Shown: in pieces, positions 1 through 42,525 of the stretch
Layout: the number at the start of each line of letters is the position of its first letter
How positions within the stretch are numbered: position 1 is the stretch's first letter
Origin: a virus
IMG/VR virus record: IMGVR_UViG_3300013286_000002
Span: 1 to 42,525 of that record
Direction: 5' to 3' (one strand)
DNA length: 42,525 nt
Made by a program: the position numbers and the translations under genes
Notes under the pieces: generated by a model
What the model was told of the DNA's origin: nothing
The model's database searches: none
Seen by the model: the letters and a program-made list of their open reading frames with translations, nothing else

Positions 1-41
1 AAGACTGGTCGTGAGAAGACTGTCCGTTACGGACAGAAGGG
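1..41. repeat. Terminal redundancy, left copy
   Basis: These 41 bases are identical to the last 41 bases of the window. The reading frame of a small gene runs in register across the junction, so this is best read as the overlap of a circular or circularly permuted assembly. A physical terminal repeat of only 41 bp is less likely but not excluded. Confidence 0.9.
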
Positions 42-201
42 AGCTACGATCAAGCCGGGAACATCCAAGGGCGATAGCTATTGTGCGAGATCCGCTGGGC
101 AGATGAAGAAGCATCCATCTGCCGCAAAGAATCCCAATAGCCCTCTTCGCCTTTCTCGTGCAAAATGGAAATGTTCAGGAACAAAGTCTCGTAAGAGTTA
201 A
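1..201 (+). CDS. Small basic protein, 3' part of gene cut by the window ends
   Basis: This is 66 codons plus TAA, open at the left edge. Joined to the ATG at 42449 it makes a 78-residue protein rich in Lys, Arg, Gly and Ser, with the segment GDSYCARSAGQMKKHPSA and a later WKCSG. Short basic proteins with a GDSYCARS-like core recur in phages of this gene content, but I know no proven function. It directly follows another Lys-rich miniprotein (42295), so the two may be a pair of nucleic-acid-binding or virion-packaged proteins. The true start is not in this segment. The gene is followed by a strong hairpin at 228-263, which suggests the end of a transcription unit. Confidence 0.75.
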   Translation, partial: KTGREKTVRYGQKGATIKPGTSKGDSYCARSAGQMKKHPSAAKNPNSPLRLSRAKWKCSGTKSRKS

Positions 202-227
202 AAATTTAGCGTCGGTCTGGTTGCACA

Positions 228-263
228 AGCCCTCGTCCCGTTGTCATGTTCGGGGCGGGGGCT
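228..263 (+). terminator. Strong GC-rich hairpin, probable terminator
   Basis: AGCCCTCGTCCCG (228-240) pairs over 13 bp, including two G-U pairs, with CGGGGCGGGGGCT (251-263) around a 10-base loop. It lies 26 bases after the stop of the preceding gene. The downstream T content is modest (TAGTGTTTA), so termination may be weak or factor-assisted. Confidence 0.6.
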
Positions 264-288
264 TAGTGTTTATGCCGCTTAACGGCGC

Positions 289-387
289 ATGAAAAAAGTT
301 CTTGCAATAAATCTCGCACCTGAAAGTATTGATCTATCGGCACAACCTCCGATACAAAATGAAAGTAGAATACAAATGCAAAAATGA
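289..387 (+). CDS. Possible 32-residue peptide
   Basis: ATG at 289 opens 32 codons ending in TGA at 385-387. The product starts MKKVLAINLAPESIDL. It overlaps the start of the better-supported zinc-ribbon gene at 359 by 29 bases. It follows the style of the region, where small coupled ORFs are common, but nothing else supports it. There is no Shine-Dalgarno sequence. It may simply be leader sequence for the next gene. Confidence 0.25.
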   Translation: MKKVLAINLAPESIDLSAQPPIQNESRIQMQK

Positions 388-553
388 AGAATGCCAGCAC
401 GAGTTCAAAGTTGATTACTCAGGAGCAGACCCATGGGGAGGTGGAGAGATCACCCCAGACGTATGCGATAAATGCGGGGATGAAATTGACTTTGAAGAAA
501 TCGAAAACAATGCACTTCCAGATCCCGACTACTACAACGATCAAGACAGATAA
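359..553 (+). CDS. Small zinc-ribbon-like protein
   Basis: The 64-residue protein has two Cys pairs, CKNEEC (residues 7-12) and CDKC (36-39), spaced as in a zinc ribbon, then an acidic tail rich in D, E and N. An upstream in-frame ATG at 329 exists, but the MKVEYKCK start at 359 puts the first Cys pair near the N-terminus as is usual for such folds. Role unknown. Zinc ribbons in early phage genes are often adaptors for nucleic acid or host proteins, which is inference here. It is first in a run of coupled small ORFs to 2204. Confidence 0.7.
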   Translation: MKVEYKCKNEECQHEFKVDYSGADPWGGGEITPDVCDKCGDEIDFEEIENNALPDPDYYNDQDR

Positions 554-554
554 T

Positions 555-767
555 ATGAAAAACACCCACGCAGTCCTTCACGGCATCACGCCTCTTCTGC
601 AAGTATGCATCAAGCAAGCAGATCGTCATGGACTCGACGAGATCCGTATATCCAAAACTCGTGCAAGGGAAATCCTTCATCTCGCACTTGCCGCAGAAAA
701 AGAGCTTGAATCAAAATCAAAACAGCCCAATCATTTCAACCACCTAGATTCATTATTCTCACTATGA
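555..767 (+). CDS. Small protein, first member of a tandem paralogous pair
   Basis: The ATG at 555 follows the previous stop by one base. The product is 70 residues, starting MKNTHAVLHGITPLLQV. It aligns over about 50 residues with the next gene: shared positions include MKN.H near the start, P...V.IK.A, D.I.I, and A.E.L...AA..EL. It appears helical. A longer reading from an ATG at 384 would overlap the zinc-ribbon gene almost entirely, so the internal start is preferred. Function unknown. The last bases overlap the next start as ATGA. Confidence 0.65.
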   Translation: MKNTHAVLHGITPLLQVCIKQADRHGLDEIRISKTRAREILHLALAAEKELESKSKQPNHFNHLDSLFSL

Positions 768-943
768 AAAACAAACACACACACATCCTGCTTAATAAGC
801 TGGAGCCAACCATCCACGTTGCGATTAAATTCGCAAAGTGGGAAAAGCAAGACAAGATCACCATTGATCGTGAACAGGCGGAGGAGCTGATCAAGCTAAT
901 CAAGGCCGCCGACGAGGAGCTTGCCGAAGTACCAGCACTATGA
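764..943 (+). CDS. Small protein, second member of a tandem paralogous pair
   Basis: The 59-residue product starts MKNKHTHILLNKLEP and ends EELAEVPAL. The ATG at 764 overlaps the previous TGA (ATGA), and its own TGA overlaps the next ATG at 940, so it sits inside a chain of translational coupling. It resembles the preceding 70-residue protein along its length (MKN.H, P...V.IK.A, D.I.I.R..A.EL), indicating tandem duplication and divergence. No known domain. Predicted mostly helical and amphipathic. Confidence 0.65.
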   Translation: MKNKHTHILLNKLEPTIHVAIKFAKWEKQDKITIDREQAEELIKLIKAADEELAEVPAL

Positions 944-1161
944 TCCTCGCAATTGCATTGGGAGCCATAACAATCTCAGGAGGGCTTATTGCCTTCTGTT
1001 TCCAGCTCCTTGAACATTCCAGAAAGCAAACGGAGAAAGCCATTTCCATATTCTACAGGGACAATCCTATGGAATGCGTGATGATGCTCAACTCTATTTC
1101 CCTCAAGGAAACCAAGAAGGAGATCGCAAACACCAAACACAAGATGCAACATGGATTCTGA
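940..1161 (+). CDS. Small single-pass membrane protein
   Basis: The 73-residue protein has one clear hydrophobic segment at residues 2-24 (MILAIALGAITISGGLIAF) followed by a charged region with KETKKEIANTKHK. Likely topology is N-terminal anchor with a cytoplasmic tail. It overlaps the preceding gene by 4 bases and the next by 11 bases. Function unknown. It is not placed with the lysis genes, so a holin role is unlikely. Confidence 0.6.
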   Translation: MILAIALGAITISGGLIAFCFQLLEHSRKQTEKAISIFYRDNPMECVMMLNSISLKETKKEIANTKHKMQHGF

Positions 1162-1336
1162 GAACGACTACCTCCGAGATCGCAACCGAGATCTTCGCAA
1201 CAGGGTGATGCACCTTGAAAGCGAGCTTGCCTTCCTCATTCACACCTTAGAGAATATCCAATCCTACAACACGCTAGGTAAGACAAAACAAATCGCAGAC
1301 GAAATAACCCCAATACTAAAACGCCATGACCGATAA
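1151..1336 (+). CDS. Small coiled-coil protein
   Basis: The 61-residue product has heptad-like spacing through residues 5-40 (YLRDRNRDLRNRVMHLESEL). ATG at 1151 lies within the end of the preceding ORF, and the end overlaps the next ORF by 11 bases. Probably a small oligomer. No catalytic motif. Function unknown. Confidence 0.6.
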   Translation: MDSENDYLRDRNRDLRNRVMHLESELAFLIHTLENIQSYNTLGKTKQIADEITPILKRHDR

Positions 1337-1472
1337 AGAGACATTGATACAAGATCTGGAACATCTAGAGAGAGAGGTGGATACACTAACCTGCGAGAAA
1401 GAAGCATTGATAGAACAACTAGAAAGCATTAAGAACCAAATCGAAGAAGCCCTAACCAAATACACAAAATGA
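1326..1472 (+). CDS. 48-residue coiled-coil peptide
   Basis: ATG at 1326 to TGA at 1470-1472 encodes an acidic, almost wholly helical peptide (MTDKETLIQDLEHLEREVD...) with a clear leucine and isoleucine heptad pattern. It overlaps both neighbours, and its TGA is coupled to the next ATG (AATGAG). With the preceding ORF it could form a heteromeric coiled coil. That idea is inference from sequence character and adjacency. Confidence 0.55.
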   Translation: MTDKETLIQDLEHLEREVDTLTCEKEALIEQLESIKNQIEEALTKYTK

Positions 1473-1798
1473 GCATCATCATCCCATCCGGCATTGATCA
1501 AGAAGAAGTGAGAGTCCCTATGGAATTCCCACTACGAGCAGACGCAGATATTGTAATGGACAAGAACGGGAAGACCGTATTCACAATGGACTCCTCCATT
1601 GCAATCGGCGAGTCCATCAAGTTCACCAAGCTATTCGCAAAGGCTCCCGATATGTGGGAGCTTCTAGGCGACTGCTACGTTGCTCTAGCTATCGTTGCCC
1701 GGAACACGGAAGGCATCCAACATGGATTGCCCGACGAAGAAGACAAGGAGCATTGCCTCCTTTGCCGTCTCGAAGACCTCCTCCAATCCATTCAATGA
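1469..1798 (+). CDS. Hypothetical protein with CxxC near the C-terminus
   Basis: The 109-residue product has a beta-rich N-terminal half (VRVPMEFPLRADADIVMD), a helical middle (KAPDMWELLGDCYVALAIVA) and HCLLCRLEDLL near the end. The middle resembles short phage proteins of unknown function that carry a 'P.m..lL' helix. Start and stop are both coupled by ATGA to neighbours. No function assigned. Confidence 0.65.
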   Translation: MSIIIPSGIDQEEVRVPMEFPLRADADIVMDKNGKTVFTMDSSIAIGESIKFTKLFAKAPDMWELLGDCYVALAIVARNTEGIQHGLPDEEDKEHCLLCRLEDLLQSIQ

Positions 1799-2001
1799 AA
1801 AAGCCAAGGAGCATCAACTACGTTCCGCATAACAAGTTCGTTCATATCGACACCTCCAACGGAGAGGACTGGGACTCCTACATGGAGAATCTATCCCTCA
1901 CCGTGAGTAAGGCTTGCGATAAGTTCTTCGAGAAGCGAGGCATTTTCTTCAATTTATCTTGGAACCCACCCAACACATTTAAACCAGAGGAGAAGAAATG
2001 A
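1795..2001 (+). CDS. Hypothetical small protein
   Basis: The 68-residue protein starts MKKPRSINYVPHNKF. The start at 1795 is chosen because it overlaps the previous stop by ATGA, like the other genes here. An in-frame ATG at 1654 would lie deep within the preceding gene. The C-terminus is basic and Pro-rich (PPNTFKPEEKK). Function unknown. Confidence 0.6.
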   Translation: MKKPRSINYVPHNKFVHIDTSNGEDWDSYMENLSLTVSKACDKFFEKRGIFFNLSWNPPNTFKPEEKK

Positions 2002-2204
2002 GTAATATGTATGGACAGGCAGGAAAGGGGGACACCCCCCGATCCTGCAACTCCAAATCCTTCTTGGACAACTACGATCAAATCAAGTGGCGTAAACTGC
2101 CCGACGACAGCGGAAACTGCCCGACGAAAAATGCCCGACGAAAAGAAGGGAAGCCGAAACCTCAAAGAATCTGCTACCGATCTGGACAAAGTAAGCGTTC
2201 GTGA
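1998..2204 (+). CDS. Small GKGD-motif phage protein
   Basis: The 68-residue product begins with GQAGKGDTPR, followed by FLDNYDQIKW. A short protein with a GKGD.PR motif and an NYD.I segment is a frequent phage hypothetical family. This reading frame is preferred over an overlapping ORF at 2011-2235 because it carries that motif and is coupled to the previous stop by ATGA. The C-terminal 35 residues are basic and encoded by three copies of a TGCCCGACGA-like word, so this end may be newly evolved. Function unknown. Last plus-strand gene of this block. Confidence 0.6.
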   Translation: MSNMYGQAGKGDTPRSCNSKSFLDNYDQIKWRKLPDDSGNCPTKNARRKEGKPKPQRICYRSGQSKRS

Positions 2205-2210
2205 GCAATC

Positions 2211-2264
2211 GTCTTACAAACAACATCGTGTGTAAATGTGAGTAATTGTGCGTAATTGTAAGAC
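2211..2264. other. Inverted repeat GTCTTACA / TGTAAGAC
   Basis: Two 8-base arms at 2211-2218 and 2257-2264 are exact reverse complements with 38 bases between them. The same word family (TGTCTTAC) recurs at 1278-1285 and five times in 4050-4455, so these may be binding sites of the same factor. Confidence 0.5.
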
Positions 2265-2373
2265 AAAGCATAAACGCCACTGAAATCTTCGGGAATTCTT
2301 GGCCATCATCCACAATGTGAGAGAATCAGAACGATTTTAACGCCCTCCTAGTGGCTCAAATTATGGCAAGAAA

Positions 2374-2401
2374 AATCCCCTAGGCTTTCACCTAGGGGAT
2401 T
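2374..2401. terminator. Bidirectional intrinsic terminator
   Basis: AATCCCCTAGG (2374-2384) and CCTAGGGGATT (2391-2401) form a perfect 11-bp stem with loop CTTTCA. It has A-rich sequence on the left and TTCTTTCC on the right, and it lies between convergent transcription units. This is the expected place for a shared terminator. Confidence 0.85.
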
Positions 2402-2416
2402 CTTTCCTGCTCTGTG

Positions 2417-2536
2417 TTACTTCTTCACGTTATCCCTGTAGATAGTAACGCATCCTGCAATAATGAAAAGAGCTGGCATGGAATAGAGTAGACCAAGGAA
2501 GCACCACTTTAATGCGTTTATAATTTCAATGTCCAT
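2417..2536 (-). CDS. 39-residue membrane micropeptide
   Basis: On the minus strand ATG at 2536 opens a 39-residue ORF ending at 2417. The peptide has one hydrophobic span (WCFLGLLYSMPALFIIAGCV) and a basic C-terminus (YRDNVKK), consistent with a single transmembrane helix. It starts 6 bases after the end of the next upstream minus-strand gene and ends just before a terminator, so it looks like the last gene of the minus operon. Function unknown. Confidence 0.5.
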   Translation of the reverse strand: MDIEIINALKWCFLGLLYSMPALFIIAGCVTIYRDNVKK

Positions 2537-2541
2537 TGTGA

Positions 2542-2967
2542 TTAATAGCAAACAGCAATCCCCCTATAATAGAAGGCATTCACATCCCCCCCCTCTGGTA
2601 CATCTCCACGGCGTAGAATATACAAGGCACATCCCCTCGGATCAGTCTGTTGATAAAAGGAAAGGCCATCCTTCCCCCTCAACACTTCAGCAATCCTCCT
2701 CAATGCTCCCTTTTCCTTGTCTGGATACGCCACCCTTGAAACCTTTCCGTCCCTGTAATGCGTAACCATGAATGGCTTTCCCGTTGCTTCATCCCTTTCA
2801 ATGCTCCAACTCGTTCCGTAGTCGTTACCATCTCCGCATTCTAATTCGTGCCACCTATGAAGGGTCATTTCTGCACGGCGCAACGTCTCGGTTTCTGAAT
2901 AAGTGAATCCCAAGTTGGCGAACATTATGTAAAAGTCCGCAATTCTCATTTTTTTGGTGTATTTCAT
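2542..2967 (-). CDS. Conserved phage protein of unknown function
   Basis: The 141-residue protein has the hallmarks of a recurring phage hypothetical family: an N-terminal segment around LRRAEMTLHRWHELECGD, then SIERDEATGKPF, then a C-terminal QQTDPRGCALYI. I recognise this pattern from many lytic phage genomes but know no biochemical role. Length is usual for the family. A C8 run lies within the coding sequence near 2586-2593. It is first or second in a minus-strand cluster of small genes. Confidence 0.75.
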   Translation of the reverse strand: MKYTKKMRIADFYIMFANLGFTYSETETLRRAEMTLHRWHELECGDGNDYGTSWSIERDEATGKPFMVTHYRDGKVSRVAYPDKEKGALRRIAEVLRGKDGLSFYQQTDPRGCALYILRRGDVPEGGDVNAFYYRGIAVCY

Positions 2968-2979
2968 TATGTTATATGT

Positions 2980-3174
2980 TTAGTTATTTGCCTTGTTATT
3001 GTTGTATTCTTCCCAGCTAATTAGTCCCTTTAGGAACATGGATATGTTCCACCTCTCCAAGGGAGGCAGCCCCATTTCATTCCCTTTCTGACATAGCCAG
3101 AAAAAGGAGCGGTTTCTTGCCAGTTTTCTGGCGTAACTAATGTTGCCATTTAATAGGTTTTCTATGATGTTCAT
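2980..3174 (-). CDS. Hypothetical small protein
   Basis: The 64-residue product starts MNIIENLLNGNISYARKLAR and ends NNNKANN. The ATG at 3174 is chosen because it overlaps the stop of the upstream micropeptide as TGATG. A longer in-frame extension upstream to 3309 would overlap two better candidates. Mixed helical character with several aromatic residues (RSFFWLC). Function unknown. Confidence 0.55.
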   Translation of the reverse strand: MNIIENLLNGNISYARKLARNRSFFWLCQKGNEMGLPPLERWNISMFLKGLISWEEYNNNKANN

Positions 3175-3260
3175 CAGTTCCAGATTAGGCAAAGGATGAT
3201 GAATGCACAAAAGGCTGAACCGAATAGGAAGCCTAGGGTGTGAAAGATGATGTTTTTCAT
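3174..3260 (-). CDS. 28-residue membrane micropeptide
   Basis: ATG at 3260 to TGA at 3174-3176 encodes MKNIIFHTLGFLFGS... followed by a continuous hydrophobic run to the end. Nearly the whole peptide is one transmembrane helix. It is coupled by TGATG to the next gene. It is preceded by an unstructured A/C-rich leader (ATCACCAACAACAACAC). Too short for usual gene calling. Support is coupling, composition and leader similarity to neighbours. Confidence 0.45.
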   Translation of the reverse strand: MKNIIFHTLGFLFGSAFCAFIILCLIWN

Positions 3261-3277
3261 GTGTTGTTGTTGGTGAT

Positions 3278-3412
3278 TTACTTTTTTGCTTTTTCCCATT
3301 TGTCTGCAATGCGACAAAGTAGATCTCTCAATCTGGCATCTTGATCTTGATTAACTTTTATCAAGCCTTCAATCTCTAAAATTATATTCATTATTTCTTT
3401 TTTAGTTTCCAT
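3278..3412 (-). CDS. 44-residue helical protein
   Basis: ATG at 3412 to TAA at 3278-3280 encodes a charged helical peptide beginning METKKEIMNIILEIEGLIKV and ending in Lys-rich KWEKAKK. It lies in line with neighbouring minus-strand genes and occupies a gap they leave. Upstream is a three-fold ACCAAC repeat leader rather than a Shine-Dalgarno sequence. Function unknown. Confidence 0.5.
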   Translation of the reverse strand: METKKEIMNIILEIEGLIKVNQDQDARLRDLLCRIADKWEKAKK

Positions 3413-3420
3413 TGTTTTAG

Positions 3421-3440
3421 GTGTTGGTGTTGGTGTTGGT
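3421..3440. repeat. Three-fold hexamer repeat (GTGTTG)
   Basis: GTGTTG is repeated three times on the plus strand, which reads as CAACAC repeats in the minus-strand leader just upstream of the gene starting at 3412. It gives an unstructured C/A-rich 5' leader. Confidence 0.8.
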
Positions 3441-3451
3441 TGCGGGGTGAA

Positions 3452-3754
3452 TCAGGAAAGAAGCTCCACGACGATCATGGATCTGGATCCATGAAGTCGA
3501 ACACGGATCTTGTAACCGTTTTCACGGACGTTGCGTACAAGCTCTGACAGAGCATCCTTAAAAGCGGCAGATGTAGTGCTTTTAAAAACCAACTCTTCGC
3601 CTTCGTGGAAATCCACGATGATCTTGGAAAGACCGCCCGCCCAATTCTTGCGTATCCGGCGTATTACATCCCGCACGTAAATCGGGAAAGCGTCAGTCGT
3701 CCACGTTTCTGCTTCTTCTTGCGTGAATGTTCGAAGGTTTTGTTCGGTTGTCAT
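3452..3754 (-). CDS. Hypothetical protein, first gene of minus-strand unit
   Basis: The 100-residue product starts MTTEQNLRTFTQEEAETW, with a strand-rich centre (SKIIVDFHEGEELVF) and ends MIVVELLS. No family recognised. It faces the HTH gene at 3945 across a 190-bp divergent intergenic region, so it should be the first gene of the minus transcript. Its start is preceded by a five-fold CCAA tandem repeat instead of a Shine-Dalgarno sequence. Confidence 0.65.
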   Translation of the reverse strand: MTTEQNLRTFTQEEAETWTTDAFPIYVRDVIRRIRKNWAGGLSKIIVDFHEGEELVFKSTTSAAFKDALSELVRNVRENGYKIRVRLHGSRSMIVVELLS

Positions 3755-3763
3755 GGTGTCGTG

Positions 3764-3783
3764 TTGGTTGGTTGGTTGGTTGG
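3764..3783. repeat. Tetranucleotide repeat (TTGG)5
   Basis: Five exact TTGG units form a CCAA-repeat leader ending 10 bases before the minus-strand ATG at 3754. Tandem tetramers can change copy number by slippage, so the leader length could vary. Confidence 0.85.
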
Positions 3784-3859
3784 TTCAATGGCATCATTGC
3801 CATCTGTGATAATCATGTCAGGAATGCTCACACCATCAACAAAATAAAGAAATAAATCT

Positions 3860-3877
3860 CCCCCCCCTTTTTTTTTT
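3860..3877. repeat. Homopolymer tract C8T10
   Basis: Eight C followed by ten T sit in the divergent intergenic region, about 70 bases upstream of the HTH gene. Such a tract is prone to slippage in replication and to sequencing error. Confidence 0.8.
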
Positions 3878-3880
3878 GCC

Positions 3881-3908
3881 TTGTCATTATCTCTAATTCT
3901 GATACAGA
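3881..3908 (+). promoter_or_regulatory. Candidate promoter for the HTH gene
   Basis: TTGTCA (3881-3886), 16-base spacer, TACAGA (3903-3908). Two TGTCAC words 11 bp apart lie just downstream at 3915 and 3926, before the ATG at 3945, a natural place for an operator. The hexamers are imperfect, so this is tentative. Confidence 0.35.
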
Positions 3909-3914
3909 ATCACC

Positions 3915-4589
3915 TGTCACAACTTTGTCACAGAATGTAATACAATGGGATCACGCATAGCAATAGACCGGGAACAAGTAAGAGCCACATATCTCGCCAC
4001 CGGCTCTCTAAAAGAGGCGGCACAACTTCATGGCATCAAGTACGCCACCGTAAGACAATGGGCTAATCGTGATATGTGGGAGACATCAGGAACCATGACA
4101 AAGCTGATTAAAAAAGCTGATGCAATCCGAGAGATCAAAAGAGAAAAGGGACACAAGGATGCTGTCACTATTTGTCACACTTCGGATGCTTTAGCTGTTT
4201 CAATGGAGGAAAGTAAGAAGAGCTTCCATTCATCAATGGCGATCGGTCTAACGAATGCGGCATCATGTCTTACAGAGTTGGACAACCTGTCGGCGTTAGA
4301 AGCGTCTCGTAAAATGGTAGACCTTGCTAACGCTGGTAAGACAATCTTTGGTATCGGTAGTGACACGGATAAGCCAACGTTGTCACTCAATGTCTTACAG
4401 CTTGGCGTGGACGCTCTGTCTCTGGTACAGCCTACGAGGTAGGCGTTTGTCTTACGCTGTCCCCTCTCGTAAGGAATCCCTTTTTTCGCTGGAGGCCATG
4501 GACGCACACCACCCTAGGGGAGGGAAGGTTGTTCGGTCGTTTTACCGCAAAACCCCTCCACAATTTTTCCTAAAAAAGCCAGAGTGACA
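3915..4589. promoter_or_regulatory. Cluster of phased TGTCAC and TGTCTTAC motifs (candidate pac or operator field)
   Basis: TGTCAC occurs at 3915, 3926, 4163, 4173 and 4381, and its complement GTGACA at 4360 and 4584. TGTCTTAC occurs at 4266, 4391 and 4448, and its complement GTAAGACA at 4050 and 4336. That is twelve short words in 675 bp, several spaced 10 or 11 bp apart (3915/3926, 4163/4173, 4381/4391), which places them on one face of the helix. Within the HTH gene the words fall in different reading frames, so they do not arise from repeated amino acids. This suggests DNA-level selection for protein binding. A packaging (pac) site inside terS is one candidate reading. Confidence 0.6.
3945..4442 (+). 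CDS. HTH DNA-binding protein, candidate small terminase subunit
   Basis: The 165-residue protein has an N-terminal helix-turn-helix at about residues 8-45 (YLATGSLKEAAQLHGIKY then TVRQWANRDMW), followed by helical sequence (residues 85-140) and a short C-terminal tail with LNVLQLG. HTH plus helical oligomerisation region plus short tail is the layout of many TerS proteins, which bind the packaging site and feed DNA to TerL. A transcription regulator is the main alternative, given the divergent promoter region. The gene carries many of the phased TGTC motifs, as pac sites do in terS genes of several headful phages. TerL is about 8 kb away on the circle (38391), so linkage does not settle the case. 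Start: first ATG, no Shine-Dalgarno. Confidence 0.55.
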   Translation: MGSRIAIDREQVRATYLATGSLKEAAQLHGIKYATVRQWANRDMWETSGTMTKLIKKADAIREIKREKGHKDAVTICHTSDALAVSMEESKKSFHSSMAIGLTNAASCLTELDNLSALEASRKMVDLANAGKTIFGIGSDTDKPTLSLNVLQLGVDALSLVQPTR

Positions 4590-4600
4590 AATTTAGTTAG

Positions 4601-4671
4601 CTACCCCGCATGGACTTGAACCATGACGAACCGAGTCAAAGTCGGTTATGCTACCATTACATTACAGGGTA
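4601..4671 (-). tRNA. tRNA-Gln (anticodon TTG)
   Basis: The minus strand folds as a full cloverleaf of 71 bases. The acceptor TACCCTG pairs with CGGGGTA, the D stem is ATGT/GCAT, the anticodon stem is ACCGA/TCGGT with loop CTTTGAC (anticodon TTG), and the T arm is CATGG-TTCAAGT-CCATG, with discriminator G. CCA is not encoded. It reads CAA, and CAG by wobble. Several virion genes are Gln-rich and CAA-rich, notably the N-terminus of the 9752 gene, so it may supplement host supply during late expression. It is the only tRNA I found. Confidence 0.9.
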
Positions 4672-4681
4672 TTTAGCTTTG

Positions 4682-4912
4682 CTATTTGCGTTTACGTTGT
4701 TTGGCTTCGCTTTGTTCCTTCCAATGAGCTTTACCATAGATTGTTTTACTAGCAAGCTCATAAGGGAGTTCTTGGATAAATAATTTAAGACGAAGGGAGT
4801 ATTCTGGGTTTAGGAGTCTTACTAGGTGGGAGTATTCTTCTCCAGAGACGGCTAGTTTTTTAGCTTCTGCTAGTATGTAGAGTTGGTCTTGGTTGTATTG
4901 GTTGTAAGTCAT
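4682..4912 (-). CDS. Hypothetical small protein
   Basis: The 76-residue product begins MTYNQYNQDQLYILAEAKKLA and ends with a basic KEQSEAKQRKRK. Predicted mostly helical. It is oriented with the tRNA, which lies 10 bases downstream of its stop, so both may be on one transcript. Function unknown. Confidence 0.55.
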   Translation of the reverse strand: MTYNQYNQDQLYILAEAKKLAVSGEEYSHLVRLLNPEYSLRLKLFIQELPYELASKTIYGKAHWKEQSEAKQRKRK

Positions 4913-5261
4913 ATAGAGATATGTTTATGATTTGTACACGTTGTTGATGATATGTTTAAGAAATTGATATTTATGTATATGATAGGATAAGTACATAGAA
5001 TGCCCTACCCTGTAGAGCATCACTTTCCCACGGGTTAAGAACGGCCTATGAACCCTAGTCTGAATAGGTTGACTAGAAAGAGATGAGATCCATGCGAGGA
5101 GGATCTCCATTATTAAAGAGGGACGGCGATAGTAAGTACCCCTCTTCTTACCTTGGGGAGTGGCCCGCCCGAAGCGATCTCCAGTCCTTACACCATCTAC
5201 TAGTCTTGCTAGTGGATGTGGGTAGAATAGGATTGACTGAGGGAGGTGTCAAGAATAGTTT
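4913..5261. other. 349-bp divergent intergenic region
   Basis: No convincing gene was seen. Short ORFs on both strands (5083-5271 plus, 4925-5110 minus) have no recognisable features and overlap each other. There is a 10-bp stem-loop, CATCTACTAG (5194-5203) and CTAGTGGATG (5209-5218) with loop TCTTG and one G-U pair, and a GGAGGT at 5242-5247. The region separates minus-strand genes from the plus-strand methyltransferase, so promoters for both directions are expected here. Confidence 0.5.
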
Positions 5262-5915
5262 TTGGCGGTGAAGATTTTAGAGAATGGAATAGCCGTATTG
5301 GATGGGGATACTCATATATCCTCTTGGGTGGAAGCCGAGGGACGGCTAGATCATGATCGTTATGCTTTACCGATTATACTGGATCACATTAAGGAGGGAG
5401 ATGTGGCGGTTGATGCGGGAGCCTTTATAGGCGACCACACGATTGCGTATTTGGAGAAGGTTGGGGAATCTGGTACGGTGATTGCATTTGAGCCTAATCC
5501 AAGGGCGTTTCAATGCCTTGTTCATAACTGCCCAAAAGCGAAGTCTTTCAACTATGGGCTTTGTAGCCACTCAGGAGAGGCTTTTCTTGAGTTATGTGAT
5601 AATGTGGGGGCTAGTTCAATCGGAGCGTCTGGCGAGGCTATAAAGCTGATGTGCTTGGATGAATTGAATCTGGATAGGTTGGATTTTATTAAGTTGGATG
5701 TGGAGGGGTATGAGCTGAAGGCATTAATGGGAGCGGAGGGATTGATTGACACTCATAGGCCAAAGATGTGGATAGAGATTAACAGGTGGGCATTAGAGAA
5801 GCAGGATACAAGTCCTAGAGATGTTTTTAACTTCTTATTGGGCTATGGATATGAGATTGCTTCCTATCCAGATGCGGAGGGGATGCAATATGACATCCTT
5901 TGTTTGCCGAAATGA
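5262..5915 (+). CDS. FkbM-like SAM-dependent methyltransferase
   Basis: The 217-residue protein has the class I methyltransferase glycine motif VDAGAFIGDHT (residues 50-60), the acidic end of strand 2 (FEPNP, 76-80) and the later FIKLDVEGYE typical of FkbM enzymes. FkbM-family proteins O-methylate sugars or natural products. Acting with the glycosyltransferase encoded next, it could cap a glycan on virion or host surface, which is inference. The start is uncertain: TTG at 5262 or GTG at 5268. The GGAGGT at 5242 is 14 bases before the TTG, further than usual. The stop overlaps the next ATG by ATGA, implying coordinated synthesis. Confidence 0.8.
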   Translation: MAVKILENGIAVLDGDTHISSWVEAEGRLDHDRYALPIILDHIKEGDVAVDAGAFIGDHTIAYLEKVGESGTVIAFEPNPRAFQCLVHNCPKAKSFNYGLCSHSGEAFLELCDNVGASSIGASGEAIKLMCLDELNLDRLDFIKLDVEGYELKALMGAEGLIDTHRPKMWIEINRWALEKQDTSPRDVFNFLLGYGYEIASYPDAEGMQYDILCLPK

Positions 5916-6598
5916 CTTGTGATATTTTTTATCGCTCATATGTGGGCGATTTTCATTGGTTGGAATTGTCTTTGCTTTCGGTAAAGAAGTATGCTCATGG
6001 ATTTAGAAAGGTTAGGGTGGCTGTTCCTGCCAATGATATTGGCCTCATGCCGAAGTGCGATGGGGAAATTCATCTGATTAGTCCAGAGCATAAGGATGGT
6101 TACATGGATCAACAGATTACAAAGCTCCATGCTGACGAGTTCTGTAACTCAGAATATGTGTTGCATATGGATTCAGATTGTATTTTGACGAAGGATGTGA
6201 GTCCTCTGGATTTGTTTTTGGATGGTAAGCCTGTACTACTCAGGGAGAAGTGCCAAAGTCCTTGGATGCATTATTCTGCAATAGACTTGGGGTGGTATGA
6301 TGAATATGAGTATATGAGACGATTGCCTATTTGCTATCCTAGGTGGATGTATAAGCCGTTTAGGGAATTTATATTAAAGACTCATGGAATGAGCGTGGAG
6401 AAATATATTTGTAGTAGGAATGGTCATGAGTTTAGTGAGTTTAACAACTTTGGACAATGGGCTTACAAATATTATCAAGATGTTTTTACTTGGCTTGAGC
6501 CAAGAGAGTTCCCTGCTTTTTGCAAGCAGTATAGGAGTTGGGATGGATTAGATGACCAGAAGAGAGTGGAGATAGAGGGAATCCTTGCCAAGAAATAA
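5912..6598 (+). CDS. GT-A-type glycosyltransferase-like protein
   Basis: The 228-residue protein starts MTCDIFYRSYVGDFHW and carries a DSD motif in HMDSDCIL (residues 85-92), the expected metal- and nucleotide-sugar-binding site of a GT-A fold. Earlier QQITKLHADEFC and later FNNFGQWAYKY fit a DUF6492-like phage glycosyltransferase. ATG at 5912 is preferred over an in-frame TTG at 5900 because it overlaps the methyltransferase stop. Probable role: transfer of a sugar to a glycan, protein or lipid that the neighbouring FkbM enzyme then methylates. Substrate unknown. Confidence 0.7.
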   Translation: MTCDIFYRSYVGDFHWLELSLLSVKKYAHGFRKVRVAVPANDIGLMPKCDGEIHLISPEHKDGYMDQQITKLHADEFCNSEYVLHMDSDCILTKDVSPLDLFLDGKPVLLREKCQSPWMHYSAIDLGWYDEYEYMRRLPICYPRWMYKPFREFILKTHGMSVEKYICSRNGHEFSEFNNFGQWAYKYYQDVFTWLEPREFPAFCKQYRSWDGLDDQKRVEIEGILAKK

Positions 6599-6619
6599 AA
6601 AGAAGGGTAATTGTGAGGA

Positions 6620-6880
6620 ATGCTGACTGCACAACCACACCCAGAAGGCGACGAAGTTGATATGATCAACAAGATCTTGGATCAAGTTAGGGGCATATTG
6701 TCGGAGCATTTTGATGCGGGAGTTTTGATGCTTTCTAAACAAAATGATGAGGGATTCACTTCTTATCATGGAACTCAATTTGGAAATAAGTTTGCAGTTA
6801 GTGGGATGGTGGAGGCTTATGTGAGTGGAGAGCTTGATGATCCAATTGCTGAAGTTGAGTTTGATAATGGAGATGAATAA
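6620..6880 (+). CDS. Small acidic hypothetical protein
   Basis: The 86-residue, strongly acidic product starts MLTAQPHPEGDEVDMINKIL and ends AEVEFDNGDE. Residues 15-35 look helical, the rest mixed. No family recognised. It lies between the glycan genes and the first virion genes, three bases before a promoter-like sequence, so it ends its transcription unit. Function unknown. Confidence 0.6.
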   Translation: MLTAQPHPEGDEVDMINKILDQVRGILSEHFDAGVLMLSKQNDEGFTSYHGTQFGNKFAVSGMVEAYVSGELDDPIAEVEFDNGDE

Positions 6881-6882
6881 AG

Positions 6883-6911
6883 TTGACTTAATAAAATTAG
6901 GGAAGTAGTTA
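6883..6911 (+). promoter_or_regulatory. Sigma70-type promoter for the virion gene block
   Basis: TTGACT (6883-6888), 17-base spacer, TAGTTA (6906-6911), with an overlapping alternative TAGATA at 6910-6915. The ATG follows at 6924, so the 5' leader would be only a few bases. Confidence 0.55.
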
Positions 6912-6923
6912 GATAGGCTGATC

Positions 6924-7637
6924 ATGGCTTCCCTATCCTTTTCTCAGGCTAAAATTTTATTGGCTCCATATATTACGAGTCAGGGTTATTCTGATCCAAC
7001 GGTTGCTAGTGCAATTAATTTTGTAAACGAGAGGTTTATTACGAGCGGTCAATGGAGGGGGAATAGGTTTATTCATAGCTTTAGTGTTTACACAGGAAGC
7101 GACAACACTTATTATTTCGACACCGTTCCGGGGATTGAGAGTGTTTTGAAAGTGATGGCAATTGATCCTACTTATGACGCTGGAGAGATTGTAGAGATTA
7201 GTGGAGATTGGTATCCATTTAATGATGCTGGTATTGGATATATGCCAGCAAACTATACTGGAGATACTCAGGTGATTAGGCTTGGCCCCACCCCTGCTAG
7301 TCCATTGCCTTCAGGCAATACTTCAGAGACTCAGAGGTATAGGGTGGTTGGTCGAGTTCCAGAGAATCGTACCATGTATTGTTTGGTCAGAAGGGGATAT
7401 GTGCCACTTGTAAATGATTCTGACCTTCTAATTCCGTCCAACAGGAATGCATATCGTTATGGAGTTCAGGCTTATAACTACGAGAACATTAATGAGCTTG
7501 AGAGGGCTAGTGTGTATTGGGATTTGGCTTATAAATGCTTGAATGACGAAACTTCTAGCTTTGAGGATGGAGAAGCCGCACAAGTAGATATTCAAACTAA
7601 GGCATTTAGCCCATCACTTATTCAAAACCTAATTTAA
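6924..7637 (+). CDS. Probable head-tail connector or tail tubular-type protein
   Basis: The 237-residue protein opens the virion block. It has a helical N-terminus (FSQAKILLAPYITSQGYSD), a beta-rich middle and a C-terminal helical region around NYENINELERASVYWDLAYKC. A helical N- and C-terminus flanking a beta domain is seen in T7 gp11-like tail tubular proteins and connector adaptors, and the position fits. This is a fold-level resemblance, not a firm family match. It is preceded by a good promoter and followed one base later by the next ORF. Confidence 0.4.
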   Translation: MASLSFSQAKILLAPYITSQGYSDPTVASAINFVNERFITSGQWRGNRFIHSFSVYTGSDNTYYFDTVPGIESVLKVMAIDPTYDAGEIVEISGDWYPFNDAGIGYMPANYTGDTQVIRLGPTPASPLPSGNTSETQRYRVVGRVPENRTMYCLVRRGYVPLVNDSDLLIPSNRNAYRYGVQAYNYENINELERASVYWDLAYKCLNDETSSFEDGEAAQVDIQTKAFSPSLIQNLI

Positions 7638-7638
7638 T

Positions 7639-8340
7639 ATGGCTAACAAGTTTTACGATTTTAACAAACCTGAAAAACCAGCTTCTGTGTTTGATAATAC
7701 CAATATGAGAACAAAGTTTGCTACTGCAACCGCTGGTCTTTCTCCGATGGCAGATGACTACACTCCTCTGTTTAAAGATGTGTCTGAAGGAAAGTCTCCA
7801 TTTGCTGATTTTCTAAGCAAGCCTATGGGGTTTTCTTCAGAGAATGCGATGCAAGCTGACAATGCTCAGAATGTTGCACAATCTAGTAAGTCTGAGTCTA
7901 GCAATCTAATGGATCTTCACAAATCCTTGCTTGATTTGGTTGGTGGAGGATTCAATGAAGAAGACTCTCTTGGTGGCAAATGGAAAATGAGTGCTGGAGG
8001 ACTTCCCTATCACGTTTCATCTGTTTCACCAAGGGAGCATAGGGGGGTTGGAGGAGAGCTGATTCAAGACTTGCCAGAGGGAGCATCAAGGATTGAAGCA
8101 TTTAAACAGAGTCAGATTGCAAGCCAAAAACAATCTGAAGCCGCCGCTTCCACTCCATCCGCATTTCAATCACAAGCTAACAGGCAAGCATTGATACAAT
8201 CAAAAATGTCAACACTTCCGATGGGGGCTAGTGTTACGGAAACTCAATCACCAATGGGAACTCAGCGTACTGTTAACGGCCCTGCTGGATATGCAACAGC
8301 TTACAAACAAAGTAAGAAGCAAGGAGACTTAACTGCATAA
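7639..8340 (+). CDS. Hypothetical virion-associated protein
   Basis: The 233-residue product is low-complexity, rich in Ser, Gln, Ala and Met (for example NAQNVAQSSKSESSNLMDL and QSQIASQKQSEAAAS). It lacks known domains and looks partly disordered. It is placed between the connector candidate and two long Gln-rich proteins, and genes in this position often encode minor proteins of the virion interior. The start context is TTAATATGGC with no Shine-Dalgarno. Confidence 0.5.
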   Translation: MANKFYDFNKPEKPASVFDNTNMRTKFATATAGLSPMADDYTPLFKDVSEGKSPFADFLSKPMGFSSENAMQADNAQNVAQSSKSESSNLMDLHKSLLDLVGGGFNEEDSLGGKWKMSAGGLPYHVSSVSPREHRGVGGELIQDLPEGASRIEAFKQSQIASQKQSEAAASTPSAFQSQANRQALIQSKMSTLPMGASVTETQSPMGTQRTVNGPAGYATAYKQSKKQGDLTA

Positions 8341-8342
8341 TT

Positions 8343-9713
8343 ATGGCTGGAACACTTTCTGGAAGATCTTTAGTTTTTGATGTTGCTGGAGCAAGAAACC
8401 GTGGAGGTTCTTATGGTGGTTCCCCTTACGCCAATTCATTTCTTGAACAAACCCAGCAAAGAAAACAAGAGGGTTCTGAATTTAATCAAAGACTAGCAGT
8501 TATTAAAGAGCTTCTTGCCGTTGAGCGGGAAGAAAAGATGCAGGAGCATCAAAAGATTGTTGAGGCTCACCAGCTTGCAATGGAGCAACATCAAATGAGG
8601 ATGGAGCAAGTTGCTATGGAGCGTGAGCGTATTAACGCAGAGAAGACTGAAAAGAAAGAAGCCGCTGACAATAAACGTGAGCTTATTGGTCTTCGCATCC
8701 AGAACGAACTTGATCCATCTGCCCTTAATTATACCCAGAAGAGGGCAGAGCTAATGAAAGACCCAGACGTGCTTTCAGCGATAACTGGGACTCAAGGAGC
8801 GGCTGTTTATAAGCTCCTTAAAGACTCTGACAAGGAGCATAAAGACCATGCTACTTACTGGCAGACTGTATTAAAGGATAACCATGTGCAGGGAGACTAT
8901 CGTGATCCTAATGTGATTCCTCAAGATGAGGATGGAAAGCCAGTTTGGAATGATGATTTCCAAAAGCGTTTGCAACAAGGCAATCTTGATTTCCAAAGAG
9001 CGGAGGCACAGCGTCCCCTTTCATTTACTGAGAGGAAGCAGATGGATCAAGCTAATGAAGCTGATTGGAAGAGGTTTGCTGGAGATCTTCCATATTCGTA
9101 CGCTCAAGCAACATTGAATTCCAAGAATCAAAAAGGAGTTACTGCCACCTCTGGATTTGTAAATCCAGACACAGGGGAGTTTAAGGCAGATCCACAGGGA
9201 GATAAGGTTGTTTATAAAGATGCAACAAAGAAGGGAGGATTCACCTCATCCCCAGTTGATAGAGACATTCACGAGCAATTCAACACCTCTATTCAGAGAA
9301 CCAGAGGAAAAACTTCTGCAACTATGGAAGAGTTTGGAGTACAAGCAACTCCGGGCGTGATGAGCATTGAAAACCCAGTTCAACAAAAGGCTCCAGAAAA
9401 GAGCATTGATCTTGGATCTATTTCATTCGGTGTGGCTCCACAAGCAGGAATGAAGGTGGAAACAACAGGAAATGTACCACTTCCAACACAAGGATCTCAG
9501 GAGGAAACGGCTGGATCTACCAAACTAGCTCCAGAGGCAGTAATGGGAAATGAGATGATTCAATCTGCCGCCGCCGCTGGTGGACAGGCGGCTCCTTTTG
9601 CACAAACTTCAGCAGGACGGCCCAAGTCTTCTGAGGATGCGGTATCAAGTTCTAATTCCGAGGCTCCTACAGATTTAATTGTAAATGGCAAGAAGCAGAA
9701 TCCTGAAATGTAA
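8343..9713 (+). CDS. Long coiled-coil virion protein candidate
   Basis: The 456-residue protein has a strong coiled coil at about residues 35-115, Gln- and Met-rich in parts (MEQHQMRMEQVAMERERIN), then a mixed region, then a low-complexity C-terminal third rich in Gln, Pro, Ala and Ser. No enzyme motif seen. The architecture and position suggest an internal or ejected virion protein working with the very large ORFs that follow. The start context is AATTATGGC, shared with several late genes. Confidence 0.5.
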   Translation: MAGTLSGRSLVFDVAGARNRGGSYGGSPYANSFLEQTQQRKQEGSEFNQRLAVIKELLAVEREEKMQEHQKIVEAHQLAMEQHQMRMEQVAMERERINAEKTEKKEAADNKRELIGLRIQNELDPSALNYTQKRAELMKDPDVLSAITGTQGAAVYKLLKDSDKEHKDHATYWQTVLKDNHVQGDYRDPNVIPQDEDGKPVWNDDFQKRLQQGNLDFQRAEAQRPLSFTERKQMDQANEADWKRFAGDLPYSYAQATLNSKNQKGVTATSGFVNPDTGEFKADPQGDKVVYKDATKKGGFTSSPVDRDIHEQFNTSIQRTRGKTSATMEEFGVQATPGVMSIENPVQQKAPEKSIDLGSISFGVAPQAGMKVETTGNVPLPTQGSQEETAGSTKLAPEAVMGNEMIQSAAAAGGQAAPFAQTSAGRPKSSEDAVSSSNSEAPTDLIVNGKKQNPEM

Positions 9714-9717
9714 AGCA

Positions 9718-9746
9718 TTGACTTTACAGCCGATTTATAAGATAAG
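9718..9746 (+). promoter_or_regulatory. Candidate promoter for the giant internal protein
   Basis: TTGACT (9718-9723), 17-base spacer, GATAAG (9741-9746). The ATG at 9752 is only five bases after the -10 element, so any transcript from here would be essentially leaderless. Confidence 0.4.
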
Positions 9747-9751
9747 ATGCC

Positions 9752-12700
9752 ATGCCTTTTGACTATAATGAGTTTTCCCAAGGCGTTGCACAAGCTAGGG
9801 AAGCTAAAGTAAGCGATGATGACATATTGTCCCACCTCGCATCTATTGACCAAGGTTTCAAGGATGCTAAAGAAAATGGATACAGCCTTAATGACATTGA
9901 TTCTTTCCTAAAGGAAAAATACAAAACAAAAGGAGGTGACAAAAACGATGCATATCAAACAAGCCAAGATCAACAAGGGGGTAGCGGAGATAGCAATGAA
10001 CAAGGGATGCAAACAATCCCCCTCAAAGCAATCTCTTCTCAAGGGGTACAAGCCAATGATCAACCCAGTTCCCAAGACCAGCAAGTCGTTCAGGGGAGCC
10101 AACAATCCAATCTAAATATTAAGACTGCCCTTACTGGCGATTCTCAATTTGGGATAGGAGGTGAACCACTTGAAAGACAAGAACAAATGTCAGTCGGCTC
10201 AGGATACAAAGGGCCGCAAGCCGAAGTCCAGCAAGCAATTCCAAGCGAAGGAAAAGCGGGGGAGCAAACAGAAGTAGCTCCCAAGCCAGCTCCGTTCCCC
10301 ACCGTTCAATCCGAAGGGGATTCGCTAGGAATTCAGGCGGTTAAGTCACTTGGTACAGGAATAGCACAAGGACTAACCAAGTTTGAAAATATTGGGCTGG
10401 ACAATTACAATACCCAATTTCAAGGAGCAATTGCTGGTGCAAAAGCGGCAGAGTATTTGTTTGGAAAAAATCCTTACACCGATGCTTTTATCAATGAAAT
10501 TCCACTAGCAAAGAATATTAATATTGAGGCATCAAGAAGGCTTGAAGAATCACAAAAGGGAAGGGGTGGATTGCTTAATGGAATACTTTATCAGACTGGA
10601 TCGTTAATTCCAGATATTCTTAGCCTTGTATTTCTTCCAAAGGCAAAGCCAGTACAATATTTAAAAGAAGGACTGATGGCTACTGGTGCTAAAGGACTTG
10701 CCGCAGACATTGGAGTTCTTGGAAAGAAGGCAATTAATGGTATGATTGATTTTGCTCCAGCATCAATTGCTTCAGCAAAAATGGAAATGGATAAATCTTT
10801 AAAAGAAGGCAAGGGGGACGTAGAATCTTTAACCACTTTTTACAAGACTCTTTTTGAATATGAAATTGTTGCGGCATTGCCATTGGGTGTAACATCAAGG
10901 CTTAATAATGTTTGGAAGCGTGGAGCAAGTAGGTTCCTGCAATCTTTTGGATTGGTTGCCGCCCAGCATGAAATTGCAACCACTCTTAATAATGCCATTT
11001 CTCAGCAACAGAAAAAGGCTCCAACACTTACTGAGAATTTATTGACTGGTAAATTTGGTCAGGCCGCAGAACAGTTGGCTGGTGCTATTCCAATGGCACT
11101 ACTTGGTATTAAAGGTGGGCATGATGATTTTACTCCGGGTGTTGGAAAAGACAGAAAAGATCTAAAAGGAGTTACTGATATTCTCAACCAGCTTGGACTT
11201 CCAGAAACAGCCAAAACAATGGCTGAACCACCTCCAATTCCTCAACCTAAAGTTCCCAAATTTGCAAGCAGAGACACGATTATTTACAATGCCAACAAAC
11301 GCTATGAGGAGCTAACCAAGAAACGAGACGCAGGAGAAGCATTTACAGATCAAGAAAAAGAAGAGCTTGCGGTACTTGAGAAAGTTCCAACAGTAGAAGA
11401 GCTTGCCTCTCACTATGGAATCACCATTCAAGAACCCAAAAAGAAACCAGCCAAGGCCAAAGCCGAGGTGCAACCTGAAAAACCAAGTGAAGAGCAAGTC
11501 AAAGAAACAAGTGGGGTATCTACTGAGCAAGGGAAGCCCTCTGTCGAAGCCCCAGAAGTCAAAACTCAAGAAGGAACTCCACAGCGGGAAGGTGAAGGTA
11601 AAGAAGAAGTAGTCAAAACTCCAGAGCAGAAAGCAGAAGAAATGACTTCTTTTGCTGAAGCATCCACGCCTGAAGAAGTTGATGCGTTCCTTGCAAAGAA
11701 CGAAGAAGATGCAAAGTTAATTGCACAGACCAAGCAAAGGAATTCATTCTTGAGTCAGGCAAGAAAGCAAGCACTTGCTAGGAAGAAGGAAATCAAGTCA
11801 GAGGCTACAAAGAAAGCCAAGGAGGAAGCCTCAAAACCCAAGCCTTCTAAAGAGCCAGTTATGGAGGCTCCTGCACCAGAGCCAGAACCTATTCCAGAAG
11901 AAGCACCCAAGGAACAAGGAGAGCCTAAAGCTCGTAAGCCAAGGAAAGAAAAGCCATCTGAGCCTATGGGTACTCGTGTGCTATCAGCGGCTTTCCGTCC
12001 CAATAAAGGAAAAAACAAGGGCAAAGTTTTCTATGGAGCATCTCACAAACAGGCCATGCTCAAGTCTGGTATGTCTTGGATGGAAATTCAAAAAGATTAC
12101 GCCCATCCAGAACAACGTGAAGGTTTGGAGTTTGGATACAAGACTGACACAAAACCATTTGTAAGCAGGGACAAGGGAGAGCAAGTTGCTAGACTTAGTG
12201 GACAGGCAGATGTTGAAAAGCTGGATGCAGATAAATCTCTTGGATACAAGATGCATAGCAATCATTTGTCTCTGGATGATCATCCTGAAACTGCTGGTCA
12301 GGGGCAAAAGTTTGGCCCCGGAGCAATGAAGAAAGCTGAGAAGGGCGTTCCATTTGGAGAAAAAGATCATAACGCAGATCTTGTTAAGTCTGCCCAGATT
12401 CATAAAGATCTAGCTAAAGGAGAATTTAAGGGTGGAGCCAATTACTCAACTTGGTCAAAAGCATTTGAGAAAGCGTTCCCAGATGCAAAGAATTACTCTG
12501 AAGATGAGCGATTCAACCTATTTAAGCAGGGAGAGTCTCTTGCGGCTCATAGTGAGTTCTTCAAGAAAGAACTAAATCAAGCTGTCAAGTTCCCTAAGAT
12601 GTGGTCTGAAAAGTCCGTAAAAGACATCAAGAATGAATCCACAGATCGTAGCACTCAGGACATTCGTTTTACCAATAAGGCTATTGATGATGAGCGTGAG

Positions 12701-13804
12701 GCTCGTGGATTAGATCCCATTATGAAACAAGCCGCCATAGCCAGCGGAGAGCATTGGGAAGAGGCAATGGAGCAAATCAATAGCAGAGAAGGTTATGCCG
12801 CCGCATTTATTAATAGCTTGAAAAAGAATGTAAGGGTTTTATCTCCAGTTGAGACATCAATACTTCGACACTCAGTTGCAGAGGCAATGGCAAAGAGAGA
12901 CACAGCGGCTGGAAAACTTAGCAGAGAGCCAGATTCCAGATTAGCAAAACGCTATACTAGGGAGTATGAAGATGCCCAGCGTGACTATGCAGAGCTGTCT
13001 GAACTTTATTCCAGATCCAATAGCGAGGCTGGAAGGACTTTGGGATTCCTTAGAATGCTCGTAAAGGCAGATTACTCGCTCCCAAGCCTAATCACCAAGG
13101 CTAGGGCAGGAAAACGCCGTGCAGGGAAAGCTGATGCAAATCTTAGCCCCGCGGAACGTGATGCACTTGCAAAGATCAGCGAAGACATTGAAAAAGCAGA
13201 AAAAGAATTTTATGATTCTTTAGAGGCTCAAAAGTTAAAAGAGAACAAACTTGGACTTATCCAGTACCTTGAGTTTTCAAGCAAGCTAATCTCCACTATT
13301 GAAGGAGAAAAAAGTGATGCCAAATCAGAGCTTAATCGCTATTCGGCAATGTTTAAGAATAGCAGACAAGACCCGATCAGCATGGGACTTGCAGTTAGGG
13401 GAATGGCTCGCAATCTTTCCCAGATTATGAAAACCAAGAATGAGGACACTATTCTTGACGCAGTACATGATCGTCTTTCCAACATTATGGGAGATACATG
13501 GGGTAAAGATCAGACTCTCGACATCCTGAATGGAAATGGAGTATTCTTCCACACTACGGAAGAGGGTGTAAAATATCCATTGAGGCAACTTAAAGAAAAA
13601 TCTGATGCCTTTAACAAGCAATTTGCAAATGCTTTGAAGAAATCCCCAGCCAAGAGGGAATTTATCTTGTCCAAGATGCTGGAAAGGTTCAGCATTGAGG
13701 TTCATAACTTGGAAGCCCAAATAAATGGTCACATGGACGATGTATTGATTGATGCCGACCGAATCATAGGAGAACTAGACAATGACTTGCTTTCGTGCGA
13801 ATAA
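9752..13804 (+). CDS. Giant polyvalent-like internal protein, N-terminal ORF
   Basis: The 1350-residue protein is modular. Residues 1-60 form a compact helical start. Residues 60-190 are Gln/Ser-rich and unstructured. Residues 195-460 are Gly/Ala-rich hydrophobic helices, possibly membrane-active. Residues 480-745 are Lys/Glu/Pro-rich. A folded segment at 745-820 carries FYGASHKQAM and FVSRDKGEQVARLSG, resembling a small domain seen in many phage polyvalent proteins, and the rest is long helices. Proteins this large and mosaic in podovirus-like phages are often ejected into the host or sit inside the head. It stops 23 bases into the next ORF, which continues the helical character in another frame, so the two may derive from one protein. 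No lysozyme or nuclease motif recognised. Confidence 0.6.
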   Translation: MPFDYNEFSQGVAQAREAKVSDDDILSHLASIDQGFKDAKENGYSLNDIDSFLKEKYKTKGGDKNDAYQTSQDQQGGSGDSNEQGMQTIPLKAISSQGVQANDQPSSQDQQVVQGSQQSNLNIKTALTGDSQFGIGGEPLERQEQMSVGSGYKGPQAEVQQAIPSEGKAGEQTEVAPKPAPFPTVQSEGDSLGIQAVKSLGTGIAQGLTKFENIGLDNYNTQFQGAIAGAKAAEYLFGKNPYTDAFINEIPLAKNINIEASRRLEESQKGRGGLLNGILYQTGSLIPDILSLVFLPKAKPVQYLKEGLMATGAKGLAADIGVLGKKAINGMIDFAPASIASAKMEMDKSLKEGKGDVESLTTFYKTLFEYEIVAALPLGVTSRLNNVWKRGASRFLQSFGLVAAQHEIATTLNNAISQQQKKAPTLTENLLTGKFGQAAEQLAGAIPMALLGIKGGHDDFTPGVGKDRKDLKGVTDILNQLGLPETAKTMAEPPPIPQPKVPKFASRDTIIYNANKRYEELTKKRDAGEAFTDQEKEELAVLEKVPTVEELASHYGITIQEPKKKPAKAKAEVQPEKPSEEQVKETSGVSTEQGKPSVEAPEVKTQEGTPQREGEGKEEVVKTPEQKAEEMTSFAEASTPEEVDAFLAKNEEDAKLIAQTKQRNSFLSQARKQALARKKEIKSEATKKAKEEASKPKPSKEPVMEAPAPEPEPIPEEAPKEQGEPKARKPRKEKPSEPMGTRVLSAAFRPNKGKNKGKVFYGASHKQAMLKSGMSWMEIQKDYAHPEQREGLEFGYKTDTKPFVSRDKGEQVARLSGQADVEKLDADKSLGYKMHSNHLSLDDHPETAGQGQKFGPGAMKKAEKGVPFGEKDHNADLVKSAQIHKDLAKGEFKGGANYSTWSKAFEKAFPDAKNYSEDERFNLFKQGESLAAHSEFFKKELNQAVKFPKMWSEKSVKDIKNESTDRSTQDIRFTNKAIDDEREARGLDPIMKQAAIASGEHWEEAMEQINSREGYAAAFINSLKKNVRVLSPVETSILRHSVAEAMAKRDTAAGKLSREPDSRLAKRYTREYEDAQRDYAELSELYSRSNSEAGRTLGFLRMLVKADYSLPSLITKARAGKRRAGKADANLSPAERDALAKISEDIEKAEKEFYDSLEAQKLKENKLGLIQYLEFSSKLISTIEGEKSDAKSELNRYSAMFKNSRQDPISMGLAVRGMARNLSQIMKTKNEDTILDAVHDRLSNIMGDTWGKDQTLDILNGNGVFFHTTEEGVKYPLRQLKEKSDAFNKQFANALKKSPAKREFILSKMLERFSIEVHNLEAQINGHMDDVLIDADRIIGELDNDLLSCE

Positions 13805-16004
13805 GTTTGCCCAAAGGGACAAAGAAGAGCTAGAATCCGCCAAGAAAGAGATTGGCGAGCTTGGTGGCGATGCAGGGAAGCGTATTGGTGCGGCCCTTCG
13901 TGTAATGAAGACTGCCATTCAGCACGAGACAGAAAAGCTCAAATCATTGCAGGACGTTGCCCTTAAATCCCAGAAGAAAAAAGAATCATTCAGGGATAAG
14001 GTTACTGATAAAGAGATTTCAGCATCTAAAAAGCGTTTGGATTATTACAAGGCAAAGACAGAGGCAATGGAGTCCGTTAGGTCTATCCATGAAGAAACTA
14101 AAAAGGAAGAAGCCATACAACGCCAGATTGACGAAAAGACCGATAGGCTTGCTGGCATCCAAAAAGAACGTGGAGCTAGGGCTGATGTGGCTGTCGAGAA
14201 ACGCACTCAGCTAAAAGCCAAACTTGAGGATATTAATAACCAGATTAAGAAAAAAGGCAAGATTGAGTCTTTGATGAAACAGAAGGCTGAAGTTGAGCGT
14301 CTTATCAAAGAGGGGCCAAAGGAAAAGGAAGCCAAACAAGTAAAGCCAGTTAGCCCTGAAGAATCCGCATTGATTAAAGAAATCTCAGATTTAAAGGCAC
14401 AAGTTAAAGACACACCTTGGAAGCAGGAAGCCCTCAAGCAATCATCAATCAAGAACTATGCCGCTAGGCTGGATAGGTCTGCCGCTGAGTATGAGCGTAA
14501 GCTGGCTGAGAATGATTTCACTTCCAAACGCACTTATCGTGAGCAAATCAAGACTCCTGAGATTCTAGCAAAAGAGAAAAACCTTGATCGTTTGAAGAAC
14601 GAGGCAAGAAAGGCAGTTGAAAAGATTGAGTTTGAGAACAAAACAAATGTCCAGAAAGCACTTGATTTTGTAACAGATTTAAAGCGTTTTAGCATTCTTT
14701 CAAGCCCAAAATCCCTTGGAAAACTTTTGTTTGCAAGCGGTGAAGTTGCTTTAGCAAGAGGATTTACAGAGGGTGCTGGATATGCACTTAGGTTTATACC
14801 AATTGTCTCAAGGATTGCAGACGTAGCTCCTATGGAGGGTGGTCGAGCAAGTGAAGTTGGAACAGATGTTGCAAATTATTACAGGGGACTTTTAAAAGGA
14901 TTTACAAAAGAAGAATTCAAAAATATTTTCTCAGGAAAAGGATCATACCTTGATATTAAGTTTGGTAAAGATTCTGGAATACCAGACAGCATGATTCTAG
15001 GGTTTTTTGGAAGACTTCACGAATACATTAAAAATCCTACGCGTTTAGCCAACTATGAAATGGCATATCAGAGGTATTTGAACTGGGCAGAACGCCAGCC
15101 AGACACAGATATAAATTCTGATTCAGTAATTCAAAAAGCAGAGATTGAAGCATTTAAATATGCTAACAGATCCATTTTTAAAGAAGATAGAAATGTTGTA
15201 CAAATTTATCAAAATGCAATATCTCAATTAGAGAAATCAGATGGGTTTAGCGGAAAGGCACTAGCATTTGTTGCAAAACAAACATTGCCAATTGTTCGTA
15301 TTCCAACAAATATTATTGCTCAAACTTTTGAATATGCTTTTGGAACAATCCCTGCGGCAATTAAAATAACAAAAGCCGCAATTAAAGGAGTTGACACACT
15401 AAGCCCAGAAGAAGCCGATATTATTATGCGTCAGCTTAAAAACGGATCTGCTGGATTTGTAATGATGGCTGTTGGAGCTTTATTTGAGGATCAGATTGGT
15501 GGAGTTTATATTAGTGGAGAAGAAAAAGGAGATCAAGAATATGGAAGCATTGCTGGAATCCCTCGTGTGCTTCTTGAAAACCCATTATTTGCTTGTTTGC
15601 AACTTGGTGCTACTGCGTCTAGGTATTGGAAACGTCATGTTGAAGAACAAGCCCCTTGGTATGAAAATGGAGTAACTATAGCAAAGGGAGCCGCACTCGC
15701 ATCTCTTGGAGTGGTTTCTGAATCTCCTTTTATTAAATCTGTAGAGGATTTTGAGAAGATTTATAAATCAAGGGAGCGTTTGTCAGAGACGGTAGCAGAA
15801 ATTTATGCTCGCCCATTCATTCCAGCCGCACTTCAATATGTGGCTGATATGACAGATCTACAGCAACCAATTGACTGGAATAGCTGGCAAGATGTAACTT
15901 CAAATTTTATGTCTCCTAAACACAATGTAAGAAGCCCAGAAAATTTACTAGATGTATTTAAGCAGTCAATTCCTGTATTAAGAAAAGACGTACCACTACG
16001 ATAA
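13782..16004 (+). CDS. Giant polyvalent-like internal protein, C-terminal ORF
   Basis: The 740-residue product begins with a charged coiled coil (residues 5-280), followed by a region with hydrophobic helices (330-600). A segment near residue 500 with TLPIVRIPTNIIAQTFEYAFG recalls the LPD38-type domain found at the C-termini of large polyvalent phage proteins. ATG at 13782 lies inside the last 23 bases of the 1350-residue ORF in another frame. The ORF ends one base into the next gene. It may be a separate partner protein or the C-terminal half of a split or frameshifted protein of about 2080 residues. Confidence 0.6.
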   Translation: MTCFRANKFAQRDKEELESAKKEIGELGGDAGKRIGAALRVMKTAIQHETEKLKSLQDVALKSQKKKESFRDKVTDKEISASKKRLDYYKAKTEAMESVRSIHEETKKEEAIQRQIDEKTDRLAGIQKERGARADVAVEKRTQLKAKLEDINNQIKKKGKIESLMKQKAEVERLIKEGPKEKEAKQVKPVSPEESALIKEISDLKAQVKDTPWKQEALKQSSIKNYAARLDRSAAEYERKLAENDFTSKRTYREQIKTPEILAKEKNLDRLKNEARKAVEKIEFENKTNVQKALDFVTDLKRFSILSSPKSLGKLLFASGEVALARGFTEGAGYALRFIPIVSRIADVAPMEGGRASEVGTDVANYYRGLLKGFTKEEFKNIFSGKGSYLDIKFGKDSGIPDSMILGFFGRLHEYIKNPTRLANYEMAYQRYLNWAERQPDTDINSDSVIQKAEIEAFKYANRSIFKEDRNVVQIYQNAISQLEKSDGFSGKALAFVAKQTLPIVRIPTNIIAQTFEYAFGTIPAAIKITKAAIKGVDTLSPEEADIIMRQLKNGSAGFVMMAVGALFEDQIGGVYISGEEKGDQEYGSIAGIPRVLLENPLFACLQLGATASRYWKRHVEEQAPWYENGVTIAKGAALASLGVVSESPFIKSVEDFEKIYKSRERLSETVAEIYARPFIPAALQYVADMTDLQQPIDWNSWQDVTSNFMSPKHNVRSPENLLDVFKQSIPVLRKDVPLR

Positions 16005-17437
16005 TGGCAACTAAAAAAGCAGAAGGAACACCTCGCTTCCCACACCCACCCCTTGAAACAGGAGTGGCTCAGTATCCCACTCCCCTTGTACCCAATTACA
16101 ATGATAAGACTGGTGGATGGAACCTTAATGAACAAGGACATATCATCCTTGTTGAGAAGGTTAGTATTGAGAAGGGTAGCTTTAATCCACAACCTTTAGA
16201 TGGTTCAGTAACCTACACAGGAAGAGACGCAAATAAATGGCCTTCCACCCTGTATCTTGTAGCTGAAAAGCCAACACCAGATGGAGAATTTATTTATCGT
16301 TATTGGGCAAATGATAGATCACTTTCTTCACAGAATCTATGGAACTATGGAATTGAATATAGTTCTAATAATCCAGATTATCCAATCACATCAAGAACAT
16401 ATATTGTTCCACGATCTCAGTATTCACCTATTGGATTAGGGAATTCTGATCCTATTTTTGGAGGTAATCAAAAGATTGCACAACAAAAGATGCTGGAGCT
16501 TCCAGAAGATAACCCACTATATTCTCGTTATGTAGCCGTCCAAAGAGTTTATGAAAGCATTCCCGGCCCTTTAATTAGTGGCATCAACGCCTCTGCTGAG
16601 TTTGGCCCATCAAATATTACTAGCCAAGTAGTTACAGCTGGATCATCAGTTTCTGCTGATTTCAAGACTATAAAAGCAGAGGTAAGCCCTGTTGACTCTG
16701 TTAAATCTAATCTTCAAAAGGTTGAATACCAATCAGTAAATACTCTTACTGGCTATCAATACGACGAGTTCTTTGAAACTAATTTAACAATAACAAAAGA
16801 GTTAATTGATGTCACTACTGGTGCTTCGGGCCATAGCAATGGAATTTTAAGCTACAAGGACGATCCAGTTAACTACTATCAAAAGCAACGCACGATAGTA
16901 AGAACTTCTTCACTTCCTCCTACTAGGGTTGAGTACAAGACTGCTGGGTATTCCACTCCGCAACTTATTTTTGGATTGAATGTATCAAATGCAAGTTTGT
17001 CAACCTTTGATTATAGAATTGCAATTACGCCTAGGACTAGGGCGGCTCAATCAAGGCTTACAATGCAGAGGATAACCACATCATTTCAGTACGGCCCTCC
17101 ATCTGCACCAAACCCAGAATCTCTTCTTTCTCCAGAATTAAAGAGAGTAGCATTTACTGGATATAATATCAATTTCGATTTAGGTGATGCTTTGTGTGAT
17201 GAGCTTACTGCTATTGAAGGTCAAAGTTTGGTAAACGTGAACGATTTGATGTTGGCTGGATTTATTGCTGGAAACCAACAGTTATATGTTTATGAAAGTC
17301 TGCATATTCCAGCTACTTCAATTACGGCAACTCAATATAATAATAAATTAAACACTTGGCAAATCACATCTTACGAACAAGAATATTACAAAGCTGGCAT
17401 TTGGGTTTCTAGGCAAGTTGAAACATATATTATCTAA
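16004..17437 (+). CDS. Virion structural protein, probably tail-related
   Basis: The 477-residue protein is beta-rich, with many Tyr, Ser, Thr, Asn and Pro residues, no signal peptide and no enzyme motif. Segments such as PSTLYLVAEKPTPDGEFIYRY and TAGYSTPQLIFGLNVS look like stacked beta strands of a tail or nozzle component. It follows the internal proteins and precedes fibre-type genes. Both ends overlap neighbours by one base. No family firmly recognised. Confidence 0.5.
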   Translation: MATKKAEGTPRFPHPPLETGVAQYPTPLVPNYNDKTGGWNLNEQGHIILVEKVSIEKGSFNPQPLDGSVTYTGRDANKWPSTLYLVAEKPTPDGEFIYRYWANDRSLSSQNLWNYGIEYSSNNPDYPITSRTYIVPRSQYSPIGLGNSDPIFGGNQKIAQQKMLELPEDNPLYSRYVAVQRVYESIPGPLISGINASAEFGPSNITSQVVTAGSSVSADFKTIKAEVSPVDSVKSNLQKVEYQSVNTLTGYQYDEFFETNLTITKELIDVTTGASGHSNGILSYKDDPVNYYQKQRTIVRTSSLPPTRVEYKTAGYSTPQLIFGLNVSNASLSTFDYRIAITPRTRAAQSRLTMQRITTSFQYGPPSAPNPESLLSPELKRVAFTGYNINFDLGDALCDELTAIEGQSLVNVNDLMLAGFIAGNQQLYVYESLHIPATSITATQYNNKLNTWQITSYEQEYYKAGIWVSRQVETYII

Positions 17438-17679
17438 TGGAATACTACGAACAAAGTAATGCTCCGCAATATTCCCCAGCATTTACTGGAGATGGAGCTT
17501 CCTCGCAATCTACGTCTTCAAAAGCATCTGTAGTTCAAACTCCAGCAAGAGGAAGTGGATTCTGGGCATACTCAAAAGGACAGGGAGGGGGAGGAGGCGG
17601 CACAATTTACACATTGCAAATATGCGTTAACGGATCTCCAATGAGCCTTGACGTATATGCGGCTGGTCAACCTTATTGA
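17437..17679 (+). CDS. Small virion protein with C-terminal tag shared with the collagen-like fibre
   Basis: The 80-residue protein has a Ser-rich N-terminal half, a GGGGGG linker, and the C-terminus QICVNGSPMSLDVYAAGQPY. The last 20 residues closely match the end of the 710-residue collagen-like protein ([19 protein letters not shown]). The shared tag suggests both proteins use the same docking or trimerisation surface. It may be a mini-fibre or fibre-attachment protein, which is inference. Confidence 0.55.
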   Translation: MEYYEQSNAPQYSPAFTGDGASSQSTSSKASVVQTPARGSGFWAYSKGQGGGGGGTIYTLQICVNGSPMSLDVYAAGQPY

Positions 17680-17681
17680 TT

Positions 17682-18449
17682 ATGGCTCAAATTAATTTTA
17701 TTCCACCTTTTTGTTTTGTACCAGTTGACCCTGATTTAGTGCCTCCTTTAGTGGGGTCTGGAACACATCATCCCCTTGGCTTAACTTTAAATGAACTATT
17801 TTATTTTGCGTTCAAGGTTAAATCCATATCAGTTAATGGATCAAGTATAGTTGGTGTTTCTACATCAATACTAAATGATTATAATGGAAATATTAATCCA
17901 ATTGATCCAAAAGATAGTGCTGGAACATTTGGAACAAGCGAAACAATTTTTCAAAAATCTAATCCTGTTTCAGAGCTTGATCTTGTTTGCAATCTTCCAT
18001 CCTATACCTATGTAGGAAATTGTAATATTTCAATAGATTTTAATTCAATATATATCTACAACGATCTTTATTATCCATATATTGTTATATCTTCTAAAAC
18101 CCATACATCTTTATTTTCTGATATTTCTGGAGCAATTTCAGAAGTAAATCTATTTTACTACAAACCACCATTTATGAGTTGGCCTCCTATTTCTTATACA
18201 GATAATGGGTCTAATTTATCTATAGATTTATTTGGAACTAGTTCAAAAACAATTTCAATGTATTTAAGAGGATTTGATTTTTTTGTATATATTGATAGTG
18301 CTATTGGTAGGTTTGTTGGTTCTCCATATTGTGATTTCTTTTACGCATACGATGTTTCGCAATATTATGGAAAAGGATATTCATTTTCTGCAACAGGTCA
18401 AACCACTATTGATCTTAGAGTTGATTCAACTTGGCCTTATAATCCTTGA
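17682..18449 (+). CDS. AT-rich hypothetical virion protein
   Basis: The 255-residue product is rich in Ile, Ser, Tyr, Phe and Asn, likely all-beta, and ends LRVDSTWPYNP. The coding sequence is markedly more AT-rich than the capsid gene, suggesting a separate origin. ATG at 17682 has the context GATTATGGC seen at several late genes. An in-frame TTG two codons upstream is possible. Fibre or tail-accessory role is likely from position. No family recognised. Confidence 0.5.
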   Translation: MAQINFIPPFCFVPVDPDLVPPLVGSGTHHPLGLTLNELFYFAFKVKSISVNGSSIVGVSTSILNDYNGNINPIDPKDSAGTFGTSETIFQKSNPVSELDLVCNLPSYTYVGNCNISIDFNSIYIYNDLYYPYIVISSKTHTSLFSDISGAISEVNLFYYKPPFMSWPPISYTDNGSNLSIDLFGTSSKTISMYLRGFDFFVYIDSAIGRFVGSPYCDFFYAYDVSQYYGKGYSFSATGQTTIDLRVDSTWPYNP

Positions 18450-18472
18450 CACAAGTTTTATCGTGCTATAGA
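18446..18472 (+). promoter_or_regulatory. Candidate promoter before glycosyltransferase
   Basis: TTGACA (18446-18451), 15-base spacer, TATAGA (18467-18472). The -35 overlaps the stop of the preceding gene. ATG is at 18487. The spacer is shorter than ideal, and a 17-base spacing would give TAGAAA. Confidence 0.45.
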
Positions 18473-18486
18473 AAGCACCCATTGAA

Positions 18487-19479
18487 ATGATTGTAGCAAT
18501 TTCCTATTACGATGGTGATGTTTTGCAGATGCGGCGTTGGGCATCTCATGTGGCGAAACTTGGATCTTATAAAAACCATAAGATTGTATTAGCTCCAGCC
18601 CACGGAGCAACCATAGACGGCATACAAGATGTGTTGTCACTTTGCTTTGGAGAGGTAATTGTGGAGCGTTGCCATCACACACAAACTGGGTGGCCTGTAA
18701 GTTGCAATCTGGCATTTGAGCAAGTTGCTTGGCTTGCATTTAGCAAACTAAAGGCTTCCTTCCTGTGGATGGAGCCAGATGCAGTCCCATTAAAGGCAAG
18801 CTGGATTGACGACATAGAGACCGCTTACAATTCCTGTGGAAAGCCATTCATGGGAGACTTTGTTCAGATCGCAGGAGTAATGCCAAATGGCGTGGATCAC
18901 ATGAGCGGGATTGCTGTGTATCATTGGAATATGCCAGCCCTTTCTCCTTCCATTTTTAACAACGTACAACTTGCTTGGGACATTGCATCAGCTCGTAATG
19001 TGGTGCATCAAATGGCTCGCACTAATCTTATTCATCACGATTGGGTTCCAGATAAGAAGTGGAGGCGTGATGTAGTAACTCCAGATTGCGTTAAAGAAGG
19101 GGCGGTGATATACCACCCTGACAAGAAAGGCGTTCTATTTAACGATAGTTTATCTCCGAATGGTACGCAGGGAGATCCTGCGGCGGGTGGCTCCTGTGAG
19201 AGCAAGCCTCATGAAACAAAGGAAACTAAACTTTCTCAAGGAACTCCAGAATCAGTAGATATGGCAATTAAAACTGCTATTGATGTGTTGTCGTTCCACT
19301 CAAACCTAGATGAAAAAAACAAAAAGAAAATTAGTAAATGGCTCATCGAAGCCAACCTCACCAAAGCCAAGAGTGCCGTCAAGCCTAGAAAGAAAGTTCG
19401 ATCTTCTGTGGGCAAGCGTGGGAGGCCCAGAGCTGGAGGTGGAATACCGATTCCATCCGACTCGCAAGTGGAGGTCTGA
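18487..19479 (+). CDS. Glycosyltransferase-like protein with basic C-terminal extension
   Basis: The 330-residue product has a GT-A-like N-terminal 210 residues. MIVAISYYDGD is the first strand, and FLWMEPDAVPLKASWIDDI (residues 92-110) has an EPD in the place of the usual DxD. KLGSYKNHKIVLAP and GDFVQIAGVM fit sugar-nucleotide transferase folds found in phages. The last 110 residues are Lys/Arg-rich and end with an AT-hook-like KRGRPRAGGG. The final 170 bases overlap the next gene in another frame, so part of this tail may be shaped by the overlap. Substrate unknown. It is distinct from the enzyme at 5912. Confidence 0.6.
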   Translation: MIVAISYYDGDVLQMRRWASHVAKLGSYKNHKIVLAPAHGATIDGIQDVLSLCFGEVIVERCHHTQTGWPVSCNLAFEQVAWLAFSKLKASFLWMEPDAVPLKASWIDDIETAYNSCGKPFMGDFVQIAGVMPNGVDHMSGIAVYHWNMPALSPSIFNNVQLAWDIASARNVVHQMARTNLIHHDWVPDKKWRRDVVTPDCVKEGAVIYHPDKKGVLFNDSLSPNGTQGDPAAGGSCESKPHETKETKLSQGTPESVDMAIKTAIDVLSFHSNLDEKNKKKISKWLIEANLTKAKSAVKPRKKVRSSVGKRGRPRAGGGIPIPSDSQVEV

Positions 19480-19699
19480 TTATGCTCACCATGAATCTCG
19501 CACTCTTATAGAGATTGAGGGTGGGGCTTGGGGTGGTCGTCATGCTAGAGGTGGAGGATTCCTTAAAGACGCTGAAAAGTATTGGGAGGCCGCAAAGCTA
19601 GGCTGGAGAGTAGTTCGATGGACAGCACCTCTTATTACGCAAGAAAACTGCGAGATATTAAAGGAAATGTTAAAAAAGCAATGGTACTCTAACGAATGA
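19310..19699 (+). CDS. PD-(D/E)XK-type endonuclease (DUF559/Vsr-like)
   Basis: The 129-residue protein has a family core: ERKFDLLW, EVEYRFHPTRKWRSDYA, then TLIEIEGG followed by H.RG.GF..DAEKY..A...GWRV.R. The Asp in RSDYA and the Glu pair in IEIEGG are the expected metal-binding residues of the PD-(D/E)XK fold. This small phage nuclease family occurs widely and may act as a Holliday-junction or nicking enzyme, or in DNA degradation. That role is inferred from the family. It overlaps the glycosyltransferase by 170 bases in another frame, and the catalytic core begins inside the overlap. Confidence 0.75.
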   Translation: MKKTKRKLVNGSSKPTSPKPRVPSSLERKFDLLWASVGGPELEVEYRFHPTRKWRSDYAHHESRTLIEIEGGAWGGRHARGGGFLKDAEKYWEAAKLGWRVVRWTAPLITQENCEILKEMLKKQWYSNE

Positions 19700-19924
19700 A
19701 ATAGCACATTTATTAAGGAAGAAGTATTTTTCCTGTTGACCAATACATTGGTTTTATTGTAAGGCAAGGTTAGCTGAAACTGGCCTTGCCAGCGAAAGGA
19801 TAGCCACCCTTCAAAATTGGGCGTAATTATGGAGCCTAGCCCGATCCAAAATTAAGTTAGATGTTACCAATTATGGCAATATCTAAATAACCCAAAAATT
19901 TAACCAATAATTTTATAAACTACT
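19700..19924 (+). promoter_or_regulatory. Structured leader of the capsid gene
   Basis: A promoter-like TTGACC at 19736-19741 has a TATTGT at 19755 but a short spacer. Downstream, a hairpin GGCAAGG+TTAG / CTGG+CCTTGCC at 19763-19790 can form 11 pairs including two G-U, and ATTGGGC (19816-19822) pairs with GCCCGAT (19839-19845). Two mini-ORFs of eight and nine codons with AT-rich starts follow. The capsid ATG at 19925 has no Shine-Dalgarno. The length and folding suggest a leader that tunes stability or translation of the most abundant virion protein. Confidence 0.45.
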
Positions 19925-21097
19925 ATGGCTATCGCCTGTTCCACAGTTAATGACCTTTTCCAGCGTGAAACTGGTCGCTTCAGCGTTGACATTCAGCAAC
20001 GCTATCAAGTCGAGTCCCCTTGGGGCCGTCTAACCCGTGTTGGCAAGTTCCCCCTCGGAATGGGTACTTCGCTCAACGAAATCACAGTTGAGCGTGTTCT
20101 CTCTGGCTCTTTTGAGTCGGATTGGAGCTACGTCTCTACTTCTAATGGCACTTCCTCTTCTGGTTGCGTCCCTGCTACTAACGATCTCCAATTCGGCGAG
20201 AGCGTTCGTAACTGGAATCTCCAGACTAAGAGCTATCAGACCCCTTGCATTTGCTTGGACGATCTGAAGACCTCGTTCCAAATCGAGTCTCAGGTTTCCA
20301 AGACGGTTGAGCAACTCACACAGTTGACCAAGACGGTTCTAGATAACCGCCGCCGTCAGGAGTATCTCCGTTTGGTTCCTAAGATCCAATCTGGATACAA
20401 CACCGAGTATAGCGGTGCGTTGAACACCGTTCCAGTCCCCACTACCCAGCTCTCACAGGATCAACTCGATGTTGTCCGTGTTCAGCTTATCCGTGATGGT
20501 GCTGGTCACAACCCACTCGGTCGTGAGAATGGTGCGGCAGTCCTCGGACTGATCACCAGCCCTGAGACGAGCCGTCAGCTCCTCCGCAACAATAGCGATC
20601 TCCGTCAGGATATTCGTTATGCGATGCCTTCGGAGCTTGTTCAGCCCCTTGGTGTGGATCGTAGCTTCGGTGGATACTATCACCTCGCAGATTTCGAGGT
20701 TCCTCGTTTCACCTACTCCAATGGCTCATATACTCAGATCTATCCATTCGTTCAGACCATCACCAATGGTCAGAGCGTTTGGACTCCGAACCCTGCGTAC
20801 AATGTTGCTCCAATTGAAGCCGCATACATCTTCCACCCCGATGTGTATGAGGAAGCAGTCCAGCAAGTTGGGCCGAACATCCCCGGAGCCGCCTTTGAGG
20901 ATTATCCGTATTACTACAGCGGTCAGTTTTTCTGGCTGAACATCCGTGATACGGTTAATAACCCTCTTGGCAAGATCGGGCGTTGGCTCGCAATCTTCCA
21001 GAGCGGAAGCCGTCCTCTCCAGCCTTGGTTGGGTCGTGTGATCCTGCACAAGCGTTGCCCTAACGACTTCGTTGCCGCCGCTTGCACGAACAGCTAA
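19925..21097 (+). CDS. Probable major capsid protein
   Basis: The 390-residue protein has features expected of a capsid subunit. It lacks membrane or enzyme motifs, it is rich in beta segments, and near the C-terminus it has FHPDVYEEAVQQVGPN followed by a long conserved-looking tail with RPLQPWLGRVILHKRCP. Codon choice differs from its neighbours: CGT, CTC, GAC, AAG and ATC dominate, as in very highly expressed genes. It has its own long leader and is followed by a strong terminator, giving a monocistronic unit. HK97 fold is assumed, not shown. The alternative is another abundant virion protein. Confidence 0.7.
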   Translation: MAIACSTVNDLFQRETGRFSVDIQQRYQVESPWGRLTRVGKFPLGMGTSLNEITVERVLSGSFESDWSYVSTSNGTSSSGCVPATNDLQFGESVRNWNLQTKSYQTPCICLDDLKTSFQIESQVSKTVEQLTQLTKTVLDNRRRQEYLRLVPKIQSGYNTEYSGALNTVPVPTTQLSQDQLDVVRVQLIRDGAGHNPLGRENGAAVLGLITSPETSRQLLRNNSDLRQDIRYAMPSELVQPLGVDRSFGGYYHLADFEVPRFTYSNGSYTQIYPFVQTITNGQSVWTPNPAYNVAPIEAAYIFHPDVYEEAVQQVGPNIPGAAFEDYPYYYSGQFFWLNIRDTVNNPLGKIGRWLAIFQSGSRPLQPWLGRVILHKRCPNDFVAAACTNS

Positions 21098-21118
21098 TAG
21101 CTGATTAGTTAATCAAGA

Positions 21119-21155
21119 AAGCCCCGCTGGAGAAATCTAGTGGGGCTTTTCTTTT
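21119..21155 (+). terminator. Intrinsic terminator after the capsid gene
   Basis: AAGCCCCGCT (21119-21128) pairs with AGTGGGGCTT (21139-21148) over 10 bp including one G-U, loop GGAGAAATCT, followed by TTCTTTT. A clear factor-independent terminator. Confidence 0.9.
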
Positions 21156-21161
21156 AATCAA

Positions 21162-21190
21162 TTGACACTATTTTAGAAAAAAACTATTGT
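21162..21190 (+). promoter_or_regulatory. Strong sigma70-type promoter for the fibre genes
   Basis: Perfect TTGACA (21162-21167), 17-base spacer, TATTGT (21185-21190). The ATG at 21198 begins seven bases after the -10 element, so the start of transcription should fall at or next to the start codon. It lies right after the capsid terminator. Confidence 0.8.
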
Positions 21191-21197
21191 ACCAACT

Positions 21198-21543
21198 ATG
21201 TCTGCCGCCACATATAACATAACAGAGCTTGATGCTGGCTCTGATTATACGTTGAATTTGCAGTTAAAGGATTCTTCCAATAATCCTATAAATATTACTG
21301 GAGCAACAATATATTCCAACATCAGACAAGACTGGAATTATCCAGTTTGGAGAACTTTTATTGTTACTATTACAAATGCATCAAGCGGTGAATTTTCTTT
21401 GTTTCTAGCTGGAGCTTCTACTGATGGATTTACACCAGCACCTCAAAACTTGCCATACAAGTATGATGTGTTGTTAGTTAAAACAGACGGAACAAGAACT
21501 CGTGTTTTACAGGGAGACGTTAACATTTCTCCAGCCATAAGCC

Positions 21544-21554
<11 letters not shown>
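21198..21554 (+). CDS. BppU-like baseplate or fibre-adaptor protein
   Basis: The 118-residue protein has the small beta-sandwich pattern of BppU N-terminal-type phage proteins: [20 protein letters not shown], then [12 protein letters not shown], then [20 protein letters not shown] near the end. Such domains attach receptor-binding proteins to the tail. It directly precedes and slightly overlaps the collagen-like fibre gene, which supports an adaptor role. The probable mRNA start is at or near its ATG. Confidence 0.6.
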
Positions 21555-23676
<2,122 letters not shown>

Positions 23677-23678
23677 TT

Positions 23679-23735
23679 ATGACAATAGATGCTAGGCCAC
23701 CAGCAAAACCAACAACTCCACCAGTCAAGAAATAA
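23679..23735 (+). CDS. Possible 18-residue Pro-rich peptide
   Basis: ATG at 23679 opens MTIDARPPAKPTTPPVKK and then TAA. The start has the TAATTATG context shared with annotated late genes and lies two bases after the fibre stop. It is very short, so coding status is uncertain. Confidence 0.3.
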   Translation: MTIDARPPAKPTTPPVKK

Positions 23736-23740
23736 ACCTC

Positions 23741-23770
23741 TTGACCGCAATGTAGCGATGTGTGAATAAT
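23741..23770 (+). promoter_or_regulatory. Sigma70-type promoter
   Basis: TTGACC (23741-23746), 18-base spacer, AATAAT (23765-23770). The ATG at 23778 is seven bases after the -10, the same geometry as the promoter at 21162. Confidence 0.65.
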
Positions 23771-23777
23771 CCCGATT

Positions 23778-24083
23778 ATGGCTCTTATTTTTACCATTCC
23801 CAAAGATTATTCCGCTCCTGAAGGTGTTAAGGAGGGCAAAGAGTTTTCAGAAATTGCCACCTTCAAGTTTGACGGAAAAGACATGATGCTTCTTACCATC
23901 GGTCAGGACAAAACACCTATCCTTAATAAAGATGTTAAAGAGGAGAAGGCAGATAAGCCAAAGGGAGCAAAAGACGCAATCAAAGAACAGCTTGGTGCTA
24001 TGGAAGACAAGAAGGGCAAGGCTTCGATGGAAGACACGGAAAGCCCTGAAGAGGACGCATCACCAGAAGAGGAGCAAGACTAA
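23778..24083 (+). CDS. Small acidic protein
   Basis: The 101-residue protein has a folded-looking N-terminal half (LIFTIPKDYSAPEGVKEGKE) and a C-terminal half that is nearly all Lys, Glu, Asp and Ala (ASMEDTESPEEDASPEEEQD). The second half should be disordered. It could be a capsid-decorating or chaperone-type protein, but there is no family evidence. Its promoter suggests independent late expression. Confidence 0.6.
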   Translation: MALIFTIPKDYSAPEGVKEGKEFSEIATFKFDGKDMMLLTIGQDKTPILNKDVKEEKADKPKGAKDAIKEQLGAMEDKKGKASMEDTESPEEDASPEEEQD

Positions 24084-24086
24084 TTT

Positions 24087-24317
24087 ATGAGCCGCACATT
24101 TAACCCAGTAGCTTCTTCCACCCATGATGGGATGGACATCACCCTTTGCCGAATCCTAGAAGCCACAAGCGGAACTGGATACGACTACGCATTTTCTAAC
24201 TATGTTGCCGCTGATAAGCCAGGTACTGTTGTTATCAGTCACAATGGAGTGATTGTGAGTACACTCACCCTCTCCTACGATGGGTCGAACAACCTCACCT
24301 CCATCGTCCGTAGCTAA
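24087..24317 (+). CDS. Hypothetical small virion protein
   Basis: The 76-residue product is rich in Ser, Thr, Asn and Val with a beta pattern (AADKPGTVVISHNGVIV). It overlaps the next start by one base and follows the acidic protein by three bases. Probably structural and linked to the fibre gene that follows. No family recognised. Confidence 0.55.
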   Translation: MSRTFNPVASSTHDGMDITLCRILEATSGTGYDYAFSNYVAADKPGTVVISHNGVIVSTLTLSYDGSNNLTSIVRS

Positions 24318-25966
24318 TGGCTATTACAGACGGCATTTTAGCTTATTGGAACCTTAATGATGATGGTTCTGGGGGGGTGTCGTTGCTGGATGCAACGGGG
24401 AATGGCAATACGCTTACAAATAATGGCTCGGTTGCATTAGGTGCTGGATTTATTGGTAATGGATCTGCTTCTTTTGATACGTATAACTATTTAAATTTGG
24501 GAAACTCGCTTCCATTCACAATTGGTGATTTTTCTGTTTCGTTGTGGGTTAATCCATTTGATACTGTTAATTATTTAAGTTTTTTTGGTACTGGCGGATT
24601 TGCTATTAATTCAAATGGAAAATCTGGTGGAATTGACGTAAATAATGCATCTGTTGGATCAGACATTTCAACAACTGGCAATCTTGCTGATGGAACGTGG
24701 TCGCATATTGCCGTAACTAATGACGCTGGTGTTACTTCTCTTTATGTAAATGGAATATTCCAAGCATCAACAGAGCAGGAAATGGCTATTGGAGCTAATT
24801 TAAAAATTGGTGGTGTCTTTGGAGAATCTTGGTATGGTCAAGTAGATGAAGTTGGTGTATGGAGCAGGGTATTATCTACTGTAGAAATAACTAGTTTGTA
24901 CAATAATGGAATAGGAAAGACCTATCCATTTAATCAAAAACCATATTCACCGCTTTTCTACAACAACGCTCAAAACGATGGAGATTGGGGCAATATTCTA
25001 AATTGGTGGCAAGACGGTGGATTTACCATCCAAGCTACTGCGCTTCCTACTGCGACCAACCCAATTAATCTTTACAATGAGGTAACCCAAAACACACAGG
25101 GTGCAGATCAATGTTTCTGCTCTTCTGGAAATTTCTGGTCTGCAAACTTTGGAGCAGGACTCACGCTTCAAGCAACGGGTGTAGTCAATATGCAGGGAAC
25201 CTCCCTGCTTGCTGGAACGACTACTGATGGCGTTTCCATGCACGATTCTTCGCAACTCACCTCAACTTCCATTATTGATGGAAATGTGGTGATGCGTGAT
25301 AGCTCTAGAGCATTTGGTCATATTCTTGGTAATGCTGAAATCCACTACGATGGCGGGAATGGTCAGTATCCTATTGGTGGTCTAGTTGATGGAACTTTAA
25401 CTTACCTTGGATGGCCTGCCATTAGCCCTCAATGGTTTAACGATCAAGTTTCCGGCGGGGCAGATGATGGAGATTTTTCTAACAAGGCAAACTGGTGGAC
25501 TAATAATACCTATACAACTCGCCCAGTAAATGCAGAGGGGACTCAAGAGCTTCCCGATCCATCTACCAATGTGTTCATTGCTCCAAACAAAGCGATCTAC
25601 GCAAACACGGGAACAGCCAATCCAGCTATTAATTCACTTACTGCCAATACAGCAGAGTTGGTAAACATCTCTCTAACTGTTTCCAACGGAGCTACATTCT
25701 CTGGATCAACATGGGGTATGTACCAAGCAACTCTGTACGGCAACGCAACTTTCAAATCGGGTTCTTACAATCAGTATGGTGTTATTCATGGAACAGCAAC
25801 CTATGAAAGTGCCGCTGGATTGCAAGGAGCTTGGAATACCAATTCATTATCCAACATTAACATTGCTGGATCTTATGGGTCTTCTGGATTTGCCGTGAAC
25901 ATCTCTGGAGGAGGTGGTGGTTTTATTTCCCGCTTGCTTAACTTGCCTTGGTTTATTAAGTTATAA
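24317..25966 (+). CDS. LamG-containing fibre or receptor-binding protein
   Basis: The 549-residue protein begins with a LamG/concanavalin-like domain (residues about 5-205), recognisable by ILAYWNLNDDGSG, then DFSVSLWVNP, WSHIAVTNDAGVTSLYVNG and VDEVGVWSRVLS. Then come two units of the pattern DGDW.N..NWW (near residue 228) and DGDFSNKANWW (near 390), followed by beta-rich repeats, and a Gly-rich C-terminus. LamG domains bind glycans or proteins, so this is a likely host-binding component. It follows the small virion genes in one transcript. Confidence 0.75.
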   Translation: MAITDGILAYWNLNDDGSGGVSLLDATGNGNTLTNNGSVALGAGFIGNGSASFDTYNYLNLGNSLPFTIGDFSVSLWVNPFDTVNYLSFFGTGGFAINSNGKSGGIDVNNASVGSDISTTGNLADGTWSHIAVTNDAGVTSLYVNGIFQASTEQEMAIGANLKIGGVFGESWYGQVDEVGVWSRVLSTVEITSLYNNGIGKTYPFNQKPYSPLFYNNAQNDGDWGNILNWWQDGGFTIQATALPTATNPINLYNEVTQNTQGADQCFCSSGNFWSANFGAGLTLQATGVVNMQGTSLLAGTTTDGVSMHDSSQLTSTSIIDGNVVMRDSSRAFGHILGNAEIHYDGGNGQYPIGGLVDGTLTYLGWPAISPQWFNDQVSGGADDGDFSNKANWWTNNTYTTRPVNAEGTQELPDPSTNVFIAPNKAIYANTGTANPAINSLTANTAELVNISLTVSNGATFSGSTWGMYQATLYGNATFKSGSYNQYGVIHGTATYESAAGLQGAWNTNSLSNINIAGSYGSSGFAVNISGGGGGFISRLLNLPWFIKL

Positions 25967-25970
25967 AATT

Positions 25971-26291
25971 ATGATCGCACTAACTTCCCCTATTACAATT
26001 TCTCCTTCGCCTGTCAATGGAAAGGCAATTCAGCCAACTACGCTTACTAGCATTGATTACAGCGTGAGCTACGACAATAACCAGCAACAGGCCATTGCTC
26101 GTCTTAAAGGAGTTAATGTGAGCGTAGTTCTTTGGAATCAGCATACCACCCCTGCTTATTCCTCGGTTGGTCAGTTCTCGGATGCCGACACAGATGCTCG
26201 TCTATCCACTCTTCTCAATGTGAGCAAAGGAAATGCCGCTATTCAAGCCGCTATCCTAGCTCTGTATCCAGCCCCCGCTAAAGCGGTATAG
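25971..26291 (+). CDS. Hypothetical virion protein
   Basis: The 106-residue product starts MIALTSPITISPSPVNGKAI and contains ISPSP and SVSYDNNQQQAIARLKG segments, likely beta-sandwich. The ATG at 25971 (context AAAATTATGAT) is preferred over an in-frame ATG at 25914 that would sit inside the fibre gene. Gene position suggests a small fibre-associated or assembly protein. Confidence 0.55.
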   Translation: MIALTSPITISPSPVNGKAIQPTTLTSIDYSVSYDNNQQQAIARLKGVNVSVVLWNQHTTPAYSSVGQFSDADTDARLSTLLNVSKGNAAIQAAILALYPAPAKAV

Positions 26292-26296
26292 CCATC

Positions 26297-26494
26297 ATGC
26301 ACCACCTTGATACTGCCGCTACAGGAGCCATAGGCTTTACTGCCCCTATTGCGGCGGCGGCTATCAGCCTAGATCCCATGCTCGACCTAGAGCTTCGGGT
26401 GGCAAGCATGGTGATTGGTATCTTGGTGGGACTAGCCTCTTTTGCGAAACTTGCGTATGACCTCTACGCAGATCACAAGAACAGGAATAAATGA
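26297..26494 (+). CDS. Two-helix membrane protein, holin candidate
   Basis: The 65-residue protein has two hydrophobic segments (residues about 9-26 and 33-55) separated by LDPMLDLELR, and a basic C-terminus (DHKNRNK). This matches small class II holins, which permit endolysin release through the inner membrane. It precedes a lipoprotein gene and lies about 2.2 kb upstream of the endolysin. A second holin-like ORF exists at 28368. Confidence 0.5.
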   Translation: MHHLDTAATGAIGFTAPIAAAAISLDPMLDLELRVASMVIGILVGLASFAKLAYDLYADHKNRNK

Positions 26495-26697
26495 AACTTG
26501 AGGAGAAGCAGTTTTGGGCAGGCGTGTTTACGCTTATCTTTATTGCGATTGTTATGGGTCTTTTGTGTGGATGTTCTCATCCTGCTTCACCAATTTCGGT
26601 GGATTCTTCGGTTGATCGTCTCTCTGCTATTCAAGGCAATCTTTCGGCAGTAGATGGGAAGGCAGTAGTGGTTGAGGAGTATTTGAAGAGCCACTAA
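26491..26697 (+). CDS. Small lipoprotein, spanin-type candidate
   Basis: The 68-residue product has an N-terminal basic and hydrophobic signal segment ending in a lipobox-like LLCGC near residues 24-28, then a short exported domain (VDSSVDRLSAIQGNLSAVDG). It overlaps the holin candidate by four bases. Outer-membrane spanin subunits are typically lipoproteins of this size, but the exported part is not Pro-rich, so the spanin role is only a suggestion. Confidence 0.55.
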   Translation: MKLEEKQFWAGVFTLIFIAIVMGLLCGCSHPASPISVDSSVDRLSAIQGNLSAVDGKAVVVEEYLKSH

Positions 26698-26705
26698 AAA
26701 TTAGG

Positions 26706-26722
26706 GCTTGCAAGTTGCAAGC
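26706..26722. other. 17-bp near-perfect palindrome
   Basis: GCTTGCAA-G-TTGCAAGC is an exact inverted repeat with a single central base, 22 bp upstream of the ATG at 26745. As RNA it would give a 6-bp hairpin with loop AAGTT. As DNA it resembles a dimeric operator. No T-run follows, so it is not a normal terminator. Confidence 0.6.
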
Positions 26723-26744
26723 TGGGTGCATAGGTTTTGGTTCT

Positions 26745-26957
26745 ATGACAACCGAACAAACCAACGAGGTCGAATGGCGAGAGCTTAGCCCTGACGAGGT
26801 GATACAAGAGGGGGATGAGGTAATGGATCTTCAAAGTAATTGGAATCAAGCGGTAATTTCTATTGGACGCACACCTAGAAACAGATGCACGAAGGCACGC
26901 CGCCCGTTGCCCAATTCCCACGAATCTAGCAGGAGGAGAGAAACACACCAAGGCTAG
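26745..26957 (+). CDS. Small protein of a common phage family (VIQEGDE motif)
   Basis: The 70-residue product has EWRELSPDEVIQEGDEV near its N-terminus, a motif I associate with many short phage proteins of unknown function, and ends in a basic tail with KARRPLP. An upstream in-frame ATG at 26715 precedes the palindrome, and the ATG at 26745 is preferred. The last ten residues overlap a decayed gene in another frame, so the C-terminus may be abnormal. Confidence 0.6.
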   Translation: MTTEQTNEVEWRELSPDEVIQEGDEVMDLQSNWNQAVISIGRTPRNRCTKARRPLPNSHESSRRRETHQG

Positions 26958-27076
26958 ACGCTGAAATCGAAGTCATTGACACGCCATCAACCTACTCTGT
27001 TACCGAAGCGAGACCCGCAACTGCGGATGCCATTTAGTTCCTACGCGACGAGATCCAGAAGCTAAAAAACAAATGA
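26942..27076 (+). pseudogene. Decayed small gene with internal amber codon
   Basis: A frame beginning NTPRLDAEIEVIDTPS runs to an in-frame TAG at 27035-27037 and then FLRDEIQKLKNK to TGA at 27074-27076. That TGA overlaps the next ATG (ATGA), the pattern of intact coupled genes here. NTPRLDAE near the start and a charged helical LRDEIQKL end match a common phage protein layout. No start codon remains, though an AGGAGG lies at 26931-26936 where one would expect ribosome binding. Loss of the start plus a nonsense codon argues for decay. Suppression of the TAG cannot be excluded. Confidence 0.5.
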
Positions 27077-27294
27077 AAGCCACCCTTGAGTTTAACCTTC
27101 CAGAAGAGCGACAAGATCACCTAGATGCCATTAACGGAACCAGATGGAAAATCCTTCTCAGTGATTTTGAGCAGACTCTCCGCAATTATGTAAAATACGG
27201 ACACCAGTTTGTAGATGTCGATGATTGCTTGATTAAACTCCGGGAAGAGTTGCATCAAGACATAGATGGCAAGGGATTGAGCTTATATTGGTGA
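27073..27294 (+). CDS. Conserved small phage protein (MKATLEFNLPEE type)
   Basis: The 73-residue protein starts MKATLEFNLPEERQDHLDAI, followed by LSDFEQTLRNYVKYG and ends GLSLYW. This is a recurring small phage protein whose function is unknown. It is normally intact in this family and appears complete here. It is the last gene before a 669-bp non-coding stretch. Confidence 0.75.
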   Translation: MKATLEFNLPEERQDHLDAINGTRWKILLSDFEQTLRNYVKYGHQFVDVDDCLIKLREELHQDIDGKGLSLYW

Positions 27295-27591
27295 ACCAAT
27301 ACACGCCTTTAATTCTGGCGAATATGCCATAATTGCCAATCATCAACAGAAATTATTGTTTGCTTCACGCTACATAATCGCCGTTTATGTAAGCTATAGT
27401 TGACATTGCAGGGTTGTTTACGACGATTGACATCTGTCCCTTTTAGAAGGACAAGTTTTTAAGATTGTGTCCTGTTCATAAACACAATTTGTTCACGCAA
27501 TTGTGAACGCTGTATTTATCATGAACGATAAATTGGGCAAGTGTATCGTTTGCATCGAGTTTAACTGAACCTCCTCCGACCATTTTAGGAG
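27295..27591. promoter_or_regulatory. Regulatory region with nested palindromes
   Basis: No gene seen. Two TTGACA words lie at 27400-27405 and 27427-27432. Four GTTCAY half-sites are arranged symmetrically about 27499.5: GTTCAT at 27474, GTTCAC at 27491, GTGAAC at 27503, ATGAAC at 27521. ATTGTGT (27464) pairs with ACACAAT (27482), and AATTGTG recurs at 27499. The symmetry fits an operator or a replication-origin-like binding array. A 15-codon ORF starts at 27521 and its TGA lies in the first copy of a 17-base direct repeat. It is unlikely to be a conventional gene. Confidence 0.55.
27565..27581 (+). repeat. Direct repeat, copy 1 (CTGAACCTCCTCCGACC)
   Basis: Seventeen bases identical to 27900-27916, 335 bp apart. 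Its CTCCT (27571-27575) pairs with AGGAG at 27587-27591. The CCTCCT core resembles the anti-Shine-Dalgarno end of 16S rRNA. Confidence 0.85.
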
Positions 27592-27640
27592 ACAGGGCGG
27601 GCCTCTGCCCATGCAAGCTATCTCACGCCCTGTGTTTTTT
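27592..27640 (+). terminator. Intrinsic terminator
   Basis: ACAGGGCG (27592-27599) pairs with CGCCCTGT (27626-27633) over 8 bp, followed by G and six T (27635-27640). Inside the loop a smaller GGGC-CTCT-GCCC hairpin can form. It closes the transcript coming from 27.4 kb and insulates the lysis genes. Confidence 0.75.
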
Positions 27641-27641
27641 C

Positions 27642-27932
27642 TTGTCAGTTGTAAAGAAATCCTTTATAACTGAATCATTGCCCCATCCCCTCTCCGTGAT
27701 CGAAAGGTTGCGTGACGGACAAGGCAAGGGTTGCCGAACCCCTCACCAATGGACGCATTGGATCGGCTACATCTTCGCGGGGATCTTCGGTGAACCGCTG
27801 TGGAACTGTTAAGCAATCCTTAATGGTTCCCGCTTAATCGGGGGAGGCATTGAGGGGCGAAACTGGTGGGAATTGAAGCCCATCGGGATTAGTAGCGACC
27901 TGAACCTCCTCCGACCTTTATCACTTGAGTAG
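27642..27932 (+). pseudogene. Possible decayed ORF within the structured region
   Basis: One frame stays open from TTG at 27642, apart from a TAA at 27810-27812, to TAG at 27930-27932. It reads RLRDGQGKGCRTPHQWTHW and later GGGIEGRNWWELKPIG, which look protein-like and Trp-rich. There is no ATG and no homologue I recognise. The same bases form strong stem-loops, so the frame may be incidental. I list it as an alternative to the RNA reading. Confidence 0.25.
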
Positions 27933-27963
27933 TATCCCTAAAGGTGGTATAAGGGGTTTTCCA
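27645..27963 (+). ncRNA. Candidate structured RNA or leader of the lysis genes
   Basis: A string of stem-loops: TCAGTTGTAAAG/CTTTATAACTGA (27645-27673, 12 bp, loop AAATC); TCCGT/ACGGA (27693-27719); GGGTT/AACCC (27728-27741) competing with GGCAA/TTGCC (27723-27735); CCAATG/CATTGG with loop GACG (27746-27761); GCGG/CCGC (27777-27798); GGAACTGTTAAG/CTTAATGGTTCC (27802-27830, 12 bp with two G-U, loop CAATC); ACCTTTA/TAAAGGT (27914-27945). The two 12-bp hairpins share the apical sequence AAGNAATCCTT. The stretch is GC-richer than its neighbours and ends at the ATG at 27964, so it may be a long regulatory leader or a separate RNA. No known RNA family is recognised. Confidence 0.5.
27900..27916 (+). 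repeat. Direct repeat, copy 2 (CTGAACCTCCTCCGACC)
   Basis: Identical to 27565-27581. Its last three bases begin the ACCTTTA arm of a hairpin with TAAAGGT at 27939-27945. The two copies bracket the terminator and structured region. Confidence 0.85.
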
Positions 27964-28392
27964 ATGAAACGCACCCTATTAGCCCTCATGCTACTCACCA
28001 CCCCATCTATGGTGGCTACCACCATAACCAAGGCAGATATTATTGCCACAGTCGAGCATCAGAGGAAACTCGTTCACCAAGCACAGGCTGACGCTGACCT
28101 TGCAAAGAAGGAGCTTGTCGTAGTTCAAGACGCTATCAACGCACAGACTGCCAAGCTACACGACACGGAGAATCGCCTAGCAATCGTCTCTAAAGAGCGT
28201 GATTCAGCTTTGCATCATCTCAACCTACTTCTTTCCATCTGCTCCTCACTAGCTGGTGCTATCGGGTTTCTAGTAGCTATCCGCTTTGCTTCCTTCCTAC
28301 CACCCAATTTGATTGCCTATGAGTTCCTTTTTGCAAGCGGTATGGGAATCGTCGTTGGAGGACTCGCATGGGCAATTCTCGGTCATCTGTAA
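27964..28392 (+). CDS. Signal-anchored coiled-coil membrane protein of the lysis cassette
   Basis: The 142-residue product has an N-terminal basic and hydrophobic segment (KRTLLALMLLTTPSMVA), a coiled coil at residues 25-85 (HQAQADADLAKKELVVVQDA) and two C-terminal hydrophobic helices (about 88-105 and 112-140). ATG at 27964 is preferred over a TTG at 27925 because it begins a signal-like segment and has AAGGGG eight bases upstream. Layout and position fit a lysis accessory such as an inner-membrane spanin or antiholin, but no family is recognised. It overlaps the next gene by 25 bases. Confidence 0.55.
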   Translation: MKRTLLALMLLTTPSMVATTITKADIIATVEHQRKLVHQAQADADLAKKELVVVQDAINAQTAKLHDTENRLAIVSKERDSALHHLNLLLSICSSLAGAIGFLVAIRFASFLPPNLIAYEFLFASGMGIVVGGLAWAILGHL

Positions 28393-28736
28393 TCAAGGAG
28401 AAGCTGGAACAGCGACCGCTGGACAGCAAAAAGTGCCTCTATGCGATATTCGGCTCTGCCTGTGTCCTAATTGTTTTTGCTACTTCTGCGTTCCTAATTC
28501 TCAGCCACTCAGAACAGGCAAAGGAGATCGTGGAACTAGCCAATTTGGTTGTGATGTTCTTTGGTGCGGTTGTGACGACTCTAATCACAGGAACAGCCGC
28601 TATGGATTGGAAGGCAATGTCGGTTCTCCAGCATACGGACGATGACCAGAAGATAGACTCAAACGCTGAAGCTCCAGATGTGGAGGTGAATCAACGCAGT
28701 TACAAGTCTAGGTATTTCGATGACCGCTCTATTTAG
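28368..28736 (+). CDS. Two-helix membrane protein, holin candidate
   Basis: The 122-residue protein has a charged N-terminus, hydrophobic segments at about residues 25-45 (LYAIFGSACVLIVFATSAFLI) and 55-78 (LANLVVMFFGAVVTTLITGT), and a polar C-terminal tail. It has one of the few clear ribosome binding sites in the window (GGAGG six bases before the ATG). It immediately precedes and overlaps the endolysin gene by 17 bases, so it is the stronger holin candidate. The gene at 26297 might then be a second holin or antiholin. Confidence 0.55.
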   Translation: MGNSRSSVIKEKLEQRPLDSKKCLYAIFGSACVLIVFATSAFLILSHSEQAKEIVELANLVVMFFGAVVTTLITGTAAMDWKAMSVLQHTDDDQKIDSNAEAPDVEVNQRSYKSRYFDDRSI

Positions 28737-29151
28737 GAACAAGGTTATACCATTTCTCTGGAATTGGGAGGGGACTACATTTGAGAATGATCCTGACGAT
28801 CCCGGCGGTGCAACCAAATATGGAATAGACCAGCGTTCCCATCCTCATGTTGACATACGAAACCTAACAGAGAATGAGGCAATCAACATTTATTGGGGAG
28901 AGTGGGTCAATGACGGATGCGAGCATTTGCCAAGTCCTATTGATTGGTTGTTCTTTGATAGTTGTGTGAATTGTGGGATTGGAAGAGCATCAGCTTTTCT
29001 TAAAGACTCAAATAGAGATCCTAAAAAATTTCAAGATGAGCGTAGAGGCTTCTATAATCGACTTGCACAAGCGAAGCCGCATTTGGGTAAGTTCCTAAAA
29101 GGATGGTTGGCAAGAGTTGATGATCTGAGTAAACAGGTAGGTCTTGTTTGA
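28720..29151 (+). CDS. Endolysin, GH108-type muramidase
   Basis: The 143-residue product has the GH108 signature WEGTTFENDPDDPGGATKYGI, with the catalytic Glu at residue 17, followed by LTENEAINIYWGEWV and a short C-terminal helical part (FQDERRGFYNRLA). These enzymes cleave peptidoglycan glycan strands. Family members are usually longer (about 160-190 residues), and the C-terminal peptidoglycan-binding part is shortened. It has no signal peptide, so release depends on a holin. A weak GC hairpin follows but lacks a good T-run. Confidence 0.85.
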   Translation: MTALFRNKVIPFLWNWEGTTFENDPDDPGGATKYGIDQRSHPHVDIRNLTENEAINIYWGEWVNDGCEHLPSPIDWLFFDSCVNCGIGRASAFLKDSNRDPKKFQDERRGFYNRLAQAKPHLGKFLKGWLARVDDLSKQVGLV

Positions 29152-29254
29152 AGCACCTTCGGTGGGAATTTTACTGACATCGGTTTTTGCGTCAAGCAAA
29201 TAATAATTTTATTTTTTCTTGCCTATCAACGGCATTGGTATAAAAGTTCGTTGC

Positions 29255-29461
29255 ATGGAAAACGCAGAAAACATTCATTACCACCACGAGTCATATTGCC
29301 GTAAGTGCAATGAGAAAGACAATGTGTACGAGAGGTTCCTTGAGCAGAAGCAGAGACTCGCTTCTATCATAGCCGCAGTAAATTGGGCTATCTCCGAGTA
29401 TCCATCAGACAGGGCAAGCAAGTACCTTGATGTGGTTATGGAGAATATTTTTCAAAAATAA
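29255..29461 (+). CDS. Small CxxC protein
   Basis: The 68-residue product starts MENAENIHYHHESYCRKC, with a CRKC pair and nearby His residues that could bind a metal, and a helical remainder. The ATG at 29255 is preferred over an in-frame TTG at 29219. It is the first gene of the next plus-strand unit after an AT-rich spacer that may hold a promoter. Function unknown. Confidence 0.55.
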   Translation: MENAENIHYHHESYCRKCNEKDNVYERFLEQKQRLASIIAAVNWAISEYPSDRASKYLDVVMENIFQK

Positions 29462-29503
29462 ATCTCGACATCCATTCCATCCACCAATAAAACAACCATT
29501 GTT

Positions 29504-29809
29504 ATGAAAAACACAACGCCAAAAACCAAAACCAAAACCAAAGCAACCAATCCAACCTCTGTTGATAAATACAGCAATCAATACATTGCAGTAGTAAAGA
29601 GTCTGGCAGAGATTCATGAGCAAATCGAAAACCATGCAGAAGTCATCAGCGACAATTCTGAAACAATCAACAACAACGCAGAAGTCCTTGAGCAAGCACG
29701 AAAGAATGCAAATGTTCTTGATGCAAAGGTCACTCTTGTCTTCTGGTTCTGTGGTATCACAACGGCGATTGCAACAGCTCTCGCAATCACCGCTCTTGTC
29801 TGTAAATGA
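29504..29809 (+). CDS. Tail-anchored coiled-coil membrane protein
   Basis: The 101-residue protein has a Lys/Thr-rich N-terminus (TPKTKTKTKATNP), a helical coiled-coil region (residues 30-72) and one hydrophobic segment near the C-terminus (LVFWFCGITTAIATALAITAL). This is tail-anchor topology with the bulk in the cytoplasm. It is coupled to the next gene by ATGA. Function unknown; superinfection or membrane-tethering roles are possible but unsupported. Confidence 0.6.
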   Translation: MKNTTPKTKTKTKATNPTSVDKYSNQYIAVVKSLAEIHEQIENHAEVISDNSETINNNAEVLEQARKNANVLDAKVTLVFWFCGITTAIATALAITALVCK

Positions 29810-29952
29810 GAGTGTCTCAACCTCCAGAGCCATTAACGCCCGAAGAGAAAGTTGAGCTATTGCTTGAAACATTAGAATCCCTGAGAACAACTCTAGACGA
29901 AGCAATTTCCTTTATCGACGATTCAATGATTGAAGCCGACGAGAGAGGATAA
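29806..29952 (+). CDS. 48-residue acidic helical protein
   Basis: ATG at 29806 overlaps the previous TGA and the ORF ends at TAA 29950-29952. The product starts MRVSQPPEPLTPEEKVELLL and is strongly acidic. It sits between two coupled genes, nine bases upstream of the Erf gene. Function unknown. Confidence 0.55.
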   Translation: MRVSQPPEPLTPEEKVELLLETLESLRTTLDEAISFIDDSMIEADERG

Positions 29953-29961
29953 CCAACCAAA

Positions 29962-30720
29962 ATGAAAATGGAAACAACACCGCAACAGGAATATGCACAG
30001 GCACTAGTTGCCGCTATTGGGGAGCTATCCAATGTTCCTAAAACAGCATCTAATCCATACTTCAAGTCGAAGTATGCCCCACTAGATGCAATTGTAGAGT
30101 CTACCCGACCAGTCCTTGCCAAGCATGGTCTGGCTATTCAGCAACAGCCCCTTTTTATGGAGGGAACTGCTGGCGTGGAGACTACCATCCTTCACAAGTC
30201 TGGTCATAGCACTACCAGCACACTTCTTCTCCCCCTGAAGGATCAGTCCCCACAAGGAGTGGGATCTGCCATCACATACGCTCGCCGTTATGCCCTAGCC
30301 GCTGTGCTTGGACTAGCGACCGAGGAGGATGACGATGGTAATGTGGGGACTGGTCTTTCTAAGGCAGAAAAGATTCAGTCAAACATTGATTCCAGCCGTC
30401 CAGCAATTGCAAAGGCTATGGACAAGAATCCTGCCGTGAGGCCAGCAGGAAACGCTGTAGCTACTTGGAGGGGCGTATTGCCAACCCAAGCCAAGATTGC
30501 CGCACAGAGCAAGGAGGGATCAGCTAAGAAGTGGGTTCTTTACTCAGTCGAGTTTAACGACAACGGAAAGACGATTGAGGCTATGACCTTTGACGAGAAG
30601 TTGTTCAATTCAGCACTTGGGTTTGGCGAGAATGGAACCATCGTCGATGCAGGGGTTGCTCCGGGCAAGAAAGACCCTAGTAAGTGGGAGCTAGTTTCCC
30701 TATCTCCAAATGAAGCCTAA
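29962..30720 (+). CDS. erf: Erf-family single-strand annealing recombinase
   Basis: The 252-residue protein carries the ERF-superfamily N-terminal domain: ELSNVPKTASNPYFKSKYA, then LDAIVESTRPVLAKHGLAI, and the family end GSAITYARRYALAAVLGL. ERF proteins anneal complementary single strands and circularise or recombine phage DNA. The C-terminal half has a separate folded part (WRGVLPTQAKIAAQSKEG) not needed for the family. The PD-(D/E)XK exonuclease at 40083 is a plausible partner that makes the 3' strands. The leader is A/C-rich (ACCAACCAAA) with no Shine-Dalgarno. Confidence 0.85.
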   Translation: MKMETTPQQEYAQALVAAIGELSNVPKTASNPYFKSKYAPLDAIVESTRPVLAKHGLAIQQQPLFMEGTAGVETTILHKSGHSTTSTLLLPLKDQSPQGVGSAITYARRYALAAVLGLATEEDDDGNVGTGLSKAEKIQSNIDSSRPAIAKAMDKNPAVRPAGNAVATWRGVLPTQAKIAAQSKEGSAKKWVLYSVEFNDNGKTIEAMTFDEKLFNSALGFGENGTIVDAGVAPGKKDPSKWELVSLSPNEA

Positions 30721-31486
30721 ATCCAAGAAAAAGGGGGCGGTGAAAGCCGCTCCCTATATTGGGACAAAATATGAACGCTTTCTTGCAGTCTCCTGTTCTC
30801 ACGGAAAATATGCTGACCCTAGTGCAGTATCTGCCGTACTTACCATGCGAGACAAATGGAAGCCGACAATATGTGTTCATCTGGGTGACTGGTGCGATAC
30901 CACGGCCTTTCGGTCAGGTGCGGTTGGAAGTAGTGACGAATCAGAGCCAGTTGCCCCCGACATTGATGGAGGAATTGCTTTCCTTCGAGAGCTTAGACCA
31001 ACTCATGTGCTGGATGGAAACCACGAAGACCGCATTCCCCGATTGCTTAATTCAAATAACGCACTCGTTGCCTATGCCGCACAGCAAGCCACAAACTTCA
31101 TTGATGAATCGTTTGTCAAGATCGGTTGCCGAAGGATTCCTTATAGCGGGGTTTTTCAACGGCTTGTTGTGGGGGATGTTACATTCACTCATGGAACAAT
31201 CTATAATGAAAATGCGGCTAGGGATATGGCAGAGATGTATGGAGGCAAGGTCATCTTTGGTCACACTCATAGATCGCAGATTGGGGAGGGACGCACATTC
31301 AAGGAAAGCACAGGATATTGCGTGGGTACGCTTACGAAGCGAGGTGAAATGGATTATGCAAAAGCAAGGAGGGCAACCCTCGGATGGAGGCAGGGAATAG
31401 TTTATGGAGAAATTGGGCCTAAAGACTCTGCCGTTTGGCTTATCACTCGTAGCGAATATCAAACAGAATGGAGGCTACCACTATGA
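30710..31486 (+). CDS. Calcineurin-like metallophosphoesterase
   Basis: The 258-residue protein has the motifs GDWCD (59-63), GNHED (103-107), HG (161-162) and GHTHR (184-188), which form the dinuclear metal site of metallophosphoesterases. The first motif, normally DxH, reads SCSHG (28-32), so the first Asp is replaced by Cys. It overlaps the Erf gene by 11 bases. In phages such enzymes act on DNA ends, nucleotides or phosphoproteins; the substrate here is unknown. The lost Asp may alter metal choice or activity. Confidence 0.8.
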   Translation: MKPKSKKKGAVKAAPYIGTKYERFLAVSCSHGKYADPSAVSAVLTMRDKWKPTICVHLGDWCDTTAFRSGAVGSSDESEPVAPDIDGGIAFLRELRPTHVLDGNHEDRIPRLLNSNNALVAYAAQQATNFIDESFVKIGCRRIPYSGVFQRLVVGDVTFTHGTIYNENAARDMAEMYGGKVIFGHTHRSQIGEGRTFKESTGYCVGTLTKRGEMDYAKARRATLGWRQGIVYGEIGPKDSAVWLITRSEYQTEWRLPL

Positions 31487-31722
31487 GCGGAAATCAATGG
31501 GCAGATATTCTTGCAAGGAACAAGGTTGTTATTGAGGATGAAGTTCCTAAAGGGTTTTATCCAAGAGATGAATGGCAAAAAATTTGGAACGTAGAAACAA
31601 CAGAAACATTAAAAAGACTTAGAAAGCTACTTGATACTGGAGTTGCTGAAACTAAAAAATTCAGAGTCCTTAGATCAAGTGGACAACTTTACCCAACACC
31701 ACACTACAAACTAATAAAATGA
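31483..31722 (+). CDS. Small winged-helix-like protein
   Basis: The 79-residue product starts MSGNQWADILARNKV. Residues 25-79 read as a small DNA-binding fold: RDEWQKIWNVETTETLKRLRK, then a wing-like segment ending YPTPHYKLIK. A similar pattern recurs in small phage proteins whose role is unknown. The ATG at 31483 is chosen for its ATGA overlap with the previous stop. It could regulate transcription or bind DNA during replication. Confidence 0.6.
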   Translation: MSGNQWADILARNKVVIEDEVPKGFYPRDEWQKIWNVETTETLKRLRKLLDTGVAETKKFRVLRSSGQLYPTPHYKLIK

Positions 31723-31976
31723 TTAAAGAAAACAACTCAGTTCAACCACCATACTACATTTGCAAAGATTACAGCGTGTTGGCAGGGCCTTATGACGTTA
31801 ACTACCCACTACAGCAACAGATGCTGGACAACGTAGTTAATGACATGAAGCGTGGAAACATTGATTACCGACTCACCTCAAAGTTTGTTGAAGTAACAAA
31901 CTCAAGGGGTGAAGTAACCAAGGTGAAGCGAGTCATGGTTGAACGTAGGGGAATGATTCTCTACAAGGTTGATTGA
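31719..31976 (+). CDS. Hypothetical small protein
   Basis: The 85-residue product starts MIKENNSVQPPYYICKDY and has a strand-rich second half (FVEVTNSRGEVTKVKRVMVE). It is coupled by ATGA to the preceding gene. No family recognised. Confidence 0.6.
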   Translation: MIKENNSVQPPYYICKDYSVLAGPYDVNYPLQQQMLDNVVNDMKRGNIDYRLTSKFVEVTNSRGEVTKVKRVMVERRGMILYKVD

Positions 31977-31977
31977 T

Positions 31978-32052
31978 ATGATTGATCTAACAATATCCCT
32001 ATTAGCGGCATTTGCTATATGGGTTTATTTCAACACATTTACCCCACGATGA
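31978..32052 (+). CDS. 24-residue membrane micropeptide
   Basis: ATG at 31978, one base after the previous stop, encodes MIDLTISLLAAFAIWVYF and six further residues, ending in TGA that overlaps the next ATG. Almost all of it is one hydrophobic helix. Its coupling on both sides argues that it is translated. Function unknown. Confidence 0.5.
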   Translation: MIDLTISLLAAFAIWVYFNTFTPR

Positions 32053-32330
32053 AATTCACAAAATGCGGAACCATAAATATTAAAGGATATGAATGGGAAT
32101 ATGGATTTGGTGACGCAGGAAAAACAAAAGGAATACCAGACGATGCCGCTTGTAGTTACAAACGTAGAAAAATCATCATCTCTCCCGAGTACACCAGATC
32201 CCTTATTGAGATCGTTTCGCATGAGGTCGCTCACGCCTACTTTCCCAAAGCAAAAGAGAAAACCATCTTGGAATTCGGAGATTGCGTGGAAGAAGTGTTC
32301 AGGGGCGTTACAAATCCTACCAGACGATGA
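32049..32330 (+). CDS. Small HExxH zinc-metallopeptidase-like protein
   Basis: The 93-residue product has HEVAH at residues 58-62 inside a helix (SLIEIVSHEVAHAYF), the zinc-binding signature of SprT-like and related metallopeptidases. ATG at 32049 overlaps the preceding stop, and an upstream start at 32019 would overlap the micropeptide. A third ligand is not obvious, and the protein is short, so activity is unproven. SprT-like proteins in bacteria and phages are often linked to DNA-protein crosslink repair. Confidence 0.65.
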   Translation: MKFTKCGTINIKGYEWEYGFGDAGKTKGIPDDAACSYKRRKIIISPEYTRSLIEIVSHEVAHAYFPKAKEKTILEFGDCVEEVFRGVTNPTRR

Positions 32331-32375
32331 TGAAAATGAAATTCCTTGGCACGAAGAACAACCAGAAGAACTAAA

Positions 32376-32570
32376 ATGAAAGCAATTGATAAATTTGAAA
32401 ATTGGTACGGAACAGAGGGAATTCGCTATTATAGCAATAACCACGGAACAGCAAATGGTCATAAAGACTACATGATGGAAGCCTTTATGAACGGCTATAA
32501 GATGGGACTAGAACACGCAACTGACATATTGCTTGATCCCATGAACGCAAATATTATAGACGACGAATGA
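32376..32570 (+). CDS. Hypothetical small protein
   Basis: The 64-residue product starts MKAIDKFENWYGTEGIRYY, followed by a helical GYKMGLEHATDILL. The ATG at 32376 overlaps a TGA that ends an acidic reading frame (DDDENEIPWHEEQPEELK) running from within the HExxH gene, so a small coupled or frameshifted product upstream is possible. Function unknown. Confidence 0.6.
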   Translation: MKAIDKFENWYGTEGIRYYSNNHGTANGHKDYMMEAFMNGYKMGLEHATDILLDPMNANIIDDE

Positions 32571-33226
32571 ATTATCAAAAGCTAAAGGATGTCAGTCATG
32601 TGCCACCGGGGAGATTCTCCTTCACGGTTCCTGAGAATGGATTTAGGATAGAAGGCTACCTGTCTATTGAGGATCTCTTCAAAAAGGTGGAGGCACACTA
32701 CAGGGATAACGACATTCCTTTGCCTTCTGATTGGAAAGACAGGGTGGAAAATCAGATCTGCATGAAGCTACCAGCAGGGTGGTGTACTTATGCAGGAGAA
32801 CAGAATCTTGGGTTCCAGCCCAACCTATCTGCCGACACCATTCTAAAGGGAGTTAAATCCCTTGCGGCTATGGCTATGGCAGGGATTAAGGGAGAGGAAG
32901 TATGGGTGGATCAGAATGAGGCCAACAAAAGGGCTGAAATTTGCACTAGATGTTTTTATAATATGCCAGCCAATTTTTGCTCTGGATGTGGTGCTGGACA
33001 GGCAATTAGAGAGATGGTAAGCAAGGTAAAGGGAAGCAGGACAACGCCTTCTGATATTAACCTTAATAGCTGTGGGGTATGTGGATGCAAAAATGAAGCA
33101 ATTGTCCATGTCAATCGAAATCTCTTGCTAACAGGAGAGAAAAGTGAGACAACTGCGAAGCGTCCAGATTGGTGCTGGGTTAAAAATCCAGACATAACAA
33201 ACGCTGAATCACTACTTAAAATATGA
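32567..33226 (+). CDS. Cys-rich zinc-binding protein
   Basis: The 219-residue protein has four Cys groups: CTRC (126-129), CSGC (138-141), CGVCGC (169-174) and a final C near 203, likely two zinc sites. N-terminal FTVPENGFRIEGYLS and a helical middle precede them. Proteins of this layout are found before portal genes in phages, but the function is unknown. The stop overlaps the portal start by four bases, linking it to head assembly. Confidence 0.65.
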   Translation: MNYQKLKDVSHVPPGRFSFTVPENGFRIEGYLSIEDLFKKVEAHYRDNDIPLPSDWKDRVENQICMKLPAGWCTYAGEQNLGFQPNLSADTILKGVKSLAAMAMAGIKGEEVWVDQNEANKRAEICTRCFYNMPANFCSGCGAGQAIREMVSKVKGSRTTPSDINLNSCGVCGCKNEAIVHVNRNLLLTGEKSETTAKRPDWCWVKNPDITNAESLLKI

Positions 33227-35451
33227 TTGATTACGGATTAATTGACCCCAATGTTGGCGAAAAACCACCTGAAACTCGTGTTCAGGATGCGGGGTCTGCC
33301 CGTAGTATGCTCTATACTCTGATCGACGATGATCAGATTGCCTCTTATCGCAGAAGCCAGATTCAGGGAATCATTGACGGAAACTCTCCTTATAACGATC
33401 AGCAACTGCGTGAGATGGGGCAGGGAGATCGCATTAACGTAAATTGGGGACACGCCGAGTCCAAGGTTGAGGCCGCTGTTATTCCTTACTTTGACATCCT
33501 CACTTCAGTTGCCAATTACGCAACAATCAAGACCCAATATGGAACAGACATGGGCAAACGTGAGGAATGGAGCCGAATCATCTCCGAAGAATTCCACAGA
33601 CTTCTAGCTCGTACAAACCCCGGATTTCTAGCTCAACACCAGATCGCTCATAAGCAGTTGGTTATTCATGGTCAGGCTTGTATGTATTGGCCTGATGGTA
33701 CTGATTTCAAGGCAAAGGCTATTGACCCTTGGAGCCTAGTTGTCCCAAAAGGAGCTGGAGTTGATCAAGATGATTGGGAGTTCTGTTATGTTTTGGATGA
33801 GATGTATTGCGAGGAACTTTATCGTTACATCAAGAATCCTGAAGCCGCCAAGCGTGGAGGATGGAATGTTGAAGAGTGCCAGCAAGCAATCATGGATGCT
33901 CGTGTGGATGAGCAGGATCAACGCCGTCCTTGGGAGTGGTATCAGAAAGAGCTAAAGCTAAATGCTTTGTATTACTCTTATGCGAAGAGCAAGATTATCA
34001 AGGTAGCTCATATGTTTGTTAAGGAATACGATGGTCGTGTTTCGCACTATGTTTTTGATCGTCTCAATGGAACAGAGTTCCTTTGTGAGATGCCAAGCCG
34101 ATACAAAAAGTTTTCTAATGCTTTCACCGTCTATCTTAATGGAGTTGGAAATGGTTATTATCATGGCGTTAGAGGACTAGGACAGAAAGTTTACAAGTGG
34201 GCTGAAGCTATTAATCGTGTAAACAATGCTCTGATGGAGGGGGTTATTGTTGGATCTGCTGTGATGTTCCAGCCTAACTCTGCCGCTGATGCAGAGAAAA
34301 TGAAGACGGTTCAGATTGGGCCTTATCGCATTCTTCCTCCGGGTCTTCAGCTAACTCAGGTTAATGTTGGGTCTAATCTTAGCTCTGCCATGCAAGTGGC
34401 TTCCATGTTCCAAGGACAGGAGGCCGATGAGATTGGTAGCTTCCTTCCCACGGTTAGCGGTGGCGGTGGACGAAAGAAAGGAAACAAGGAAGTTGAAATT
34501 GAAATTGGAGAGAAGAGTCGCCTTACAAATACTCGTGCTGAAATTTATCTTCAGGCTCTTGATATTCACTACAGGGAAGTCTATCGCAGGGCTTCCAATC
34601 CAAACATTCTTGCAGAAGATCAAGGAGGAAATGAAGCAATCGCTTTCCAAGATGCTTGCCTTAATCGTGGAGTTCCTGCTGGTGCATTGCTTGACATTGA
34701 GTCTGTTAAAGCCACCCGATCTATTGGACAAGGTTCCTCTGCCGCTCGTATGCAAGCTATGGAGCTTATTAGCGAGTATCTCCCTCAACTCCCAGAGTCC
34801 AATCGGAAACGAGTTATTAATGCCAATATAGCGGCAATTGCGGGACAAACTGGAGTTGAGACTTTCGGAATACCAGAAGAGAGCAAGCCAGATGGCAATG
34901 ATCTTTCGATCTCCTCCCTTGAGAATAATGCGTTCCAAAGTGGTGGTCAGGTTATTATTGACCCAGACCAGAATCACTTTGTCCACCTTACTGTTCACCT
35001 TCAGTTTGCTGGTAGCTTGGTTGAGGGCATTCAGGATCAGAAAGCAGATCCTCGCATGGTTGCAACAGTAATGCAGTCTGCCATTCCCCACATTCTCACC
35101 CATCTCAAATACCTTGAGGAAGACCCTACTCGTCAGGATCAGTTTGAAAATCTCAACGAGCAGACTTCTGAGCTGATGAAGATTGCCGATCAGATCAATG
35201 CAATGGCTAAACAAATGCAAGAGCAAGAGATGGCTCAACAGCAACAGCAAGCTGGTCAATCACCTCAAGATCCTAAAACCATGGTTGCCATGAATAAGAT
35301 TCAACTTGACCGCATGAAGTTGCAGAATGACATGGCTATCAAATCCGCAAAGGCTCAGCACCAGATGGAGCTTCAGGATAAAAAGACTTCACAGCGTCTA
35401 ATGGTAGATCGCTTGAAGGTTGCCTCCAAATACGGTGGCATCCAACCCTAA
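33223..35451 (+). CDS. Portal protein
   Basis: The 742-residue protein fits a podovirus-like portal. The N-terminal 150 residues contain VNWGHAESKVEAAVIPYFD, then LVIHGQACMYWPDGTDFKA and SLVVPKGAGVDQDDWEF, and a long C-terminal helical and Gln/Met-rich tail (KQMQEQEMAQQQQQAGQ). The length agrees with large portals. It would form the dodecameric ring through which TerL pumps DNA. It is followed by scaffold and terminase genes. Confidence 0.85.
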   Translation: MIDYGLIDPNVGEKPPETRVQDAGSARSMLYTLIDDDQIASYRRSQIQGIIDGNSPYNDQQLREMGQGDRINVNWGHAESKVEAAVIPYFDILTSVANYATIKTQYGTDMGKREEWSRIISEEFHRLLARTNPGFLAQHQIAHKQLVIHGQACMYWPDGTDFKAKAIDPWSLVVPKGAGVDQDDWEFCYVLDEMYCEELYRYIKNPEAAKRGGWNVEECQQAIMDARVDEQDQRRPWEWYQKELKLNALYYSYAKSKIIKVAHMFVKEYDGRVSHYVFDRLNGTEFLCEMPSRYKKFSNAFTVYLNGVGNGYYHGVRGLGQKVYKWAEAINRVNNALMEGVIVGSAVMFQPNSAADAEKMKTVQIGPYRILPPGLQLTQVNVGSNLSSAMQVASMFQGQEADEIGSFLPTVSGGGGRKKGNKEVEIEIGEKSRLTNTRAEIYLQALDIHYREVYRRASNPNILAEDQGGNEAIAFQDACLNRGVPAGALLDIESVKATRSIGQGSSAARMQAMELISEYLPQLPESNRKRVINANIAAIAGQTGVETFGIPEESKPDGNDLSISSLENNAFQSGGQVIIDPDQNHFVHLTVHLQFAGSLVEGIQDQKADPRMVATVMQSAIPHILTHLKYLEEDPTRQDQFENLNEQTSELMKIADQINAMAKQMQEQEMAQQQQQAGQSPQDPKTMVAMNKIQLDRMKLQNDMAIKSAKAQHQMELQDKKTSQRLMVDRLKVASKYGGIQP

Positions 35452-35462
35452 AAAACAAAATA

Positions 35463-35654
35463 ATGGAAACTCACCCCTTTGATGCGGGTAAGGCAGAAGC
35501 AATTGAAGTGATCGTAGCACTAATCTATGATCGCTACATTTATCACCGCACCTTTCATGGAAAGGATTCGGATCTAGCGTTAGCACATAAACTATTAATT
35601 CAAACCATCCGAGATCAGCAAGCTAGGGAAATGGGAGTATATGACGAAGCGTAG
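35463..35654 (+). CDS. Small hypothetical protein in head module
   Basis: The 63-residue product starts METHPFDAGKAEAIEVIVAL, is helical and His-rich (YIYHRTFHGKDSDLALAHK) and overlaps the ATP-grasp gene by 14 bases. Function unknown. It lies between portal and an enzyme gene and may be an adaptor for the latter. Confidence 0.55.
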   Translation: METHPFDAGKAEAIEVIVALIYDRYIYHRTFHGKDSDLALAHKLLIQTIRDQQAREMGVYDEA

Positions 35655-36927
35655 TTGTTTGGTAATTGATCACGGATTGTTCACGGCATTTGCTGAGAGA
35701 CTTGCCGAGGATTTTGACGTAAAGTACTTTGTTCCATTCTCAGATAGAGCATTCCCCACCCTTGGCCCTGCATTAGTTGGTACTGGAATGAGGGGAGTTG
35801 AGCGTGTCAATAACTGGGAGATGTACAAGGATGAAGTAGATTTCATCGTGTTCCCCGATGTGGGGTTTATGAATCTTGCCGAGTTACTCAAGTCTGAAGG
35901 AAAGAAAGTATGGGCGGCTGGATTCGGAGAGAAGCTGGAGATTCAGCGTTGGAGAGCCAAGGAGACAATGAAGGAGCTAGGGCTTCCTGTTGGAAAGTGT
36001 GCCTTGGTTACTGGTATGGAGGAGCTTCGTGATTACATCCGTAATAACGAGGAAGTCTATGTAAAAATATCTGGCTTCCGAGGACTGGCAGAAACATTTG
36101 AAGCCAAAACCTATGACATTGTTAAGCCTCGCTTGGATCAGCTAGAGGTTGATCTTGGCTGTGCCGCATCCATCATGTCATTCGTTGTAGAGCATAGGGT
36201 GGATAGCGTTGTTGAGGCTGGGTACGATGGATATTGCATCAATGGCAAATTCCCGTCTTCTTGCCTTACTGGCGTGGAAGTTAAGGACAGGGGATACCTT
36301 GGGGCGGTTAGGGAGTATGATGAGTTGTCTGAACCAGTTAGGATGGTTAATGAAAAGCTCGCACCATTCCTTGAAGAAAGCGGGTATTGCCAATTTTTCA
36401 GTACCGAGATACGAGTGACTGATGAAGGAACTCCTTATCTTATTGACCTCACTACTCGTTGCCCTGCACCTCCTTCAGCTTTGCTATGGGAGATGATTGA
36501 GAACATTGGAGAGATAGTGGAAGCGGGGGCAAACGGAGATCTTGTAGATCCTATATGGAGGGCTAAATACGGAGCATTGGCTATCATTAGTTCCGATTTT
36601 GCCGCTGAAAAGAATTGCCCCGTGGAGTGTGATGAGTCTGTTCGTCAATGGATCAAGTGGCGTAATTATGCAAACATTGAGGGGCAGGATTGGATCATCA
36701 ATCATCAAGGAATCAATATGCCTGAAATTGGTGATTGCATTGGCATTGGAGATACTGTAGAAGAGGCTATCGAAGCCTGTAAGGAACACGCAGAAAAAGT
36801 GGGCGGTCTTAACGTGAAAGTCCACATTGATGCTGTTACTGAGGCACTAGATGAAATCCACAACGCCGAGGAAAATAACATCATTTTCTCCGACGATGAA
36901 ATGCCAGAACAAAAAGACCTACTATGA
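35641..36927 (+). CDS. ATP-grasp-type ligase or carboxylase-like enzyme
   Basis: The 428-residue protein has an N-terminal Rossmann-like part (SCLVIDHGLFTAFAERLAED), then an ATP-grasp region: EVYVKISGFRGLAETF (nucleotide-binding Lys and loop) and the acidic metal end FFSTEIRVTDEGTPYLIDLTTR. ATP-grasp enzymes join a carboxylate to an amine or similar group through an acyl phosphate. The DLTTR segment replaces the common E-N-PR. Its place between portal and scaffold genes is unusual and suggests it modifies a virion protein or metabolite during assembly. Substrate unknown. Confidence 0.75.
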   Translation: MTKRSCLVIDHGLFTAFAERLAEDFDVKYFVPFSDRAFPTLGPALVGTGMRGVERVNNWEMYKDEVDFIVFPDVGFMNLAELLKSEGKKVWAAGFGEKLEIQRWRAKETMKELGLPVGKCALVTGMEELRDYIRNNEEVYVKISGFRGLAETFEAKTYDIVKPRLDQLEVDLGCAASIMSFVVEHRVDSVVEAGYDGYCINGKFPSSCLTGVEVKDRGYLGAVREYDELSEPVRMVNEKLAPFLEESGYCQFFSTEIRVTDEGTPYLIDLTTRCPAPPSALLWEMIENIGEIVEAGANGDLVDPIWRAKYGALAIISSDFAAEKNCPVECDESVRQWIKWRNYANIEGQDWIINHQGINMPEIGDCIGIGDTVEEAIEACKEHAEKVGGLNVKVHIDAVTEALDEIHNAEENNIIFSDDEMPEQKDLL

Positions 36928-37199
36928 CATACACAGATTGGAGGGCTGATTCAGCCCTTGCGTCGGAACTCAAGAAGATCCTAGATCTTCCTATTATGAA
37001 ACAAGCCTTGTCCGTTGTGGACGGGCTAACAGCCGCCAAGACTATTGGTGGGACACCACAACTATACAGCACGAATAACGCTCACATCCTTTTTGGATTT
37101 GATGCTGGTCGTGCGTCCATCATTGCTGATCTTCACGGATTGTCAGTCACGCCAGATGAAATCCAAGAAGTTAACCCATCATATCAAGGAGAATTTTAA
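36924..37199 (+). CDS. Hypothetical small protein in head module
   Basis: The 91-residue product starts MTYTDWRADSALASELKKIL and is helical, with NNAHILFGFDAGRASIIADL resembling a small phage protein family of unknown role. It overlaps the ATP-grasp stop by four bases. The leader to the next gene is A/C-rich. Confidence 0.6.
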   Translation: MTYTDWRADSALASELKKILDLPIMKQALSVVDGLTAAKTIGGTPQLYSTNNAHILFGFDAGRASIIADLHGLSVTPDEIQEVNPSYQGEF

Positions 37200-37211
37200 C
37201 AACACACCAAT

Positions 37212-38387
37212 ATGTCAGAACCAACAACAACACCCGCAGACCCCATCATTGCCACCACTCCAGAGCCAGTATCTGAGACGTTTGAGCAAGTACTAAGCCG
37301 TCAAATCAATCAAAAGCCAAAGATTGATAGGGTGGACTACGCCGCACTTGAGAGCGGAGAGAAGATCCCTGCCTCCCTTGAGGAAGTTACCAGCATGGAG
37401 TCTGATGAGTTCCTTAAACATCTGGACAACGTGGACAAGGTTGAGGAACCCAAAAAGGAAAAGAAGACCAAGGAAAAAGTTGAGGACAAGTCAACTGATA
37501 GCTTTGACCTTTCTGACCTAGACCTCACCAAAGACCCAGAGCCTATCGAGGCTCCAAAGACCAAGAAATCCAAGGAGGAGAACATTGCCGAGCTTCGTCG
37601 CAAGGCAGAGTCCTACGAGGAGAGCTTGAAGGCTAAAGACTCAGAGGTTGCCACCTATCGTGAGAAGCTGGAGAAAATGGAGGCAGAGCTAGAGCGTACT
37701 GCATTTGAGCGTTCTCCTAAGTTCAAGGAGAAGTATGAACAGCCTTACAGCGAGGCAATTGAAAAGGCTTCGGTGTTTGCCAAAGAGATTGGGGACGATC
37801 AATCTATTGCTGAAAAAGCACTGGCACTCAAAGGAAAGGAGCGTATTGAGTTCATCGACGAGTCATTCGGAGGTGGAGCCGCCGCCGCCCAGTTCCTCAA
37901 CCTTATCAACGATGCTGATGGAAAGCGTGGAAACCTTGAGGGGGCTTTGCAGAATTATCGCCAAACCCATCAAGACCTTCAGGTAGAGGAAGAGAAGAGC
38001 AATCAAGAATTTATTAACAACGTAAATAAGAACTTTGATCGCATCTCTTCCCACCTAGCTACCAAGAACGAGTTGTTCCGTATGATTGGCGACGATGCAC
38101 ATGATAGTGCAGTTAAGGCTCGTGTAGAGGCCGCTAAATCCATCATGCTTGGTACTGCCAGTCAGAATGACATGGCATTAGCTCCTTTCCTAGCTGTCGC
38201 CGCAAAGGATGCAATTGAGAAGCTGGCAAAAACAGAGGCCGAGCTTGCAAAGTATAAAAACAGAGCCAAGGAAGATGCTTCCGTTCAGGCAAGGATTAGC
38301 CGCTCTTCCTCCGATGAGGAGACGACGAGCAAAGGCACTCCTAAGTCTGGGATTCAATCCATCATGGCTCAGTTGAAATCTTTGTAA
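37212..38387 (+). CDS. Scaffolding-like protein
   Basis: The 391-residue protein has an acidic disordered N-terminal third with KEKKTKEKVEDK, then a long coiled coil (about residues 125-165, EELRRKAESYEESLKAKDSE-like heptads), then further helices and a short basic C-terminus (KSGIQSIMAQLKSL). Low aromatic content, high Lys/Glu and a helical C-terminus are typical of phage scaffolds, which shape the procapsid and leave before DNA entry. It lies between portal-side genes and TerL. Confidence 0.7.
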   Translation: MSEPTTTPADPIIATTPEPVSETFEQVLSRQINQKPKIDRVDYAALESGEKIPASLEEVTSMESDEFLKHLDNVDKVEEPKKEKKTKEKVEDKSTDSFDLSDLDLTKDPEPIEAPKTKKSKEENIAELRRKAESYEESLKAKDSEVATYREKLEKMEAELERTAFERSPKFKEKYEQPYSEAIEKASVFAKEIGDDQSIAEKALALKGKERIEFIDESFGGGAAAAQFLNLINDADGKRGNLEGALQNYRQTHQDLQVEEEKSNQEFINNVNKNFDRISSHLATKNELFRMIGDDAHDSAVKARVEAAKSIMLGTASQNDMALAPFLAVAAKDAIEKLAKTEAELAKYKNRAKEDASVQARISRSSSDEETTSKGTPKSGIQSIMAQLKSL

Positions 38388-38390
38388 TCC

Positions 38391-40079
38391 TTGAAACTCC
38401 AGACCTACGGGCTGGATCTCAGTAAGTTTCCTTCCATCACGCAACTTGAAATAGAGTTGCTGATGGTGGGGGCTAAAGACCCATCCACATATAGCGGCCT
38501 GTCCAGAGGCCAGCATATCAAGCATTGTATTGCAATGCTGTGGCCTGACGTAATTAGGTCTTGGAACGATTGGAATGAATTAGCATTATGGGCTTGGACA
38601 TCGTATGACGAGATAGGAGTTACTGGATGTGCCGCCGCTGGAAAGACGTTCACGTTCACTCTCTTGTCTCTGGTAGAGTATTTGGCAAAGCCTATGGCTA
38701 CTCGTGTTGCATTAACGAGTACAACTGTTCCTTCCCTCCGGGGTCGTATCTGGTCTGAAATGATGCGGTTTGTTCGTCCCGCCGTTCCGTTGTTTGGCCT
38801 CAATGTGGTGGACTCCCAAACCAAGATCCAGTTTCAGAGAGGAGATGATAGGAGTAGTATCATTGCCCTCGCAGTCGACTCAGGAGCTGTTGAACAGGCC
38901 GTAGGTAAATTACAGGGTGTTCACTTGCCCAGAATGGTGATCATGGTTGACGAGGCGGCTCAAACCAATCCTGCTGTGTATTCAGCTAGGGCTAACCTTG
39001 AAGTGGGTACGGACTTCTATCACTTCATTGCAATTGCTAACGCATCATCCATGTATGACCCACACGGATTGTTCTGCGAGCCTCGCATGGGGTGGGGTAG
39101 TATTGGAGATGATGATGAGCATTGGGAAACAAAGAGTGGTATCTGCGTTAGGTTTGATGGACTGAAATCTCCAAACATTAAGGCTGGAAAAACCATCTAT
39201 CCATATTTGTTTGGTCAGGAGAACGTGGATACCATCAAGAAGAATTTTGGTGAGGGTAGCCTTGAGTGGAACTCGTATTGCAGGGGAATGTGGAGCAAGA
39301 GCGGGGCTAGGAACACGATACTTGATTCTGCAACAATTCAGGAAGGAGGGGCAAGAGAGACTACGCTATGGTCTGGAGGAGGAGTGAAGACCATTGCCGC
39401 ACTTGATCCAGCTTTTACTACCGATGGTGATGATTGCATCTTGCGATTTGCTAAAGTGGGAACAGCTACGGATGGACAGCTTACCATGCTCCTCACCGAG
39501 ACAGTTAGGATTCATCTTCAGGAAAGCCCAGACTATCCTTTATTCTACCAAGTGGCAGACAAGACGATTGAGCTTCTGAATAAACATAACGTGAGGCCAG
39601 AAGACTTTGCTCTAGATGCAACTGGAGGCGGTGCTGGCATTGCCGACATCATCCAGCAACGATGGAAGAACGGATTCATTAGGGTGAGCTTTGGTGGATC
39701 CGCAACAGACTCTCCAATTAGCCCAGAGGACATACGCCCTGCAAAACAAGTCTATGCGAATAGAGTGACCCAACTATGGGGACAGATCAAAGTTATCGTA
39801 ATGGCTGGAAGGCTTCGTGGGCTTGACGATCAAACCGCTAGGGAGCTTTGTGCTAGAATCTATTCCCTCAAGAACGAACGCACATTGTTGGAGAGTAAAA
39901 AAGATTTGAAGAAGAGAACCAAGGGGAACTCCCCCGACAGGGCAGATGCACTTGCCTTGCTTTGTGAAATATTTGTAACGCAGAATGGTCTGGGAAACGC
40001 CACAGGATCTAGCGGAATGACCGATGATGATTGGGACGATTTTATTCTGGACAACGAATTGGAAGCCTCCTATGACTGA
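38391..40079 (+). CDS. terL: Terminase large subunit
   Basis: The 562-residue protein has a Walker A-type loop GCAAAGKT (79-86), a Walker B MVIMVDEA (182-189, D187 and E188), and a C-terminal nuclease with acidic residues in AALDPAFTTDGDD (D339), FALDATGGGAGIAD (D409) and SPDRADA (D516, D519). It powers DNA packaging and cuts concatemers. The start is TTG at 38391, three bases after the scaffold stop. The first internal ATG at 38403-38470 region would trim conserved sequence. No Shine-Dalgarno. Confidence 0.9.
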   Translation: MKLQTYGLDLSKFPSITQLEIELLMVGAKDPSTYSGLSRGQHIKHCIAMLWPDVIRSWNDWNELALWAWTSYDEIGVTGCAAAGKTFTFTLLSLVEYLAKPMATRVALTSTTVPSLRGRIWSEMMRFVRPAVPLFGLNVVDSQTKIQFQRGDDRSSIIALAVDSGAVEQAVGKLQGVHLPRMVIMVDEAAQTNPAVYSARANLEVGTDFYHFIAIANASSMYDPHGLFCEPRMGWGSIGDDDEHWETKSGICVRFDGLKSPNIKAGKTIYPYLFGQENVDTIKKNFGEGSLEWNSYCRGMWSKSGARNTILDSATIQEGGARETTLWSGGGVKTIAALDPAFTTDGDDCILRFAKVGTATDGQLTMLLTETVRIHLQESPDYPLFYQVADKTIELLNKHNVRPEDFALDATGGGAGIADIIQQRWKNGFIRVSFGGSATDSPISPEDIRPAKQVYANRVTQLWGQIKVIVMAGRLRGLDDQTARELCARIYSLKNERTLLESKKDLKKRTKGNSPDRADALALLCEIFVTQNGLGNATGSSGMTDDDWDDFILDNELEASYD

Positions 40080-40082
40080 GGA

Positions 40083-40763
40083 ATGGAAAAAATAAAACTG
40101 GTGCGTAATGCACCTCATCAAAAATACCTTCTCTCTAATGGAACCCAAGTTCCCGGCGGTAGCACTATATGCAAGATAGGAGATGATCCTTCAGCACTTA
40201 TTCATTGGGCTTGGAACCTAGGAAGGGAGGGGAAAGACTACAAAAAGGAGCGAGACAAAGCCGCTGATGTTGGAACCATAGCCCACTTCATGATCGAGTG
40301 TATGCTCAACAACCAAGTGGCAGATCTTTCAGACTACACCCAAGAGGAATGCGACAAGGCTCTTGTTTGCTATGGAAAGTTTCTTGACTGGTGGGATGAA
40401 CAACACTTGGAGAAAGTGGCAACCGAGATACAAATTGTCCATAATGCCATGCGTTATGGAGGAACTATTGATCTTATTGCCAAGCGAAAGAATGGGGATC
40501 ATGTGCTTCTTGACTTTAAGACCAGCAAGAAAATCAGCGACTCATATTGGAGGCAATGCGCTGGGTATGCACAACTTTGGAATTGTACTCAAGACTTATC
40601 AATAACTGACCATGCCATCGTCCGCATTGGTAAGCAGGACGAAGGTGACTTTGAAGTTGTATGGAAAAGCGACTTATCAAAGGAGTGGTTTGTATTCCAG
40701 AAACAAGTTGATCTCTACTGGGCATTACAGGCCGCTAAACCAGAACCAAAACGCAGACTTTAA
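40083..40763 (+). CDS. PD-(D/E)XK exonuclease (RecB/Cas4-like)
   Basis: The 226-residue protein has the motifs of the PDDEXK_1-type family: GTIAH (64-68), YGGTIDLIA with D130, LLDFKTSKK with D144 and K146, and Q158...Y162 in QCAGYAQL. It should be a metal-dependent DNA nuclease. With the Erf annealing protein it would make a two-part recombination system, although the genes are not adjacent. It sits between TerL and helicase. Confidence 0.85.
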   Translation: MEKIKLVRNAPHQKYLLSNGTQVPGGSTICKIGDDPSALIHWAWNLGREGKDYKKERDKAADVGTIAHFMIECMLNNQVADLSDYTQEECDKALVCYGKFLDWWDEQHLEKVATEIQIVHNAMRYGGTIDLIAKRKNGDHVLLDFKTSKKISDSYWRQCAGYAQLWNCTQDLSITDHAIVRIGKQDEGDFEVVWKSDLSKEWFVFQKQVDLYWALQAAKPEPKRRL

Positions 40764-40769
40764 TTTAAC

Positions 40770-42023
40770 ATGACAACCAACACACCAAAATCAGAACAGG
40801 CAGAGAAGGCATTCCTTTCCTGCTTACTACAGAACTCATCCATCTTGAACGAGGCTTGCGATCATGCATCATCCAAGCTCTTCTTTCACCCTGCACACAA
40901 GCGGATCTTTGACGCAGTATTGGATCTATGGCGAGAGGGAAAGGATTGTGATCTAATCACGGTCACAGACCACATGAATACTTGTGGGACTTTGGAGGAT
41001 TCTGGAGGAGCCGCATTTATCTCCGAGTGCTTTATCTCTCCATCAGTCACTAGCAACTGGAGAGAATATCTTGACATCCTTCGACACAAGCACACAGCAC
41101 GTCTTGCGATCTCTGCCGCCGAGAAGATTATAGCTTCAGCTCAAAATCCAGCAGAGGCAGGAGATCTTTCCGAGACCGTGCAGAAGGCTCTTGTAGCAGT
41201 AGCCGCTGACGCAGAGAGCAAGGGACGCATTGAGTCCGTAGGAGAAGTGGCTCACAATCGCCTATCTGCCTACGAGGAGATGGTGAAGAACAGGGGCAAG
41301 CTGATCGGTATCACGACTGGATTCAAGCCTTTGGACGACATCACATCTGGCTTCCGTCCGGGGCAAGTCGTTGTGATTGGAGCCGCCACAAAGGGAGGCA
41401 AGACATCCCTAGCTTTGAACATGGCTATGCGTACTGCAAATGCAGGAAATGCTGTCGGAATTATCTCTCTTGAGATGGGAAGCGGAGAACTACTCGACCG
41501 CCTCATAGCTTCTTTCTCTGGGGCAGACATCAGCCAGCTTTCCAAAGATCCTACCAAGGCTCTCATGGACAAGATCCGATGGGGAATTTCCCAAGTGAGT
41601 AAACTTCCAATATATATAAGGGATGAGTCCAGCATAAACCCACTTCAACTCAGGGCGGCGGCTCGACGCATGGCGGCTGTGCATCAAATCAAGTTACTAG
41701 TAGTAGACTACATCCAGCTCATTGAGCCGTTAAACCGCAAGGAGAGCAGGGAGCAACAAGTGGCTGAGTCATCTCGCACGATCAAGATCCTAGCCAAGGA
41801 GCTTGGCATCCCAATCATTGCCCTCACCCAACTCAATGCAGATGGGGCATCTCGTGAGTCAAGGGGAATCGAAAATGATTGCGATATGTTTTTGAAGATC
41901 CAGAGGGATGAGGAAACGCCAACCGATTGGTGGTTAAATATCGCCTTGTCCCGTGCTACATCAACAGGCAGAATACCCCTCTCGTTCAGATCTGAGTTCC
42001 TACGATTTGATGAGCGAGATTAA
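40770..42023 (+). CDS. dnaB: DnaB-type replicative helicase
   Basis: The 417-residue protein has the DnaB N-terminal domain (SEQAEKAFLSCLLQNSSIL, KRIFDAVLDLWREGK) and a RecA-like C-terminal domain. The P-loop is GAATKGGKTS (204-213), followed by IISLEMGSGEL, and Walker B is LLVVDYIQLIEP (309-320). Length is near the usual 440-470. It unwinds the phage replication fork. No phage primase or polymerase was found, so it must recruit host enzymes. The leader before ATG is A/C-rich. Confidence 0.9.
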   Translation: MTTNTPKSEQAEKAFLSCLLQNSSILNEACDHASSKLFFHPAHKRIFDAVLDLWREGKDCDLITVTDHMNTCGTLEDSGGAAFISECFISPSVTSNWREYLDILRHKHTARLAISAAEKIIASAQNPAEAGDLSETVQKALVAVAADAESKGRIESVGEVAHNRLSAYEEMVKNRGKLIGITTGFKPLDDITSGFRPGQVVVIGAATKGGKTSLALNMAMRTANAGNAVGIISLEMGSGELLDRLIASFSGADISQLSKDPTKALMDKIRWGISQVSKLPIYIRDESSINPLQLRAAARRMAAVHQIKLLVVDYIQLIEPLNRKESREQQVAESSRTIKILAKELGIPIIALTQLNADGASRESRGIENDCDMFLKIQRDEETPTDWWLNIALSRATSTGRIPLSFRSEFLRFDERD

Positions 42024-42035
42024 CAACAAACAACA

Positions 42036-42293
42036 ATGCAATACGATAACGAAAAACGCTTCGTCCTTTTCACAAAGGACAATGCAAACCCGAAAGCCCC
42101 CAACTATTCTGGAACCATCACCCTTGATGGAAAGGAATGGGAGATGAGTGCTTGGAACAAGACTGGAAAGAATGGAAACAATTTCATTTCTGGGTCTATC
42201 AAGGAACCATACAAGAAAAACGTGGACAGCCACAATAAGGCCAAGTCAAACGGATACGCACCTCAACGCAAAGACGAGGACATCCCATTTTAA
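42036..42293 (+). CDS. DUF736-like single-strand-binding candidate with SSB-type acidic tip
   Basis: The 85-residue protein has a small beta-barrel-like pattern: FVLFTKDNANPKAPNYSGTI, LDGKEWEMSAWNKTGKNG and FISGSIKEP, resembling DUF736 proteins. It ends KDEDIPF, like the acidic tip of bacterial SSB that recruits replication and repair enzymes. It follows the helicase gene. The combination suggests an SSB substitute. The leader is AACAACAAACAACA, with no Shine-Dalgarno. Confidence 0.65.
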   Translation: MQYDNEKRFVLFTKDNANPKAPNYSGTITLDGKEWEMSAWNKTGKNGNNFISGSIKEPYKKNVDSHNKAKSNGYAPQRKDEDIPF

Positions 42294-42294
42294 T

Positions 42295-42447
42295 ATGCCT
42301 ACTAAAAAAGGATTGTACGACAACATCCACGCCAAGCAGAAGCGTATTGCATCTGGTAGCGGGGAGCGAATGAAGAAGTCTGGAGAGAAGGGGAGACCAA
42401 CTGCCAAGGCTTTCAAAGACGCAAAGAAAACCGCAAAGAAGAAATAA
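42295..42447 (+). CDS. Lys-rich miniprotein
   Basis: The 50-residue product starts MPTKKGLYDNIHAKQKRIAS and has the motif GERMKKSGEKGRPTAKAF, then a Lys-rich end. Proteins with GLY.NIHAK and G..GEKG.PTAKAF recur in phages. Very basic, so nucleic-acid binding or virion packaging is plausible. The ATG at 42295 follows the previous stop by one base. Confidence 0.7.
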   Translation: MPTKKGLYDNIHAKQKRIASGSGERMKKSGEKGRPTAKAFKDAKKTAKKK

Positions 42448-42448
42448 A

Positions 42449-42525
42449 ATGGAAAAGAAATTCTCAAAAAAAGTAACCAACCCAAAGACTGGTCGTGAGA
42501 AGACTGTCCGTTACGGACAGAAGGG
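42449..42525 (+). CDS. Small basic protein, 5' part of gene cut by the window ends
   Basis: ATG at 42449 opens MEKKFSKKVTNPKTGREKTV and runs off the right edge. In the circular molecule it joins in frame to 42-201 to give 78 residues. The 41 last bases repeat the start of the window. Confidence 0.75.
   Translation, partial: MEKKFSKKVTNPKTGREKTVRYGQK
42485..42525. repeat. Terminal redundancy, right copy
   Basis: Identical to 1-41. It supports circular closure at a unique length of about 42,484 bp. Confidence 0.9.

Follow-up and report, generated by a model that had tools for sequence, protein, structure and literature searches.

Short repeated words in and around a candidate small terminase gene form a conserved, probably pac-like module in a group of uncultured viruses

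Introduction

It is poorly understood how a small terminase (TerS) locates its own genome. Phage P22 has one short pac site, in gene 3, and phage lambda possesses fixed ends and a cos cut site with neighbouring TerS sites (the cosB R sites). The pac site of phage P1 consists of short hexamer repeats which carry Dam GATC sites, lie within the terS-like gene pacA and flank the cut.

The locus described here was found in an IMG/VR virus record of 42.5 kb, which was analysed over its whole length and is referred to as the window. A preliminary description had noted twelve copies of two short words, TGTCAC and TGTCTTAC, across a candidate terS gene, and had named three possible explanations, namely a pac site, an autoregulatory operator and a replication origin. 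The question raised by this locus is whether the words form a genuine module, and if so, which protein reads them and for what purpose.

Results

Two words are concentrated in and around the candidate terS gene

All twelve words were recovered at the coordinates first reported, seven of them being TGTCAC and five TGTCTTAC (Table 1). Just three further copies of TGTCAC are present in the other 41.8 kb of the window. Outside the region TGTCTTAC occurs at 1278 and 2258 only, as originally described, giving a total of seven in the window compared to 0.85 expected. Likewise, the pairs 3915/3926, 4163/4173 and 4381/4391, for which a distance of one helical turn had been claimed, are spaced by 11, 10 and 10 bp, and words within the gene (offsets of 218, 228, 321, 436 and 446 from the ATG) fall in all three reading frames.

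Table 1. Positions of the module and of related features in the window.
Feature	Position	Strand	Remarks
Candidate terS, 165 aa: N-terminal HTH, helical middle, C-terminal tail	3945..4442	+	
U sites, TGTCAC at 3915 and 3926, 11 bp apart	3915..3931	+	Conserved at about -31 in relatives
Degenerate third U unit TGTAATAC	3937		
Possible terS promoter TTGTCA-18-CAGAAT, directly before U sites	3881..3910	+	Weak, 9/12 matches
I sites, TGTCAC at 4163 and 4173, 10 bp apart	4163..4178	+	
TGTCAC	4360..4365	-	
TGTCAC (4381) and TGTCTTAC (4391), 10 bp apart	4381..4398	+	Same positions in L008, L020
TGTCTTAC	4050..4057	-	
TGTCTTAC	4266..4273	+	
TGTCTTAC	4336..4343	-	Position retained in many relatives
TGTCTTAC directly after terS	4448..4455	+	Opens 3' array, longer in relatives
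D block: AAGGAATCCCTTTTTT (4471-4486), GACGCACACC (4501-4510), AT-rich CAATTTTTCC	4471..4589	+	
D site GTGACA, end of D block (TGTCAC on minus strand)	4584-4589		
terL, 562 aa	38391..40079	+	Motif reading from alignment
Second, smaller cluster: CGTCTTAC and TGTCTTAC (-), units of ~10 bp, convergent intergenic region	2211..2265	.	

In an unbiased scan of all words, TGTCAC was the most region-enriched 6-mer of the window (seven inside, three outside) and TGTCTTAC the most region-enriched 8-mer (five inside, two outside). When eight non-redundant relatives were pooled (7.6 kb in the region versus 94 kb outside), 42 copies of TGTCAC were located inside and 14 outside; the corresponding numbers for TGTCTTAC were 50 and 15. 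Codon-preserving shuffles, the check that had been proposed along with the first description, were exceeded by both words in terS. The window gene contains four copies of TGTCTTAC (0.52 expected; p<=0.0005) and four of TGTCAC (1.09 expected; p<=0.0085). For nine pooled terS variants the values were 23 versus 4.1 (TGTCTTAC; maximum of 2000 shuffles, 11) and 19 versus 6.6 (TGTCAC; maximum of 2000 shuffles, 15), i.e. a 3- to 6-fold excess of words remains within terS. In 350 bp of 3' noncoding DNA, 25 copies of TGTCTTAC were present compared to 0.125 expected, an approximately 200-fold excess. The word cluster is real and far beyond chance.

The consensus around TGTCTTAC is tTGTCTTACa, and the site is sharp given that TGTCTTA was followed by C in 78 of 78 collected occurrences. 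Among same-strand sites at most 35 bp apart across variants, 12 of 44 pairs were spaced by 10-11 bp (nominal Rayleigh p ~1e-5, relatedness having been removed only in part). This phasing holds for TGTCAC-TGTCAC and TGTCAC-TGTCTTAC pairs, and no clear phasing was seen for same-strand TGTCTTAC-TGTCTTAC pairs across variants. The words had been regarded as two related types; they are instead separate kinds of site which are inherited independently of each other.

The gene most likely encodes a small terminase

The product of the gene at 3945..4442 matched PHROG terminase small subunit families (E 9e-6 to 1e-4) and Pfam Terminase_5 (21.0 bits, cutoff 20.3), with the family match spanning the HTH part only. 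By these similarities the gene is most likely terS. An AF2 model predicted an HTH and a helical hairpin but was poor (mean pLDDT 69, pTM 0.34), and a Foldseek search with it gave no significant match, the best viral matches including TerS at E > 0.04. The large subunit gene terL, ~8 kb upstream of terS in circular order, encodes a Walker A motif (GCAAAGKT), a Walker B motif (VDEAA) and nuclease motifs (DPAFTTDGDD, DATG and SPDRADAL). Promoter-like matches for terS were not clearly more numerous than in shuffles.

Relatives of TerS and TerL were found on uncultured contigs only. Searches of 50,697 deposited phage records with the TerL or TerS protein yielded no relative, and a TerL search of bacterial genomes for prophage hosts gave no match.

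TGTCAC occupies conserved places and covaries with the HTH of TerS

Comparison of ~33 distinct TerS variants (34 rows including one truncated duplicate) revealed TGTCAC, or TGTAAC, at three conserved places termed U, I and D; some variants do not have all three. Site U is located ~30-39 bp before the terS start, often with a partner 8-21 bp further on. In the window the U sites are at -30 and -19 from the ATG, which is the start of the candidate regulated gene terS itself. Site I lies ~206-230 bp into terS (about +226). Site D is found at ~+600 to +830 or beyond, in most cases on the minus strand. Site I is read as TGT CAC (Cys-His) in the window and as gTG TCA C in L042, L074, L150 and L020; its retention despite changed frame and amino acids indicates that the DNA is conserved, not the protein. 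TGTAAC replaces TGTCAC at the same places in L018, L083, L151 and L174, and the D site is GTTACA in L151 and L036. TGTCTTAC is likewise clustered within and behind terS in every close relative, at positions that are only partly shared, as would be expected of binding sites with turnover. The location of the words, in and beside terS, is that expected of the pac site of a headful phage.

Three types of HTH were distinguished in TerS. The module contained TGTCAC in 30 of 30 variants of types I and II and in none of the three of type III (1 in 5456 under independence, which does not hold among relatives). Within type I, variants with D, E or Q after the recognition helix had 37 TGTCAC and 3 TGTAAC sites, compared to 7 and 11, respectively, in those with another residue (Tyr, Leu, Phe) at this position (Fisher p 3e-5 for residue versus fourth base of the word, without phylogenetic correction). 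The link is not strict because L150 and L178, both with Tyr after the recognition helix, carry TGTCAC. Such covariation is the trace which a direct HTH-DNA contact would leave.

Genome-wide avoidance of TGTCAC was considered as a further signal and rejected. Observed/expected ratios outside the module were 0.35-0.40 (rank 237 of 2016 hexamers over whole genomes) and the same in HTH-III and Tyr genomes; being modest and independent of HTH type, the avoidance is not specific. CACTGT is depleted as well (observed/expected 0.1-0.3). In 16 near-complete genomes, including the window, GGWCC-containing hexamers are avoided ~30- to 250-fold, as are CCWGG-containing hexamers and many palindromes, which looks like strong restriction-site avoidance.

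The TGTCTTAC array is associated with the C-terminal half of TerS

The TGTCTTAC array was found only together with a TerS C-terminal type of the form ..SSMA..AGKTIFG(I/L)G.., whatever the HTH type. In L020 an HTH of type II is joined to a C-terminal half that hardly differs from that of L008, and TGTCTTAC is kept; L031 possesses HTH III and is without TGTCAC, yet has five copies of TGTCTTAC in the stretch scanned; and HTH-I relatives with another C-terminal type are without the array. These cases weaken the idea that the HTH reads TGTCTTAC. Comparison of L019 and L020 with L008, in which the HTH half is exchanged and the C-terminal half almost identical, displays a natural domain swap. Between eight genomes with and eight without the array, the ORFs with perfect presence/absence were readings of the terS 3' half only, and no other gene tracked TGTCTTAC in these 16 near-complete genomes. 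As the sites lie in and after the terS 3' half, DNA linkage could be part of the cause of this association.

In the U arrays before terS, several variants have TGTCTTAC at a distance of one or two helical turns from TGTCAC, and both codes may therefore serve one assembly. On this basis one may tentatively propose two independently exchangeable codes, TGTCAC being read by the HTH and TGTCTTAC by the C-terminal half of TerS or by a partner bound to it. It is equally conceivable, though again short of probable, that TGTCAC alone belongs to TerS and that TGTCTTAC is the site of another protein, from host or phage, its clustering at terS serving DNA looping, protection or segregation, which is compatible with the assignment of TGTCAC to TerS. 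Retention of TGTCTTAC with other HTH types (L020, L031) and the occurrence of TGTCTTAC repeats beside ribbon-helix-helix-like genes on unrelated contigs speak for such a binder; its helical spacing to TGTCAC and the failure of any other phage gene to track it speak against.

Apart from the terS family, triplets of TGTCTTAC in the viral collection were mostly tandem repeats or on unrelated contigs. Among the latter, L128, L129 and L131 (also L133 and L142) carry at least three spaced TGTCTTACa repeats; these end directly at the start of an ORF which by eye resembles a ribbon-helix-helix protein. A literature search for the word TGTCTTAC gave no relevant paper among those listed.

A conserved noncoding block follows terS

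The DNA 3' of terS contains a block with the layout AAGGAATC..GACGnnCACC..CAATTTTTCC..GTGACA. In an alignment of 23 variants GACGnnCACC was invariant and CAATTTTT-like parts were present. The block is confined to the neighbourhood of this terS family: 56 of 61 occurrences adjoin such a gene, and the other five are on records cut between terS and the block. Each of 16 near-complete genomes has exactly one. As to structured RNA, tRNA was the only Rfam match above the curated score.

Contig ends and GC skew

In relatives the sequences at the two window ends are contiguous, in the order DnaB-SSB-small genes-terS. Contigs of the family start or break at many different points, in keeping with permuted DNA, although this is no proof. 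Three of ~22 near-complete contigs break in the module, a weak excess. In one full-length contig, G001 (the contig of L010; bases 1 and 41838), both ends are inside the module with ~94 bp missing between them; it starts at GTAGGACGCACACC of the block, and one end is 4 bp from GACGCACACC. The other full-length contigs in which the block was found read through it. A physical terminus deduced from contig ends was discarded, the end rate downstream of terL being about equal in the module and in the variable small-gene region.

The cumulative GC skew has its minimum within ~240 bp of the block (4501 in the window) in 16 of 16 genomes, and this switch marks the block as the boundary to the late genes. 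Such a turn is what favours the origin option of the preliminary description; in an origin, the words would be iterons for an initiator and the AT-rich part of the block, CAATTTTTCC, an unwinding element; the second TGTCTTAC cluster with its 10-bp repeats in a convergent intergenic region (2211-2265) points in the same direction. We consider an origin unlikely, because the TGTCAC words change with the HTH of a protein resembling TerS, sites U and I lie at the terS start and inside the gene, respectively, and no initiator gene tracks the words among the 16 genomes. Moreover, the late genes begin where the skew switches, and transcription could be the cause of the switch.

The units of the second cluster read attGTnnGnn (~10 bp). 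Similar clusters are present 1.2-2.8 kb upstream of terS in L008, L012, L014, L015, L018 and G013; none was seen in G001 and G004. In all, the cluster was found in seven TGTCTTAC-positive variants, but not in every one.

Discussion

The module is real, ordered and conserved, and a TerS-encoded packaging site with an operator is the best supported explanation. We regard it as likely that the region is a pac-like module for packaging initiation and autoregulation which is recognised by the TerS it encodes. This is suggested by the identity of the gene, the word excess, the covariation with the HTH, the frame changes at site I, the conserved and exclusive block, the tracking of the terS 3' half by TGTCTTAC, the position of U beside a weak promoter match, and the SPP1 precedent. 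Points against it are the distance of ~8 kb to terL, the poor AF2 model, which matched no solved TerS, the contig ends, which are not clearly enriched at the module, the exceptions L150 and L178, the modest TGTCAC avoidance that is independent of HTH type, and the skew switch at the block. Of the three options initially offered, pac and operator together are favoured by the HTH covariation, by U at the terS start and by D ending the block; the skew turn is what the origin can set against this.

TerS binding, repression, cleavage and direction are what we infer for this module, in the following way. The HTH of TerS would bind its word, TGTCAC or in some relatives TGTAAC, at U, I and D, and TerS on U, at the start of terS, would repress the gene. 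An oligomer on the phased U, I and D sites may wrap or loop the 0.7 kb of DNA, and the resulting complex would place TerL at the block; for a first cut there, the invariant GACGnnCACC is the leading candidate. From this point packaging would proceed into the late genes. TGTCTTAC would add many contacts at variable positions in the terS 3' half and beyond.

An operator only, i.e. a regulator on the words which controls terS and has no role in packaging, is improbable. It would agree with the helically phased U sites at the terS start and with a protein of HTH type, but an operator needs neither the words inside and after terS, which are the majority, nor a D site that lies as far as 0.8 kb downstream and closes a conserved noncoding block. 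Chance, codon bias or protein repeats can practically be dismissed, since codon and dinucleotide shuffles were exceeded, the words recur with turnover in relatives, and they lie in different frames.

The proposed pac-like module shares with P1 pac the short repeats inside a terS-like gene and differs from it in that TGTCAC and TGTCTTAC are without GATC. As in P22 and lambda, the putative TerS sites are in or near terS and the candidate cut site has such sites as neighbours; unlike in P22 the words are many, and unlike in lambda the contigs of the family break at many places.

In the Bacillus phage SPP1, pac overlaps promoters, the RBS and the start of gene 1 (PMC6316719), and the terminase was reported to repress its own synthesis (in a study cited in PMC6316719). 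The module appears to resemble pac of the Bacillus phages SPP1 and SF6 in its logic: in that system repeats span the promoter and the start of terS and the cut site is flanked by TerS-binding parts (PMC6316719, PMC4737164); a comparable layout, and the autorepression reported there, are proposed here. It differs in its extent, as the sites continue through and beyond terS over 0.7 kb, and in the candidate cut block being after terS. Furthermore, the isolated HTH domain (DBD) of SF6 showed almost no sequence preference (PMC4737164), whereas the words described here covary with the HTH.

As judged from these comparisons of sequence, the locus probably is a packaging site where TerS grips the genome and controls its own gene. 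In this family the HTH and the C-terminal half have each been swapped in nature, and these exchanges match word changes at conserved places, which makes the sequence specificity of TerS directly testable. If the two-code reading is true, the natural HTH and C-terminal swaps would each carry their own DNA code.
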